From Poseidonibacter ostreae (lineage in GTDB: Bacteria > Campylobacterota > Campylobacteria > Campylobacterales > Arcobacteraceae): DNA of 52,188 bases. The stretch's first letter is position 1. Every line of letters begins with the position of its first letter. The position numbers and the translations under genes were made by a program. Below, in pieces: positions 1 through 52,188 of the stretch. Under the pieces are notes generated by a model. It was not told the origin of the DNA, ran no database searches, and saw only the letters and a list, made by a program, of their open reading frames with translations. The stretch lies in the NCBI RefSeq assembly GCF_009208075.1, contig NZ_WFKJ01000017.1:1-52188 (forward strand), read 5' to 3'.

Positions 1-2
1 AA

Positions 3-893
3 TTAAATCAAAATGTATTTAAAAATGCCTTGTTTTTATCAGTTTTAACTTCTTCAATGTTTTATATCACTATTGACAATTTTTATGCTTTTATGATTAA
101 TAATGCAATACTAGGAGCTTGTTTATCACTAATACTACCTTATTTAGAAGTTACAGCACTTAAAAATCTAGGTAAAGATAAATATGGAAAATCACGTCTT
201 TATGGTTCTATTGGTTTTATGTTAATCTCTTTAATATTAGCAAAGTTTTTAAGTGAGCCAAAAATTGCACTTCATTATTATTTAGCAACAAATGTTTTAA
301 CAGTTATTTTTGCATTATTATTACTAAAATATGATGTTCCAAGTAAAAAGAAAGAGGAGCAAAGTGAAACTTTCTCCTTTTTTAAATATTGGCCATTTTG
401 GGTAAGTTTGTTTTTCATGCAAATGAGTTTTGGAGGTTTCTATAACTTTTTTACGATTTATGAAACACAAAATGGTATAAGTTTAGAAATGACATCTTAT
501 CTTTGGTCTTTTGGTGTAGTATGTGAAATTTTAATGCTTTATTACCAAGCTCCACTTTTTAAAAACAACCTTTTAAGTATTCTAAAAATATGTGTTAGCA
601 TAACTATTTTTAGATGGTTATTATTATATTTATATCCTGATTCATTAAGTATGACTTTCTTTTCTCAAAGTTTACATGCTTTCTCTTTTGGTTTATATCA
701 TAGTGCCGTTATTATGTTTTTATATACACTTTATGAAAATAAAAAATTAGCTCAGCAATTTATGTATGGTGTAGCATATGGATTAGGTGGTTTTATAGGT
801 GCTTTAGTTGCAGGTTATGTATATGGAGAATATTTATTTATTTTTAGTGCAATCTTTGCGCTTATTTCTCTTATCTCTTTATTTTTAATTTAA
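3..893 (+). CDS. MFS transporter, HcaT/MFS_1-like, 5' end cut by window edge
   Basis: The reading frame is open to the first bases of the window, so this is the C-terminal part (about 296 residues) of a larger membrane protein. The first in-frame TTG at 30 lies inside the conserved fold and is not the true start. About nine hydrophobic segments are visible. A charged loop rich in Lys and Glu near residues 115-125 separates the two halves, and the motif YGKSRLYGSIGFM matches the RxxGS(I/V)GF region of the HcaT / nucleoside:H+ symporter-like major facilitator group. The substrate cannot be read from the sequence. The stop overlaps the convergent downstream gene by 4 bases. Confidence 0.8.
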   Translation, partial: LNQNVFKNALFLSVLTSSMFYITIDNFYAFMINNAILGACLSLILPYLEVTALKNLGKDKYGKSRLYGSIGFMLISLILAKFLSEPKIALHYYLATNVLTVIFALLLLKYDVPSKKKEEQSETFSFFKYWPFWVSLFFMQMSFGGFYNFFTIYETQNGISLEMTSYLWSFGVVCEILMLYYQAPLFKNNLLSILKICVSITIFRWLLLYLYPDSLSMTFFSQSLHAFSFGLYHSAVIMFLYTLYENKKLAQQFMYGVAYGLGGFIGALVAGYVYGEYLFIFSAIFALISLISLFLI

Positions 894-2152
894 TCATCAA
901 CTGCTCTTAATTTCTTTTCTAAATCATTAACTATATCAGATAAATCTCTAATTCTTTTTCTTTGACTCTCATCTTTTTCTTTAGAATTTAAAATACTTGA
1001 TTTTAGTTCATTCATTTCTATATCAAGCTCTTTATTTTTTTGTAATAATTGCTCTTTTTCTTTTTTTAAATCTTGCATATTATCAAGTCTATCTTTTACT
1101 TCATTTCTTTTCATTTTCATTTTTTCAAAGTAACTTTCATCAACATTATTCATTTGCATTTCATAATGATTTAATTGTCTTTCTTTAATAATATTCTTAT
1201 CTTCACACTCTTTTAATGATGTTTGTAGATTTATAATATATTTTTCATACTCTTTTATCTGTTCACTTACTTGTGTCAATTCAGATTCAAGAGTATTATT
1301 TTGAGTTCTTAATTCTAATTGTTTTTTCCTACTATCCTGTAAGTTTACAATAACTTTTTTTTTGAATTCCCTTTTTTCATTTTCATCATCAGTAGTTAAA
1401 AATCTTATGGCAATATATCCTACTATATCTTTTCCTCTTATATCATATTGAGGGAATATTGTTGCATTTACAAAATAAGGGCTTCCATCTTTTGCTTTAT
1501 TTTTAACTTTTCCTTGCCATTTATTACCAGATTGAATTGTTTTCCACATATCTTCAAAAGAAGCTTTTGGCATGTCAGGATGCCTAATCACATTATGAGG
1601 TTTTCCTAATAGTTCTGACTCTTCATATTGTGCAACTTCACAAAATATTTCATTTACGTAAGTTATATAACCTCTTAAATCTGTCTTAGAAACTATAGCA
1701 ACTTTATTTAAAGCCTCAAGGTATCTTGTCATTTCTAGTTCTTGCATAGCAACTTTTATATAACTAAACCTATCATGACATCTATTTGCTATTTTTAAAA
1801 GTAATTCTTTAGTGGAAATAGATTTAGGTATATATTCTGTAACATCATACTCAATGGCTTCAAGTAAAAGCTCTGTTTGAGTATGAATAGTATTTATCAT
1901 AAAGGGTAAGTCTTTATCAATGGCTCTAATTTTTTTTAGTAAATCAACACCATTTATCCCCGGTATATTTACATTAGCCAGAACTAAATCAATTGATTCT
2001 TTTTTCTTTTCATATAAATAAAAAGCCTCAATACCATCTGTGCATATATAAACTTTTTTTAATACCGACTGTAAAATAGTTATTAATTCTTTTCTTAATT
2101 CTTCGTTTGCTTCTACATATAAAACTGTTACTTTTGCTAAAATATTTGCCAT
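890..2152 (-). CDS. Receiver-like + Aer-type PAS + coiled-coil signalling protein
   Basis: 420 residues. Residues 1-120 have the response-regulator receiver fold (LYVEAN near 11-16, KS at 110-111), but the phosphoacceptor position in LANVNIPGINGVDLL is Asn60 instead of Asp, and the acidic pair is reduced to Glu14-Ala15. Residues about 145-260 are an Aer-like PAS domain with the signatures VIRHPDMP and a following FxDMWKTI stretch, which in relatives bind FAD or sense redox or energy state. Residues 265-420 are a long coiled coil rich in Glu, Lys and Gln. There is no kinase, HTH, GGDEF or methyl-accepting tail, so the output is probably protein-protein interaction. The phosphorylation-independent role is inference. 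Confidence 0.8.
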   Translation of the reverse strand: MANILAKVTVLYVEANEELRKELITILQSVLKKVYICTDGIEAFYLYEKKKESIDLVLANVNIPGINGVDLLKKIRAIDKDLPFMINTIHTQTELLLEAIEYDVTEYIPKSISTKELLLKIANRCHDRFSYIKVAMQELEMTRYLEALNKVAIVSKTDLRGYITYVNEIFCEVAQYEESELLGKPHNVIRHPDMPKASFEDMWKTIQSGNKWQGKVKNKAKDGSPYFVNATIFPQYDIRGKDIVGYIAIRFLTTDDENEKREFKKKVIVNLQDSRKKQLELRTQNNTLESELTQVSEQIKEYEKYIINLQTSLKECEDKNIIKERQLNHYEMQMNNVDESYFEKMKMKRNEVKDRLDNMQDLKKEKEQLLQKNKELDIEMNELKSSILNSKEKDESQRKRIRDLSDIVNDLEKKLRAVDD

Positions 2153-2178
2153 AAATATTTCCTTTTAACACTTATGTT

Positions 2179-2919
2179 TTAAATAATATTATAAACGATT
2201 TCTGTTTTTAACTTCTGTTTTTTAATTTCACTTATACTTAAATTATTAACTTCTAGATTCATTAAATCTTCAATTGTTTTAATATTATTTTTTGATGCAC
2301 TATTTAATATTATACCTCTATATGCCTTAGCCCAATGACTCACAACCTTTCCGTCTTTAATAAACTTCATAGTTGTATATGGTTTACTCAATTTATAAAA
2401 CTTCTCATAAAAACCTGCACGTAAATCTAAAATGTCATCATCTTTTAAATACTCATCTAAAGCTTTTGTAAAATGTTCTTTATAAAAAACTTCCACAGCA
2501 AGCTTATCAAGTTTTTCTCCTTGCTTTAATTTATAATCAGGAAGCCCTATATCTCCAGCTAGTAAAGGACCAAAAAGATTTGAAAAAATTATGACGTTTT
2601 TATCTATGTATTCCTTTTCTGACTTTAATAATTCTTCATATTTTACATAATCATATGCAACACCATCATATCTTTGGATGACTTTTTTAGTATTTCTTTT
2701 AAAAATATCACTTGAATAATAATCAATAATATCTTGTTTTTTTGTACCTAGTAACTTTGCTATTTCATCATTACTTGCATTATTTATAAAAGATTGATAT
2801 TTATTAATCATCTCTTCTCTATATTTAAATAGTTCTGGAAAAATAAAACTTTTTTCAGTAAATTTTTCATCATTACCATCTTTATATTTTGCCTCACTTG
2901 GTGAAAATAGTATCTTCAT
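2179..2919 (-). CDS. yaaA: YaaA family peroxide-stress protein (UPF0246)
   Basis: 246 residues starting MKILFSPSEAK, the hallmark N-terminus of the YaaA/UPF0246 family. Other family blocks visible are the YDGVAYD stretch near residue 84, SNLFGPLLAGD near 113 and the LRAGFYEKFY region near 166. In E. coli YaaA limits free iron and oxidative DNA damage during hydrogen peroxide stress; that role is known for the family and inferred here. The protein is cytosolic, with no signal peptide. It lies 8 bases downstream of the YchJ-like gene on the same strand, so the two are probably co-transcribed. Confidence 0.9.
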   Translation of the reverse strand: MKILFSPSEAKYKDGNDEKFTEKSFIFPELFKYREEMINKYQSFINNASNDEIAKLLGTKKQDIIDYYSSDIFKRNTKKVIQRYDGVAYDYVKYEELLKSEKEYIDKNVIIFSNLFGPLLAGDIGLPDYKLKQGEKLDKLAVEVFYKEHFTKALDEYLKDDDILDLRAGFYEKFYKLSKPYTTMKFIKDGKVVSHWAKAYRGIILNSASKNNIKTIEDLMNLEVNNLSISEIKKQKLKTEIVYNII

Positions 2920-2927
2920 TCTTTTCC

Positions 2928-3341
2928 TTATTCTGTAAAAGTTCCATCAACATAGAACCATTTATTATTAACTTTTAAAAATCTACTATTTTCTGTGAAA
3001 GAAGCATCTAAATTACCTTGTTTTAAAGTTGCCCTAAACTTCACAAAACTCTCATCTTTTCCTTCAATTGTCTCAAATATTTCTAGTTTTATAAAATCTG
3101 TATAATCACTAAAGTTAGTAATATCTTTCTTCCAGCTTTCAGTACTTAAAGTATAATCTTGATTTTCTTTATGTGTGGTTTTTATTATATAGTTTGCATC
3201 ATTTAAAATATATGCTGTGAATCTAGACCGCATTAACTGCTCAGCTGTTTTAGGGTTTACTCCATCATGAAATACTTTACAACATTTTTTATATTTTTTT
3301 AATGATCCGCAGGGACACTCATTATTTGGAGGGATTTTCAA
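2928..3341 (-). CDS. YchJ family SEC-C motif protein
   Basis: 137 residues. The N-terminus carries a SEC-C zinc motif, CPCGSLKKYKKCC (Cys9, Cys11, Cys20, Cys21), the same zinc-binding element found at the C-terminus of SecA. It is followed by the MRSRFTAYIL block and an NTF2-like fold (residues 30-137), as in E. coli YchJ (UPF0225). The function of the family is not established. It lies directly upstream of yaaA on the minus strand with an 8-base gap, which suggests a two-gene operon. Confidence 0.88.
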   Translation of the reverse strand: MKIPPNNECPCGSLKKYKKCCKVFHDGVNPKTAEQLMRSRFTAYILNDANYIIKTTHKENQDYTLSTESWKKDITNFSDYTDFIKLEIFETIEGKDESFVKFRATLKQGNLDASFTENSRFLKVNNKWFYVDGTFTE

Positions 3342-3420
3342 AGTAAGACTCCTAAAATAGTTTAGGAAATGTTAGCATAAATTGAGTAAAAAACCTAAGT
3401 AGACTTATGTCTACAAAGAT

Positions 3421-3915
3421 TTATTTTTTTGCTTTTTCTAATTCTTTTAATTCAGCTTTTTTTGCTTTCTTAGATTTTTTTGCTTTTTTATCAGTTTTCT
3501 TTTTTGCTTTAGCTTTTGTTTTTACATCTGTTTTTTTAGCTTTTGCTTTTTTGTTAATCTCTTTCTTTTTAGTTTTTAATTCTTCTTTTGTAATTCCAGA
3601 TTTTTTAGCTTTAGAAATTTTAGATTTTCTTTTATCTTCTACTTTTGAAATCTTCTTTTTTTCAGCCATTTTTGCTTTTGAAACTGTTTTATTTCCTTTA
3701 ACATTTGAAATAATACCAGGTCCAAAACCTTTAATATTTTTTAAATCATCAGCACTTTTAATCTTATTTGATTTTCTATACTTGATTATTTGGTCAGCTT
3801 TAACTGGTCCAATACCCTTAATACTCATTAGTTCATCTTTAGATGCTGTTTGTAAGTTTACAGCTGCAAACATAAATGAAACACTTAACATTAGCAATAC
3901 AATAATTTTCTTCAT
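3421..3915 (-). CDS. Secreted ComEA-like helix-hairpin-helix protein with Lys/Ala-rich tail
   Basis: 164 residues. A Sec signal peptide (residues 1-17, ending FMFAA) precedes a ComEA-type double helix-hairpin-helix domain (about 18-75) with the repeats IKGIGPVKADQII and IKGFGPGI, which bind the DNA backbone. From about residue 76 the protein is an extremely basic, low-complexity Lys/Ala tail resembling the C-termini of histone H1-like proteins. ComEA proteins bind incoming DNA in the periplasm during natural transformation, so a role in DNA uptake is reasonable. The long basic tail is not typical of that family. No other competence gene is adjacent. The start is supported by AAGGAAAG upstream. 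Confidence 0.82.
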   Translation of the reverse strand: MKKIIVLLMLSVSFMFAAVNLQTASKDELMSIKGIGPVKADQIIKYRKSNKIKSADDLKNIKGFGPGIISNVKGNKTVSKAKMAEKKKISKVEDKRKSKISKAKKSGITKEELKTKKKEINKKAKAKKTDVKTKAKAKKKTDKKAKKSKKAKKAELKELEKAKK

Positions 3916-3942
3916 TTTCTTTCCTTGTAAATAATTTAATTT

Positions 3943-3948
3943 ATTATA
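3943..3948 (-). promoter_or_regulatory. -10 box of the ComEA-like gene
   Basis: TATAAT on the minus strand, about 30 bases upstream of the start at 3915, in an AT-rich stretch and followed by an AAGGAAAG ribosome site. No clear TTGACA -35 is seen, which is common in epsilonproteobacterial sigma-70 promoters. Confidence 0.5.
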
Positions 3949-4008
3949 TCTAATTTGTATTAAAATATAATATTTTATCTTATTTTGTAATCATGTAGAA
4001 ATTGTGAA

Positions 4009-4428
4009 TTATTTAATTTCTTTGTATTTTCCTACTTTTGCTTTTCTTTTAATTTCACGTTCTATTAAATATTGTGAGTAAGCATAATCTTTTGCTTTTA
4101 TTGACATCTCTTGACTTTGACAACTTGGACAATAAAAAAATACTCTTGAATTATATTTATTTTCATCATATACTAATAAATCTTCGCATTTTGAGCATTT
4201 ACTATGAAGTGTTTGAACATTTTCTTTATCCCATTGCCAATACCATGAGTTTTGAGTGTTTAATAGGTTATCTTTTGTATAATTATGATAATCTTTTTCT
4301 CTAAAAAATATATAACATATATAAAGTGTTAGAAATAGAGAAATTAATAGAGAAATTAATAGAGTATAAATAATAAATGAATCAGAGATTTTAAATCCTA
4401 AAGTAATTTCTGAAATTATACTATAGAG
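4009..4428 (-). pseudogene. Zinc-ribbon membrane ORF without a standard start codon
   Basis: An open frame of 139 codons that contains no ATG, GTG or TTG before residue 110. Its translation looks coherent: a hydrophobic helix (about residues 17-45) containing the repeat LLISLLISLF, a polar segment with SWYWQWDKEN, then a zinc ribbon with KCSKC and YCPSC about 24 residues apart, and a basic C-terminus ending KVGKYKEIK. An in-frame ATT at 4416 could only serve as a rare start and has no clear ribosome site. Either the 5' end has been lost or a non-canonical start is used. The hydrophobic segment is encoded in part by a 12-base tandem repeat near 4334-4358. I do not recognise a named family. Confidence 0.55.
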
Positions 4429-4456
4429 TTATAAATATACAATTTAAAGGAAGTAA

Positions 4457-4855
4457 ATGTTAAACCAAATACCACTACAACTAATTTCAAATTTTGCATC
4501 TATTATTATAATTGCTGTCTTATTTTACAGATATATGCAATATAAAAAGAATATGGATGTAATCAAAGGTTTAGAAAAACTAAAGATTAGCGATGAATTA
4601 AGCCAAGAAGATATACTATTTATCAAAAATAATGAAGATGAGTATAAATTAAAATTAATAAAAACAGAAAGCCTTATTAAATTTGCTAAACCTTTGTTTA
4701 TTTTAATAGTTGGTCTAATTTTTATTGCATTTCCATTTGCAGAAGCATTAATACATTTAAATGTTGTAGTTGTTGCATTTATATTTATGCAAATAGATAA
4801 AATTCATAAAACAAATATTTATGGATTATTATATAAATTAAAGAAAGAAAGCTAA
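4457..4855 (+). CDS. Hypothetical membrane protein
   Basis: 132 residues, preceded by AAAGGAAG. One hydrophobic helix lies near residues 8-24. A charged cytoplasmic segment (about 28-75) follows, and two further helices lie at about 78-97 and 100-115 before a short basic tail. I do not recognise a family. It ends at a bidirectional hairpin shared with the convergent Crp/Fnr gene, so it is probably monocistronic. Confidence 0.7.
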   Translation: MLNQIPLQLISNFASIIIIAVLFYRYMQYKKNMDVIKGLEKLKISDELSQEDILFIKNNEDEYKLKLIKTESLIKFAKPLFILIVGLIFIAFPFAEALIHLNVVVVAFIFMQIDKIHKTNIYGLLYKLKKES

Positions 4856-4863
4856 GCTTTCTT
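4845..4863. terminator. Bidirectional hairpin between convergent genes
   Basis: An 8-bp stem (AAGAAAGC-type arms, 3-base loop) spans the stop of the upstream membrane protein gene and lies against the stop of the convergent Crp/Fnr gene. Short T-runs exist on both sides, so it can serve both strands. Confidence 0.55.
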
Positions 4864-4864
4864 C

Positions 4865-5512
4865 TTAATCATGTATTAGATATTTTAAATTCTCATGATC
4901 TAATATTTTTATATAACCCTTTTCATTTTGTATTATTCCATCTTTTTTTAATTTAGAAATTTTTCTTGAAAAAGTCTCAGGAGTGATATTTAAGATTTGA
5001 GCAATTTTTACTTGCTTTAAATTTATTAAGATTGATTCATTATCTAATAAGAACTTAGCAATTTTCTCACTACTATTTGAGCTAATATTATATGAAATAA
5101 AACTCTCTAATGCTTTGATTTTTTTTGTTAAAGATTTTATAAAGAACATCGCAATTTCTGGTTTCAATAAAAATTCTGACTTAAACTTTTCATAATCAAT
5201 CAATAAAACTTCTGCATCAGTTTCAAAAGCACAATTTGCTGGAAATTTTGCTTCATCATAGTTAGCAATCTCTGCTATTAATGAGGGTGCCATTAAATTA
5301 TGAATAATAACTTCATTATCTTTATGATCATGTGTATAAAGTTTTACAACACCTTTAATTAATAAGTGTAAAAACTTTGGATGATCGCCTTTATAAAACA
5401 GTATCTCATTTTTGTTATAACGTTTTTTTATTGATATTTCTTTTAATCTTAATAAATCCTCTTTTTTTAAAAAACTAAAAAAATAATAATCTTCTAATCC
5501 ATTTATTTCCAT
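4865..5512 (-). CDS. Crp/Fnr family transcriptional regulator
   Basis: 215 residues. Residues about 10-130 form the cyclic-nucleotide-binding-like beta barrel (KGDHPKFLHLLIKGVVKLY) and residues about 150-210 a winged helix with the recognition segment ITPETFSRKISKLKKDG. There is a single Cys, so it cannot carry the FNR [4Fe-4S] cluster. It is closer to the DNR/NssR type, some of which sense NO or related signals. It is divergent from a YgbA-like gene, with an FNR-type palindrome in the shared 124-base gap. Control of that neighbour and of itself is inferred. Confidence 0.88.
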   Translation of the reverse strand: MEINGLEDYYFFSFLKKEDLLRLKEISIKKRYNKNEILFYKGDHPKFLHLLIKGVVKLYTHDHKDNEVIIHNLMAPSLIAEIANYDEAKFPANCAFETDAEVLLIDYEKFKSEFLLKPEIAMFFIKSLTKKIKALESFISYNISSNSSEKIAKFLLDNESILINLKQVKIAQILNITPETFSRKISKLKKDGIIQNEKGYIKILDHENLKYLIHD

Positions 5513-5530
5513 ATTTACTCTCTTTTATTA

Positions 5531-5544
5531 TTGACTAAAATCAA
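5531..5544. promoter_or_regulatory. FNR/CRP-type operator (TTGA-N6-TCAA)
   Basis: A perfect TTGACTAAAATCAA palindrome lies between the divergent Crp/Fnr gene (start 5512) and the YgbA-like gene (start 5637). The half-sites match the canonical TTGA/TCAA of FNR-like regulators exactly. It is 18 bases upstream of the regulator start and 92 bases upstream of the other start. Confidence 0.7.
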
Positions 5545-5636
5545 TGTTTATATACGTATTTTATGTAAAAATATTAAAAACTAATTTAAATAAGACAATA
5601 TTTGCCTTAAATATCAAAATAAAGGTATTATTCACT

Positions 5637-5984
5637 ATGACAACAGAAAAATTTGAAATAGAAATCAATACTTTAAAAAGATTTTTTGAAGTATACTGTA
5701 ATGACAAACATGAAAACCAAATTCAAAAAACTGTAAACCTTGAGTACAAAAATGAAAAGTTTAGTATTGACTTATCACTTTGTCAAGAGTGCCATGAAGC
5801 TATAAATTACTCTTTTGAACGTTTAGATCAATGTCCACATGATATAAAACCTAGATGTAGAACTTGTCCATCTCCTTGTTATGAAAAATCAAGATGGAAA
5901 AATATTGCAAAAGTAATGAAATATGCTGCAATTAAACTAAGTCTTACAAAAATGAAAAATAAAATTAAGAATATATTTTCTTAA
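5637..5984 (+). CDS. YgbA-like protein (nitrous oxide-stimulated promoter family)
   Basis: 115 residues from ATG at 5637, chosen because AAAGG lies just upstream and the longer in-frame extension reads as non-family sequence. The signature is a cluster of cysteines: LCQECHEAINYSFERLDQCP followed by CRTCPSPCY, as in the PF11756 family that includes E. coli YgbA. YgbA belongs to the nitrosative-stress response there. The pairing with a Crp/Fnr regulator and an FNR-type box supports a nitrogen-oxide or low-oxygen role (inference). Six or more Cys residues could bind metal or a cluster. The gene ends 13 bases before convergent ung. Confidence 0.8.
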   Translation: MTTEKFEIEINTLKRFFEVYCNDKHENQIQKTVNLEYKNEKFSIDLSLCQECHEAINYSFERLDQCPHDIKPRCRTCPSPCYEKSRWKNIAKVMKYAAIKLSLTKMKNKIKNIFS

Positions 5985-5996
5985 TTCTTTATTTTT

Positions 5997-6659
5997 TCAC
6001 CATTTAACCTCAGCTTTTCCTAATTGCTTTAGAATATCATTTGTTTTTGAAAAATGCTTACAGCCAAAAAAGCCTCGATAAGAAGATAAGGGACTTGGAT
6101 GAACACCTTTAATTATGTGATGCTTACTAATATCAATCATCTTCTCTTTTTTTATAGCGCTTGCTCCCCATAATATAAAAACTATATCTTTAGTATTAGA
6201 AGAAATAAACTTTATTAAATTATCTGTAAATTTTTCCCATCCTAATTTATGGTGAGATTTTGCCTTTGCTTCTTCTACTGTTAAAATTGCATTTATTAAT
6301 AATACTCCATCTTTTGCCCATGAGTTTAAATCTCCATCTTCACATATAGACTTTCTATTTAAGTCTGATTCAATCTCTTTTAATATATTTCTCATTGATG
6401 GTGGATTTTTTACAGAACTTGGAGTTGAAAAAGCTAAACCTTGAGCTTGTCCTTTTGCATGATATGGGTCTTGTCCTAAAAGTATAACTTTCAAGTTTGA
6501 TATTGGTGTTAAATCAAAGGCATTGAAAATCTTCTCTTTAGGAGGAAAAACTGTAGTTGTATTATATGCATTATCAATACTTATCATTAAGTTTTTATAA
6601 TACTCTTTTGATTCTTCTTCTTTAAAAAAGTCTTGCCATGTAATTTCTTCTTTACTCAT
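5997..6659 (-). CDS. ung: Uracil-DNA glycosylase, family 1
   Basis: 220 residues, normal length. Visible family motifs are the water-activating GQDPYH motif near residue 62, the uracil-binding NPPSMRNI region, the LLINAILTVEEAKAKSHHK segment and the minor-groove loop HPSPLSSYRGFFGCKHF near 185. It removes uracil from DNA to start base-excision repair. The start codon overlaps the stop of the upstream aldehyde dehydrogenase gene (TAATG), indicating translational coupling. Confidence 0.97.
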   Translation of the reverse strand: MSKEEITWQDFFKEEESKEYYKNLMISIDNAYNTTTVFPPKEKIFNAFDLTPISNLKVILLGQDPYHAKGQAQGLAFSTPSSVKNPPSMRNILKEIESDLNRKSICEDGDLNSWAKDGVLLINAILTVEEAKAKSHHKLGWEKFTDNLIKFISSNTKDIVFILWGASAIKKEKMIDISKHHIIKGVHPSPLSSYRGFFGCKHFSKTNDILKQLGKAEVKW

Positions 6660-8044
6660 TATAATACCTTTGATTTTATAACCATTAGTTTTTCTTTACT
6701 CATTTCATCCATAGAGTTAATAATTCCTCCTAATCCTAAACCAGACTCTTTAGCTCCACCAAAAGGCATCCAATCAACTCTAAATGCTGTATGGTCATTT
6801 ATCATAACTGCAGTTGCATTTAAGTTCTTTACAGCCATTAATGCAGTATCCAAATCTTTTGTAAATACAGCAGCTTGAAATGATACATCTAAAGAGTTTG
6901 CTCTTTTAATTGCTTCATCTATATGTGAATATGAATAGATACAAACAACAGGAGCAAAGACTTCTAGTTTAGAAACTTTTGATTTATCACTAGGATTTAA
7001 AAGAACTGTTGGTTCATAACAAGTATTAGATATTCTTTTCCCACCAGTACATACTTTTGCACCCTCTTTTATAGCTTCATTTACCCACTGTTCAACTCTA
7101 TTAACTTCATTTTTATTAATTAAAGGTCCTACTTGGGTTTTCTTATCTAATTGATTTCCTACTATTAACTTTGAAGCAGAATCACTAAGTTTATTTGTTA
7201 CCTCTTCGATTATAGATTCATGAACATATACTCTTTGAACTGAGACACAAACTTGACCTGCATGATAAAAACCACCTTTTGATAACTCAGGAATTAACTC
7301 ATCAATATTTGCATCAGCTTCTACAATAACAGGTGCAACTCCTCCATGCTCTAAAGCAACTCTTGTACCATTTGCAACTTTAGAGTTTAAATACCAACCA
7401 ACTTTTCCAGAGCCTATAAATGTTAAAAAATCTATTTTAGAACTTGAAGCTAAAAGTTCCGCATCTTCTTTACTACAAACTACAGTCTGAGCCCAGCCTT
7501 TTGGCAAACCAGCTTCTTCTAAAATCTCTATTAGTTTAATTGCTGACATTGGTGTTGCACTCGCTGGTTTTATAATCACGGAGCATCCAACAGCAATTGC
7601 AGGTATAACTTGATGAACTGCTAAATTAAAAGGATGATTAAAAGCAGAAATAGCAGCAACTACACCAATTGGTTCTTTAAAGGTATATGCCATTCTATTT
7701 GCAGAGCTTAAAGTATGTCCCATAGCTACTTCTTTACCTTCATAAGAACCTAAGTGTTCAATTGCTAACTTAACGCCATTAATAGCTCTTTGAATTTCAA
7801 CTTTAGAATCTATATATGGTTTTCCACCTTCACTTGCACAAAGAAGCGTAAGTTCTTCTATTTGAGAACTCATAATTTTTACTACATTTTCTAAAATTTC
7901 CACTCTTTTGTATTTTGCTATTTGATTATTTTCAAATGTTTCATGAGCTAAATCTATTGCAGTTTTTACTTCTTGTGTTGAATTAAAAGTTACCTTTCCT
8001 ACAATTTCTTCATTATATGGTGAAGTTACATCAAGTGTACTCAT
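6659..8044 (-). CDS. NAD(P)-dependent aldehyde dehydrogenase family protein
   Basis: 461 residues from ATG at 8044, preferred over the ATG 27 bases upstream because AAAAGGAAA precedes it at good spacing. Catalytic features of the ALDH superfamily are visible: oxyanion Asn136 in SAFNHPFN, the cofactor-loop GSGKVGW, general base Glu232 in LEHGG, and nucleophile Cys266 in AGQVCVSVQRVYVH. The substrate cannot be assigned; the closest family resemblance is to lactaldehyde or semialdehyde-type enzymes. It is coupled by a 1-base overlap to ung downstream, an unusual functional pairing. Confidence 0.9.
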   Translation of the reverse strand: MSTLDVTSPYNEEIVGKVTFNSTQEVKTAIDLAHETFENNQIAKYKRVEILENVVKIMSSQIEELTLLCASEGGKPYIDSKVEIQRAINGVKLAIEHLGSYEGKEVAMGHTLSSANRMAYTFKEPIGVVAAISAFNHPFNLAVHQVIPAIAVGCSVIIKPASATPMSAIKLIEILEEAGLPKGWAQTVVCSKEDAELLASSSKIDFLTFIGSGKVGWYLNSKVANGTRVALEHGGVAPVIVEADANIDELIPELSKGGFYHAGQVCVSVQRVYVHESIIEEVTNKLSDSASKLIVGNQLDKKTQVGPLINKNEVNRVEQWVNEAIKEGAKVCTGGKRISNTCYEPTVLLNPSDKSKVSKLEVFAPVVCIYSYSHIDEAIKRANSLDVSFQAAVFTKDLDTALMAVKNLNATAVMINDHTAFRVDWMPFGGAKESGLGLGGIINSMDEMSKEKLMVIKSKVL

Positions 8045-8186
8045 ATATTTTCCTTTTATTATAAAACTCATTTTAAATAATATTATATTTCAACACTACT
8101 TAATCTACTAAACTTTCCAAATAACTATTTATATTATGTTAAACAAAATTTAACTAATATGGGGACAATTAAACAAAAGGTTAAGC

Positions 8187-8779
8187 ATGAAAAAAATCGC
8201 TATTTTACTTATCATTGTAATTGTATTACCACTTGCATATTTGATAATTACAAACTACAACAATGTTCCAAAATTAGATGAAGATGTAAAAGAAAAATGG
8301 TCACAAGTACAAAACCAATATAAAAGAAGAGCTGACTTAATTCCTAACTTAGTTTCAACTGTAAAAGCTTATGCAGAACATGAAAAAAGTACTTTTGTAG
8401 AAGTTACAGAAGCTAGAAGTAAAGTTTCACAGATTAATGTAAATGCAGATACTTTAAATAATCCTACAATGATGGCACAATTTTCTCAAGCACAAGCAGG
8501 ACTATCTAGTGCTTTATCAAAACTTATGTTAGTTGTTGAAAAATACCCTGATTTAAAAGCAAATAAAACTTTATGGCTTTACAATCACAACTTGAGGGTA
8601 CTGAAAATAGAATCACAGTTGCTAGAAAAGATTTTATTACTTCTGTTAAAAACTATAACATTGAGTTAAGAACAATGCCAGGTAAACTTGTGGCTGCTAT
8701 TGTACATCCAAGTGCAAAAGTAAAAGAAACATTTAAAGCAAGTGCGGCTGAACAAGAAGCTCCAAAAGTATCATTTTAA
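8187..8779 (+). pseudogene. lemA: LemA family protein gene with a one-base frameshift
   Basis: The first part (8187 to about 8570) encodes an N-terminal membrane anchor (residues 1-22) and the LemA core VKEKWSQVQNQYKRRADLIP, continuing to EKYPDLKANK. The frame then breaks in the short T-run at 8570-8572. The rest of LemA, from MALQSQLEGTENRI to its end at 8779, continues in the next frame. Adding one T would restore a contiguous protein of about 197 residues, which is the normal LemA length. LemA proteins are membrane-anchored helical proteins found beside TPM-domain genes, as here. The break may be a true mutation, a phase-variable tract or a sequencing error. Confidence 0.88.
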
Positions 8780-8780
8780 T

Positions 8781-9398
8781 ATGTATTTAAACGATAAGCA
8801 AAAGCAAGAGATATCAAAAGAGATAGAAAAACTAGAACTACAAAGCTCAGCTGAACTAGTAGCAGTAGTTACAAAAAGAAGTGCAAGTTATAAGTATATA
8901 TCTTCACTTCTTTCTATCTCTTTTCTTGCTTTGTTATCTATAATATTTGTATTTTTTACAGAAATTTCTTCTTTTATACTTCTTCAAATACAACTATTTG
9001 TTTTTATTTTGTTATATCTACTATTTGAAAAGTTTGATAATATCATTATGCTAATACTTCCAAAAGCTTATAAATACAGTATTGCAAAAGAGTATGCAAA
9101 TAAGCAGTTTTCAAACCTTGGATTAAATAGAACTAAAACAAATCAAGCTTTAATGTTTTTTGTAAGTTTAGATGAAAAATATGTTGAAATAATTGCTGAT
9201 GAAACAATTAGTAGTAAAATTTCAAATGAGTATTTTCAAGAGATTGTTGATGCATTTATCCTTGATGTAAAAAACAATCAACTCTCAAAAGGTTACTTAA
9301 AAGCTATTCAAGCTTGTAGTGAAAAGTTAATTAAAGAATTTCCTATACAAGTAAATGATGAAAATGAATTAGCTAATGATGTAATTGAGTTAGGCTAA
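8781..9398 (+). CDS. TPM-domain membrane protein
   Basis: 205 residues from ATG at 8781, one base after the lemA stop. The N-terminal part (LNDKQKQEISKEIEKLELQSSAELVAVV) is the start of a TPM (YgcG/psb32-type) fold. It is interrupted by two hydrophobic helices (about 47-65 and 70-88), and the fold resumes with the LGLNRTKTNQALMFFVSLDEKYVEI region. The protein therefore sits at the membrane with soluble parts on one face. Members of this family are regularly encoded with LemA and a second TPM protein. The biochemical role is not settled. Confidence 0.82.
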   Translation: MYLNDKQKQEISKEIEKLELQSSAELVAVVTKRSASYKYISSLLSISFLALLSIIFVFFTEISSFILLQIQLFVFILLYLLFEKFDNIIMLILPKAYKYSIAKEYANKQFSNLGLNRTKTNQALMFFVSLDEKYVEIIADETISSKISNEYFQEIVDAFILDVKNNQLSKGYLKAIQACSEKLIKEFPIQVNDENELANDVIELG

Positions 9399-9401
9399 AT
9401 T

Positions 9402-10316
9402 ATGAAAAAGATACTATTAACTTTTCTTTTATTTTCTAGCTTTTGCTTTGCTGATATTACAGCTTCTTTTCCAAAGCTTACAGGTCAAGTTGTAGATAGA
9501 GCAAACCTTTTAACACAAAGTCAAAAAGAGACACTACAATCAACGCTAAAAGCTCATGAAGAAGAAACATCAAATCAAATAGTTCTCGTTACTCTAAACT
9601 CTCTTGAAGGTTATGAAATAGCTGAGTATTCATATCAACTAGGAAGATATTGGCAAATAGGTCAAAAAGATAAAAATAATGGCGTTTTATTAGTAATATC
9701 TTTAAATGATAAAAAACTACGTATTGAAGTTGGATATGGATTAGAGGGTGCATTAACTGATAAAATATCCCATGAGATTATTGAATATACACTAAAACCT
9801 AAATTTAGGCAAAATCAATATTATCAAGGTATTCAAGAAGCTACAAATAACATAATATCAGCCATTAAAGGTGAGTATATTCAAAATAAAAAAGTAGAAA
9901 ATAATAGTTCTACAAGTGAACTTTTTCCTATTTTTTTCTTTATGATTATATTTGTTTCTATGGTATTTACAAATATTTCAAAAAAGTTACGTCATAAAAT
10001 ACTTTATAAGACAAGTCAATCCTCACTATTTAGTTCATTCTTTAGTTTTTTTATTTATGCATTTAGTACTGAGTTTACATCATCTAATATAGCTATTTCT
10101 CTTATAGCTTTTATTACTATTTTTATAATCTCATTTTTGAGTATGAAAAAAGTTGATTTTGATAAAATTAAAAGAGCTTCTAAAAATACATCTTCAACTT
10201 ATGGTTCAGGATATAGTGGTGGTTTTGGAGGCGGTGGTTTTAGCTCTTCAGGCGGTGGAGGCTTTTCAGGTGGCGGTGGTAGTTTTGGAGGAGGAGGTGC
10301 AAGTGGAGGTTGGTAG
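9402..10316 (+). CDS. TPM-domain protein, YgcG-like, with Gly/Ser-rich tail
   Basis: 304 residues. Signal peptide at residues 1-18 (LLFSSFCFADI), TPM domain at about 25-150 (GQVVDRANLLTQSQKETL; NGVLLVISLNDKKLRIEVGYGLEGALTD), two or three membrane segments at about 170-250, and a C-terminal tail that is almost entirely Gly, Ser and Phe and ends SGGW. This is the canonical YgcG arrangement. It is the last gene of the lemA operon, 3 bases after the preceding stop. The tail in relatives is low complexity and exposed, and its purpose is unknown. Confidence 0.88.
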   Translation: MKKILLTFLLFSSFCFADITASFPKLTGQVVDRANLLTQSQKETLQSTLKAHEEETSNQIVLVTLNSLEGYEIAEYSYQLGRYWQIGQKDKNNGVLLVISLNDKKLRIEVGYGLEGALTDKISHEIIEYTLKPKFRQNQYYQGIQEATNNIISAIKGEYIQNKKVENNSSTSELFPIFFFMIIFVSMVFTNISKKLRHKILYKTSQSSLFSSFFSFFIYAFSTEFTSSNIAISLIAFITIFIISFLSMKKVDFDKIKRASKNTSSTYGSGYSGGFGGGGFSSSGGGGFSGGGGSFGGGGASGGW

Positions 10317-10318
10317 CA

Positions 10319-10756
10319 TTACTTGCAATCTTTTTTATTAAGTAAAATAAATAAAATATTTTCCTCTTCTTGATTATAATAATCTACTTTTACTTGTCCT
10401 TTATTATTTAAAAACATTCTTATTAAGTTTGATTTACACATATTTGAAACTTCACTTCTTTTCATAAACTCATAAAAACTCTGTTTTTCATATAATTTTG
10501 AAACTAAATAAGGTTTAAAATCCTTTGCAACTTGTTTATTTTCAGGAATTAAATACTTTTTCATACCATAAATTTTTCCATCAAAAAAAGTCTCTTTTGC
10601 AACTGTAATTTCATCTAATCTTCTTGGTAACTGCTTCCCTATCATTTGTGCAAGTACTTCAGCCATTTGTTCTGTACTCAATTTACTAAAGCCCTTTTCA
10701 AAATCATTTGCACTTAAAAAACTTGTAACTAGTAATATTGAAAGTAAAATTTTCAT
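10319..10756 (-). CDS. Secreted hypothetical protein
   Basis: 145 residues with a Sec signal peptide (residues 1-17, ending FLSANDFE). The mature part is helical and mixed in charge, with two cysteines (SNMCKSN near 109 and KKDCK at the C-terminus) that could form a disulfide in the periplasm. I recognise no family. It is convergent with the lemA operon with only 2 bases between stops. Confidence 0.7.
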   Translation of the reverse strand: MKILLSILLVTSFLSANDFEKGFSKLSTEQMAEVLAQMIGKQLPRRLDEITVAKETFFDGKIYGMKKYLIPENKQVAKDFKPYLVSKLYEKQSFYEFMKRSEVSNMCKSNLIRMFLNNKGQVKVDYYNQEEENILFILLNKKDCK

Positions 10757-10857
10757 ATCTTATTCCTTTATCTTTTCTATTATAAAATAAATAATATTAA
10801 TTATTACCCATTTGACAAGCATTTATGAATATATTAAAATGCGCTCAAAGGATTATT

Positions 10858-11508
10858 ATGAAACAAAAAGCAGTAATATTTGACCTTGATGGAACACTAA
10901 TAGATTCACTAGAAGATATTGCTGTGTGTATGAATCAAGTTTTAAAAGAGTTAAATCTTCCCTATCATAAAATAGAAGATTACAAATATTTTGTAGGTGG
11001 AGGAATTAGCGTTCTTGTTGATAATGCTCTTAATAAAGAAACTTCTCAAGAGATAAAAGATGAAGTAACTGCAAGATTTAAAGTAGTTTATGACCAAAAG
11101 CTTCATAAAAAAACCTTGCCTTATGAGGGAATTTATGAACTTTTAGATGAGTTAAAAAAGTTAGATTTTAAAATAGGTATTTTATCAAATAAACCACATG
11201 AGTTTACACTAGCTTATACAAAAAATCTATTTTCAAAATATGATATAAAAGAAGTCCATGGACAAAAAGAAGAAGTACCTAAGAAGCCAGACCCAATAGC
11301 TGCAATAAATATTGCAAAAAGATTTAAAGTAGCTTGTGAAGATGTTTACTTTGTTGGTGATACGATGGTAGATATGCAAACAGCAAAAAATGCAAAGATG
11401 AATGCAATTGGGGTATTATGGGGCTTTAGAGATGAAGAAGAATTATTAAGTAATGGAGCAGATTTTTTAGTAAAACATCCTTTGGATATTTTAAAAATTG
11501 TAAATTAA
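10858..11508 (+). CDS. gph: HAD-superfamily phosphoglycolate phosphatase
   Basis: 216 residues from ATG at 10858, chosen over an upstream ATG because AAAGGATT precedes it and the HAD motif begins at once. Motif I is FDLDGTLIDS (nucleophile Asp), motif II is ILSNKP, motif III includes Lys in VPKKPDP, and motif IV is FVGDTMVDMQTA. The cap domain between motifs I and II is the C1 alpha-helical type seen in Gph, which removes 2-phosphoglycolate formed during DNA repair or oxygenation. Related pyrophosphatases (PpaX) look similar. It is followed after 4 bases by a drug exporter gene. Confidence 0.85.
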   Translation: MKQKAVIFDLDGTLIDSLEDIAVCMNQVLKELNLPYHKIEDYKYFVGGGISVLVDNALNKETSQEIKDEVTARFKVVYDQKLHKKTLPYEGIYELLDELKKLDFKIGILSNKPHEFTLAYTKNLFSKYDIKEVHGQKEEVPKKPDPIAAINIAKRFKVACEDVYFVGDTMVDMQTAKNAKMNAIGVLWGFRDEEELLSNGADFLVKHPLDILKIVN

Positions 11509-11512
11509 ATAG

Positions 11513-12667
11513 ATGAAAAAACCAATAAATCATATTTATCTTATTATTCTATTATCAGTTCTATCTTCGGTTGCACCTATGGGAGTAGATACTTATTTAC
11601 CTTCAATTCCTGATATTGCAAAATCTTTTGATGTAAGTATTCATAAGATTGAACTTTCTTTATCTATTTTTCTAATTGGTTTTTCAATTGGTCAAGTATT
11701 TGGAGGACCACTTTCAGATAAATATGGAAGAAAAATGAGTTCTGTATTTGGTCTTTTAGGTTATGCCTTATTTAGTTTTGCAATTATTTTTAGTTCAAGT
11801 ATTTATGAATTATGGATATATAGATTTATTGAAGCTTTCTTTGGGGGTATTGTTGTTGTAAATGCAGCAGCTGCAGTAAGAGATAGATTTCATGGAGCAG
11901 AAGCTGCTAAAGTTTTCTCTCTTATTGGAATGGTACGAAGTTTAGCGCCTCTTTTAGCACCTGCTATTGGTGCATTTATAATTCATTATTTTACTTGGGA
12001 AGCTGTTTTTGTGTTTTTAACAATATATGCTTTAATTGTAGCTTTCTTTGTCTATAAAGATTTAGATGAGAGTTATACATATAATAAGCAAAATATATTA
12101 GAATCTTTCAAATTAGTTCTAAGCCATAAAAATGCACTAAAAGCGATGTTAACTTTAGGTTTTAGTTTTGGTGGATTTTTTATAATTATTGCAAAGTCAT
12201 CTTTTATTTATATAGAACACTTTAAAATTTCTACAGATTATTTTCCATTCTTTTTTGGAATAAATTTTCTTATATTAATCATTATGATTAAAGTAAATGT
12301 ATATTTACTTAAAAGTTCAAAACCTGAAGACCTTGTAAAAGTTGCTCTTTTAGTACAAGTTTTTGCAGGAGTTTTATTTTTTCTAAATTATGAGAATATT
12401 AGTATAGTTTTAATCGTAATATTAATAGCTTCGTATATGAGCATGATGGCTTTTATTTTTGGGAATTGTATGGCTTTAACTTTAGAACATTTTCCAAATA
12501 ATGCAGGTGTTGCTTCAGGAGTAGTTGGAGTTTTACAATTTGGACTAGGAGCAATTATCTCATCAATAGCACTATCCTTTGATAGTCAAACATTTTTTCC
12601 AATTGCTCTTAGTATTTCAATTATCTCTTTTTTAGCATTTCTAATCATGCGTATGTATAGAGAATAA
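11513..12667 (+). CDS. Bcr/CflA-type MFS multidrug exporter
   Basis: 384 residues with 12 predicted membrane helices. The N-terminal signature SSVAPMGVDTYLPSIPDIAKSF is the helix-1 block of the Bcr/CflA drug:H+ antiporter group, and motif A is present as GGPLSDKYGRK. AAAAVRDRFHGAEAAK corresponds to the conserved RD region of the family. The substrate is unknown; relatives export bicyclomycin, chloramphenicol or small metabolites. It shares a transcript with the upstream gph (4-base gap). Confidence 0.88.
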   Translation: MKKPINHIYLIILLSVLSSVAPMGVDTYLPSIPDIAKSFDVSIHKIELSLSIFLIGFSIGQVFGGPLSDKYGRKMSSVFGLLGYALFSFAIIFSSSIYELWIYRFIEAFFGGIVVVNAAAAVRDRFHGAEAAKVFSLIGMVRSLAPLLAPAIGAFIIHYFTWEAVFVFLTIYALIVAFFVYKDLDESYTYNKQNILESFKLVLSHKNALKAMLTLGFSFGGFFIIIAKSSFIYIEHFKISTDYFPFFFGINFLILIIMIKVNVYLLKSSKPEDLVKVALLVQVFAGVLFFLNYENISIVLIVILIASYMSMMAFIFGNCMALTLEHFPNNAGVASGVVGVLQFGLGAIISSIALSFDSQTFFPIALSISIISFLAFLIMRMYRE

Positions 12668-12681
12668 AAGATATAACTTTA

Positions 12682-13488
12682 CTATTTAAAACCCAGTTTT
12701 TTTAGTACATCTATAGGACTTAAGTCATTCTCTTCTGATATTTCTTTAAATTTATCATCAGCTTTTGCATCTAAACCTATGGTTTTTAATTTTACGATAA
12801 ACTCTTCACTCGTCATATTTAATGTACTTGCAATATCTTTAATAGTTTTTTTACCAAGTCCTGTTAGAGGAATAGATTTATCTCCTTCTTTTTGAAGATT
12901 TTTTTGTAGTAATTTATATATAAAGTTTGGGCTTAAGGCATTTACTTTTCCAATTGAAGATAAACTTTGTTCCTCTTTGAACTTTATATTATTACTATTT
13001 AATATCTCTTTTACTTTTTCTAAATCATAAGATAGTTTTTTTGCAAAACTTTTTAATGAGGACAATTCAGCATGTGAATATGGGGCAGTTCCATAATCTT
13101 TTTCCCATGAAGATTTAAAGTCATCTCCAAAATTAAGAAAATTAGAAAAAGGTGTTATTTCAAAAAGTGTTCCTACTATAAAAAGAATAAATAAAATACT
13201 TGCAACTAACATATCTTTTGTAAAAAATACAAACTCTTTTGATTTGTTTTTGAGATAACTAATCATTGGTTTAAAATTATAATATACATGTAAAATACCA
13301 CCAATTATAAAAATAACCATAAAAGTAGAATGTAGTTGTGCATATTGGTCTTTTGATAATCCTAATAATTCCCAGTTTGCCCAATTTGCAATACGTCCAT
13401 GAGGACTTAGGAAAAGAATTATACCAGTGTAAGTCATAGCTAGCATCGATAAAAGCATCGATAATGAAGTGATTTTTTTGAGACTCAT
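12682..13488 (-). CDS. DUF4405-like membrane protein with membrane histidines
   Basis: 268 residues from ATG at 13488, preceded by AAGGAGT; the longer frame starting at 13524 has no such site. Three or four hydrophobic helices in residues 1-125 carry conserved-looking histidines (SPHGRIANW, AQLHSTFM, GILHVYYNF), as in the cytochrome-b-like DUF4405 family, suggesting heme ligands. The C-terminal half (about 130-268) is soluble and contains short helical repeats with Leu-rich SPxxxxKxL-type ends (LSPNFIYKLL and LSPIDVLKKL). Heme binding is inferred from the family and histidine placement. Confidence 0.72.
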   Translation of the reverse strand: MSLKKITSLSMLLSMLAMTYTGIILFLSPHGRIANWANWELLGLSKDQYAQLHSTFMVIFIIGGILHVYYNFKPMISYLKNKSKEFVFFTKDMLVASILFILFIVGTLFEITPFSNFLNFGDDFKSSWEKDYGTAPYSHAELSSLKSFAKKLSYDLEKVKEILNSNNIKFKEEQSLSSIGKVNALSPNFIYKLLQKNLQKEGDKSIPLTGLGKKTIKDIASTLNMTSEEFIVKLKTIGLDAKADDKFKEISEENDLSPIDVLKKLGFK

Positions 13489-13548
13489 AATAGACTCCTT
13501 GTATGTCAAAATTTTAACATACAAGTATTAACGTAATATTAATATTTT

Positions 13549-13929
13549 TTAAAATTCTAATTCAAAAAATGTCTCACTAATCTTCTCATATTTTGAAACA
13601 GAACAAGTGATTTTTGATACATTTTCATAATCTTTAAATTCTGATAAAAATAGCTTTTTTAATTTCTCTACATTTGAAGTTTTAAAAACAAAATATCCTA
13701 AAATATCTGTACCTCTTGAACCTGGTTTTTCAATCCCAAAACTATCAAACTTCCAATGTACACCTTTTGAAAAGAAAAACACTTCCTTAATTCTTTGTTT
13801 TAATTCTTTTCTAGTATTATCATCAAATGACTTTAAGTGAATGTAAAATGCAACATTTACATTAGCTTCACTTTGAACTAATTTCTTTTGACTAGGTGTT
13901 TGTGCTTTTTCTATATTTTCTTGACTCAT
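13549..13929 (-). CDS. Hypothetical protein
   Basis: 126 residues, cytosolic, with no signal peptide. It has an alternating beta/alpha look: a strand NVNVAFYIHL, a helix DDNTRKELKQRIKEVFFF, a glycine-containing loop KPGSRGTD, a strand ILGYFVFKT and a final helix and strand. A ferredoxin-like alpha/beta fold is possible but not shown. It is preceded by an AAGGAT-type ribosome site and follows the same direction as the DUF4405 gene 60 bases downstream. Confidence 0.65.
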   Translation of the reverse strand: MSQENIEKAQTPSQKKLVQSEANVNVAFYIHLKSFDDNTRKELKQRIKEVFFFSKGVHWKFDSFGIEKPGSRGTDILGYFVFKTSNVEKLKKLFLSEFKDYENVSKITCSVSKYEKISETFFELEF

Positions 13930-14067
13930 TATTATCCTTTTTGACTTCGCTTAAATAAATTATTAATATTTTTTAAAAATGAATTTTATCTAAATAATAT
14001 ATAGATATACTTATGTTTACTTTTTAGTAAAAAAATTATCGAAAAACTTAAAAAACAAAGGCAAACT

Positions 14068-14433
14068 ATGTCAACGATAAACTTAGAATATACAGATGTA
14101 TTTGATGAAAAAAAAGTGAAAAGTTTAGTTTTCTCTAAACATCTAATTAACAGTAGTTTTAAAGAAGAATCTTTATTCGCTTTATTAGTTGATGGGAAAT
14201 CCATGCAACCTGTTATAAATCATAAAGCAGTAATAGTTGCAGATTTGTCAAATAAAGAGTTAGAAGATGAAAAAATTTATTTACTTTATTATGGAAATAA
14301 AATGTGGGTAAAAAAATATAGTTTAAAGAATAAAAACTTTTATTCTATTAATCCTGATTTTTCACATTTAGTATATAAAGAAGATGAAGTTCATATAGTT
14401 GCAAAAGTTTTAATTACTTTTACAAACTTATAA
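14068..14433 (+). CDS. Stand-alone S24/LexA-like peptidase domain
   Basis: 121 residues. The DGKSMQPVI motif (nucleophile Ser45) and the WVKKY segment (general-base Lys82 or 83) match the Ser-Lys catalytic dyad of LexA/UmuD/phage repressor C-terminal domains. The following INPDFSHL is the usual third block. There is no N-terminal helix-turn-helix, only about 30 residues of unassigned sequence, and no Ala-Gly cleavage site of the LexA type is obvious. Its role could be UmuD-like or as a co-repressor fragment. No polymerase or phage gene is adjacent. The last 6 bases overlap the convergent acyltransferase gene. Confidence 0.75.
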   Translation: MSTINLEYTDVFDEKKVKSLVFSKHLINSSFKEESLFALLVDGKSMQPVINHKAVIVADLSNKELEDEKIYLLYYGNKMWVKKYSLKNKNFYSINPDFSHLVYKEDEVHIVAKVLITFTNL

Positions 14434-15108
14434 ATCAAATATTTTTCTATAATTTTCTTCTAATGAAGTTTTATCTTTATAGTCTATTAACTCGCCTATT
14501 TCTATATCTATAGTAAGTTCTTTTGTTCTACTATTTATAGCTTCTTTTAAAACTTCATTTGCATTTGTCTTTATATAAACAGGTAAAATAGGAAGTCTAT
14601 TTTTTAAAGCAATAATTCTAGCTCCCTCTTTAAAACTTGATAATGGAGTATTCTGTTTATTTCTAGTACCTTCAGGGAAAATATAAATAGAGTTTTCATC
14701 TTTTACCACTTCTTTAATATCTTTAAAAAATGGCGCCATGTTCTTAGCTTCTCTATCTAGAAGAATTGAGCCTGCGTTTCTTGTAAACATTCCAAAAAAG
14801 AAAGAGTTATATAACTCTTTTTTAGCAATCCAAAAACCTCTAATTTTTGTGTCTTTTAATGCAGTTTCTATTATCAAAGGATCAATAATACTTCTATGGT
14901 TTGAAATTAATAGATATTTCCCATCTATTGGAAGTTTTTCTTTATTTATTACATTTACATTTAATTTTAATTTTTTTAATAAAGTCTTAGCATACTCTTC
15001 TCTAAGAAGCATTTTTTTATTTTTATTTTTCTCATTTTTTAGTAAAAAGCCAAATTTATTTGTAAGATAAGTAGCATAAAAAGCCATTGATATTAGTTTT
15101 AAGTTCAA
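14428..15108 (-). CDS. 1-acyl-sn-glycerol-3-phosphate acyltransferase family (PlsC-like)
   Basis: 226 residues. Acyltransferase block I is SNHRSIIDP (His71 and Asp76), block III is FPEGTRNK, and block IV LPVYI is also present. The N-terminus has one hydrophobic stretch. Family members transfer an acyl chain to lysophosphatidate in phospholipid synthesis at the inner membrane. It is shorter than typical PlsC by little, so it appears complete. Lysophospholipid or ornithine-lipid acyltransferases share these motifs and cannot be excluded. Confidence 0.88.
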   Translation of the reverse strand: MNLKLISMAFYATYLTNKFGFLLKNEKNKNKKMLLREEYAKTLLKKLKLNVNVINKEKLPIDGKYLLISNHRSIIDPLIIETALKDTKIRGFWIAKKELYNSFFFGMFTRNAGSILLDREAKNMAPFFKDIKEVVKDENSIYIFPEGTRNKQNTPLSSFKEGARIIALKNRLPILPVYIKTNANEVLKEAINSRTKELTIDIEIGELIDYKDKTSLEENYRKIFDL

Positions 15109-15206
15109 AAAGTTTCCTAATAGTTGTTAAATTGTTTTGAAAACGAATTCTAGCTAAATAATTTACTATTATGTTGAAAGTAGTATTAATCTAAATAGGA
15201 TATCGC

Positions 15207-15212
15207 TATAAT
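15207..15212 (+). promoter_or_regulatory. Extended -10 box (GC-TATAAT)
   Basis: TATAAT preceded by GC, 30 bases upstream of the small WYL-like ORF. No good -35 was seen. Confidence 0.45.
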
Positions 15213-15242
15213 CAAGAAAATTATTAAGAAGTGATAGATAAA

Positions 15243-15446
15243 ATGAATATTGAATTAAGATTTTTACAAAAAGCAATTGAAGATAAAAACTATATAAACT
15301 TTACATATAAACAGAAAAAATATCAAAAAATAGAGCCTTTAAAACTTGAAAAAGTAGATACTTCATATTTTCTTGTCACAAAAGAAGTAAATTTTGAGTT
15401 TAATTTAATAAAAAACTTAATTATTTTAAAAAATAAGTTTAATTGA
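15243..15446 (+). CDS. Minimal WYL-like domain protein
   Basis: 67 residues from ATG at 15243 (a GTG 12 bases upstream is an alternative). The pattern LQKAIEDKNYINFTYK then KIEPLKLEKVDTSYFLV resembles the first half of a WYL domain, the ligand-binding SH3-like module usually attached to a helix-turn-helix. Here it stands alone and is truncated before the second half. It may be a degraded regulator or a small partner protein. A TATAAT box lies upstream. Confidence in the family is modest because the match is short. Confidence 0.55.
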   Translation: MNIELRFLQKAIEDKNYINFTYKQKKYQKIEPLKLEKVDTSYFLVTKEVNFEFNLIKNLIILKNKFN

Positions 15447-15503
15447 TACATTCTATTAATATAAAAAGAATATAATACATTATTATTTTAAAAGGAAATA
15501 TAT

Positions 15504-15893
15504 ATGAAAAAAATCATTTTAGCTTCGGCTTTAGTAATCTCTACAACTTTTGCATTTGATATAAAATCAGCAGTTAGTACAGTTGGTGGTGCAATGGGTA
15601 TAACAGCTGAGAGCATTGGAAAACAATTAACAGACATTGTAAAAGCAAAAAGCCCAGCAACAGCTGAACAAGCTAAAAGTTTATGTACACAAGCATCTAC
15701 ATACAAATCATTTGTAGGTATTGCAGATGATGGAATGATGGCAAAAGCTATTGATATTTGTGCAGAAAAATCTAGTGAAGGTTTAGAGGGAAAAGTTAAC
15801 GAAGTAAAAGACCAAGCTACTTCAGAAGCTGCAAAAGCTACTACTTCTAACTCATCTTTAATGGATACTGCTACAAAATTATTAGGTAACTAA
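15504..15893 (+). CDS. Secreted hypothetical protein, Ala/Ser-rich
   Basis: 129 residues, well supported start with AAAAGGAAA. Signal peptide at residues 1-18 (STTFAFD). The mature protein is helical and Ala/Ser/Lys rich, with two cysteines (SLCTQAS and DICAEKS) that could pair. The C-terminal third (about 90-129) is low complexity. Such proteins are common as periplasmic or surface proteins, and I recognise no named family. A strong hairpin follows the stop. Confidence 0.7.
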   Translation: MKKIILASALVISTTFAFDIKSAVSTVGGAMGITAESIGKQLTDIVKAKSPATAEQAKSLCTQASTYKSFVGIADDGMMAKAIDICAEKSSEGLEGKVNEVKDQATSEAAKATTSNSSLMDTATKLLGN

Positions 15894-15899
15894 TCACTT

Positions 15900-15929
15900 T
15901 TTGTCAAACTCTTTTTAGAGTTTGACAAA
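15900..15929 (+). terminator. Terminator hairpin after the secreted protein gene
   Basis: A perfect 13-bp stem with a 4-base T loop, only 6 bases past the stop codon at 15893. No long T-run follows, so it may instead protect the 3' end of the message. Confidence 0.6.
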
Positions 15930-16058
15930 TAAAACTATTCACTTTACAAGATAACAAAATGCAAGTCTAAATCTTACAAAATATACTAATATTCTATTTA
16001 CAAATTTACTTAATCATGCTAAAGTATCCTTATTACAAAGCAAAAAAAAGGTTTTATC

Positions 16059-16925
16059 ATGAAAAATAATTTTTATTTTATTTTTATTTTTTTAGTAACA
16101 CAAATTACACTAAATGCACAAGATTTAAGAATAAGTGTTGATGAATTATCAAAAAATATTACAGCTTACAAAATTATTGATGTAAGAAATTATGAAGATT
16201 TTTCGATTACTCATATAAAAAACTCTATAAATTTTCCTGTTTCAAAAAGTTATGAAAATAAAAAAGTTGATGGTAAAATTGTTAAACCAAATAAAATGCA
16301 AGCACTAGTGCGAGAATTAGGTTTAAATATTGAGGATAATATTGTTATCTATGATGATGGTGTTTTTTATGATGCTTCTAGAATATTTTGGACTTTAGAA
16401 GTCTATGGATTTAAAAATGTGAAGTTACTTAATGGAGGTTTTGATACATGGGAAAAGAAAAATTTTCTTGTTTCTTCTGAAACACTTAAAGTTAAACCTA
16501 GTAAGTACATAGCTTCAATTAATAACAATAGATTATCTACAAAATTTACAACTCAAATTGCGACAAAGAATCCAAACCAAACTGTTATTGATGCAAGAGG
16601 TTATGAATCTTATATAGGAAAAGAATCTGTAGCAAAAAGATTTGGTCACATACCAAATGCTATTCATATTCCAGCTTATTACAATTTAAAAAAAGAAAAT
16701 AAATTATCAAAATTAAAAGAAGCTACTACATTAAAAGAGTTATACAAAGATGTAAATAAAGATAAGAAAGTTATAATATACTGTAAGATAGGAAGAGTTG
16801 CATCTACTAACTATTTTGCATTAAGAGAACTAGGATACAACGTTTCTAATTATGATGCTTCATGGAGAGAATGGGGTAATGATATAAGTTTACCAATTAT
16901 AAATAGATCTAAAGCACAAAAATAA
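16059..16925 (+). CDS. Periplasmic two-domain rhodanese (thiosulfate/mercaptopyruvate sulfurtransferase-like)
   Basis: 288 residues with a signal peptide (residues 1-20, ending LNAQD). There are two rhodanese domains. In the first (about 25-140) the catalytic position is Asp100 in VIYDDG, so it is inactive as usual. The second (about 160-285) has the active loop YCKIGR with Cys242. These enzymes move sulfane sulfur to cyanide or thiol acceptors. The CKIGR loop differs from both CRKGVT (rhodanese) and CGSGVT (mercaptopyruvate) types, so the acceptor is open. Its stop is directly adjacent to the start of the EAL gene. Confidence 0.85.
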   Translation: MKNNFYFIFIFLVTQITLNAQDLRISVDELSKNITAYKIIDVRNYEDFSITHIKNSINFPVSKSYENKKVDGKIVKPNKMQALVRELGLNIEDNIVIYDDGVFYDASRIFWTLEVYGFKNVKLLNGGFDTWEKKNFLVSSETLKVKPSKYIASINNNRLSTKFTTQIATKNPNQTVIDARGYESYIGKESVAKRFGHIPNAIHIPAYYNLKKENKLSKLKEATTLKELYKDVNKDKKVIIYCKIGRVASTNYFALRELGYNVSNYDASWREWGNDISLPIINRSKAQK

Positions 16926-18917
16926 ATGTGGAATGGATTTAGAATAAAAACACAATTAATAGTCTTTATGACTATAATTGTAATTGTTGTGGAAGCTAGT
17001 ACCTTATTTTTTATATTAAACGTTCAAAAAAAAGAGAATCAACAAAACGCAATTACCCAAACTAACGCAATTACTCAATCTTTAAATAATGACCTTCTAA
17101 ATTTTATATTAAACCCAAATGCTGATGTTTTATCTGATATAACATTTAGATTATCTGCATTTAAAGAAATAAGAGGAGTTATTCTTTATGATGGAAATAA
17201 AAAAGCAATTTTTCAATATGGAGATACAAAAGAATTAACAAAAAAACAATTATCTATTTTTGAAGAAGAGACAATATTTATAGATGAACACCTTTTTGTG
17301 AAAAAAGATATAACTGCTGATAATTATACTTTAGGTTTTGAATTGATTGATGTAGACTTATCATCTTTTAAACAAAAAGAAGAACAAATTACATATACAA
17401 TACTTATAATATTTCCTTTTGCCCTACTTTTTGGATTTTTAATTAGTCTATTTTTAAGTAAAAACTATACAAGACCTTTTATAGAACTATTAGATGCAAT
17501 GAGAAAAAGTGACCCTACTAACAATAAAATTACTGCAGTTAGTACTAATGCAAATAATGAAATTAAAGAGCTATATGATGGCTTTAATTTGCAAATGAAA
17601 CAAATAGAAAAGTCATCTAAAGAACTAAAGTTTCAAGCTAATCATGACCAATTAACAAATATTTATAATCGTTTTTTTATGAAAGAAGAACTTCTAAATG
17701 CTTTAAAAAATGATAGTCCAAATATTAAAGGATACAACTACTTACTTATAAATCTAGATCAATTTAAACTAGTAAATGATTCAGCAGGATATCAAGCTGG
17801 AGATGAACTACTAAAAATGATAGTGACTCATTATCAAGCAATCTTACCAAAAGGTACTCCTTTTGGTAGGATTGATGGAGATACTTTTTCTGTACTTTTA
17901 AAAGATTCAAATGAAAAGTTTGGAAAAAAATTTTTAGAAGAAAGTCTAAAAAGACTCCATGATTTTAGATTTTCATATAAAGGTGAAACATTTAGTGTAT
18001 CGGCTTGTATCTCACTTGTATTTTTTAAACCTTTTGAATTTACTCTAAAAGAGCTTTTAAAAGCAAGTACAACTTCTCTTTATACAGCTAAACAAAAAGG
18101 ACGAGGTAAATCACAAATCTTTGACCCAAGTGATGAAATTGCAAAAAGAGTGTCCATGGAAATTGATACTGCAAAACTTATAAAAGAAGCGTTAGCAGAT
18201 GGTCCAGCTAGATTTGAACTTTTTGCACAAGATATAGTTCCACTACAATATGATACAGATAAGATAAGTTATGAAATACTTATACGTATGTGGGATAAAG
18301 ATAATAACTTCATACCACCTGATAGTTTTCTGCCAACAGCTGAAAGATATCAACTTATGGCAGATATTGATATGCATGTTCTATGGACATATCTTGAGAC
18401 TGTATCAAAAAATAAAAACCATATAGAAAAGCTACACTCTGCACATATAAATTTAGCAGGTTCAAGTCTAAATAACCCAGACTTTCAAGCAAAAGTAAAA
18501 AAAGCTATTGAACATTTTGATTTTCCTTGGGATAAATTAGAATTAGAGATTACGGAGAGTTCAGCAATTGGTAATTTTAATATGGCAAATGAGTTTATAA
18601 CATGGCTTAAAGAACAAAATATAGGACTTGCATTAGATGATTTTGGAACAGGTATGGCTTCTTTTGAATATCTTAAAAGTTTACCATTTGATGTAGTAAA
18701 AATTGATGGAAGTTTTGTAAAAGATATGCATACAGATCCTATAGATAAAGCAGTAATAAAATACATTCAAGAAATTGCACAACTTAAGGGACAAGAAACT
18801 GTAGCTGAATATGTTGAGACAAAAGAAGATGTTGAAGAACTAAAAGCTATAGGAGTAACTTATGGACAAGGTTACTTCTTAGGAAAACCACGAGCTTTAA
18901 GATCATGGCTTAATTAG
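16926..18917 (+). CDS. Membrane-anchored GGDEF-EAL protein with degenerate GGDEF
   Basis: 663 residues. Two membrane helices (about 8-28 and 155-178) flank a periplasmic sensor region of about 125 residues, followed by a HAMP-like linker (about 180-230), a GGDEF domain (about 235-400) and an EAL domain (about 415-660). The GGDEF signature is RIDGD, which should not make c-di-GMP. The EAL domain has EIL in place of EAL but keeps the conserved metal and catalytic residues visible as LEITES, DDFGTG, VKIDG, ETVAEYVE and GQGYFLGKP, so phosphodiesterase activity is plausible. It starts directly after the rhodanese stop and is probably co-expressed with it. Confidence 0.88.
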   Translation: MWNGFRIKTQLIVFMTIIVIVVEASTLFFILNVQKKENQQNAITQTNAITQSLNNDLLNFILNPNADVLSDITFRLSAFKEIRGVILYDGNKKAIFQYGDTKELTKKQLSIFEEETIFIDEHLFVKKDITADNYTLGFELIDVDLSSFKQKEEQITYTILIIFPFALLFGFLISLFLSKNYTRPFIELLDAMRKSDPTNNKITAVSTNANNEIKELYDGFNLQMKQIEKSSKELKFQANHDQLTNIYNRFFMKEELLNALKNDSPNIKGYNYLLINLDQFKLVNDSAGYQAGDELLKMIVTHYQAILPKGTPFGRIDGDTFSVLLKDSNEKFGKKFLEESLKRLHDFRFSYKGETFSVSACISLVFFKPFEFTLKELLKASTTSLYTAKQKGRGKSQIFDPSDEIAKRVSMEIDTAKLIKEALADGPARFELFAQDIVPLQYDTDKISYEILIRMWDKDNNFIPPDSFLPTAERYQLMADIDMHVLWTYLETVSKNKNHIEKLHSAHINLAGSSLNNPDFQAKVKKAIEHFDFPWDKLELEITESSAIGNFNMANEFITWLKEQNIGLALDDFGTGMASFEYLKSLPFDVVKIDGSFVKDMHTDPIDKAVIKYIQEIAQLKGQETVAEYVETKEDVEELKAIGVTYGQGYFLGKPRALRSWLN

Positions 18918-18931
18918 AATAGGAAATATAT

Positions 18932-19753
18932 ATGACAACAACAAACTTAATGAATACAGCACTAAAACTTGCAAAACTAGAGGCTATGCCTTATGATACA
19001 AATATTATAGTTGAAGGTAAAGATATAAAAAAAGTACTTATTGGTATTGATATGGAGACACCTGAATTACTTTTAGCACAACAAATGGGATATGATTGTG
19101 TAGTATCACATCATCCAAAAGCAGACTCTTGTATAGTTGATTTTGCAAAAGTAATGGATGTGCAAATAGATAGAATGGTGAAATCAGGTGTTCCTATAAA
19201 CAAAGCTCAAAAAGCACTAAAAAAGAAACAACAAAGCGTTGATTTAGGAAGTCATGCTTCTAATTATGACCGAGTTAGTTCTGCTGCAAGACTTATGAAA
19301 ATGCCATATTTAAATATCCATATTCCAGCTGATTTTATAACTGAAGAAATTGTTCAAACAAGACTTGATAAAGCTTTTGAAACTAAACCAAAAACAAAAC
19401 TAAAAGATATTATTGAAGAGTTAAACTCTTGGGAATATTACAAAGGAAAAGTTGCACAACCTGTTATTAGAGTTGGAAGTCCTAGTGATTATGCAGGAAA
19501 AATAGAACTATTAATGGCAGGTGGAACAAATGGTGGCGTTGATGTTTATAAATCATATTTTGAAGCAGGAGTTGGAACAATAATAGCAATGCACGTTCCA
19601 GAAGATGTAAAAAAAGCAGTTCAAGAACAAAATATAGGAAATATCATAATTGCACCTCATATGCCAAGTGATAGTATAGGCTTACTTGAAATTACAAATG
19701 CTTGGAGAAAAGAAGGTGTTGAAGTTACTTGTATGAGTGGAATAGTTGAGTAA
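18932..19753 (+). CDS. NIF3/YbgI-like dinuclear metal-centre protein
   Basis: 273 residues. The metal-binding histidines are seen as VVSHHPKAD near 70 and in the C-terminal IIAMHVPEDV block; SHASNYDRV is the central aspartate/histidine-bearing block of the NIF3 (DUF34) family. Members form hexamers with a dinuclear metal site, and some act as GTP cyclohydrolase I-like or metal-insertion proteins; the function here is unassigned. It lies 14 bases after the EAL gene on the same strand with a GGAAAT ribosome site. Confidence 0.85.
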   Translation: MTTTNLMNTALKLAKLEAMPYDTNIIVEGKDIKKVLIGIDMETPELLLAQQMGYDCVVSHHPKADSCIVDFAKVMDVQIDRMVKSGVPINKAQKALKKKQQSVDLGSHASNYDRVSSAARLMKMPYLNIHIPADFITEEIVQTRLDKAFETKPKTKLKDIIEELNSWEYYKGKVAQPVIRVGSPSDYAGKIELLMAGGTNGGVDVYKSYFEAGVGTIIAMHVPEDVKKAVQEQNIGNIIIAPHMPSDSIGLLEITNAWRKEGVEVTCMSGIVE

Positions 19754-19763
19754 TTAATACATA

Positions 19764-19790
19764 ATCAATGAGTTTTAATAACTCATTGAT
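19764..19790. terminator. Bidirectional hairpin between NIF3 and DUF350 genes
   Basis: A perfect 10-bp stem (ATCAATGAGT / ACTCATTGAT) with a 7-base loop overlaps the end of the DUF350 gene and lies 10 bases after the NIF3 stop. Confidence 0.5.
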
Positions 19791-20179
19791 CCTGCGTTTA
19801 AAAGTCCAATTGAAATTGATAAAAATGCCATTAATATACCAACAGAAATAACACCATTAGAAACTTTGTCTTTAAAAGAATATTTTCCACCAAGTCTTGT
19901 CACAATAAATGCAAAAATTAATTGAATTAAAATAGCAATTAATCCCCAAATAGCAAAATCTAAATAAGATGTAGAGTGTACTAAAGCACTATATAAAGGT
20001 ATAGATACCCCAATAATAGCTCCACCAAAACCAAGTGATGCTGCTAGATTGTTCTCTTCAAAAATAAGCTTGTAATCATCATAAGGTGTAACAATTGCAT
20101 ATAAATAAAGAAATACAATTACTAATAATAATGCTGTAACAAAAAAGCCAAGAAAACCTGTAAATAATCCTAATTCCAT
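19775..20179 (-). CDS. DUF350 family membrane protein
   Basis: 134 residues, four hydrophobic helices with a small charged segment between the first and second (TPYDDYKLIFEENN). The pattern NNLAASLGFGGAIIGVSIPL is typical of DUF350 (UPF0719) proteins, in which paired four-helix units form a small integral membrane protein of unknown function. The gene converges on NIF3 and ends at the shared hairpin. Confidence 0.78.
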   Translation of the reverse strand: MELGLFTGFLGFFVTALLLVIVFLYLYAIVTPYDDYKLIFEENNLAASLGFGGAIIGVSIPLYSALVHSTSYLDFAIWGLIAILIQLIFAFIVTRLGGKYSFKDKVSNGVISVGILMAFLSISIGLLNAGSMSY

Positions 20180-20344
20180 TTTAAAATCCTTTTTTTGAGA
20201 TTTTAACCAAAAGTTGTTTCAAAGTATATTTTTAATGCAGTAAAAAGAAACTATTAATTTATTTGTTTATTCATAATAAAGATTTTGAAGTTACATATAT
20301 AAATGGTATTGTAAGATAAATCAAATGATTATAAAGGATAATAA

Positions 20345-20821
20345 ATGACTAATAAAAAAAGATTACATATGCATATAACAGTTGATAATTTAGAAGAAAG
20401 TATACATTTTTATAATACACAGTTTGATGCAAAACCAACAAAAATAAAAAAAGATTATGCCCAATGGTTATTAGAAGATATGGCAGTAAACTTTGCAATC
20501 TCTACAAAAGGTGAAGAAAAAGGTCTTAATCACTTAGGAGTTCAATATGAAAGCGATGAAGCACTTGCTAGTGCTCAAAAGAGTTTTGAAGATGCTGAAA
20601 TAAAAGGTAAAGAAGAAGCTGGAGCAATATGCTGTTATAAAGAATCAAATAAATACTGGGTAAATGACCCAAGTGGACTAATCTGGGAAAACTACCACTC
20701 AATGAGTGATGTAGAAGTTTATGGAGATAATGAACATAGTGAATGTTGTACTCCAACATTTAATGATGATAAAAAGAAAGCAGCATTTTCTATTGCAAAA
20801 CCTAGTGAGGGTTGTTGTTAA
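20345..20821 (+). CDS. arsI: ArsI/CadI-type VOC-fold protein
   Basis: 158 residues, a glyoxalase/VOC superfamily protein with histidine ligands in LHMHITVDNLEESIHFY (His10), NHLGVQ and a Glu in WENYHSM. The vicinal pair GAICCYKESNKYWVNDP is the thiol motif of ArsI, which cleaves the carbon-arsenic bond of methylarsenite, and of CadI. The C-terminus has two further Cys pairs (HSECCTP and EGCC) that would add arsenic or metal binding. No arsR, arsB or arsC gene is adjacent, so the assignment rests on the motif. Confidence 0.85.
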   Translation: MTNKKRLHMHITVDNLEESIHFYNTQFDAKPTKIKKDYAQWLLEDMAVNFAISTKGEEKGLNHLGVQYESDEALASAQKSFEDAEIKGKEEAGAICCYKESNKYWVNDPSGLIWENYHSMSDVEVYGDNEHSECCTPTFNDDKKKAAFSIAKPSEGCC

Positions 20822-20885
20822 TAAGGTATTACAAAATTTTGATACAATGATTTTTAGATTTTTATCATCACAAATCAAGGAAAAA

Positions 20886-21254
20886 ATGAAAAAGAAGTTA
20901 AATGTACTAGGTGGTACGCTAGAACCTTGTAGTGTAAATCCACTAACTGGATTCTATCGAGATGGCTGTTGTTTTTCTGGAAAAGATAATGACGGTGTTC
21001 ATGCTGTTTGTATTTACGCAACTAAAGAGTTTTTAGAATATTCTAAAAAAGCGGGTAATGATCTTTCAACTCCAGTACCTGAATATAATTTCCCAGGTGT
21101 TAAACCAGGAGAAAGTTGGTGTTTAGGTGGATATAGTTTTGTAAAAGCACATCATGAGGGTAAAGCACCTAAGATATTTATACATTCTACACATGAACGT
21201 ATTTTAGAACTCATTGATTTAGAAACATTAAAATCTTACGCTGTTGATTTATAA
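20886..21254 (+). CDS. DUF2237 family protein
   Basis: 122 residues from ATG at 20886 with AAGGAAA upstream. The sequence NVLGGTLEPCSVNPLTGFYR, then GCC and WCLGGYSF near 79, matches the DUF2237 family found in many bacteria; no function is known. It has several Cys residues. It starts 64 bases after arsI and may share its transcript, so a link to arsenic or thiol stress is possible (inference). Confidence 0.82.
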   Translation: MKKKLNVLGGTLEPCSVNPLTGFYRDGCCFSGKDNDGVHAVCIYATKEFLEYSKKAGNDLSTPVPEYNFPGVKPGESWCLGGYSFVKAHHEGKAPKIFIHSTHERILELIDLETLKSYAVDL

Positions 21255-21270
21255 GATAAGAAGTAAGAAA

Positions 21271-21457
21271 TTAGTTAATATAATCTTTTACTTCTAGTGT
21301 TTTTCTTTCTAATTCATCTAATTCATTAATTCTAAAGTAATTGATTTATCCATAAATCACTGTTTTCTGTTTGAGTATCTTTTGAATAACTTCCCAAAAG
21401 CCCTAAATATATAGAGATTATTGCAGTTTGTAGCAGATGGTATTTAACTGTTATCTT
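21271..21457 (-). pseudogene. Decayed gene fragment at the edge of the McrBC island
   Basis: On the minus strand the translation reads KITVKYHLLQTAIISIYLG and then continues to SDLWIN before hitting a stop. Joined by a two-base frameshift near 21340, the next frame carries on as INELDELERKTLEVKDYIN to a stop at 21271. Together they look like the last 55-60 residues of a larger protein with no start codon. I cannot name the family. The rest of the 309-base gap is AT-rich with no other recognisable feature. Confidence 0.45.
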
Positions 21458-21563
21458 TTAGATGAAATAATTAGGTATACTGTCCTCACAATTTTAAATA
21501 ACCTACTTATATGCTAACTTCTACTATCATTAATAATCACAGAATATTTAAAGAAGTATATAA

Positions 21564-22688
21564 ATGAATTATCTTTATGAAAATCAAAATATCCCAGAGA
21601 ATTTAGAAATCCATATTAAGGACAATAAATCTTTATACCCTTACTTTGAAATGAATTTTGATGGAATCAAGCCTAAAAATAGATGTGGGTTTTTATCAAT
21701 TGAAAATAAGAACTATTTTATTATTCCAAAAATATCAAATGAAAATGAAGATAATCTAAATATATTTATCTATATGATTCTAAAAGCTTATGATATAAAA
21801 ATATCAAATAAAGATCTTGCTAATTTTGACCAAACAAAATTTAAATATATGGAGTTTTTCATTAGGTATTTTTCAGATATTTTATTTAATGAACTTAAAA
21901 GAGGTATTCATAAAACCTATATAACAAAACAAGAAAACCTAAAAGTTCTAAAAGGTAAATATTTACTAGAAAAGAACTTCCAAAACTTCTATCATATGAA
22001 TATCTACTGTGAATTTGATGAGTTTTCAATTGACAATGAATTAAATAGATTTTTTCTTTATGCAATAAAAATATTTAAAAGATATAGTACTTATTCAAAC
22101 TTACATAAATGTGAAGCTGTATTTGATGAAGTTGAATACTCTCACATAGATATTAATAGATTAAGAATCAAATTTGATAGATTAAATCATAGATTTGAAA
22201 AACCTTTTGAAATAGCATTAAAGATACTTAAAAAACTTTCACCACTTGTTAATAATTCTGATACAAAAAGTTTTGCTTTTCTTTTTGATATGAGTGAAGT
22301 TTTTGAGAAATTTATAGGAAATATTTATAAAGAAATAGATTCAAATACATCCTTACAATGCGAAAAGAATTATGGAAATTTAAAACTAAAACCAGATATT
22401 AAAACTTCAAATCAAATTATTGATACAAAATATAAACTTGTAAAAAACAAAAAAGATTTAAAAACTCATGATAAATATCAAATGTTTACTTATGGAATAA
22501 ACTTTGGGATTAGAAATACAATGCTTTTATATCCTAAACATTTATTATATGTTAATGAGGATTTAAAACTGGGAATTGATGAAAATTTAGTTAGGTTGAA
22601 AATGAAAAGCATTGACTTAAAATGTGATGATATTGGATATGAAAACTATATAAAAGAGGTAAATACTAGGATTAGGGAAATTAAATGA
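21564..22688 (+). CDS. mcrC: McrC-like subunit of a type IV (McrBC) restriction system
   Basis: 374 residues. The C-terminal half carries the PD-(D/E)XK nuclease signature LKPDIKTSNQIIDTKYK (Asp278, Asp287, Lys289). Upstream blocks such as FDMSEVFEKFIGNIY and the region with LKVLKGK and IDNELNRF follow the McrC family layout. McrC is the endonuclease partner of the McrB GTPase and cuts DNA containing modified cytosine. The 4-base ATGA overlap with the next gene shows translational coupling. McrC normally follows McrB; here it is first, which is unusual. Confidence 0.9.
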   Translation: MNYLYENQNIPENLEIHIKDNKSLYPYFEMNFDGIKPKNRCGFLSIENKNYFIIPKISNENEDNLNIFIYMILKAYDIKISNKDLANFDQTKFKYMEFFIRYFSDILFNELKRGIHKTYITKQENLKVLKGKYLLEKNFQNFYHMNIYCEFDEFSIDNELNRFFLYAIKIFKRYSTYSNLHKCEAVFDEVEYSHIDINRLRIKFDRLNHRFEKPFEIALKILKKLSPLVNNSDTKSFAFLFDMSEVFEKFIGNIYKEIDSNTSLQCEKNYGNLKLKPDIKTSNQIIDTKYKLVKNKKDLKTHDKYQMFTYGINFGIRNTMLLYPKHLLYVNEDLKLGIDENLVRLKMKSIDLKCDDIGYENYIKEVNTRIREIK

Positions 22689-23677
22689 AATTAACAGATA
22701 ATCAATTTTATAAAGATATAAAAGACTTACTAAACAATGCCAGAAGCAAGGTATATCAAACTATAAATATAACTATGACAAAGACTTATTTTGAAGTAGG
22801 TAAAAGAATTGTAGAAGAAGAACAAGGCGGAGAAAAAAGAGCACAATATGGAAAAGCTTTAATACAAAACTTATCTAAAGAGCTTATAAAAGATTTTGGA
22901 AAAGGTTTCTCCGAGCAAAATTTAAAAAATATGAGACAATTTTATTTAGTCTATGAAAAAAGACAGACAGCGTCTAGCGAATTTAAATTAAGCTGGTCAC
23001 ACTATATATTTTTAACAAGAATTGAAAATATTGATGAAAGAAACTTTTATGAAATTGAAGCACTTGAAGATGCATGGAGTTTAAGAGAATTAAAAAGACA
23101 ATTTAATAGTGGACTTTTTGAAAGATTAGCTTTAAGTAAAGACAAGTCAAAAGTAAAAGAGTTATCTTCAAAAGGTCAAGCTATTGAAAAAATTGATGAT
23201 ATGATAAAAGATCCATATATTTTAGAGTTTGTTGGGCTTCCTGAAGTTTCAAGTTATACTGAAAGTGAACTAGAGCAAAAATTAATCGATAAGTTAGAGA
23301 ATTTTTTATTAGAACTAGGAAAAGGTTTTACTTTTGTATCAAGGCAAAAAAGATTAACAATTGATGAAAAACACTTTAGAGTTGATTTAGTTTTTTACAA
23401 TAGATTTTTAAAATCTTTTGTAATAATTGATTTAAAAATTGGTGAACTAAAACATCAAGATATAGGTCAAATGATGATGTATGTAAATTATTTTGATAGA
23501 TATGAAAAAACTGAAGATGAAAATCCAACAGTTGGAATTATTCTTTGCAAAGATAAAAGCAAAACTTTGGTTGAATTAACTTTACCAAAAGACAATAATC
23601 AAATCTACGCAAGTAAATATTTAACAGTATTACCAGATAAAGAAGAGTTTAAAAAGTTATTGGAAGAAAGGGAATAG
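22685..23677 (+). CDS. DUF1016 (YhcG-type) PD-(D/E)XK nuclease
   Basis: 330 residues. The N-terminal domain (about 5-150) matches the DUF1016 helical region with YFEVGKRIVEEEQGGEKRAQYG and SWSHYIFLTRI. The C-terminal domain (about 170-330) is the PDDEXK nuclease with FRVDLVFY (Asp234) and IIDLKIGELKHQDIGQM (Asp249, Lys251). YhcG proteins are often found as accessory genes in type I restriction and other defence loci. Here it is sandwiched between mcrC (4-base overlap) and mcrB (no gap), so all three genes are one operon. Its contribution to the restriction system is inferred. Confidence 0.92.
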   Translation: MKLTDNQFYKDIKDLLNNARSKVYQTINITMTKTYFEVGKRIVEEEQGGEKRAQYGKALIQNLSKELIKDFGKGFSEQNLKNMRQFYLVYEKRQTASSEFKLSWSHYIFLTRIENIDERNFYEIEALEDAWSLRELKRQFNSGLFERLALSKDKSKVKELSSKGQAIEKIDDMIKDPYILEFVGLPEVSSYTESELEQKLIDKLENFLLELGKGFTFVSRQKRLTIDEKHFRVDLVFYNRFLKSFVIIDLKIGELKHQDIGQMMMYVNYFDRYEKTEDENPTVGIILCKDKSKTLVELTLPKDNNQIYASKYLTVLPDKEEFKKLLEERE

Positions 23678-25144
23678 ATGGAATATCAATCTAAAACTGA
23701 ACAATATAAAAAATTCTTAGAAAGTTCAAAAACTCAAAAAGGAAATAACTTTAAAGATAAAACAATTAAAGATCAAATTAAATTTTTATCTGAAGACATA
23801 CCTAAAAAATTGAACTCCTTTTATAATATAGATACATATCAAAATTTATTTTTAGAAAAGAATCTACTTGTTATAAAAAATTTAAAAAGTCTTTTTTCTA
23901 AAAAAGAAGGAATGGATGAACTCTATAAATGGGATCAAGAAGATTTAGGTAAAGGAGGTGCAAGTTCTTCATTATTTCAATATATGAAGTTCTTAGAAGA
24001 CATTGAAACTAAAAAAAATATTTATAAAGAAAGTGAAAAAATGAATATAAAAAACATAATACTTTACGGAGCACCAGGAGTTGGGAAAACTCATAATTAT
24101 AAAAAGCTAATTTCTCTAATTGAACAAGGTCAATCACAAAAAGATATTTTTGATTCGATTAAAAAAAATGAATTGTTTAGTAATGAAAATGAAACTTTTA
24201 AACAAGTAGAAGAAGAAAAAAGAGTAGAGTTTATTACTTTTCATCAGAGCTTTGGATATGAAGATTTTATTGAAGGCTTCAGACCACAAAAAAATGGAAA
24301 TATTGAAATAGAAGATGGTATTTTCAAGAATATTGCTTATAAAGCATCTTCAAAAATTATATTAAAAGACAATATTTTAATAAATAGGGTTATTTCAACA
24401 GATAGAACAACTTATACGATAAGTGAAATTAGCAATGAGATGATTTATATTAAAAAAGAAAATGATACCAGAATAGTCCCAATTCCTAAAAAACTTATAA
24501 TTGAATTACTTGAAAATATCAAGAATCAATCTATTTCTGTTGATGACATTAAAAATAGAAATTTAGGAAATTTATCTCTTTCTTTTGATAAATATATGTA
24601 TGGTTACAACTCAATACTTTATAACATTTGTAAATCAATTATTGATGAAATTCAATATATTGAACAAAAAAACTTCTATCTTGTTATCGATGAAATAAAC
24701 AGAGGAAATATCTCAAAAATCTTTGGTGAACTAATCACACTTATTGAAGAATCAAAAAGAGATGATTATGAAGTAACTCTTCCTTATTCCAAACAGAAGT
24801 TTTCAGTTCCATCAAACCTTTATATAATTGGGACAATGAATACAACAGATAAATCTATTGCTTTAATAGATGTTGCACTTAGAAGAAGATTTACATTTAT
24901 TAAAATGCAGCCAAATTCAAATTTAGTATTGCCAAGTTTTAAAACTACATTTGAAAAACTAAATAAAAAAATAAAAAATGATTTAGGAGAAGAGTATCAA
25001 ATAGGTCATAGCTACTTTATGAATATAGATGCATCTGAGCTAGAATTTGTATTAGAATATAAAATTAAACCTCTTTTAGAAGAGTATTATTATGGAGATG
25101 AGGAATTAATTGAAGCTCTAAAAATAATAAATTTAGAAAGTTAA
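23678..25144 (+). CDS. mcrB: McrB-like AAA+ GTPase
   Basis: 488 residues. The AAA+ core has Walker A GAPGVGKT at 131-138, Walker B YLVIDEINRG at about 334-343, and the McrB-specific signature MNTTD at 387-391 followed by SIALIDVALRRRF with the arginine finger. McrB uses GTP to translocate and activate McrC. Residues 1-120 do not match the E. coli modified-base-binding fold I know, and they presumably supply target recognition. Residues about 225-320 form an extra insert between Walker A and B. The start is immediately after the DUF1016 stop. Confidence 0.92.
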   Translation: MEYQSKTEQYKKFLESSKTQKGNNFKDKTIKDQIKFLSEDIPKKLNSFYNIDTYQNLFLEKNLLVIKNLKSLFSKKEGMDELYKWDQEDLGKGGASSSLFQYMKFLEDIETKKNIYKESEKMNIKNIILYGAPGVGKTHNYKKLISLIEQGQSQKDIFDSIKKNELFSNENETFKQVEEEKRVEFITFHQSFGYEDFIEGFRPQKNGNIEIEDGIFKNIAYKASSKIILKDNILINRVISTDRTTYTISEISNEMIYIKKENDTRIVPIPKKLIIELLENIKNQSISVDDIKNRNLGNLSLSFDKYMYGYNSILYNICKSIIDEIQYIEQKNFYLVIDEINRGNISKIFGELITLIEESKRDDYEVTLPYSKQKFSVPSNLYIIGTMNTTDKSIALIDVALRRRFTFIKMQPNSNLVLPSFKTTFEKLNKKIKNDLGEEYQIGHSYFMNIDASELEFVLEYKIKPLLEEYYYGDEELIEALKIINLES

Positions 25145-25194
25145 TTAAGAAACTAGTATTAACTCAGAATAGTAAATTTTTTCAAAGAGATTGC

Positions 25195-25293
25195 AAGAAC
25201 AAGTTAAAGGCCAGAGGAAAACTTGTGCCACTGGCACAAGGCAAACTGTGCGCGTATTTCAATTCCGACGATAACGCCGAAATTTAGCAAAAG
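25195..25293. repeat. GC-rich palindromic segment, candidate dispersed repeat
   Basis: This stretch is clearly richer in G and C than its surroundings. It contains a palindrome CTTGTGCCACTGGCACAAG with an 8-bp perfect stem, then a run with GCGCG, CCGACG and CGCCG. It fills the gap between the mcrB stop and the end of the YhiN-type gene. A spurious open frame crosses it, but the sequence looks like a structured or repetitive element. No direct copy is present elsewhere in this window, so repeat status is a suggestion based on composition. Confidence 0.35.
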
Positions 25294-26526
25294 TTACGAT
25301 TTTCTCACTAATGATTTTCCAGCTAGATAACCGCTCGCCCAAGCAAACTGCAGATTAAATCCACCCCTATTTCCTACAATATCTAAAACCTCTCCTGCAA
25401 AGTATAAGCCTTTGCATTTCTTACTTTCATAAGTTCTATTATCAACCTCATCTGTACGAACTCCACCACCACTTGCTTCCGCATGTCCGAAGCCTTGTGT
25501 ATCTGTGATTTTTAGCTTCCATTGGTTTAATTGATATGAGATTGCTTTGATTTGTTTTGCATTTACTTGTTCTGCTTTTGTATCTTCTTGTATTTTACAT
25601 ATTTCTAGTAAAACTGGAGCTATTTTATTTGATATCATTCCAGTTAGAATATCTAGTGCTTTTTGTTTTGGTGCTGTTTTAAACAAACTTTGTATTTGGT
25701 CGCTCAAATCATTTCTATGTAATTTTGGAAAAAAATTAATAGCTATTTTTACATCTTGATAAAGACTTAGATTATATGCTGCTACTTGTGAGATATCTAG
25801 TATTGCAAAACCTGATACTCCATACTTAGTAAACAATACATCTCCAAATATCTCTTGTTCTAATTGTCCATTTATAAAAAGACTTACATTGCACTCTTTT
25901 TTAACACCTTGCATTCTACTATGATATGTTACATCTGTATGAAGTCCTACAAGTGATGGATATGTTGGATTGAAGCTGTGTTCAAATTTTGAAGCAAAAT
26001 CTAATCCTGATTCATTTGCATTTAGTTGTGGTGCTGCTCCTAAACCATTTGAAATAAGTACTTTATCATACTGAGTGTATTCTTTATCTGCAGTTTTAAT
26101 TGAAAACTTTTCATTCTCTTTATTGATGTCTTTTATCAAAGAGTCTAAATAGACTTTAACGCCTAAAGAATCAAGTGTAAGCTCAAGTAGTCTTGTAACT
26201 GATTTAGCTTCATTTGATAATGGATATACTTTATTTGTCTCTTTTATATCAAGTAATAAACCAATTGATTTACAGAACTTCTCAAAAGCTTTAAAATCAA
26301 ACTCTTTTAAAGCATAAGTTGTAAAATCTGGGTTTTCACCTAAATAGTTTTTGGGAGTTACATGTGAATTAGAGATATTACATCTTCCATTTCCACTAGC
26401 TAGTATCTTTTTTCCAATACCTTTGTTTGCATCAAATAAATCAACTTGAATATTTTTGTTTAATCTCTTAGCAGTTATTGCGGCTATTATACCAGCAGCC
26501 CCTGCTCCTATTATTGCTATTTTCAA
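25294..26526 (-). CDS. YhiN/HI0933-family FAD-dependent oxidoreductase
   Basis: 410 residues from TTG at 26526, preferred because AAGG lies just upstream and the FAD-binding motif begins at once; an in-frame ATG at 26556 would overlap the cupin gene by 22 bases. N-terminal Rossmann motif IIGAGAAGIIAAI, then ASGNGRCNISN near residue 53, and the C-terminal GLYFAGEVLDIVGNRGGFNLQFAWASGY block are diagnostic of the HI0933 (YhiN) family. The reaction is not established for the family. It is downstream of the cupin gene in the same transcript. Confidence 0.88.
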   Translation of the reverse strand: MKIAIIGAGAAGIIAAITAKRLNKNIQVDLFDANKGIGKKILASGNGRCNISNSHVTPKNYLGENPDFTTYALKEFDFKAFEKFCKSIGLLLDIKETNKVYPLSNEAKSVTRLLELTLDSLGVKVYLDSLIKDINKENEKFSIKTADKEYTQYDKVLISNGLGAAPQLNANESGLDFASKFEHSFNPTYPSLVGLHTDVTYHSRMQGVKKECNVSLFINGQLEQEIFGDVLFTKYGVSGFAILDISQVAAYNLSLYQDVKIAINFFPKLHRNDLSDQIQSLFKTAPKQKALDILTGMISNKIAPVLLEICKIQEDTKAEQVNAKQIKAISYQLNQWKLKITDTQGFGHAEASGGGVRTDEVDNRTYESKKCKGLYFAGEVLDIVGNRGGFNLQFAWASGYLAGKSLVRKS

Positions 26527-26534
26527 TTTATACC

Positions 26535-26846
26535 TTAGTAGAATACTGCAAGCCATATAGTTGGCTCATCTTTATTTGTGTATTTTACCCTATGTTTTGT
26601 AAAAGCTTTTATATTTATATAATCACCCTCTTTAAGTTCTAGGTCTTTATCTTCATACTCTAAAATTGCATTTCCTTTTAAGATAAGTACAAATTCATTC
26701 TTTTCTTGTTCATACCAAAAGTTTATGGGTGAGCTTTGTCCATTTGATACTATTTTTTCTATTTTAATCTTGTCATTTTTTAGTAAATCAAAGAATTGTT
26801 CTTTATTCTTATCTATTATAATATTTTCAAATACGTTTTTTTTCAT
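26535..26846 (-). CDS. Small cupin-domain protein
   Basis: 103 residues with a single cupin barrel. Motif 1 is degenerate (FWYEQEKNEFVLILKG, without the usual HxH), and motif 2 ends in GDYINIKAFTKHRVKY with one histidine. A metal site is possible but incomplete, so it may be a non-catalytic sensor or binding protein. It is the first gene of a two-gene operon with the YhiN-type oxidoreductase, with 8 bases between its stop and the TTG start. Confidence 0.78.
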   Translation of the reverse strand: MKKNVFENIIIDKNKEQFFDLLKNDKIKIEKIVSNGQSSPINFWYEQEKNEFVLILKGNAILEYEDKDLELKEGDYINIKAFTKHRVKYTNKDEPTIWLAVFY

Positions 26847-26974
26847 CTTTTTTGCCTTTTTAATAGTAAAATTATAGCTATTTTTTTTAATATTTCCTAA
26901 ATTAATACCATACTAGTTTAATATACTTTAAAAATTTACCTACTTTTTGAAGAAATTTTAAAATTTTTTCTTTT

Positions 26975-26988
26975 TTAATCATGATTAA
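26975..26988. promoter_or_regulatory. Palindrome TTAATCATGATTAA upstream of metY
   Basis: A perfect 14-bp palindrome with half-site TTAAT and a 4-bp centre. The half-sites are the same as those of the palindrome at 27116. It could be an operator for the operon's Rrf2 regulator (inference). Confidence 0.35.
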
Positions 26989-27115
26989 TTAATTTAATCT
27001 TAAATAGCTCAACAACTCCTATTTTATAGAGGATTATGAATAAAAATAAATTTTATTTATTTTAAAATATAATCTTTTTTTATTAAATACAAGTAATTTT
27101 ATATAGAATATTTTA

Positions 27116-27129
27116 TTAATTGCAATTAA
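27116..27129. promoter_or_regulatory. Palindrome TTAATTGCAATTAA next to the metY promoter
   Basis: A perfect 14-bp palindrome ending 5 bases upstream of the -35 box. The same TTAAT-N4-ATTAA pattern occurs at 26975. This position suits an activator or repressor site for the cysteine operon (inference). Confidence 0.45.
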
Positions 27130-27134
27130 ATCAC

Positions 27135-27163
27135 TTGACATTAAAAACAAAACATTCTATACT
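27135..27163 (+). promoter_or_regulatory. Sigma-70 promoter of the sulfur operon
   Basis: TTGACA at 27135-27140 and TATACT at 27158-27163, separated by exactly 17 bases. This is the best -35/-10 pair in the window and lies 34 bases upstream of metY. Confidence 0.8.
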
Positions 27164-27197
27164 TTCACCATAAATTAAATAAAAAAAGGAAAATAAA

Positions 27198-28466
27198 ATG
27201 CAAAACGAAACAATTGCAGTTCACGGAGGCTATAATAAGAAAGAGGGTTATGGTTCAATGTCTGTGCCAATTGCTCAAACTACTGCATATGCCTTTAGAG
27301 ATTCAGAACACGCAGCGAATTTATTTGCTTTAAAAGAATTAGGACCAATTTACACAAGATTAAATAATCCTACAACAGATGTATTAGAGCAAAGATTTGC
27401 ACAACTTGAAGGTGGAGCTGCTGCTTTATGTGTTTCAAGTGGTCAATCTGCAATCTTTTATGCAATCGCAAATGTTGCAAAAGCTGGAGATAACATTTTA
27501 ATCTCTGATAAATTATATGGTGGAGCGGTTACATTATTAACTCATACTATTAAAAGATTTGGAATTGAAGCTAAGATTTTTAGAAGTGAAGATGCTTCAA
27601 ACTTAGAAGAACAAATTGATGAAGGCACAAGAGCTATTTTCTTTGAATCATTATCAAACCCACAAATTGCAATTGCAGATGTAGAAAAAATAGTTGAAGT
27701 TGGAAAAAGAAATGGTGTTTTAACAATTTGTGATAATACAGTTGCAACAGCAGCTTTATTTAACCCAATTAAATGGGGTGTAGATGTTGTTGTTCACTCA
27801 ACTTCAAAATATACAAATGGTCAAGGTACTGTTATTGGTGGAATTATTGTTGAAAGAGATGGATTATCTGAATTTTTCAAAGCAAATGAAAATAGATATT
27901 CTGATTTTACAACTCCTGATGCTTCATATCATGGTTTAGTTTATACAGATGTTCCACTTCCAAACTTTTGTTTAAGAGCTAGATTATCATTAGCAAGAGA
28001 TATCGGAGCAGTTCAAACTCCACTTAATTCTTGGTTATTAATTCAAACATTAGAGACTTTAGCATTAAGAGTTGATAAGCATTCTGATAATGCTTTAGAA
28101 ATTGCAGAATTTTTAGAAGCACATCCAAAAGTAAAAGCTGTAAATTATCCAGGATTAAAAAGTGATAAATACTATGACAAAGCTCAAAAGTACTTCAAAG
28201 GTGGAAAAGCATCTGGATTAATTTCTTTTGATGTTGAATCTTTCGAAGAAGCAAAAAAAGTTATTGATAGTGCAAAACTATTCTCAGTAGTTGTAAATAT
28301 TGGAGATAGTAAATCACTAATTACTCATCCAGCATCTACTACTCACTCACAAATGAGTCCTGAAGAATTAGAAGCATCTGGAATTAACCCTGTAACAGTA
28401 AGACTTTCTATTGGTTTAGAAAATACTGAAGATTTAAAAGCTGATTTAAGTCAAGCTTTAAATTAG
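27198..28466 (+). CDS. metY: O-acetylhomoserine sulfhydrylase (aminocarboxypropyltransferase)
   Basis: 422 residues, a Cys/Met metabolism PLP enzyme. The opening ETIAVHGGY, the SSGQSAIFYAI substrate-binding block and the PLP-lysine motif HSTSKYTNG are those of the MetY group. It condenses O-acetylhomoserine with sulfide to make homocysteine, so it is a sulfide-consuming end point of the pathway. MetZ-type enzymes look related. It heads a long operon (promoter at 27135) with an AAAGGAAAA ribosome site. Confidence 0.9.
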   Translation: MQNETIAVHGGYNKKEGYGSMSVPIAQTTAYAFRDSEHAANLFALKELGPIYTRLNNPTTDVLEQRFAQLEGGAAALCVSSGQSAIFYAIANVAKAGDNILISDKLYGGAVTLLTHTIKRFGIEAKIFRSEDASNLEEQIDEGTRAIFFESLSNPQIAIADVEKIVEVGKRNGVLTICDNTVATAALFNPIKWGVDVVVHSTSKYTNGQGTVIGGIIVERDGLSEFFKANENRYSDFTTPDASYHGLVYTDVPLPNFCLRARLSLARDIGAVQTPLNSWLLIQTLETLALRVDKHSDNALEIAEFLEAHPKVKAVNYPGLKSDKYYDKAQKYFKGGKASGLISFDVESFEEAKKVIDSAKLFSVVVNIGDSKSLITHPASTTHSQMSPEELEASGINPVTVRLSIGLENTEDLKADLSQALN

Positions 28467-28479
28467 AGGATATGATAAA

Positions 28480-28893
28480 ATGCCACTAATTTCGACAAAA
28501 GGTGTATATGGCTTAACTGCCATGTACGAACTTAGCAAACATGAAGAAGATACTCCTATGCAAATAAAAGAGATCTCTTCAAATGCAAGTATTCCTCAAA
28601 ACTATCTAGAACAGTTATTGAGTAAACTTAGACGTGCTGAGCTTGTAAAAAGTATTAGAGGTGCAAAAGGTGGATATATTTTGGCAAAAGAGCCAAAAGA
28701 TATCAAAGTTCTAGATATTCTAATAGCACTTGAGGGTGATATTAGAGTTGTTGATGTTAAAGCAGAGAATCCTATTTTAAATATATTCTTTGATGAGTCA
28801 AAAGAGCAAACAAAAAAGATTTTTGATTTGAATCTATCAAATTTAGATGATTATCAAGACAAATACAATGAATTTTTACATTACAGTATATAA
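28480..28893 (+). CDS. Rrf2 family transcriptional regulator (CymR-like)
   Basis: 137 residues. The opening STKGVYGLTAMYELSK and the winged helix ISSNASIPQNYLEQLL followed by GAKGGY are typical of Rrf2 regulators. There is no cysteine at all, so it cannot hold the [2Fe-2S] cluster of IscR or NsrR. The closest functional analogy is CymR, which controls cysteine genes by sensing O-acetylserine with CysK, and cysK is the next gene downstream. It most likely regulates this operon (inference). Confidence 0.88.
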   Translation: MPLISTKGVYGLTAMYELSKHEEDTPMQIKEISSNASIPQNYLEQLLSKLRRAELVKSIRGAKGGYILAKEPKDIKVLDILIALEGDIRVVDVKAENPILNIFFDESKEQTKKIFDLNLSNLDDYQDKYNEFLHYSI

Positions 28894-28897
28894 GCAA

Positions 28898-28915
28898 GGC
28901 TTTATTCTTAAAGCC
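28898..28915 (+). terminator. Hairpin 1 in the rrf2-cysK spacer
   Basis: A GGCTTT / AAAGCC stem with a 6-base loop, 4 bases past the rrf2 stop. A weak T-rich run follows (CTTTAGTTTTTG). It may be an attenuator or a partial terminator. Confidence 0.4.
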
Positions 28916-28927
28916 CTTTAGTTTTTG

Positions 28928-28967
28928 CTACTTTTAAGGATTTTTTACAAATCCTGCTAAAAAGTAG
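28928..28967 (+). other. Hairpin 2 in the rrf2-cysK spacer
   Basis: A two-part stem: CTACTTTT pairs with AAAAGTAG, and inside it AGGATTT pairs with AAATCCT around a 5-base loop. It looks like a real RNA structure rather than chance AT pairing. Confidence 0.5.
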
Positions 28968-28980
28968 ATAAATATGAAAA

Positions 28981-29002
28981 GGTTCCCTTTTAAATGGGAA
29001 CC
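28981..29002 (+). other. Hairpin 3 before cysK
   Basis: A perfect 7-bp GGTTCCC / GGGAACC stem with an 8-base loop, ending just upstream of the AAAGGAAA ribosome site of cysK. It could block or expose that site. Confidence 0.5.
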
Positions 29003-29019
29003 ATTGGAAAGGAAATAAT

Positions 29020-29952
29020 ATGAAATATGCAGAAAATATAACAGAATTAATAGGTAATACACCACTAGTAAAATTACAAGGTGCAAGTAAAGAAAGTGAA
29101 GCAACAGTTTTAGGAAAATGTGAATTTATGAATCCATCACATTCAGTAAAAGATAGAATTGGTACAAACATGATTAACTCAGCTTTACAGAAAGGTTTAA
29201 TTAATACAGAAACAACTGTAATTGAACCAACATCTGGAAATACAGGTATTGCATTAGCTGGTGTTTGTGCAGCTTTAGGAATTAAATTAGTTCTTACTAT
29301 GCCTTCATCAATGAGTATTGAAAGAAGAAGATTATTAAAAGCATTAGGTGCTGATTTAGTTTTAACTGAACCAGAAAAAGGAATGAAAGGTGCTATTGAT
29401 AAAGCCGTTGAATTAAGTGAAAAAACAGAAAATTCATTTATTCCTCAACAATTTGGAAATGCAGCTAACCCTGAAATTCACAGACTTACAACTGCTAAAG
29501 AAATTTTAGCTGATACAGATGGAAAAGTTGATATTTTTATTGCTGCAATTGGAACAGGTGGAACAATTACAGGAGTTGGTGAAGTATTAAAACAAAACAA
29601 TCCAAATATTCAAATTATTGCGGTTGAACCTGAAGCAAGTCCAGTATTAAGTGGTGGTAAACCAGGTCCTCATAAAATTCAAGGTATTGGTGCAGGATTT
29701 GTTCCAGATATTTTAAATACTGAAGTTTATGATGAAGTTATTCAAGTATCAAATGAAGAGGCAATAGCAAGTTCTAGAGCATTAGCAAAAGAAGAAGGTT
29801 TATTAATTGGTATTTCTGCTGGTGCAAATGCACATATTGCAAGACAAGTAGCAGCAAGACCTGAAAACAAAGGTAAAACAATTGTAACTATCCTTTGTGA
29901 TACAGGTGAAAGATACTTAAGTTCAGGGCTATATGACTATGACGAAGAGTAA
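29020..29952 (+). CDS. cysK: Cysteine synthase A (O-acetylserine sulfhydrylase)
   Basis: 310 residues, a fold type II PLP enzyme. The lysine motif is [11 protein letters not shown], the substrate loop is TSGNTGIAL and the glycine phosphate-binding loop is [10 protein letters not shown]. It makes cysteine from O-acetylserine and sulfide. It sits between the Rrf2 gene and the sulfate-reduction genes, as expected. The stop codon lies inside a CGAAGAGT / ACTCTTCG hairpin, and a second hairpin follows before the next gene. Confidence 0.93.
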
Positions 29953-29988
29953 AAACTCTTCGTTCTCATATGCCAAATAACATATGAG
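29943..29988 (+). other. Two hairpins spanning the cysK stop and the next ribosome site
   Basis: Stem A is CGAAGAGT / ACTCTTCG across the stop codon. Stem B is CTCATATG / CATATGAG at 29965-29972 and 29981-29988, whose 3' arm leads directly into the GAGGAAAG ribosome site of the DUF2061 gene. Stem B could sequester that site. Confidence 0.5.
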
Positions 29989-29998
29989 GAAAGAATAG

Positions 29999-30229
29999 AT
30001 GCAAGAAAAAGCTTACAGATCAGTTGTAAAAACCATATCTTGGCGAACGATTGGTACTCTTGATACGATAATAATCTCATACTTTATTACAGGTAATTTA
30101 GAAATGGCAGCCGCAATTGGCTCAATTGAATTATTTACGAAGATGGCATTATACTATTTTCATGAAAGAGCATGGAATAAAATTGACCTAGGTAGAGTTA
30201 AACCTACGGCAAATGATTATCAAATATAG
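29999..30229 (+). CDS. DUF2061 family small membrane protein
   Basis: 76 residues. The opening RSVVKTISWRTIGTLDTIII then SIELFTKMALYYFHERAWN is the full DUF2061 pattern, with two membrane helices. Genes of this family are often next to sulfate-assimilation genes, as here between cysK and cysH, and a role in sulfate or sulfite transport has been suggested from context only. Confidence 0.88.
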   Translation: MQEKAYRSVVKTISWRTIGTLDTIIISYFITGNLEMAAAIGSIELFTKMALYYFHERAWNKIDLGRVKPTANDYQI

Positions 30230-30237
30230 GTTGTATT

Positions 30238-30942
30238 ATGAGTAAAGAATTAGTAGATAGATTAAATGAAGAATTAGCAGGAAAAACTACAGAAGAAGTT
30301 GTAGCATTTTTTTTAAAGAACTATAAATACTCTTCAGCATTAAGTTCAAGTTTAGCAGCAGAAGACCAAGTATTGACAGATATCATTTTAAAAAAAAATA
30401 AAGACGCTAAAATTTTCACCTTAGATACAGGAAGACTACATCCTGAAACTTATGACGTAATGGATGCAACAAATTTAAAATATAACATCAAGTTAGATGT
30501 ATATTTTCCTAATGAAAATGATGTTCAAGAGTTATATAAATCTCAAGGTGTAAATGGACAATATGAAAGTATTGAAAATAGAAAAACTTGTTGTGGTATT
30601 AGAAAAATTGAACCTCTTAAACGTGCGTTAAAAGGTCTTGATATTTGGTTTACAGGATTAAGAGCAGCACAAAGTGTAACAAGAACTGATATGAAACTTG
30701 TAGAATGGGATGAGGGATTTAAGCTAATAAAAGTTAATCCTTTAATTTTATGGAGTGAAGATGATGTTTGGGATTATATAAAAGAGCATAAAGTTCCATA
30801 TAACAAACTTCATGATAAAGGCTTTCCAAGTATTGGATGTGCTCCATGTACAAGAGCTGTTAAAGATGGAGAAGATATTAGAGCAGGACGATGGTGGTGG
30901 GAAAACCCAGAACATAAAGAGTGTGGTTTACACAAAAAATAA
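30238..30942 (+). CDS. cysH: Adenylylsulfate (APS) reductase, CysH family
   Basis: 234 residues. Cysteines are at 118-119 (TCCGIRK) and 201/204 (CAPCTRA), the four ligands of a [4Fe-4S] cluster, and the catalytic ECGLH motif is at the C-terminus (Cys229). The presence of the cluster cysteines marks the APS-reducing subgroup, which needs no APS kinase; the PAPS-only enzymes lack them. This agrees with the absence of a cysC gene. It makes sulfite from APS with thioredoxin. It is 8 bases after the DUF2061 stop. Confidence 0.92.
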   Translation: MSKELVDRLNEELAGKTTEEVVAFFLKNYKYSSALSSSLAAEDQVLTDIILKKNKDAKIFTLDTGRLHPETYDVMDATNLKYNIKLDVYFPNENDVQELYKSQGVNGQYESIENRKTCCGIRKIEPLKRALKGLDIWFTGLRAAQSVTRTDMKLVEWDEGFKLIKVNPLILWSEDDVWDYIKEHKVPYNKLHDKGFPSIGCAPCTRAVKDGEDIRAGRWWWENPEHKECGLHKK

Positions 30943-31012
30943 ATATAGAATATATAAACGATGAAATCAAACTTTTAATTTGAATTAGTCAAAATTAATG
31001 GAGAATAATAAT

Positions 31013-31927
31013 ATGGAAATAAGCCCTGAGAGATTAACACATTTAAAACAGCTTGAAGCTGAATCTATGCACATTATGAAAGAAGTAGTAGCAGAGTTCC
31101 AAAACCCAGGGATGCTTTACTCAGTAGGAAAAGATTCCTCTGTAATGCTTCATATTTTACAAAAAGCATTTTATCCAGCACCTCCGCCGTTGCCTTTAAT
31201 GCATGTGGATACAACATGGAAATTCAAAGAGATGATTGAATTTAGAGATAGACGTGCTAAAGAAGTAGGAATGGAACTTATTGTTTACTCAAATCCTAAA
31301 GGGCTTGAAATGGATATCTCTCCATTTACTCATGGATCTGCATTACATACAGATGTAATGAAAACTGAAGGTTTAAAGAATGCTTTAAATATTCAAAAGT
31401 TTGATGCAGTATTTGGAGGAGCAAGAAGAGATGAAGAAAAATCTCGTGCTAAAGAGAGAATTTACTCTTTTAGAGATAAAAACCATAGATGGGATCCAAA
31501 ATCTCAAAGACCAGAGCTTTGGAATATATATAATGGAAGACATACTAAAGGTGAATCAATTAGAGTATTCCCTATTTCAAACTGGACAGAGCTAGATATC
31601 TGGCAATATATCTATTTAGAAAATATTGATATTCCAGATTTATACTTCTCAAAAGAGAGAGAAGTAGTTGAATATATGGGTACAAAAATCATGGTAGATG
31701 ATGATAGAGTTCCTGAAGAATTGCGAGCTACTTCTAAAAAAGAGATGGTAAGATTTAGAACACTTGGATGTTATCCTTTAACTGGTGCAGTAGAATCAGA
31801 AGCTACAACACTACCAGAAATTATTCAAGAGATGCTTGTTTGTACAACAAGTGAGAGACAAGGTAGATTAATCGATAGTGATGGTGACGCATCAATGGAA
31901 AAAAAGAAACAAGAAGGGTATTTTTAA
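31013..31927 (+). CDS. cysD: Sulfate adenylyltransferase subunit 2
   Basis: 304 residues from ATG at 31013. An ATG 15 bases upstream is in frame but itself contains the GGAGAA ribosome site, so the second start is preferred. The PP-loop is [13 protein letters not shown], with [15 protein letters not shown] and a C-terminal [21 protein letters not shown]-like end typical of CysD. With CysN it activates sulfate to APS. The stop is 1 base before the cysN start. Confidence 0.94.
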
Positions 31928-31928
31928 G

Positions 31929-33386
31929 ATGGCACATCAATCAGATTTAATTAAAGATAATATAGAAGCATATTTAAAAGAGCATGAGAATAAAGAAATA
32001 TTAAGATTTATTACTTGTGGTAGTGTAGATGATGGTAAGTCAACTTTAATTGGAAGACTATTATATGATTCAAAAATGATCTTTGAAGATCAATTAGCAG
32101 CAATTGAAAAAGATTCTAAAAAAAGTGGAACTACTGGTGAAAAAATTGATTTAGCACTTTTAGTTGATGGTTTAGCATCTGAGAGAGAACAAGGTATTAC
32201 AATTGATGTTGCTTATAGATTTTTCTCAACTGATAAAAGAAAGTTCATCATAGCAGATACTCCAGGTCATGAACAATATACAAGAAATATGGCAACAGGT
32301 GCAAGTACAGCAGATGTAGCTATTATTTTAATAGATGCAAGACAAGGTATTTTAACTCAAACTAAAAGACACTCTTATATTGCATCTTTATTAGGTATTA
32401 AAAACCTAATTGTTGCTATTAATAAAATGGACTTAGTTGATTTTAGCCAAGAAGTTTTTGAAGATATTAAAAAAGATTACAAACAAATTGTTCCTAATCT
32501 TCCTCATAATGAAGATTTAAATATTGACTTTATTCCTCTTTCTGCATTAGATGGAGATAATATTTTAACTATTTCACCTAAATGTTCATGGTATAAGGGA
32601 CTTCCTTTAATGGAACTACTAGATACTATTGATATTCATAAAAAAGAGTCTAAATCATTTAGATTACCTGTTCAATATGTTGTACGTCCTCACTTAAACT
32701 TTAGAGGTTTTTCAGGAACAATTGCAAGTGGTTCAGTTGAAGTTGGTGATGAAATCACAGTATTACCATCAAGAAAAACATCAAAAGTTAAATCAATAGT
32801 ATCAAATGAAATTAAAGATTTAAGACCAATTGGAAAAGATGAAGAAGTAGAAACTATTCCTAAAGCATTTGCTCCAATGGCAACAACTATTACACTTGAA
32901 GATGAAATTGATATATCACGTGGGGATATGATTGTAAAATCTACAGATATTCCTAAAGTATCAAATCATTTATCATGTTATGTAGTATGGATGGATGAAA
33001 CACCATTAACTTTAAACCAAAACTATATAATTAAAAGAGCAACATCTGTTTTAAATGGAGCATTTAATAATATTGAGTTTAAAAAGAACATTAATACATT
33101 TGAAGAAATTGATTCAAGTGAATTAGCTTTAAATGATATAGCAAAATGTACTTTATCTTTAGATAGAGAAATTGCAGTTGATCCTTATCATGAGAACAGA
33201 TATACAGGAAGTTTTATTATCATTGATAAGTATACTAACTCTACAGTTGGTGCTGGGATGATTGTAAATTCAATTGAAGGTTTTGCACACTTAGAAGAAG
33301 AAAAGAAAGTTTATACTCAAGCAGAAATTGAGTTAAATGCTTATATTAGAAGTAACTATCCAGAATGGAATTGTAAGGCTATATAA
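31929..33386 (+). CDS. cysN: Sulfate adenylyltransferase subunit 1 (GTPase)
   Basis: 485 residues from ATG at 31929. G1 is GSVDDGKSTLIGRLLYD, G3 is DTPGHEQYTRNM, G4 is NKMD, and the rest follows the EF-Tu-like CysN beta-barrel layout. It is CysN only: no C-terminal APS kinase (CysC) domain is fused. GTP hydrolysis drives APS formation with CysD. Its stop overlaps the next start by 1 base. Confidence 0.94.
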   Translation: MAHQSDLIKDNIEAYLKEHENKEILRFITCGSVDDGKSTLIGRLLYDSKMIFEDQLAAIEKDSKKSGTTGEKIDLALLVDGLASEREQGITIDVAYRFFSTDKRKFIIADTPGHEQYTRNMATGASTADVAIILIDARQGILTQTKRHSYIASLLGIKNLIVAINKMDLVDFSQEVFEDIKKDYKQIVPNLPHNEDLNIDFIPLSALDGDNILTISPKCSWYKGLPLMELLDTIDIHKKESKSFRLPVQYVVRPHLNFRGFSGTIASGSVEVGDEITVLPSRKTSKVKSIVSNEIKDLRPIGKDEEVETIPKAFAPMATTITLEDEIDISRGDMIVKSTDIPKVSNHLSCYVVWMDETPLTLNQNYIIKRATSVLNGAFNNIEFKKNINTFEEIDSSELALNDIAKCTLSLDREIAVDPYHENRYTGSFIIIDKYTNSTVGAGMIVNSIEGFAHLEEEKKVYTQAEIELNAYIRSNYPEWNCKAI

Positions 33387-34480
33387 TGTCAAATAATTTA
33401 ACTTTAAATATAGAACAAATAAAAAAAGAAAAAGATGGATTAGATGTCTTAAGTGACATCTACATCTATGCAGTTTTAGGTGAGAAAGTCTCAGCTAAAG
33501 ATTTAATTAGATTTCAATGGTATGGAATTTACCAACAAGAAGATAATGAAAACTATTTTAAAATTGTAATACCTTTACAACTTGGGGAATTAAACGTTGA
33601 GCAACTTAAAACTTTAGCTTTAATATCAAAAGAGTATGCAAAAAATTCTCTAGATATTAATCATGGGCAAAAGATTGAATTTAAATGGCTTAAGATGCAT
33701 AATTTACCACATATCTTTAACCTTTTACATAATGTAAATTTAAGTACTATTTTTGAATCTGGACATACTGTAAGAAGTATTATTACATGTCCTATTAATA
33801 CTGTTGATTGTAAACAATTAATAGATGTAAGTTCAATTGCTAGTAAAATAAATGATACATTTATTGGAAATAAAAAATTCTCTAATTTACCAAATAAACT
33901 ACAAATGGCAATTAGTGGATGTAAAGAGGGATGTAATCTTGATGAAACTCCTGATATTACTTTCAATGCTAATTCATATAAAAATAATAAAGTTTTATTC
34001 TCTGTAAAAGTTATTGATGAGCATATAGGATATATTACATCATCTCAAATTCTTCAAACAACAAGAGCAATAGCAAATATTTATAAAGATTATGGAAATA
34101 GAACAGACCTTAGTAAAAGTACTTTTTCATCTTTAATTAAAACTTGGGGTGTTACAGAATTTACTAATATTTTAGAATCATCAATTAATTTTAATCTAAA
34201 AGCAATTGTTTTAGAAGAAGATGATATCACTACAAAAGGTGAGCATTTTGGAATAAACAAAAGTGTTGTTGAGGGTGAAAGCTATGTAGGTTGTAAGGTA
34301 CCATCACTAAATCTTAAAGCTTCAGATTTTAAAGATTTAGCAAAGATTTTAGAAAAACATGAAGCTTCAAAAATAAAATTGACAAATAAAGGTCATATCA
34401 TTGTTTTAGATACGCCAACAACTAATGCCGAAAGATTAGCAAATGATTTAAAAAAAGTAAATTTTAATCCTTTTATATAA
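33386..34480 (+). CDS. Sulfite/nitrite reductase-like protein lacking the C-terminal half
   Basis: 364 residues. The order is an N-terminal ferredoxin-like half domain (about 40-110), a siroheme-type domain with SIITCPINTVDC (Cys135, Cys142) and NLPNKLQMAISGCKEGC (Cys179, Cys183), a linker with YKDYGNRTDLSKS, then a second ferredoxin-like half domain (about 285-360) with KLTNKGHIIVL. Full-length enzymes have about 500-570 residues and a second siroheme/[4Fe-4S] domain after this point, which is absent. It could still be the assimilatory sulfite reductase, a partner subunit, or a CobG-like protein. Its place in the operon favours sulfite. Confidence 0.75.
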   Translation: MSNNLTLNIEQIKKEKDGLDVLSDIYIYAVLGEKVSAKDLIRFQWYGIYQQEDNENYFKIVIPLQLGELNVEQLKTLALISKEYAKNSLDINHGQKIEFKWLKMHNLPHIFNLLHNVNLSTIFESGHTVRSIITCPINTVDCKQLIDVSSIASKINDTFIGNKKFSNLPNKLQMAISGCKEGCNLDETPDITFNANSYKNNKVLFSVKVIDEHIGYITSSQILQTTRAIANIYKDYGNRTDLSKSTFSSLIKTWGVTEFTNILESSINFNLKAIVLEEDDITTKGEHFGINKSVVEGESYVGCKVPSLNLKASDFKDLAKILEKHEASKIKLTNKGHIIVLDTPTTNAERLANDLKKVNFNPFI

Positions 34481-34489
34481 AGAAAGATA

Positions 34490-35791
34490 ATGAATAACAA
34501 AGTTTTCAAACCATTTTTAAACAGTAATACAAATACTCTTGATTTCATAAGATACAATACTATTGGAAAAAATAAAAAAGAGTATTTTGATTACACTGCA
34601 ACTGGACTTGCTTTTAGGCAAATAGAGAATAGAATACATGATGTATTAGAAACTTATGCAAATACTCATTCAAAAGAGTCATCAAATGCAGATACTACAA
34701 GTAGCTATTATGAAATGGCTAGAACAAATCTTGCAAAAAGTTTAGAATTAGATGATGAGTTTGCAATACTTCCAAATGGTTGTGGAACAACAGCAGCTAT
34801 TAAACACTTTCAAGAATTACTTGGTCTTTATATTCCACCAGCAACTAAAAAAAGATATGATATTCAAGTTGATAAATCAAAACTTCCCTTAGTTATAGTT
34901 GGACCTTATGAGCATCACTCAAATGAAGTATCTTTTAGAGAAGCATTATGTGAAATCCAAAGAATAAACCTTTGTAAAACTGGCTTAATTGATTTAGACC
35001 ATTTAAAAGAGGTTTTAGAAAAAAATAAACATAGAGAAATTATCGCATCTTTTTGTGTAGCGTCAAATGTAACAGGAATTATTACTAAATATAAAGAGAT
35101 ATCAAAAATATTAAGATCTTATAATGCTATAATTTGTTTTGATGCTGCAGCTTCATCTCCATATATGAATATTCCATGTGAACTTTATGATGCAATGTTT
35201 ATGTCTCCTCATAAGTTATTAGGAGGTCCTGGTTCTTGTGGACTTTTAGTAATTAGAAAATCCTTAATAGATGTTAATATCTCTCCAACATTTGCAGGTG
35301 GTGGGACAGTTGAATATGTAAATAAAAATAGACAAGTATATCAAAGTGATATTCAAGTAAGAGAAGACGCTGGAACTCCAGGTATTTTACAACTAATTCG
35401 TGCAAGTTTAGCATATCAACTAAGAAATGAAATAGGCTTTGATTTTATAAAGACAAGAAAAGAGAAATTAAAGAAAATATTTTTAGATGAACTTTCGAAA
35501 ATTCCATCATGTGAAATTTATGGAAATCAAGAAGAGGACAATATAGGAATTGTATCTTTTAATATTCTAAATTTAGACCCTTATGAACTATGTTCAAAGC
35601 TATCAGAACAAAAAGGCTTTCAAACTAGAGCAGGATGCTCATGTGCAGGACCTTATGGTCATGATTTATTAGGTATGGAAGATTTAGATATTGATGAAAA
35701 TCCAGGTTGGATAAGAGTTTCTATACATTTTTCTCAAACTACTGAAGAGATTTTAGACTTAGTTAATTCAATTAAGAAAATTGTTAACTAA
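34490..35791 (+). CDS. Class V aminotransferase, cysteine-desulfurase-like
   Basis: 433 residues, PLP fold type I. The PLP-lysine motif is MSPHKLLGGPGSCG, and the cofactor aspartate lies in CFDAAASSPYM. A cysteine-rich loop RAGCSCAGPYGH near the C-terminus resembles the active-site loop of NifS/SufS enzymes, which abstract sulfur from cysteine. As the last gene of the cysteine operon it may mobilise sulfur from newly made cysteine. Other class V enzymes cannot be excluded. The start follows the preceding stop by 9 bases. Confidence 0.8.
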   Translation: MNNKVFKPFLNSNTNTLDFIRYNTIGKNKKEYFDYTATGLAFRQIENRIHDVLETYANTHSKESSNADTTSSYYEMARTNLAKSLELDDEFAILPNGCGTTAAIKHFQELLGLYIPPATKKRYDIQVDKSKLPLVIVGPYEHHSNEVSFREALCEIQRINLCKTGLIDLDHLKEVLEKNKHREIIASFCVASNVTGIITKYKEISKILRSYNAIICFDAAASSPYMNIPCELYDAMFMSPHKLLGGPGSCGLLVIRKSLIDVNISPTFAGGGTVEYVNKNRQVYQSDIQVREDAGTPGILQLIRASLAYQLRNEIGFDFIKTRKEKLKKIFLDELSKIPSCEIYGNQEEDNIGIVSFNILNLDPYELCSKLSEQKGFQTRAGCSCAGPYGHDLLGMEDLDIDENPGWIRVSIHFSQTTEEILDLVNSIKKIVN

Positions 35792-35813
35792 TCTTAACTT
35801 TTTGTTTAAGATT
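35790..35813 (+). terminator. Terminator-like hairpin at the end of the sulfur operon
   Basis: An 8-bp AATCTTAA / TTAAGATT stem with loop, beginning at the stop codon of the aminotransferase gene. No long T-run follows, so efficiency is uncertain. Confidence 0.5.
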
Positions 35814-36108
35814 CATTAATCATCTAAGTATATAATTTCTTTATGAATTTCATAACAATTTATCAGTTTTTTATTCATATTTCAAATAATTTTTTTTAAA
35901 AAGACTGATAATAAATTTGATTTCAAACTAGAGAGTAAAAAATATCTTAGCATTATTATATACAAGTTTTGTGGTCTCCTCCTATACCCCTTAGCTAGAT
36001 ATAAGCCCAATCTTCCCAAATTGAGCTTACTTTCTCCTTTCCTTACTATTTGAGATAATTTTTCATATATTTATAATTACTATTTTTTATAAATTATCTC
36101 TTTTGGTT
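35814..36108. other. Intergenic region with a possible small RNA
   Basis: No supported gene. A TTATATA -10-like box near 35955 is followed by a hairpin at 36003-36028 (AAGCCCAAT pairing with ATTGAGCTT, one mismatch) and a pyrimidine-rich run, which together resemble a short transcript of about 70 bases. Confidence 0.3.
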
Positions 36109-36519
36109 TTAATTAAATACATCTTTACAAGCAGAATATTGATTAAATTTATCATCCCAACGTCTTACATCATTAGCTCTTCTCCACCTATCATGATAAA
36201 ACTCCATTAAACAAATACCAGAATCAACTTCAACCATAAATAAATCATACTCTTTTACATCATTATAAGGCGGATAAGTTTTGCTTTGTCCCCAAGTTAA
36301 ACCACCATTTCTTTTTGCATAAGTTCTCCAAAACTCCTCTAAAGATAAAAGTTTTTTATCTTGATTATCCCAAGCTCTTTGAATATTTTCTTTTACAACA
36401 ACTTCACCATGATAATAACCTGTTGTAATATCCTTTAAATTTGATACATTTTTTGTAGCACATGCTGTGAAAAAAATAGCTCCAATTACAATAAATATCC
36501 CTATTAAAAATGATTTCAT
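36109..36519 (-). CDS. Putative lipoprotein
   Basis: 136 residues. The N-terminal hydrophobic segment ends in a lipobox FFTAC with Cys19, so it should be lipid-anchored. The mature part is rich in Trp, Tyr and Arg (RAWDNQDKKLLSLEEFWRTY; FYHDRWRRAND) with two more cysteines, which may form a disulfide. I recognise no family. The start follows an upstream AATGGAGTG ribosome site on the minus strand. Confidence 0.72.
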   Translation of the reverse strand: MKSFLIGIFIVIGAIFFTACATKNVSNLKDITTGYYHGEVVVKENIQRAWDNQDKKLLSLEEFWRTYAKRNGGLTWGQSKTYPPYNDVKEYDLFMVEVDSGICLMEFYHDRWRRANDVRRWDDKFNQYSACKDVFN

Positions 36520-36573
36520 TATTCACTCCATTTAAAAATTTCATTATTGTATTTTATTTTCGTAAAGTCTTTG

Positions 36574-36660
36574 TTAACTAATAATTGCAAAGCTTCCAAA
36601 AATAGTAATAATATAAAAACCTATTAATATTAAGTAATCTTTTTTATTTTTATTATTCAT
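36574..36660 (-). CDS. 28-residue single-helix membrane mini-protein
   Basis: An ORF on the minus strand starting MNNKNKKDYLILIG with one membrane helix (about residues 9-28) after a Lys/Asn-rich N-terminus, which predicts an in-out orientation. It has a strong AGGAGAG ribosome site 6 bases before the ATG, much better than expected by chance. Its leader contains two alternative hairpins involving that site. It lies 54 bases upstream of the lipoprotein gene on the same strand. No family is known to me. Confidence 0.6.
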   Translation of the reverse strand: MNNKNKKDYLILIGFYIITIFGSFAIIS

Positions 36661-36663
36661 TAT

Positions 36664-36702
36664 TCTCTCCTTTTAATAGGAGAAAATAAATTCTCCTATT
36701 AA
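36664..36702 (-). promoter_or_regulatory. Mutually exclusive hairpins in the mini-protein leader
   Basis: On the minus strand an arm TTCTCCT can pair with an upstream AGGAGAA (12-bp stem with the flanking TTAAT) or with the downstream AGGAGAG that is the ribosome site of the mini-protein. On the plus strand the same hairpin is followed by a T-run, so it can also act as a terminator there. Confidence 0.5.
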
Positions 36703-36788
36703 TTTTTTATTTTTAATATATTTTTAATAATCCTAGATACCTTCATATCGGACATATAAACCCTTTTGTCTAAAAATTTTGTAAAAAA

Positions 36789-36818
36789 AAAGGGAAGAGC
36801 TAAAAAGCCCTTCCCTTT
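36789..36818 (-). terminator. Terminator of typA
   Basis: A 12-bp stem with one mismatch (AAAGGGAAGRGC-type arms, 6-base loop) followed on the minus strand by a run of nine T. It lies 23 bases past the typA stop. Confidence 0.85.
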
Positions 36819-36841
36819 AAAGAAATAGATAAATCTAATTT

Positions 36842-38659
36842 CTAATCAGCAAATTTCACTTTTTTAGCAGTTCTTTTTCTAACATTTGGATCAAGATCTC
36901 TTTTTCTAACTCTAACCGAAATTGGAGTTACTTCAACAAGCTCATCTTCTTCAATCCACTCTAGTGCATTTTCTAAAGACATAACTCTTGGTGGAACTAA
37001 TTTAATAGCTTCATCAGCTCCAGAAGATCTAACGTTTGATTGTTGTTTAGCTTTAATTGGATTGATATCTAAATCATTCCCTTTAGCATGTTGACCAACT
37101 ACCATTCCATTATAAACCTTATCTTGAGGCTTAATGTACATAATTCCTCTATCTTGTAAGTTAAAGATAGAATACCCAACAGCTTCACCATTTTCCATAG
37201 AAACTAATGCTCCATATTTTCTAGATTCAACTGTTCCAGAATGTGGTCTGAATTCTAAGAATGAGTGGTTCATAACACCCTCACCTTTAGTTTCAGTTAA
37301 GAACTCAGTTCTAATACCGATTAATCCACGTGCTGGAATTTCAAACTCTAATCTTGTATAACCAGAACCCATTGGAACCATGTTAGTCATATTAGCTTTT
37401 CTTTTTCCTAATTTTTCAATAATTGCACCTGAGAACTCATCTGGTGTATCAATTACTAAATGCTCAAATGGCTCCATTTTAACACCGTCAATTTCTCTAA
37501 CGATTACTTCAGGTCTTCCAATTGAAAATTCAAAACCTTCTCTTCTCATGTTTTCAGCAAGGATACAAATTTGTAACTCACCTCTTCCATTAACTTTAAA
37601 TTTACCCTCACCAATTTGCTCATAGTTCATAGCAATATTAGTATTCATTTCAGCATTTAATCTTTCATCAATTTTATTTGATGTTACATATTTACCTTCA
37701 GTTCCAGCTAATGGAGAATCATTTACTGCAAATGTTACAGATAATGTAGGCTCTTCAATATGCATAGGATCTAATGGCATTGGATTTGCAGGGTCACATA
37801 ATGAATCCCCAACATCAATTGTTTCAAAACCAGCAACAGCAACAATATCACCAGTACCAGCAGTTTTGATATCAAATCTATCAACACCTTTGAATCCAAT
37901 AAGTTTAGTAACTCTACCTTTGATTTTTTCACCATCAGCTTTAACTAAAGTTACAGTTTCACCCATAGAAATAGTACCGTTGAAAATTCTAGCAATACCA
38001 ATTTTTCCAATGAAGTTATCATAATCAAGTGTAAATACTTGTAATTGAAGACCATTTTCATCGCTACCTTTTGGTTTTGGAACTTCATTTAAAATAGTAG
38101 TGAATAATGGAATTAAATTCTCATTTGGCTCAGCTAAATCAAGTTTTGCGTAACCATCTCTTGCAGCTGCATAAACAACTGGGAATTCTAATTGTTCTTC
38201 ACTTGCACCCATTTGGTCAAATAGGTCAAATACTTCATCAACAACTCTATCTGGATCTCCACCTGGCTTATCAATCTTGTTAATAACAACAATTGGTCTA
38301 TGACCTAATTGTAAAGCTTTCTTAACAACAAACTTAGTTTGAGGCATAACACCTTCTTGAGCATCTACTAATAAAAGTACACAGTCAACCATTTTAAGAA
38401 CACGTTCAACTTCTCCACCAAAATCAGCATGGCCTGGAGTGTCAATAATGTTAATTCTTACACCTTCATAATCAATAGCAGTATTCTTAGAAAGAATTGT
38501 AATTCCTCTCTCTTTTTCAATATCATTACTATCCATAACTCTATCTTCTACTTCTTGGTGAGCAGTAAAAGTCCCTGATTGTTTTAATAATTCATCTACT
38601 AATGTAGTTTTACCGTGGTCAACGTGTGCGATAACCGCAATATTTCTAATATCTCTCAT
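36842..38659 (-). CDS. typA: Translational GTPase TypA/BipA
   Basis: 605 residues from ATG at 38659, where the family normally begins ([20 protein letters not shown]). The frame is open further upstream with an earlier ATG at 38698, but that 13-residue extension is not family-like. G1 AHVDHGKT, G2 ERGITI, G3 [10 protein letters not shown] and G4 NKID are present, followed by the EF-G-like domains. TypA is a ribosome-binding GTPase that helps 50S assembly and growth under stress, including cold. It has its own terminator and a -10 box. Confidence 0.95.
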
Positions 38660-38725
38660 TGGATCTCTTTTTATTAGTTTACGAAAAAATTCATACAAGA
38701 AAAATTTTTTCTATTAATTTCGCGG

Positions 38726-38731
38726 ATTATA
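38726..38731 (-). promoter_or_regulatory. -10 box of typA
   Basis: TATAAT on the minus strand, about 70 bases upstream of the ATG at 38659. No convincing -35 was seen. Confidence 0.5.
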
Positions 38732-38827
38732 CTAAAAGTTTGCTTAATTTAAGCTACGTTTTTAATTGTAATTTATATTAATATCAATATTAAGTATTTA
38801 TTAGGTTAAAAAGTATTAAGCTTTCGC

Positions 38828-39745
38828 ATGAATTATCAAAATATTATTAATGAAATAGAAGATGAAATACAAGTATATTTTAAAGAAGGTAAGGTAGCTG
38901 ATTATATACCAGCACTTGCACATATTAACCCAAATCAATTTGCTATGAGTATAAAACTGCTTGATGGTACAACATATAATGTAGGGAATACTCAAACAAA
39001 ATTTTCAATTCAAAGTATTTCAAAAGTTTTTACTTTTACTCTAGCTTTACAACTTTATGGAAAAAGCTTATATAAAAGAGTTGGGCATGAACCCTCTGGT
39101 GATCCTTTTAACTCTCTTGTACAACTTGAATATGAAAATGGAATTCCTAGAAACCCATTTATAAATGCTGGTGCCATTGTTACAACCGATACATTATTAT
39201 CAAAATATCAAGATAAAAGTTTTGATTACATATTAGATTTTATAAGAACAACTGCAAATGACTTTACAATAAATTATAATAAAGAAGTTTATAGTTCAGA
39301 ATTAGAACATGGTTTTTTAAATATGGCTTTAATAAATATGATGAAAAGCTATAAAAATATAAACAACGATTTAGAAAAAGTAATTCAAACATATTTTAAA
39401 CAATGTTCAATTGAAATGAATACAGAACAACTTTGTCATTCTATGCTTTTTTTAGCTAATCATGGTGTAAATCCTATTAATAACAAAATTTTAATAAATG
39501 AAGCAAAAGCAAAAAGAATTAACTCTTTAATGCTTACATGTGGACATTATGATGCTTCGGGAGATTTTGCATATAAAGTAGGACTACCTGGAAAAAGTGG
39601 AGTTGGTGGTGGAATTGTTGCCATTGTTCCTGGAAAAATGTCAATTTGCGTTTATTCTCCAAAATTAAATAAACAAGGTAACTCTTTAATAGGAACAAAA
39701 GCCCTAGAGTTATTTACAACTAAAACTGGCTTATCAATTTTTTAA
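38828..39745 (+). CDS. glsA: Glutaminase
   Basis: 305 residues, a serine-dependent beta-lactamase-like glutaminase. The catalytic Ser63-x-x-Lys66 pair is in FSIQSISKVF, and conserved family blocks include GRVGHEPSGDPFNSLVQLE-like text near 85, NPFINAGAI and the C-terminal GLPGKSGVGGGIVA. It converts glutamine to glutamate and ammonia. There is no clear ribosome site upstream of the ATG (sequence AAGCTTTCGC), so translation initiation may be weak or the start may differ. Confidence 0.93.
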   Translation: MNYQNIINEIEDEIQVYFKEGKVADYIPALAHINPNQFAMSIKLLDGTTYNVGNTQTKFSIQSISKVFTFTLALQLYGKSLYKRVGHEPSGDPFNSLVQLEYENGIPRNPFINAGAIVTTDTLLSKYQDKSFDYILDFIRTTANDFTINYNKEVYSSELEHGFLNMALINMMKSYKNINNDLEKVIQTYFKQCSIEMNTEQLCHSMLFLANHGVNPINNKILINEAKAKRINSLMLTCGHYDASGDFAYKVGLPGKSGVGGGIVAIVPGKMSICVYSPKLNKQGNSLIGTKALELFTTKTGLSIF

Positions 39746-39811
39746 CAAATTTTGATAGCTTTTTTAGTATACTTTACACACTAATAACTAAAATTAAAAA
39801 CAAGGTAAAGA

Positions 39812-40423
39812 ATGACTGCATTAGAAATTGCTGACTTTATAGGAATAATCTGTTTTGCTCTAAGTGGATTTTTAATTGCTGTTCATTATAAACTTGATAT
39901 TTTAGGAGTTTTTATCTCTGCATTTTTAACAGCTCTTGGTGGTGGAATGACTAGAGATGTATTAGCTTCTAAAACACCTTATGTTTTTACAGATACAATG
40001 CCTGTAATTCTTGTAATTGCTACAGTTCTTATATCACTTATATTTAAACTTCATAAAATTGATGATATTGAGGGTAAAACTGCTTTTATAATATCTGATG
40101 CAGTTGGACTTGTATCTTTTGCAATTACAGGTGCTCTTGTAGCCATTGAAAATGAGTTTAACTTTTTAGGTGTATTAATTTTAGCCTTTATAACAGCTGT
40201 TGGTGGTGGTACAATTAGAGATATACTTATAAATAGAGTTCCATCTATTTTAGTTTCAGAGTTTTATGCAACAGTTGCAATTATAGTTGGACTTGTAACT
40301 TATGCTTTACATATTTTTGATTTACAAAGTCTTCCAGCTTTAATTGGTGTCTTTGTCTTTGGTGTAAGTTTACGTTTACTAGCATATTATGAAGGCTGGC
40401 ATCTTCCTACTTTATCTAAGTAA
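39812..40423 (+). CDS. TRIC/UPF0126 family membrane channel protein
   Basis: 203 residues, seven predicted helices. The internal repeat is the hallmark of this family: LGGGMTRDVL in the first half and VGGGTIRDIL in the second. Prokaryotic TRIC proteins are trimeric monovalent-cation channels, but UPF0126 members have also been described as glycine transporters (YadS-like), so the ion or solute is not settled. A GGTAAAG site precedes the ATG. Confidence 0.88.
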   Translation: MTALEIADFIGIICFALSGFLIAVHYKLDILGVFISAFLTALGGGMTRDVLASKTPYVFTDTMPVILVIATVLISLIFKLHKIDDIEGKTAFIISDAVGLVSFAITGALVAIENEFNFLGVLILAFITAVGGGTIRDILINRVPSILVSEFYATVAIIVGLVTYALHIFDLQSLPALIGVFVFGVSLRLLAYYEGWHLPTLSK

Positions 40424-40466
40424 TAAATTTTATTCTTGGATTAACTTTTCATTTATCTTTTATGGG

Positions 40467-40472
40467 TACAAT
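40467..40472 (+). promoter_or_regulatory. -10-like box upstream of the periplasmic protein gene
   Basis: TACAAT preceded by GGG, about 35 bases upstream of the start at 40502. Confidence 0.4.
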
Positions 40473-40501
40473 TCTGCAATTTTAAAAAATCAGGAGAAAA
40501 A

Positions 40502-40954
40502 ATGAAAAAAATATTATTTTCAGTTTTATTATTTGTTGCAACATTCGCAAACGCTTTAAGTATTGGTGATACTACACCAACATTTGAAATCAAAGATCAA
40601 TTTGAGAAAATGCATAAGATTTCTGCAGACACTAAAACTATTTTAGTTGCAGAAAGTAGAAGTACTAGTGTTATTGTAAGAGAGTACCTTTTAACTAAAG
40701 ATACTAACTTTTTAGAAACTAACAAAACTCAATATATAGCAGACATTTCTGGTATGCCAAGTTTAATTTCAAAATTCATTGCTTTACCAAAAATGAAAAA
40801 ATACCCATTTCCAATTCTTTTAGTAAATGAAGAACAAGCTAAATCATTTTCTACAAAAGATGATGAAATTACTGTTTATACAATTGTTGAAGGTAAAGTT
40901 TCAGATGTTAAATACATCAAAACTACTGAAGAATTAGACGCAGTATTTAAATAA
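40502..40954 (+). CDS. Periplasmic thioredoxin-fold-like protein without catalytic cysteine
   Basis: 150 residues with a signal peptide (residues 1-18, ending FANALS). The mature part begins IGDTTPTFEIKDQFEK, the opening of thioredoxin-like proteins (AhpC/TSA or YtfJ type), but there is no cysteine at all, so it is not a classical reductase. It may be a structural or binding relative. An AGGAGAAAAA ribosome site precedes it, and a hairpin terminator follows. Confidence 0.75.
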   Translation: MKKILFSVLLFVATFANALSIGDTTPTFEIKDQFEKMHKISADTKTILVAESRSTSVIVREYLLTKDTNFLETNKTQYIADISGMPSLISKFIALPKMKKYPFPILLVNEEQAKSFSTKDDEITVYTIVEGKVSDVKYIKTTEELDAVFK

Positions 40955-40983
40955 AACTTACTAGCTTAGGCTAGTAGTTTTTT
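40955..40983. terminator. Hairpin shared by the periplasmic protein gene and purN
   Basis: An ACTAGC / GCTAGT stem with a 4-base loop between AAAAC and GTTTTTT, immediately after the stop at 40954. The T-run is on the plus strand; it overlaps the 3' end of purN. Confidence 0.75.
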
Positions 40984-41574
40984 AAACGCTTCTATAATTG
41001 CAACAGATTCTAAATCTTTAATTCTATTCTCTAAAGTATCCACAGTTTCATCACTTGAAAGTTCAAGCTCTTTTTTCAAAATAATTTTTCCATCATCATA
41101 TTTTTCATTTACAAAATGAATAGTAACACCTGATTTCTTTTCTTTATTTTTAATAATTGCTTCATGTACAAATCTTCCATACATTCCTTTTCCACCATAC
41201 TTAGATGGTAATAATGCAGGATGAGTATTTATAATCTTTTCTTCAAAAGAAGATATAAGTTTCGAGCCTATTATTTTCATATAGCCTGAACAAAATATAT
41301 AGTCACAATTAAACTCTTTAAAAAGTTTAGCTATTTTTTCATCAATATTTTCATCTGGATATCTTTTACTATTTATTATAAAGTTTGGTATTTGCATTTG
41401 TTCAGCAGTTTCCAAAGCCTTTGCATTTGAATTGTTTGATACTAAAACAACTACTTGTGCATCAAGTATAAGCTCATCACAAGCTTTTTTTATAATTTGA
41501 AAGCCACTTCCATTATATGAAGCTAAAATACCTATTCTTTTAACTCTATCCAAGATTCCACTTTGCTTCATCAT
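40966..41574 (-). CDS. purN: Phosphoribosylglycinamide formyltransferase
   Basis: 202 residues. The opening RIGILASYNGSGFQII is the phosphate-binding block; the catalytic triad is seen as Asn-Thr-His in NTHPALLPSKYGGKGMYG, with the second His and the loop VNEKYDDGKII containing Asp. It adds the formyl group to GAR using 10-formyl-THF in purine synthesis. The loop SKYGGKGMYG is a family-typical variant of PKYKG. Two adjacent ATG codons at 41574 and 41571 are possible; AGGAAA precedes them. Confidence 0.9.
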   Translation of the reverse strand: MMKQSGILDRVKRIGILASYNGSGFQIIKKACDELILDAQVVVLVSNNSNAKALETAEQMQIPNFIINSKRYPDENIDEKIAKLFKEFNCDYIFCSGYMKIIGSKLISSFEEKIINTHPALLPSKYGGKGMYGRFVHEAIIKNKEKKSGVTIHFVNEKYDDGKIILKKELELSSDETVDTLENRIKDLESVAIIEAFKKLLA

Positions 41575-41629
41575 CTATTTTCCTATTCTTATATAAATCG
41601 AATTATAACTAAATTACCTATAATAAAAG

Positions 41630-42097
41630 TTATTTAATTCTTTGACAATGTGTAATTGCAATCGCAATTGCATCTGTAATATCTAAGGGTTTAATCTCTT
41701 TTTTAATCCCTAGTAATTTTTTTACCATAAAAGCTACTTGTGTTTTATCTGCTTTTCCATTTCCTGTAACTGCTCTTTTTACTTGTAGGGGAGTATATTC
41801 TGCAAAATTTCCAAACTCTTGCAGAATTTTAAGAGATATTGCACCTCTAAATTGTGCTAATTTTATAACTGTTTTTGGATTAAATGCATAAAACATATCT
41901 TCAATTGAAACTTCATCAATAACATGATTTTTAAAAATCATATCAAAACCCTCAGTCATTTCCATAATCTGCTCTTGCAAGATTTTTGTTTTTATTTTAA
42001 TTAAACCAGCTTCTAAAAGCTTGATATTACTACCATTTTTCTCAATTATTGCGTACCCACAGTTTCTTGTACCTGGGTCAATTCCTAATATTTTCAC
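41630..42097 (-). CDS. ruvC: Holliday junction resolvase RuvC
   Basis: 155 residues. The acidic catalytic residues are present: Asp7 in [11 protein letters not shown], Glu in SIEDMF, and the C-terminal [10 protein letters not shown] pair. It cuts Holliday junctions as a dimer. It points away from dnaA, with the candidate origin between them. Confidence 0.95.
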
Positions 42098-42379
42098 CTA
42101 TATGCTCTTTTTGTTTATTTTTTTATTCACATAATTTTAAGCCCTTATAATGGTATTATTTACATAAATTTTCACTTAATGAACACAAGTTATTCACGAG
42201 TTATTCACTATGTGTAGAACATTTATATAAGAGATAAAAAGCTAAAGTTTGTAAAATTTACAATCAAGATAAAATTTGTCTTTTTTAAACAATAAAAATC
42301 ACTTTTTTCCTAATTTAATAAATTTTATTAAAAATTGGATATAATAATTACTATTTATAAATTAAAGAGTTAATACTAA
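42098..42379. other. Candidate replication origin (oriC), ruvC-dnaA part
   Basis: A non-coding gap of 282 bases holding three DnaA boxes: TTATTCACA at 42123-42131, TTATTCACG at 42190-42198 and TTATTCACT at 42201-42209, the epsilonproteobacterial consensus. An imperfect TTATTTACA lies at 42155-42163. A very AT-rich stretch (about 42290-42379) with no C or G runs follows before dnaA and could be the unwinding element. A TATAAT at 42340-42345 is the dnaA -10 box. Confidence 0.65.
42340..42345 (+). promoter_or_regulatory. -10 box of dnaA
   Basis: TATAAT, 34 bases upstream of the dnaA ATG, in the AT-rich part of the origin region. Confidence 0.5.
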
Positions 42380-43696
42380 ATGACAAACAAAGAGTTTTTA
42401 TCAATCATTCAAAAAGAAGCTAGTTCTGCAGATTACAACAGATACTTAAAGCAACTTGTATATAAAAAAATATCATCTGACGATAATATTGCAATTTTTG
42501 AAGTTACTAATAAATATATTGCTTCATGGATTAAAAGTAAATATACAAATGTAATTCAACATTGTTTTGAAATATATGATGGAACAAAACCTACAATTGA
42601 GATAAAAATTGCAGGTGAAAAAAAGTCAAAAAAAGAGATTATAAAAGAACGAATTGAGAATAAAACAGCTGAAAGTACGATATTAAATCCATCTTATACT
42701 TTTGATTCATTTATTGTAGGTTCTTCAAACCAAATGGCCTATAATGCCTCATTAGCAGTATCAAATAAACCTGGTATTCAATACAATCCATTATTTATTT
42801 ATGGTGGTACAGGTTTAGGAAAAACTCACTTACTACAAGCAGTTGGAAATGCTGCAATTGAAAAAGGTCAAACTGTAATTTATGTAACAATTGAGCAGTT
42901 TATGAATGATTTTACTTTCTCAATTAAAAATAAAAATATGGAACATTTTAGGTCTAAATACCGTCAGTGTGATGTTTTACTAATAGATGATATTCAATTT
43001 TTATCTGGAAAAGAACAAACTCAAGAAGAGTTTTTTCACACCTTTAATGAATTACATAATGCAAAAAAACAAATAGTTATGACAAGTGATAGATTACCAT
43101 CACAAATAGCTGGGCTTGTTGATAGATTAAAATCAAGGTTTGAATGGGGTTTAACAGCTGATATTCAACTTCCTGGACTTGAAACTAAAATTGCAATTAT
43201 AGAAAAAAAATCTGATTTAAATGGTATTTCTTTAAGCAGAGAAATTATTAATTTTATTGCAACAAATTTAGATAACTCTATTAGAGAAATTGAGGGTGTA
43301 TTAATTAGAATTAATGCATCAGCATCGCTTCTAAATCAAGAAATAAACCTTGATATGGTTCAAGGCTTATTAAAAGATCAGATAAAAGAGACAAAAGAAA
43401 ATATTAAACTTCCAGATGTAATAAATATAGTTGCATCAGAGCTTAATATAAAACCAAGTGATATAAAATCTAAGAAAAGAACAGCAACTGTAGCAAATGC
43501 TAGAAGAGTTGTTATATATCTTGCACGAGAGCTTACACATAACTCAATGCCAGATATTGCAAAATTTGTAGGAATGAAAGATCACTCTTCAATTTCACAT
43601 AATATTAAAAAAGCAAATGAATTAATTGAAAAAGACGAAAACTTTAAATTAATTATAGAAAATTTAAAAAATAAAATCATAAATAAGGAGTGGTAA
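42380..43696 (+). CDS. dnaA: Chromosomal replication initiator DnaA
   Basis: 438 residues. Domain I is about 1-80, a short linker follows to 105, and the AAA+ domain III has Walker A GGTGLGKT at 142-149, Walker B LLIDDIQFL near 198 and the sensor MTSDRLPS. The C-terminal domain IV ends with the DNA-binding signature DHSSISHNIKKA. It binds DnaA boxes at oriC and opens the origin. Short domain II is typical for epsilonproteobacteria. Confidence 0.97.
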   Translation: MTNKEFLSIIQKEASSADYNRYLKQLVYKKISSDDNIAIFEVTNKYIASWIKSKYTNVIQHCFEIYDGTKPTIEIKIAGEKKSKKEIIKERIENKTAESTILNPSYTFDSFIVGSSNQMAYNASLAVSNKPGIQYNPLFIYGGTGLGKTHLLQAVGNAAIEKGQTVIYVTIEQFMNDFTFSIKNKNMEHFRSKYRQCDVLLIDDIQFLSGKEQTQEEFFHTFNELHNAKKQIVMTSDRLPSQIAGLVDRLKSRFEWGLTADIQLPGLETKIAIIEKKSDLNGISLSREIINFIATNLDNSIREIEGVLIRINASASLLNQEINLDMVQGLLKDQIKETKENIKLPDVINIVASELNIKPSDIKSKKRTATVANARRVVIYLARELTHNSMPDIAKFVGMKDHSSISHNIKKANELIEKDENFKLIIENLKNKIINKEW

Positions 43697-43863
43697 AAGT
43701 AATAAACTTAAAAAGTTTAAAGAGATTATGTGAAAAGGTGTGAATATTTCATTTCGTTTAATCACATGAAAGAGTTTCGACTCATTCGTTTACGAAGATG
43801 TGTTTTCATCTTTTCACATGCTCTACTACTACCACTACTTAAAATAAAAAAATAGGAGATAAA
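43697..43863. other. dnaA-dnaN spacer with DnaA-box-like sites and hairpins
   Basis: A 167-base gap. Sites with the TTCACA core are CTTTTCACA (minus, 43729-43737), ATATTCACA (minus, 43739-43747) and CTTTTCACA (plus, 43810-43818). A TTCGTTTACGAA inverted repeat and an AGATG...CATCT stem lie between them. This may be the second part of a bipartite origin. Confidence 0.45.
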
Positions 43864-47266
<3,403 letters not shown>

Positions 47267-47272
47267 AAACTT

Positions 47273-47298
47273 TTTAGAGACTTTTTAAAGTCTCTAAA
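47273..47298 (+). terminator. Terminator after gyrB
   Basis: A perfect 12-bp TTTAGAGACTTT / AAAGTCTCTAAA stem with a 2-base loop, 6 bases past the gyrB stop. Confidence 0.7.
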
Positions 47299-47338
47299 CT
47301 CTACATTTTATAAAAGATTATTTAGATATAATATCTTT

Positions 47339-48217
47339 ATGTATTTTAAAATTATAATATTTATTATTTTACCATTATTTTTATACTCAAATGAAAAATT
47401 AGAAAATATTAATATTGGATATCATAATAACATTAGCGTTGTATCTAATTATAAAAATTCTAGAAGTGCTTTAAATATTTGGGTTAAAGATTTTGCTTTA
47501 AATATTTATGAAAACATTAATATAGAGCTCTATAGAGATAAAGAAACTGTTATTAATGATTATATTAATAATAAGCTTGATATTATTCCAATCACTCCTT
47601 ATGGTTATCTAAAATACAAAGAAAAACTTGATAATAATACTATGGATTATTGGCATTTAAAAAAAAGTAAAAAAAATGCTTATCAAAAGATGTATTTAAT
47701 TACTAATATAAAAAGTAATATAAATTCAATTTCAGATTTAAAAGATAAAAAAATTGGAATTGATACTTTAAATAACTTTGGAAAAGTATTTTTAGAAAAA
47801 ACTTATATAGACAGTACTAAAAAAAGTGCAGATAATTTAATCTCAAAAATAAGTTATAATAAATCTAATTCTTTAGTATTGCAAACATATTTTTCTAAAT
47901 ATGATGCAGCAGTTGTTACTTCTTTTGAATATGACATAATGCTTGAATTAAATCCTGCTATTAAGAAAAAAATAAAAATTTTAAAATCAAGTCCTGAAAT
48001 TTTCCCTTATTTATTAATACTTTTTAATAAAAATAATACATCAGAAAACATAAAAATATTTAAAGAAATATTAAATAAATTTTTTGCAAGTGAAAGAAAA
48101 CATGAACTTTTTGATATGTTAAAAATCAAAGATCTTAGTATTATTGAAAAACGAGATTTGGATAAACTTGATGAATATTATAAAGAGTATTTAAAATCAA
48201 AAAGTAAGTATAAATAG
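47339..48217 (+). CDS. PhnD-like periplasmic substrate-binding protein
   Basis: 292 residues with a signal peptide (residues 1-17, ending LFLYSNEK). The fold matches the PBP2 / PhnD group: INIGYHNNISVV, the ligand-loop LDIIPITPYGYLKYKEK, the central DLKDKKIGIDTLNNFGKVFL and a C-terminal helical part. No ABC transporter gene is adjacent. Instead the gene is 2 bases upstream of a histidine kinase, so the protein probably senses a ligand for the kinase (inference). Confidence 0.82.
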   Translation: MYFKIIIFIILPLFLYSNEKLENINIGYHNNISVVSNYKNSRSALNIWVKDFALNIYENINIELYRDKETVINDYINNKLDIIPITPYGYLKYKEKLDNNTMDYWHLKKSKKNAYQKMYLITNIKSNINSISDLKDKKIGIDTLNNFGKVFLEKTYIDSTKKSADNLISKISYNKSNSLVLQTYFSKYDAAVVTSFEYDIMLELNPAIKKKIKILKSSPEIFPYLLILFNKNNTSENIKIFKEILNKFFASERKHELFDMLKIKDLSIIEKRDLDKLDEYYKEYLKSKSKYK

Positions 48218-48219
48218 AA

Positions 48220-49782
48220 ATGAAAATAAATCTTTTTATAAAATTTTATGTATCAATATTATTTGTAATTACTTCTATACTTCTTCTTTATGGATTAATT
48301 AATATTGAAGATCAAAAAAAATCAAATCTAAGAATTATGCAAAATCAAGCAAATATTATTGCAAAAACTATTATTATAAATAATACTGAAGCTATTTTAT
48401 CTGATCAACATGGTGCAATAATTGAAAATTCTTTATCAATATTAAAAGAGAATAGTTTAATAAAATATTTTATATTTAATAAAATTGATGAAGATCCAAT
48501 TTTTATAAAAAATAATAAATGGTCTTTACTTACAAAAATTGATGAGAATATTAAGGTCTTAGAAAAAAGTAAAAAAGAACATGGTATTTTAAAATGTAAT
48601 TTATGTAAAGAAGATGTTTTTCATTATGTTTATCCTATTCAGATTACTTCTTATAAATGGGGCTGGGTTCATATAGCTTTTTCACTTGATGAGTATAATA
48701 AAAATCTAAATATAATTTATAAAAATTTTATGCTAATTACATTGATATCTTTTTTATTTTTAGCATTTTTCACTTTTATTTTAACAAAATGGCTTATAAA
48801 ACCTATTTTAGAACTTAATAAAAGTACTAAAGCTATTGTTGCTGGTAGTTATAAAGAGATACAAAACAAAGCTTCAAGTGATGAAATTTATGAATTAACA
48901 GATAATTTTAATATTATGCTTAAGTATCTAAAGAAAAAAGATGATGAAGTATTTAAATCATATAGTATATTAGAAGAGCAAGTAAAAATCAGAACTAAAG
49001 AATTAAATGAGCTAAACGAAAGTTTAGATTTAAGAGTTCAAGAAGAAGTTGAGAGAAGACAAAGTCAAGAAAAATATATTTATGAACAGTCAAAAATGGC
49101 ACAAATGGGTGAAATGCTTAATAATATTGCACATCAATGGAGACAGCCTTTATCAGTGATTGCTACTGCAATTTCAGGAATAAAACTAAAAAAAGAGTTA
49201 GATATATTAGAAAATGAAGAGTTTGATAATAGTTATAAAATAGTTATGGAAAATGTAAGATTTCTTACAAAAACAATTGATACTTTTAGTAAATATACTG
49301 AAGATAACTATAATATAGAACTTGTAAATATCAAAAATGTTATTTCAGATTTGATTATAATGCATTCTGATATTTTGAAAAAGAATTTTATAAAAATAAA
49401 TTTTGATATTAGAGATAATGATATTAATATTAAAACTATTCCAAATCTTTTATCTCATGTTTCATATAATATTTTAATTAATGCAAATAATGCTTTAATT
49501 AAAAATGAAAATTTAAAAGAAAAAATTATTAACATTAGAGTATTAAAAACAAAAGAAAATGTAATAATTGAAATAGAAGATAATGCAGGTGGAATAGATG
49601 AGGATATTATCAATAATATTTTTGAACCTTACTTTACTACTAAATTTAACTCAAAAGGCGTGGGAGTTGGTTTATATTTATCTTATGATATTGTAGTTAA
49701 TCAGTTAAATGGAAAAATTAGTGTTGATAATGGTAGTTTAGGAGCTATATTTAAAATAGAACTACCATATTCTATAGAATAA
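48220..49782 (+). CDS. Membrane sensor histidine kinase
   Basis: 520 residues. Membrane helices at about 10-28 and 170-188 enclose a periplasmic sensor region of about 140 residues that contains Cys126-x2-Cys129. HAMP is at about 190-245, a coiled coil at 245-290, the H-box MLNNIAHQWRQPLSV at about 299-313 (His305), and the ATPase domain has NANNAL, DNAGGIDEDI and FTTKFNSKGVGVGLYLS. The H-box is the epsilonproteobacterial AHQWRQP variety. No response regulator is adjacent, so the partner must lie elsewhere. Confidence 0.92.
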   Translation: MKINLFIKFYVSILFVITSILLLYGLINIEDQKKSNLRIMQNQANIIAKTIIINNTEAILSDQHGAIIENSLSILKENSLIKYFIFNKIDEDPIFIKNNKWSLLTKIDENIKVLEKSKKEHGILKCNLCKEDVFHYVYPIQITSYKWGWVHIAFSLDEYNKNLNIIYKNFMLITLISFLFLAFFTFILTKWLIKPILELNKSTKAIVAGSYKEIQNKASSDEIYELTDNFNIMLKYLKKKDDEVFKSYSILEEQVKIRTKELNELNESLDLRVQEEVERRQSQEKYIYEQSKMAQMGEMLNNIAHQWRQPLSVIATAISGIKLKKELDILENEEFDNSYKIVMENVRFLTKTIDTFSKYTEDNYNIELVNIKNVISDLIIMHSDILKKNFIKINFDIRDNDINIKTIPNLLSHVSYNILINANNALIKNENLKEKIINIRVLKTKENVIIEIEDNAGGIDEDIINNIFEPYFTTKFNSKGVGVGLYLSYDIVVNQLNGKISVDNGSLGAIFKIELPYSIE

Positions 49783-49805
49783 AACAAAGCTTGTAGCTTT
49801 GTTTT
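49781..49805. terminator. Bidirectional terminator between kinase and flavoprotein genes
   Basis: A perfect 10-bp AAAACAAAGC / GCTTTGTTTT stem with a 5-base loop, with T- and A-rich flanks suiting both strands. Confidence 0.8.
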
Positions 49806-50814
49806 ATTTAGGGTCTTCTAGTTTAGCAACAATATCAGTATGAGAAAAAATTTGCCCTCTTTTTCTAATAATATTATTTACTATGTGATATCCATGATTT
49901 AAAGCAATTGCTATTGAACCACCAGATTTAAGTGCAATATCACCTGCAACATAAACACATTTAGCTGTTGTTTCATGATGTTCATCAAAAATTGGTTTAG
50001 AATTTTCATCAACTTCTACACCACAAGATTTTAAGAAATCAACAGGTGTAGTACCACCAATTGCATAAATTACTCTATCATAAAGTACGCTAAAACCGTC
50101 ATTATAATTAACTTTTACTTTTCCTGCATCATTTTCTAAAGACTCAACATCAGTACTCATTCTAAGTCTAAGTTTTTCTTCTCCATGATATTTTGTTAAT
50201 ATTTCTTCATTTATTTCATTTAATCTTGAAAACTCAGCTTTTCTATAAACCATAGTTACATTGTTATTTTGATCAGCTAAATCATAAGCATATTCAGCAG
50301 CAGAATTTCCACCACCAACTACTAATACTTTTTCATTTGATGAACACTTATCAAGGTTAAAATTAACTTGTGCTTTTATTGATGGAGGGATTTTATAAGA
50401 TGGTTTATTAGGTTTTCCCATTTTTCCAATAGTAATAGCAGCATTTTTTGTTCTTACAATACCATTTGATGTATGTACTTCTAAAAGTTCTTCAACTCTT
50501 ACTATTTTTTCTACTTCTGTATTAAAAGAAGAATCAATTTTTTCACTATCAAGTAAATCATCAAAATAATCAAGTGTTGTCTCTTTTGTTCCATCAAAAA
50601 ATTCTACATTTCCTTGTAAAGTTGCAACTTGACCTTTATAATCTTTGTCAACTCTTTTATTATCTTTATAAAATTTTCTAATAGTATTTGAGTGATTATC
50701 TGTTTTTTCAATTAGTAAAATTTCACCTATTTTATGTGAAGATGCTTCAATTGCACAGCCTATTCCACCAGGTCCACCACCAATTATTACAATGTCATAT
50801 ATTTTGTCAGTCAT
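49804..50814 (-). CDS. Thioredoxin-reductase-like (YpdA type) FAD/NAD(P) oxidoreductase
   Basis: 336 residues, with two Rossmann motifs: IIGGGPGGIGCA near 9 (FAD) and VVGGGNSAAEYA near 165 (NADPH), plus the C-terminal CVYVAGDI block. There is no CxxC redox pair, so it is not a classic thioredoxin reductase. Relatives include YpdA-like bacillithiol reductases and ferredoxin reductases. The electron acceptor is unknown. Confidence 0.82.
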   Translation of the reverse strand: MTDKIYDIVIIGGGPGGIGCAIEASSHKIGEILLIEKTDNHSNTIRKFYKDNKRVDKDYKGQVATLQGNVEFFDGTKETTLDYFDDLLDSEKIDSSFNTEVEKIVRVEELLEVHTSNGIVRTKNAAITIGKMGKPNKPSYKIPPSIKAQVNFNLDKCSSNEKVLVVGGGNSAAEYAYDLADQNNNVTMVYRKAEFSRLNEINEEILTKYHGEEKLRLRMSTDVESLENDAGKVKVNYNDGFSVLYDRVIYAIGGTTPVDFLKSCGVEVDENSKPIFDEHHETTAKCVYVAGDIALKSGGSIAIALNHGYHIVNNIIRKRGQIFSHTDIVAKLEDPK

Positions 50815-50949
50815 AATTCTCTCTTATTTTAAATATCTATTAATTTTAGCGATTATACTTAAATTTAAGTTTTTTTTCACTTAGTAATATTTGTAAGTAA
50901 GATTTAGATAAAATTGCCTAAATTAATACTAATAAAGGTTATAAAAAAT

Positions 50950-51333
50950 ATGGAAATGAAATATGGTGAAGTAGAAATAAGAGAATTTGATATTAATAAA
51001 GATGAAAACTTTTGGCCAAATACAAATAAAAAAAATTATATTATAGATATTGAGTTACCTGAGTTTATGGCTAAATGCCCAAGAAGTGGGTATCCAGATT
51101 TTGCAACAATTAAAATACAATATACTCCAGATGAAAAAGTTATAGAATTAAAAGCATTAAAAATTTATATTAATACTTTTATGTTTAGAGAAGTTTCACA
51201 TGAAAATTCTGCTAATGAAATATTTGATACATTATATGAAAAATTAAGTCCTAGATGGTTAAAAGTTATTGCAGATTTTAAACCAAGAGGTAATGTTCAT
51301 ACTGTAATTGAAATAGACTCTGCAAAGATGTAG
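50950..51333 (+). CDS. queF: NADPH-dependent 7-cyano-7-deazaguanine reductase
   Basis: 127 residues from ATG at 50950; a TTG start 36 bases upstream gives a non-family extension. The nucleophile Cys43 is in AKCPRSGYPDF with Asp50, and the NADPH-binding region IELKALKIYIN is present. It is the unimodular (type I) form, which makes preQ1 for queuosine in tRNA. It is followed by DUF3972, as seen in relatives. Confidence 0.92.
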   Translation: MEMKYGEVEIREFDINKDENFWPNTNKKNYIIDIELPEFMAKCPRSGYPDFATIKIQYTPDEKVIELKALKIYINTFMFREVSHENSANEIFDTLYEKLSPRWLKVIADFKPRGNVHTVIEIDSAKM

Positions 51334-51342
51334 GTTTTAGCC

Positions 51343-51945
51343 TTGGAAAGATTAGTTACTACAACTCAAGCAGCCCAAATCCTTGGGCTTTCTTTACAAG
51401 GTATACATTACAGAATAAAAAAAAATCAATTAAAATCAATAAAACAATCAGGTAAAATATTTGTTTATATAACTGATAAAATGGAAAATGAGTCTGCTAC
51501 AACTACTTCAAGTAACAAGGCAAAGCAAAATAATGAAATTAGCTTAGTTATTGAAGTTAAAGATGAACAAATAGCTTTATTAAAAAAATCACATAAATGG
51601 ATGAAAAAACAGTATATATCTGAAATAAATAGATTAGAGAGAAATCAAAAAGATATGATGAATGTTTTAAATTCTGAAATAAAACTTTTACAAAGTGCAT
51701 TTAATGAAATGCGTTCTATTTATAAGCCACAAATTGAAGAACTTAAAAAAAATAGTGATACAAACACATCTAAATTTATTACATTAAAAGATTTTTCACT
51801 TTTTATGAAGAGAAATAATAAATCTCAAAATGATATAAAACTAATTATATTAAAAGCAATAAAAGAAAAAGATAAAAGATTTATTTATAATAAAAGTGAT
51901 AGAAAACTATTGATATTAAATTCAAATTTTGAAGATTTATTGTAG
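51343..51945 (+). CDS. DUF3972-like HTH and coiled-coil protein
   Basis: 200 residues from TTG at 51343. Residues 1-45 are a helix-turn-helix of the excisionase-like kind (TTTQAAQILGLSLQGIHYRI), residues about 65-135 a coiled coil, and the end a conserved helical tail. The pattern resembles DUF3972, which is found next to queF and gyrB in epsilonproteobacteria. No function is known, and DNA binding is inferred. There is only a weak ribosome site, which makes the start less sure. Confidence 0.7.
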   Translation: MERLVTTTQAAQILGLSLQGIHYRIKKNQLKSIKQSGKIFVYITDKMENESATTTSSNKAKQNNEISLVIEVKDEQIALLKKSHKWMKKQYISEINRLERNQKDMMNVLNSEIKLLQSAFNEMRSIYKPQIEELKKNSDTNTSKFITLKDFSLFMKRNNKSQNDIKLIILKAIKEKDKRFIYNKSDRKLLILNSNFEDLL

Positions 51946-51983
51946 TAATTTTAGTTTATTAGAAAAATTAGTGCAAAAAAAAA

Positions 51984-52002
51984 GAGTACTTAAAAAGTAC
52001 TC
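51984..52002 (-). terminator. Terminator of the SRP RNA gene
   Basis: An 8-bp GAGTACTT / AAGTACTC stem with a 3-base loop followed on the minus strand by nine T. Its 5' arm is also the 3' closing arm of the SRP RNA. Confidence 0.8.
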
Positions 52003-52104
52003 TTCTCCAGATACCCAAACACACCACTAAAAAAGGTGCCTTGCTATGTTCCCATCCTGGGGCGTTGTCTTTGATAATAATTGTAAGGGTCTAAAGAAGA
52101 GCAC
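51997..52104 (-). ncRNA. ffs: Small signal recognition particle RNA (4.5S-type)
   Basis: On the minus strand a domain IV hairpin is seen as CCAGGATGGGAACATAGCA: a CAGG side, a 3-bp ATG/CAT stem, the GGAA tetraloop and AGCA on the other side, which is the invariant SRP pattern (CAGG-NNN-GGAA-NNN-AGCA). The outer ends pair over 9 bp (GTGCTCTTC with GAAGAGTAC). It binds Ffh for co-translational targeting. The exact processed ends are not known; about 108 bases fits the small bacterial type. A TATAAT box lies 45 bases upstream. Confidence 0.88.
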
Positions 52105-52148
52105 TCAAAATACCATTGTATTTTCAGTGCTTCTCTTTAAGAGGACGT

Positions 52149-52154
52149 ATTATA
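52149..52154 (-). promoter_or_regulatory. -10 box of the SRP RNA gene
   Basis: TATAAT on the minus strand upstream of the SRP RNA, predicting a start near 52142 and so a 5' leader of about 38 bases before the mature stem. Confidence 0.6.
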
Positions 52155-52188
52155 TCTTAAAATACTTAAAATATTTATAAATTAATAT

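Follow-up and report, generated by a model that had tools for sequence, protein, structure and literature searches.

A probably accessory DUF1016/YhcG nuclease gene within an mcrC-first McrBC operon of Poseidonibacter ostreae

The window analysed here, a stretch of 52,188 nucleotides from the 2.96 Mb genome assembly of Poseidonibacter ostreae, holds an operon of three genes, mcrC, DUF1016 and mcrB, all on the + strand (Table 1). An ORF and coordinate check agreed to the base with the original prediction of three co-directional genes, in which a 4-base ATGA overlap (22685-22688) provides both the mcrC stop and the DUF1016 start, and the mcrB ATG directly follows the DUF1016 stop with a gap of zero. 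Comparison with congeners placed the operon in a variable slot, with a DUF2237-like gene on one side and a gene for an oxidoreductase on the other. The congeners carry other genes in this slot, including short toxin-antitoxin-like pairs, and in locus L205 just ~40 bases separate the two slot neighbours.

Table 1. Coordinates and notable residues of the operon and its parts in the P. ostreae window
Feature	Position	Strand	Details
mcrC, McrBC family (PF10117), 374 aa	21564..22688	+	PD at residues 277-278, DTK at 287-289
DUF1016/YhcG nuclease gene, 330 aa	22685..23677	+	DUF1016_N at residues 11-147; YhcG_C PD-(D/E)XK at residues 172-326
mcrB, AAA+ GTPase, 488 aa	23678..25144	+	Walker A GAPGVGKT 131-138; DEINRG 338-343; NTTD 388-391
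McrB N-terminal region, residues 1-120	23678..24040	+	no Pfam match; hypervariable across loci
Insert of McrB, located between the Walker A and B regions, ~residues 225-330	24350..24667	+	variable; missing in L034 and L046
DUF1016 3' end (TTGGAAGAAAGGGAATAG), purine-rich, ribosome-binding-site-like, directly 5' of the mcrB ATG	23660..23677	+	
Variable slot around the operon	21261..25298	+	homology to congeners ends at 21254-21265 and restarts at 25255-25310

The predicted presence of two different PD-(D/E)XK nucleases and one McrB GTPase was confirmed by motifs and family matches. McrC covered the whole PF10117 profile of Pfam (E 2.9e-50) and matched solved McrC in a PDB search (6ut5_G, E 5e-36), and its PD277-278 and D287-x-K289 residues are kept as PD and DxK in 14 of 14 aligned relatives, with DCK replacing DTK in some. 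McrB matched AAA_5 of Pfam (E 6e-15) and the solved McrB GTPases (6ut3, E 2e-51); we take the 6ut3-6ut8 structures to be Thermococcus gammatolerans McrBC. Walker A and Walker B (DEINRG) are present, together with a signature of the four-residue NxxD type (MNTTD). With these McrB motifs, and with a McrBC/DUF2357-type fold and PD-(D/E)XK residues in McrC, the pair belongs to the McrBC family, and all motifs of the three-gene operon look intact. DUF1016 as a replacement for a dead McrC nuclease was ruled out by the intact McrC motif.

The alignment of loci showed a conserved GTPase core in McrB and an N-terminus and inter-Walker insert that differ by locus. A McrBC census (PMC11090510) describes inserts in McrB GTPase domains as probable carriers of specificity, and the P. 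ostreae insert follows this known pattern. The N-terminal region (residues 1-120) is likewise the probable target-recognition part. The original prediction took both regions to suggest a target other than that of E. coli McrBC; they do vary between loci, and a role as target-recognition modules would be consistent with the McrB inserts of the census (PMC11090510).

The operon resembles the McrBC type IV systems of E. coli K-12 and T. gammatolerans (6ut3-6ut8) in combining an NxxD McrB GTPase with a PD-(D/E)XK McrC, encoded by adjacent genes in one direction. It differs from them in the placement of mcrC before mcrB, in an unassigned McrB N-terminus and insert, and in the DUF1016 gene lying between the two. 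As in the CoCoNuT branch of McrBC covered by the census, a GTPase operon of McrBC type is joined here by one more nuclease gene. However, an NxD GTPase signature defines the CoCoNuT branch (PMC11090510), whereas the window McrB carries N-T-T-D (NxxD); in addition, the McrC nuclease motif is intact, and no HEPN or RNA-binding domain was matched in Pfam. Long coiled-coil fusions are a further CoCoNuT trait, and the window McrB is just 488 aa in length.

The product of the middle gene matched DUF1016_N (E 1.8e-43) and YhcG_C (E 6e-58) in Pfam and corresponds to PADLOC candidate PDC-S02. Residues E197, D234, D249-L-K251, Q262 and Y266 (QxxxY) are invariant or nearly so among 43 homologues, D249 being replaced by E in one of the 43, and a YhcG motif E-D-E-x-K has been proposed from sequence (PMC1189080). 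Both domains and the E-D-(D/E)xK catalytic residues are shared with stand-alone DUF1016/YhcG proteins (PF06250; PDC-S02), and the window copy is distinguished by its location inside an mcrBC operon. Judging from these residues, the protein is probably an active PD-(D/E)XK nuclease. Strong purifying selection was shown by dN/dS values of 0.06-0.21 among close relatives, of which the order of size alone counts because dS is near saturation. The mean pLDDT was 66 for a first structural model and 74 (pTM 0.58) for a second, a moderate-quality prediction in which the N-terminal part would be helical and the C-terminal part mixed alpha/beta. No related solved structure was found in the PDB search, no function is assigned to DUF1016/YhcG in the open literature searched, and DUF1016 is absent from the main text of the McrBC census (PMC11090510).

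The distribution of these genes was counted with one genome per species, in assemblies that are partly fragmented. McrC was found in 37 of 104 Arcobacteraceae genomes, and the McrBC subtype of the window in 22 Arcobacteraceae loci, 21 of them with both genes readable; mcrC precedes mcrB in all 21. Together with 11 more mcrC-first loci in other Campylobacterota families, this order holds in 32 of 32 loci of the subtype with both genes readable across Campylobacterota. The mcrB-mcrC order taken as usual in the original prediction is therefore not that of this subtype, for which mcrC-first is the rule, and the inverted gene order as an oddity was ruled out. Many mcrC-first loci lie between the hydrogenase maturation genes hypD and hypE, a junction (L035-L046, L188, L192-L196) that is a recurrent site for mcrC-mcrB across Campylobacterota and also takes optional DUF1016, MazG-like, RhuM-Fic and Bro-N genes. 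The optional neighbours of these McrBC loci, which also include ORF6N, PemK and ParE beside Bro-N and RhuM-Fic, fit a cassette that gathers accessory genes. At L187:3302-6057, mcrC-mcrB is flanked by genes resembling phage-tail-like parts.

DUF1016 accompanies mcrC-first McrBC at 7 of the 21 Arcobacteraceae loci and is missing from 14. It lies between mcrC and mcrB in the window, L034, L049 and L052, after mcrB in L040 and L048, and before mcrC in L044, where DUF1016 carries an in-frame stop and mcrBC is intact. The search for the same mcrC-DUF1016-mcrB order proposed in the original prediction thus found it in L034, L049 and L052, and chance placement in a single genome, which the prediction had raised against itself, does not describe an order seen in four genomes of four genera with at least three insertions. 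Overall, YhcG_C gave ~70 matches in 40 of 104 Arcobacteraceae genomes. The close DUF1016 group of the window has 10 members in the family, of which 7 adjoin mcrC-first McrBC. In the other 3 this neighbour is missing: L086 and L089 occupy the hypD/hypE junction with no McrBC there, L093 stands by itself, and the genomes of all three lack mcrC-first McrBC. Stand-alone copies are 75-83% identical to the window DUF1016. Adjacency to mcrC-first McrBC, 7 of 10 in this clade versus 0 of ~60 other Arcobacteraceae DUF1016 genes, is strongly skewed (Fisher p 1e-7, for a clade grouping made after the data were seen), and among the 22-23 canonical McrC loci none has the clade as a neighbour (p 0.004). A hand estimate, taking ~0.7 DUF1016 genes and ~2500 genes in each genome, puts the number of chance adjacencies in 21 loci far below one.

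The other Arcobacteraceae DUF1016 genes lie in gene sets for sugar modification, glycolysis (gap/pgk), molybdate or type I restriction, with gene identities assigned partly by eye. Most DUF1016 genes of the family are not beside type I systems, so the association of YhcG with such systems assumed in the original prediction does not hold in this family. Where DUF1016 does occur in type I operons, the likeness to the window is that restriction genes surround a YhcG gene, as also described for Methanosarcina acetivorans (PMC1189080), but the genes concerned belong to other DUF1016 clades. Two identical tandem DUF1016 genes 1271 bases apart were seen at L082:477-2788, and in several genera DUF1016 lies within molybdate-transport-like gene sets (L074, L108, L191).

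Outside Arcobacteraceae, no DUF1016-McrC pairing occurred among the McrC matches listed from 397 genomes of the class, and none of 18 McrC loci in 149 genomes of a Bacteroidota-type class (that of a Pedobacter relative) had DUF1016 nearby. In a large genome collection, the 79 nearest relatives of DUF1016 in other records include none next to McrBC; the one near relative that adjoins it, L106, is the already-counted locus of genome G100. In many phyla, relatives of 52-85% identity were found singly, with metabolic genes as neighbours. A viral contig (L208:2586-7465) carries an integrase, DUF1016, mcrB and mcrC in one direction, with another McrBC type, a distant DUF1016 and a 190-base gap, and a search for its relatives returned L208 alone. 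This is a loose pairing, not operon-like, and none that is operon-like was found outside Arcobacteraceae in the searched sets.

Phylogenetic comparison indicated that mcrC, DUF1016 and mcrB were not inherited jointly, as the McrC and DUF1016 trees conflict and 14 of 21 loci are without DUF1016. On the McrC tree, DUF1016 presence needs at least five changes. The window McrC groups with L051 and L053 (77% identical), both without DUF1016, and the window DUF1016 groups with L044 and L086. Tree tests rejected a single clade for the four mid-junction McrC proteins (p 5e-59) and for the four mid-junction DUF1016 proteins (p 0.018), as well as the pairing of the window McrC with that of L044 (p 0.0004). 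The simplest account of these sequences is therefore that DUF1016 entered the mcrC/mcrB junction independently at least three times, in the window, in L034 with L049, and in L052; losses or recombination could replace some of the arrivals, and simple shared descent does not fit. The inserted unit can be read from L052 and its unoccupied sister locus L047, which share their chromosomal location: in L052 DUF1016 follows an mcrC end nearly identical to that of L047, its ATG takes the exact position of the mcrB ATG in L047, and the DUF1016 end (GGAAGAGGGGGAATGATG) is followed by mcrB. DNA homology of the window DUF1016 with L086, L089 and L093 is likewise confined to the gene limits (22683/5-23665/7), and the inserted unit is therefore the DUF1016 gene itself, apparently placed so that its neighbours can stay translated. 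No common flanking sequence was seen by eye at the different DUF1016 sites, and a preference of DUF1016 for the interior of gene clusters was rejected (46% versus 39% for neighbouring genes, p 0.46).

The reading we consider rather probable is that an mcrC-first restriction operon of the McrBC class (type IV) acquired a DUF1016/YhcG nuclease gene that is accessory to it and inherited separately. By analogy with the solved McrBC family, McrB would form a GTPase ring whose exchangeable N-terminal and inserted regions recognise incoming, probably modified DNA, and McrC would cut the DNA recognised by McrB. DUF1016 is in translational register, starting at the mcrC end and offering at its own end a ribosome-binding-like stretch for mcrB, so that its co-production with McrBC is probable. 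Its most likely role would be that of an additional defence nuclease acting independently, possibly against the same DNA, and McrBC would not depend on it. This accessory role is preferred because DUF1016 is optional, occupies three positions, can be broken beside an intact mcrBC and occurs alone elsewhere. It may understate a partnership, since three insertions in one junction exceed what is expected of a random passenger; direct cooperation with McrBC is plausible, and the repeated insertion is a hint of it rather than proof.

An integrated three-part system, in which DUF1016 works as a partner of McrBC, for example as a second nuclease processing the DNA that McrBC has cut or translocated, or by binding to the complex, is the main alternative but a doubtful one. 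It is kept alive by the close association between a single DUF1016 clade and a single McrBC subtype (7 of 10 versus 0 of ~60, p 1e-7; 0 of 22-23 canonical loci, p 0.004) and by the three or more independent insertions into the same mcrC/mcrB junction. Against it stand the 14 of 21 loci without DUF1016, the two copies after mcrB and one before mcrC, the in-frame stop in L044 beside intact mcrBC, the presence of L086, L089 and L093 in genomes without mcrC-first McrBC, and the lack of pairing in other Campylobacterota families among the McrC matches listed. The same observations divide the original claim of DUF1016 as a component of the system: a recurrent, intact nuclease gene in mid-operon stands, and the optional, broken and stand-alone copies speak against membership. 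That McrBC in this lineage repeatedly recruits DUF1016 as a functional second nuclease is likewise a doubtful reading.

The specific tie of clade to subtype and the strong purifying selection make it unlikely that DUF1016 is a mobile passenger settling among exchangeable defence-island genes with no defence role beside McrBC, even though in many phyla its relatives (52-85% identity) occur singly next to metabolic genes and copies lie between gap/pgk genes, hyp genes and sugar-modification genes. Gene-exact insertion limits and repeated hits on the same junction would also suit a homing-type gene, which would spread when its nuclease cleaves the empty junction and the gene is copied into it; this is very improbable given the lack of a common flanking sequence seen at different sites, the occurrence of DUF1016 in unrelated sites, and its presence in clusters no more often than its neighbours (46% versus 39%, p 0.46).

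If recruitment by McrBC were true, the YhcG family, otherwise uncharacterised, would gain its first partner and its first function. This family of nucleases is widespread, and natural McrBC loci with and without the gene make its contribution directly testable; L047 (without) and L052 (with DUF1016) offer a natural comparison at the same junction and chromosomal site. The locus is further an example of exchangeable accessory genes entering and leaving restriction operons with the core genes kept in translational register. Elsewhere in the P. ostreae genome, a second McrBC of another subtype has a DUF2779 gene directly upstream (L055, G000:C130), and an open frame of 858 aa contains a match to C5-cytosine methyltransferase (L232, G000:C70:28506-29486) that could bear on McrBC self-avoidance.
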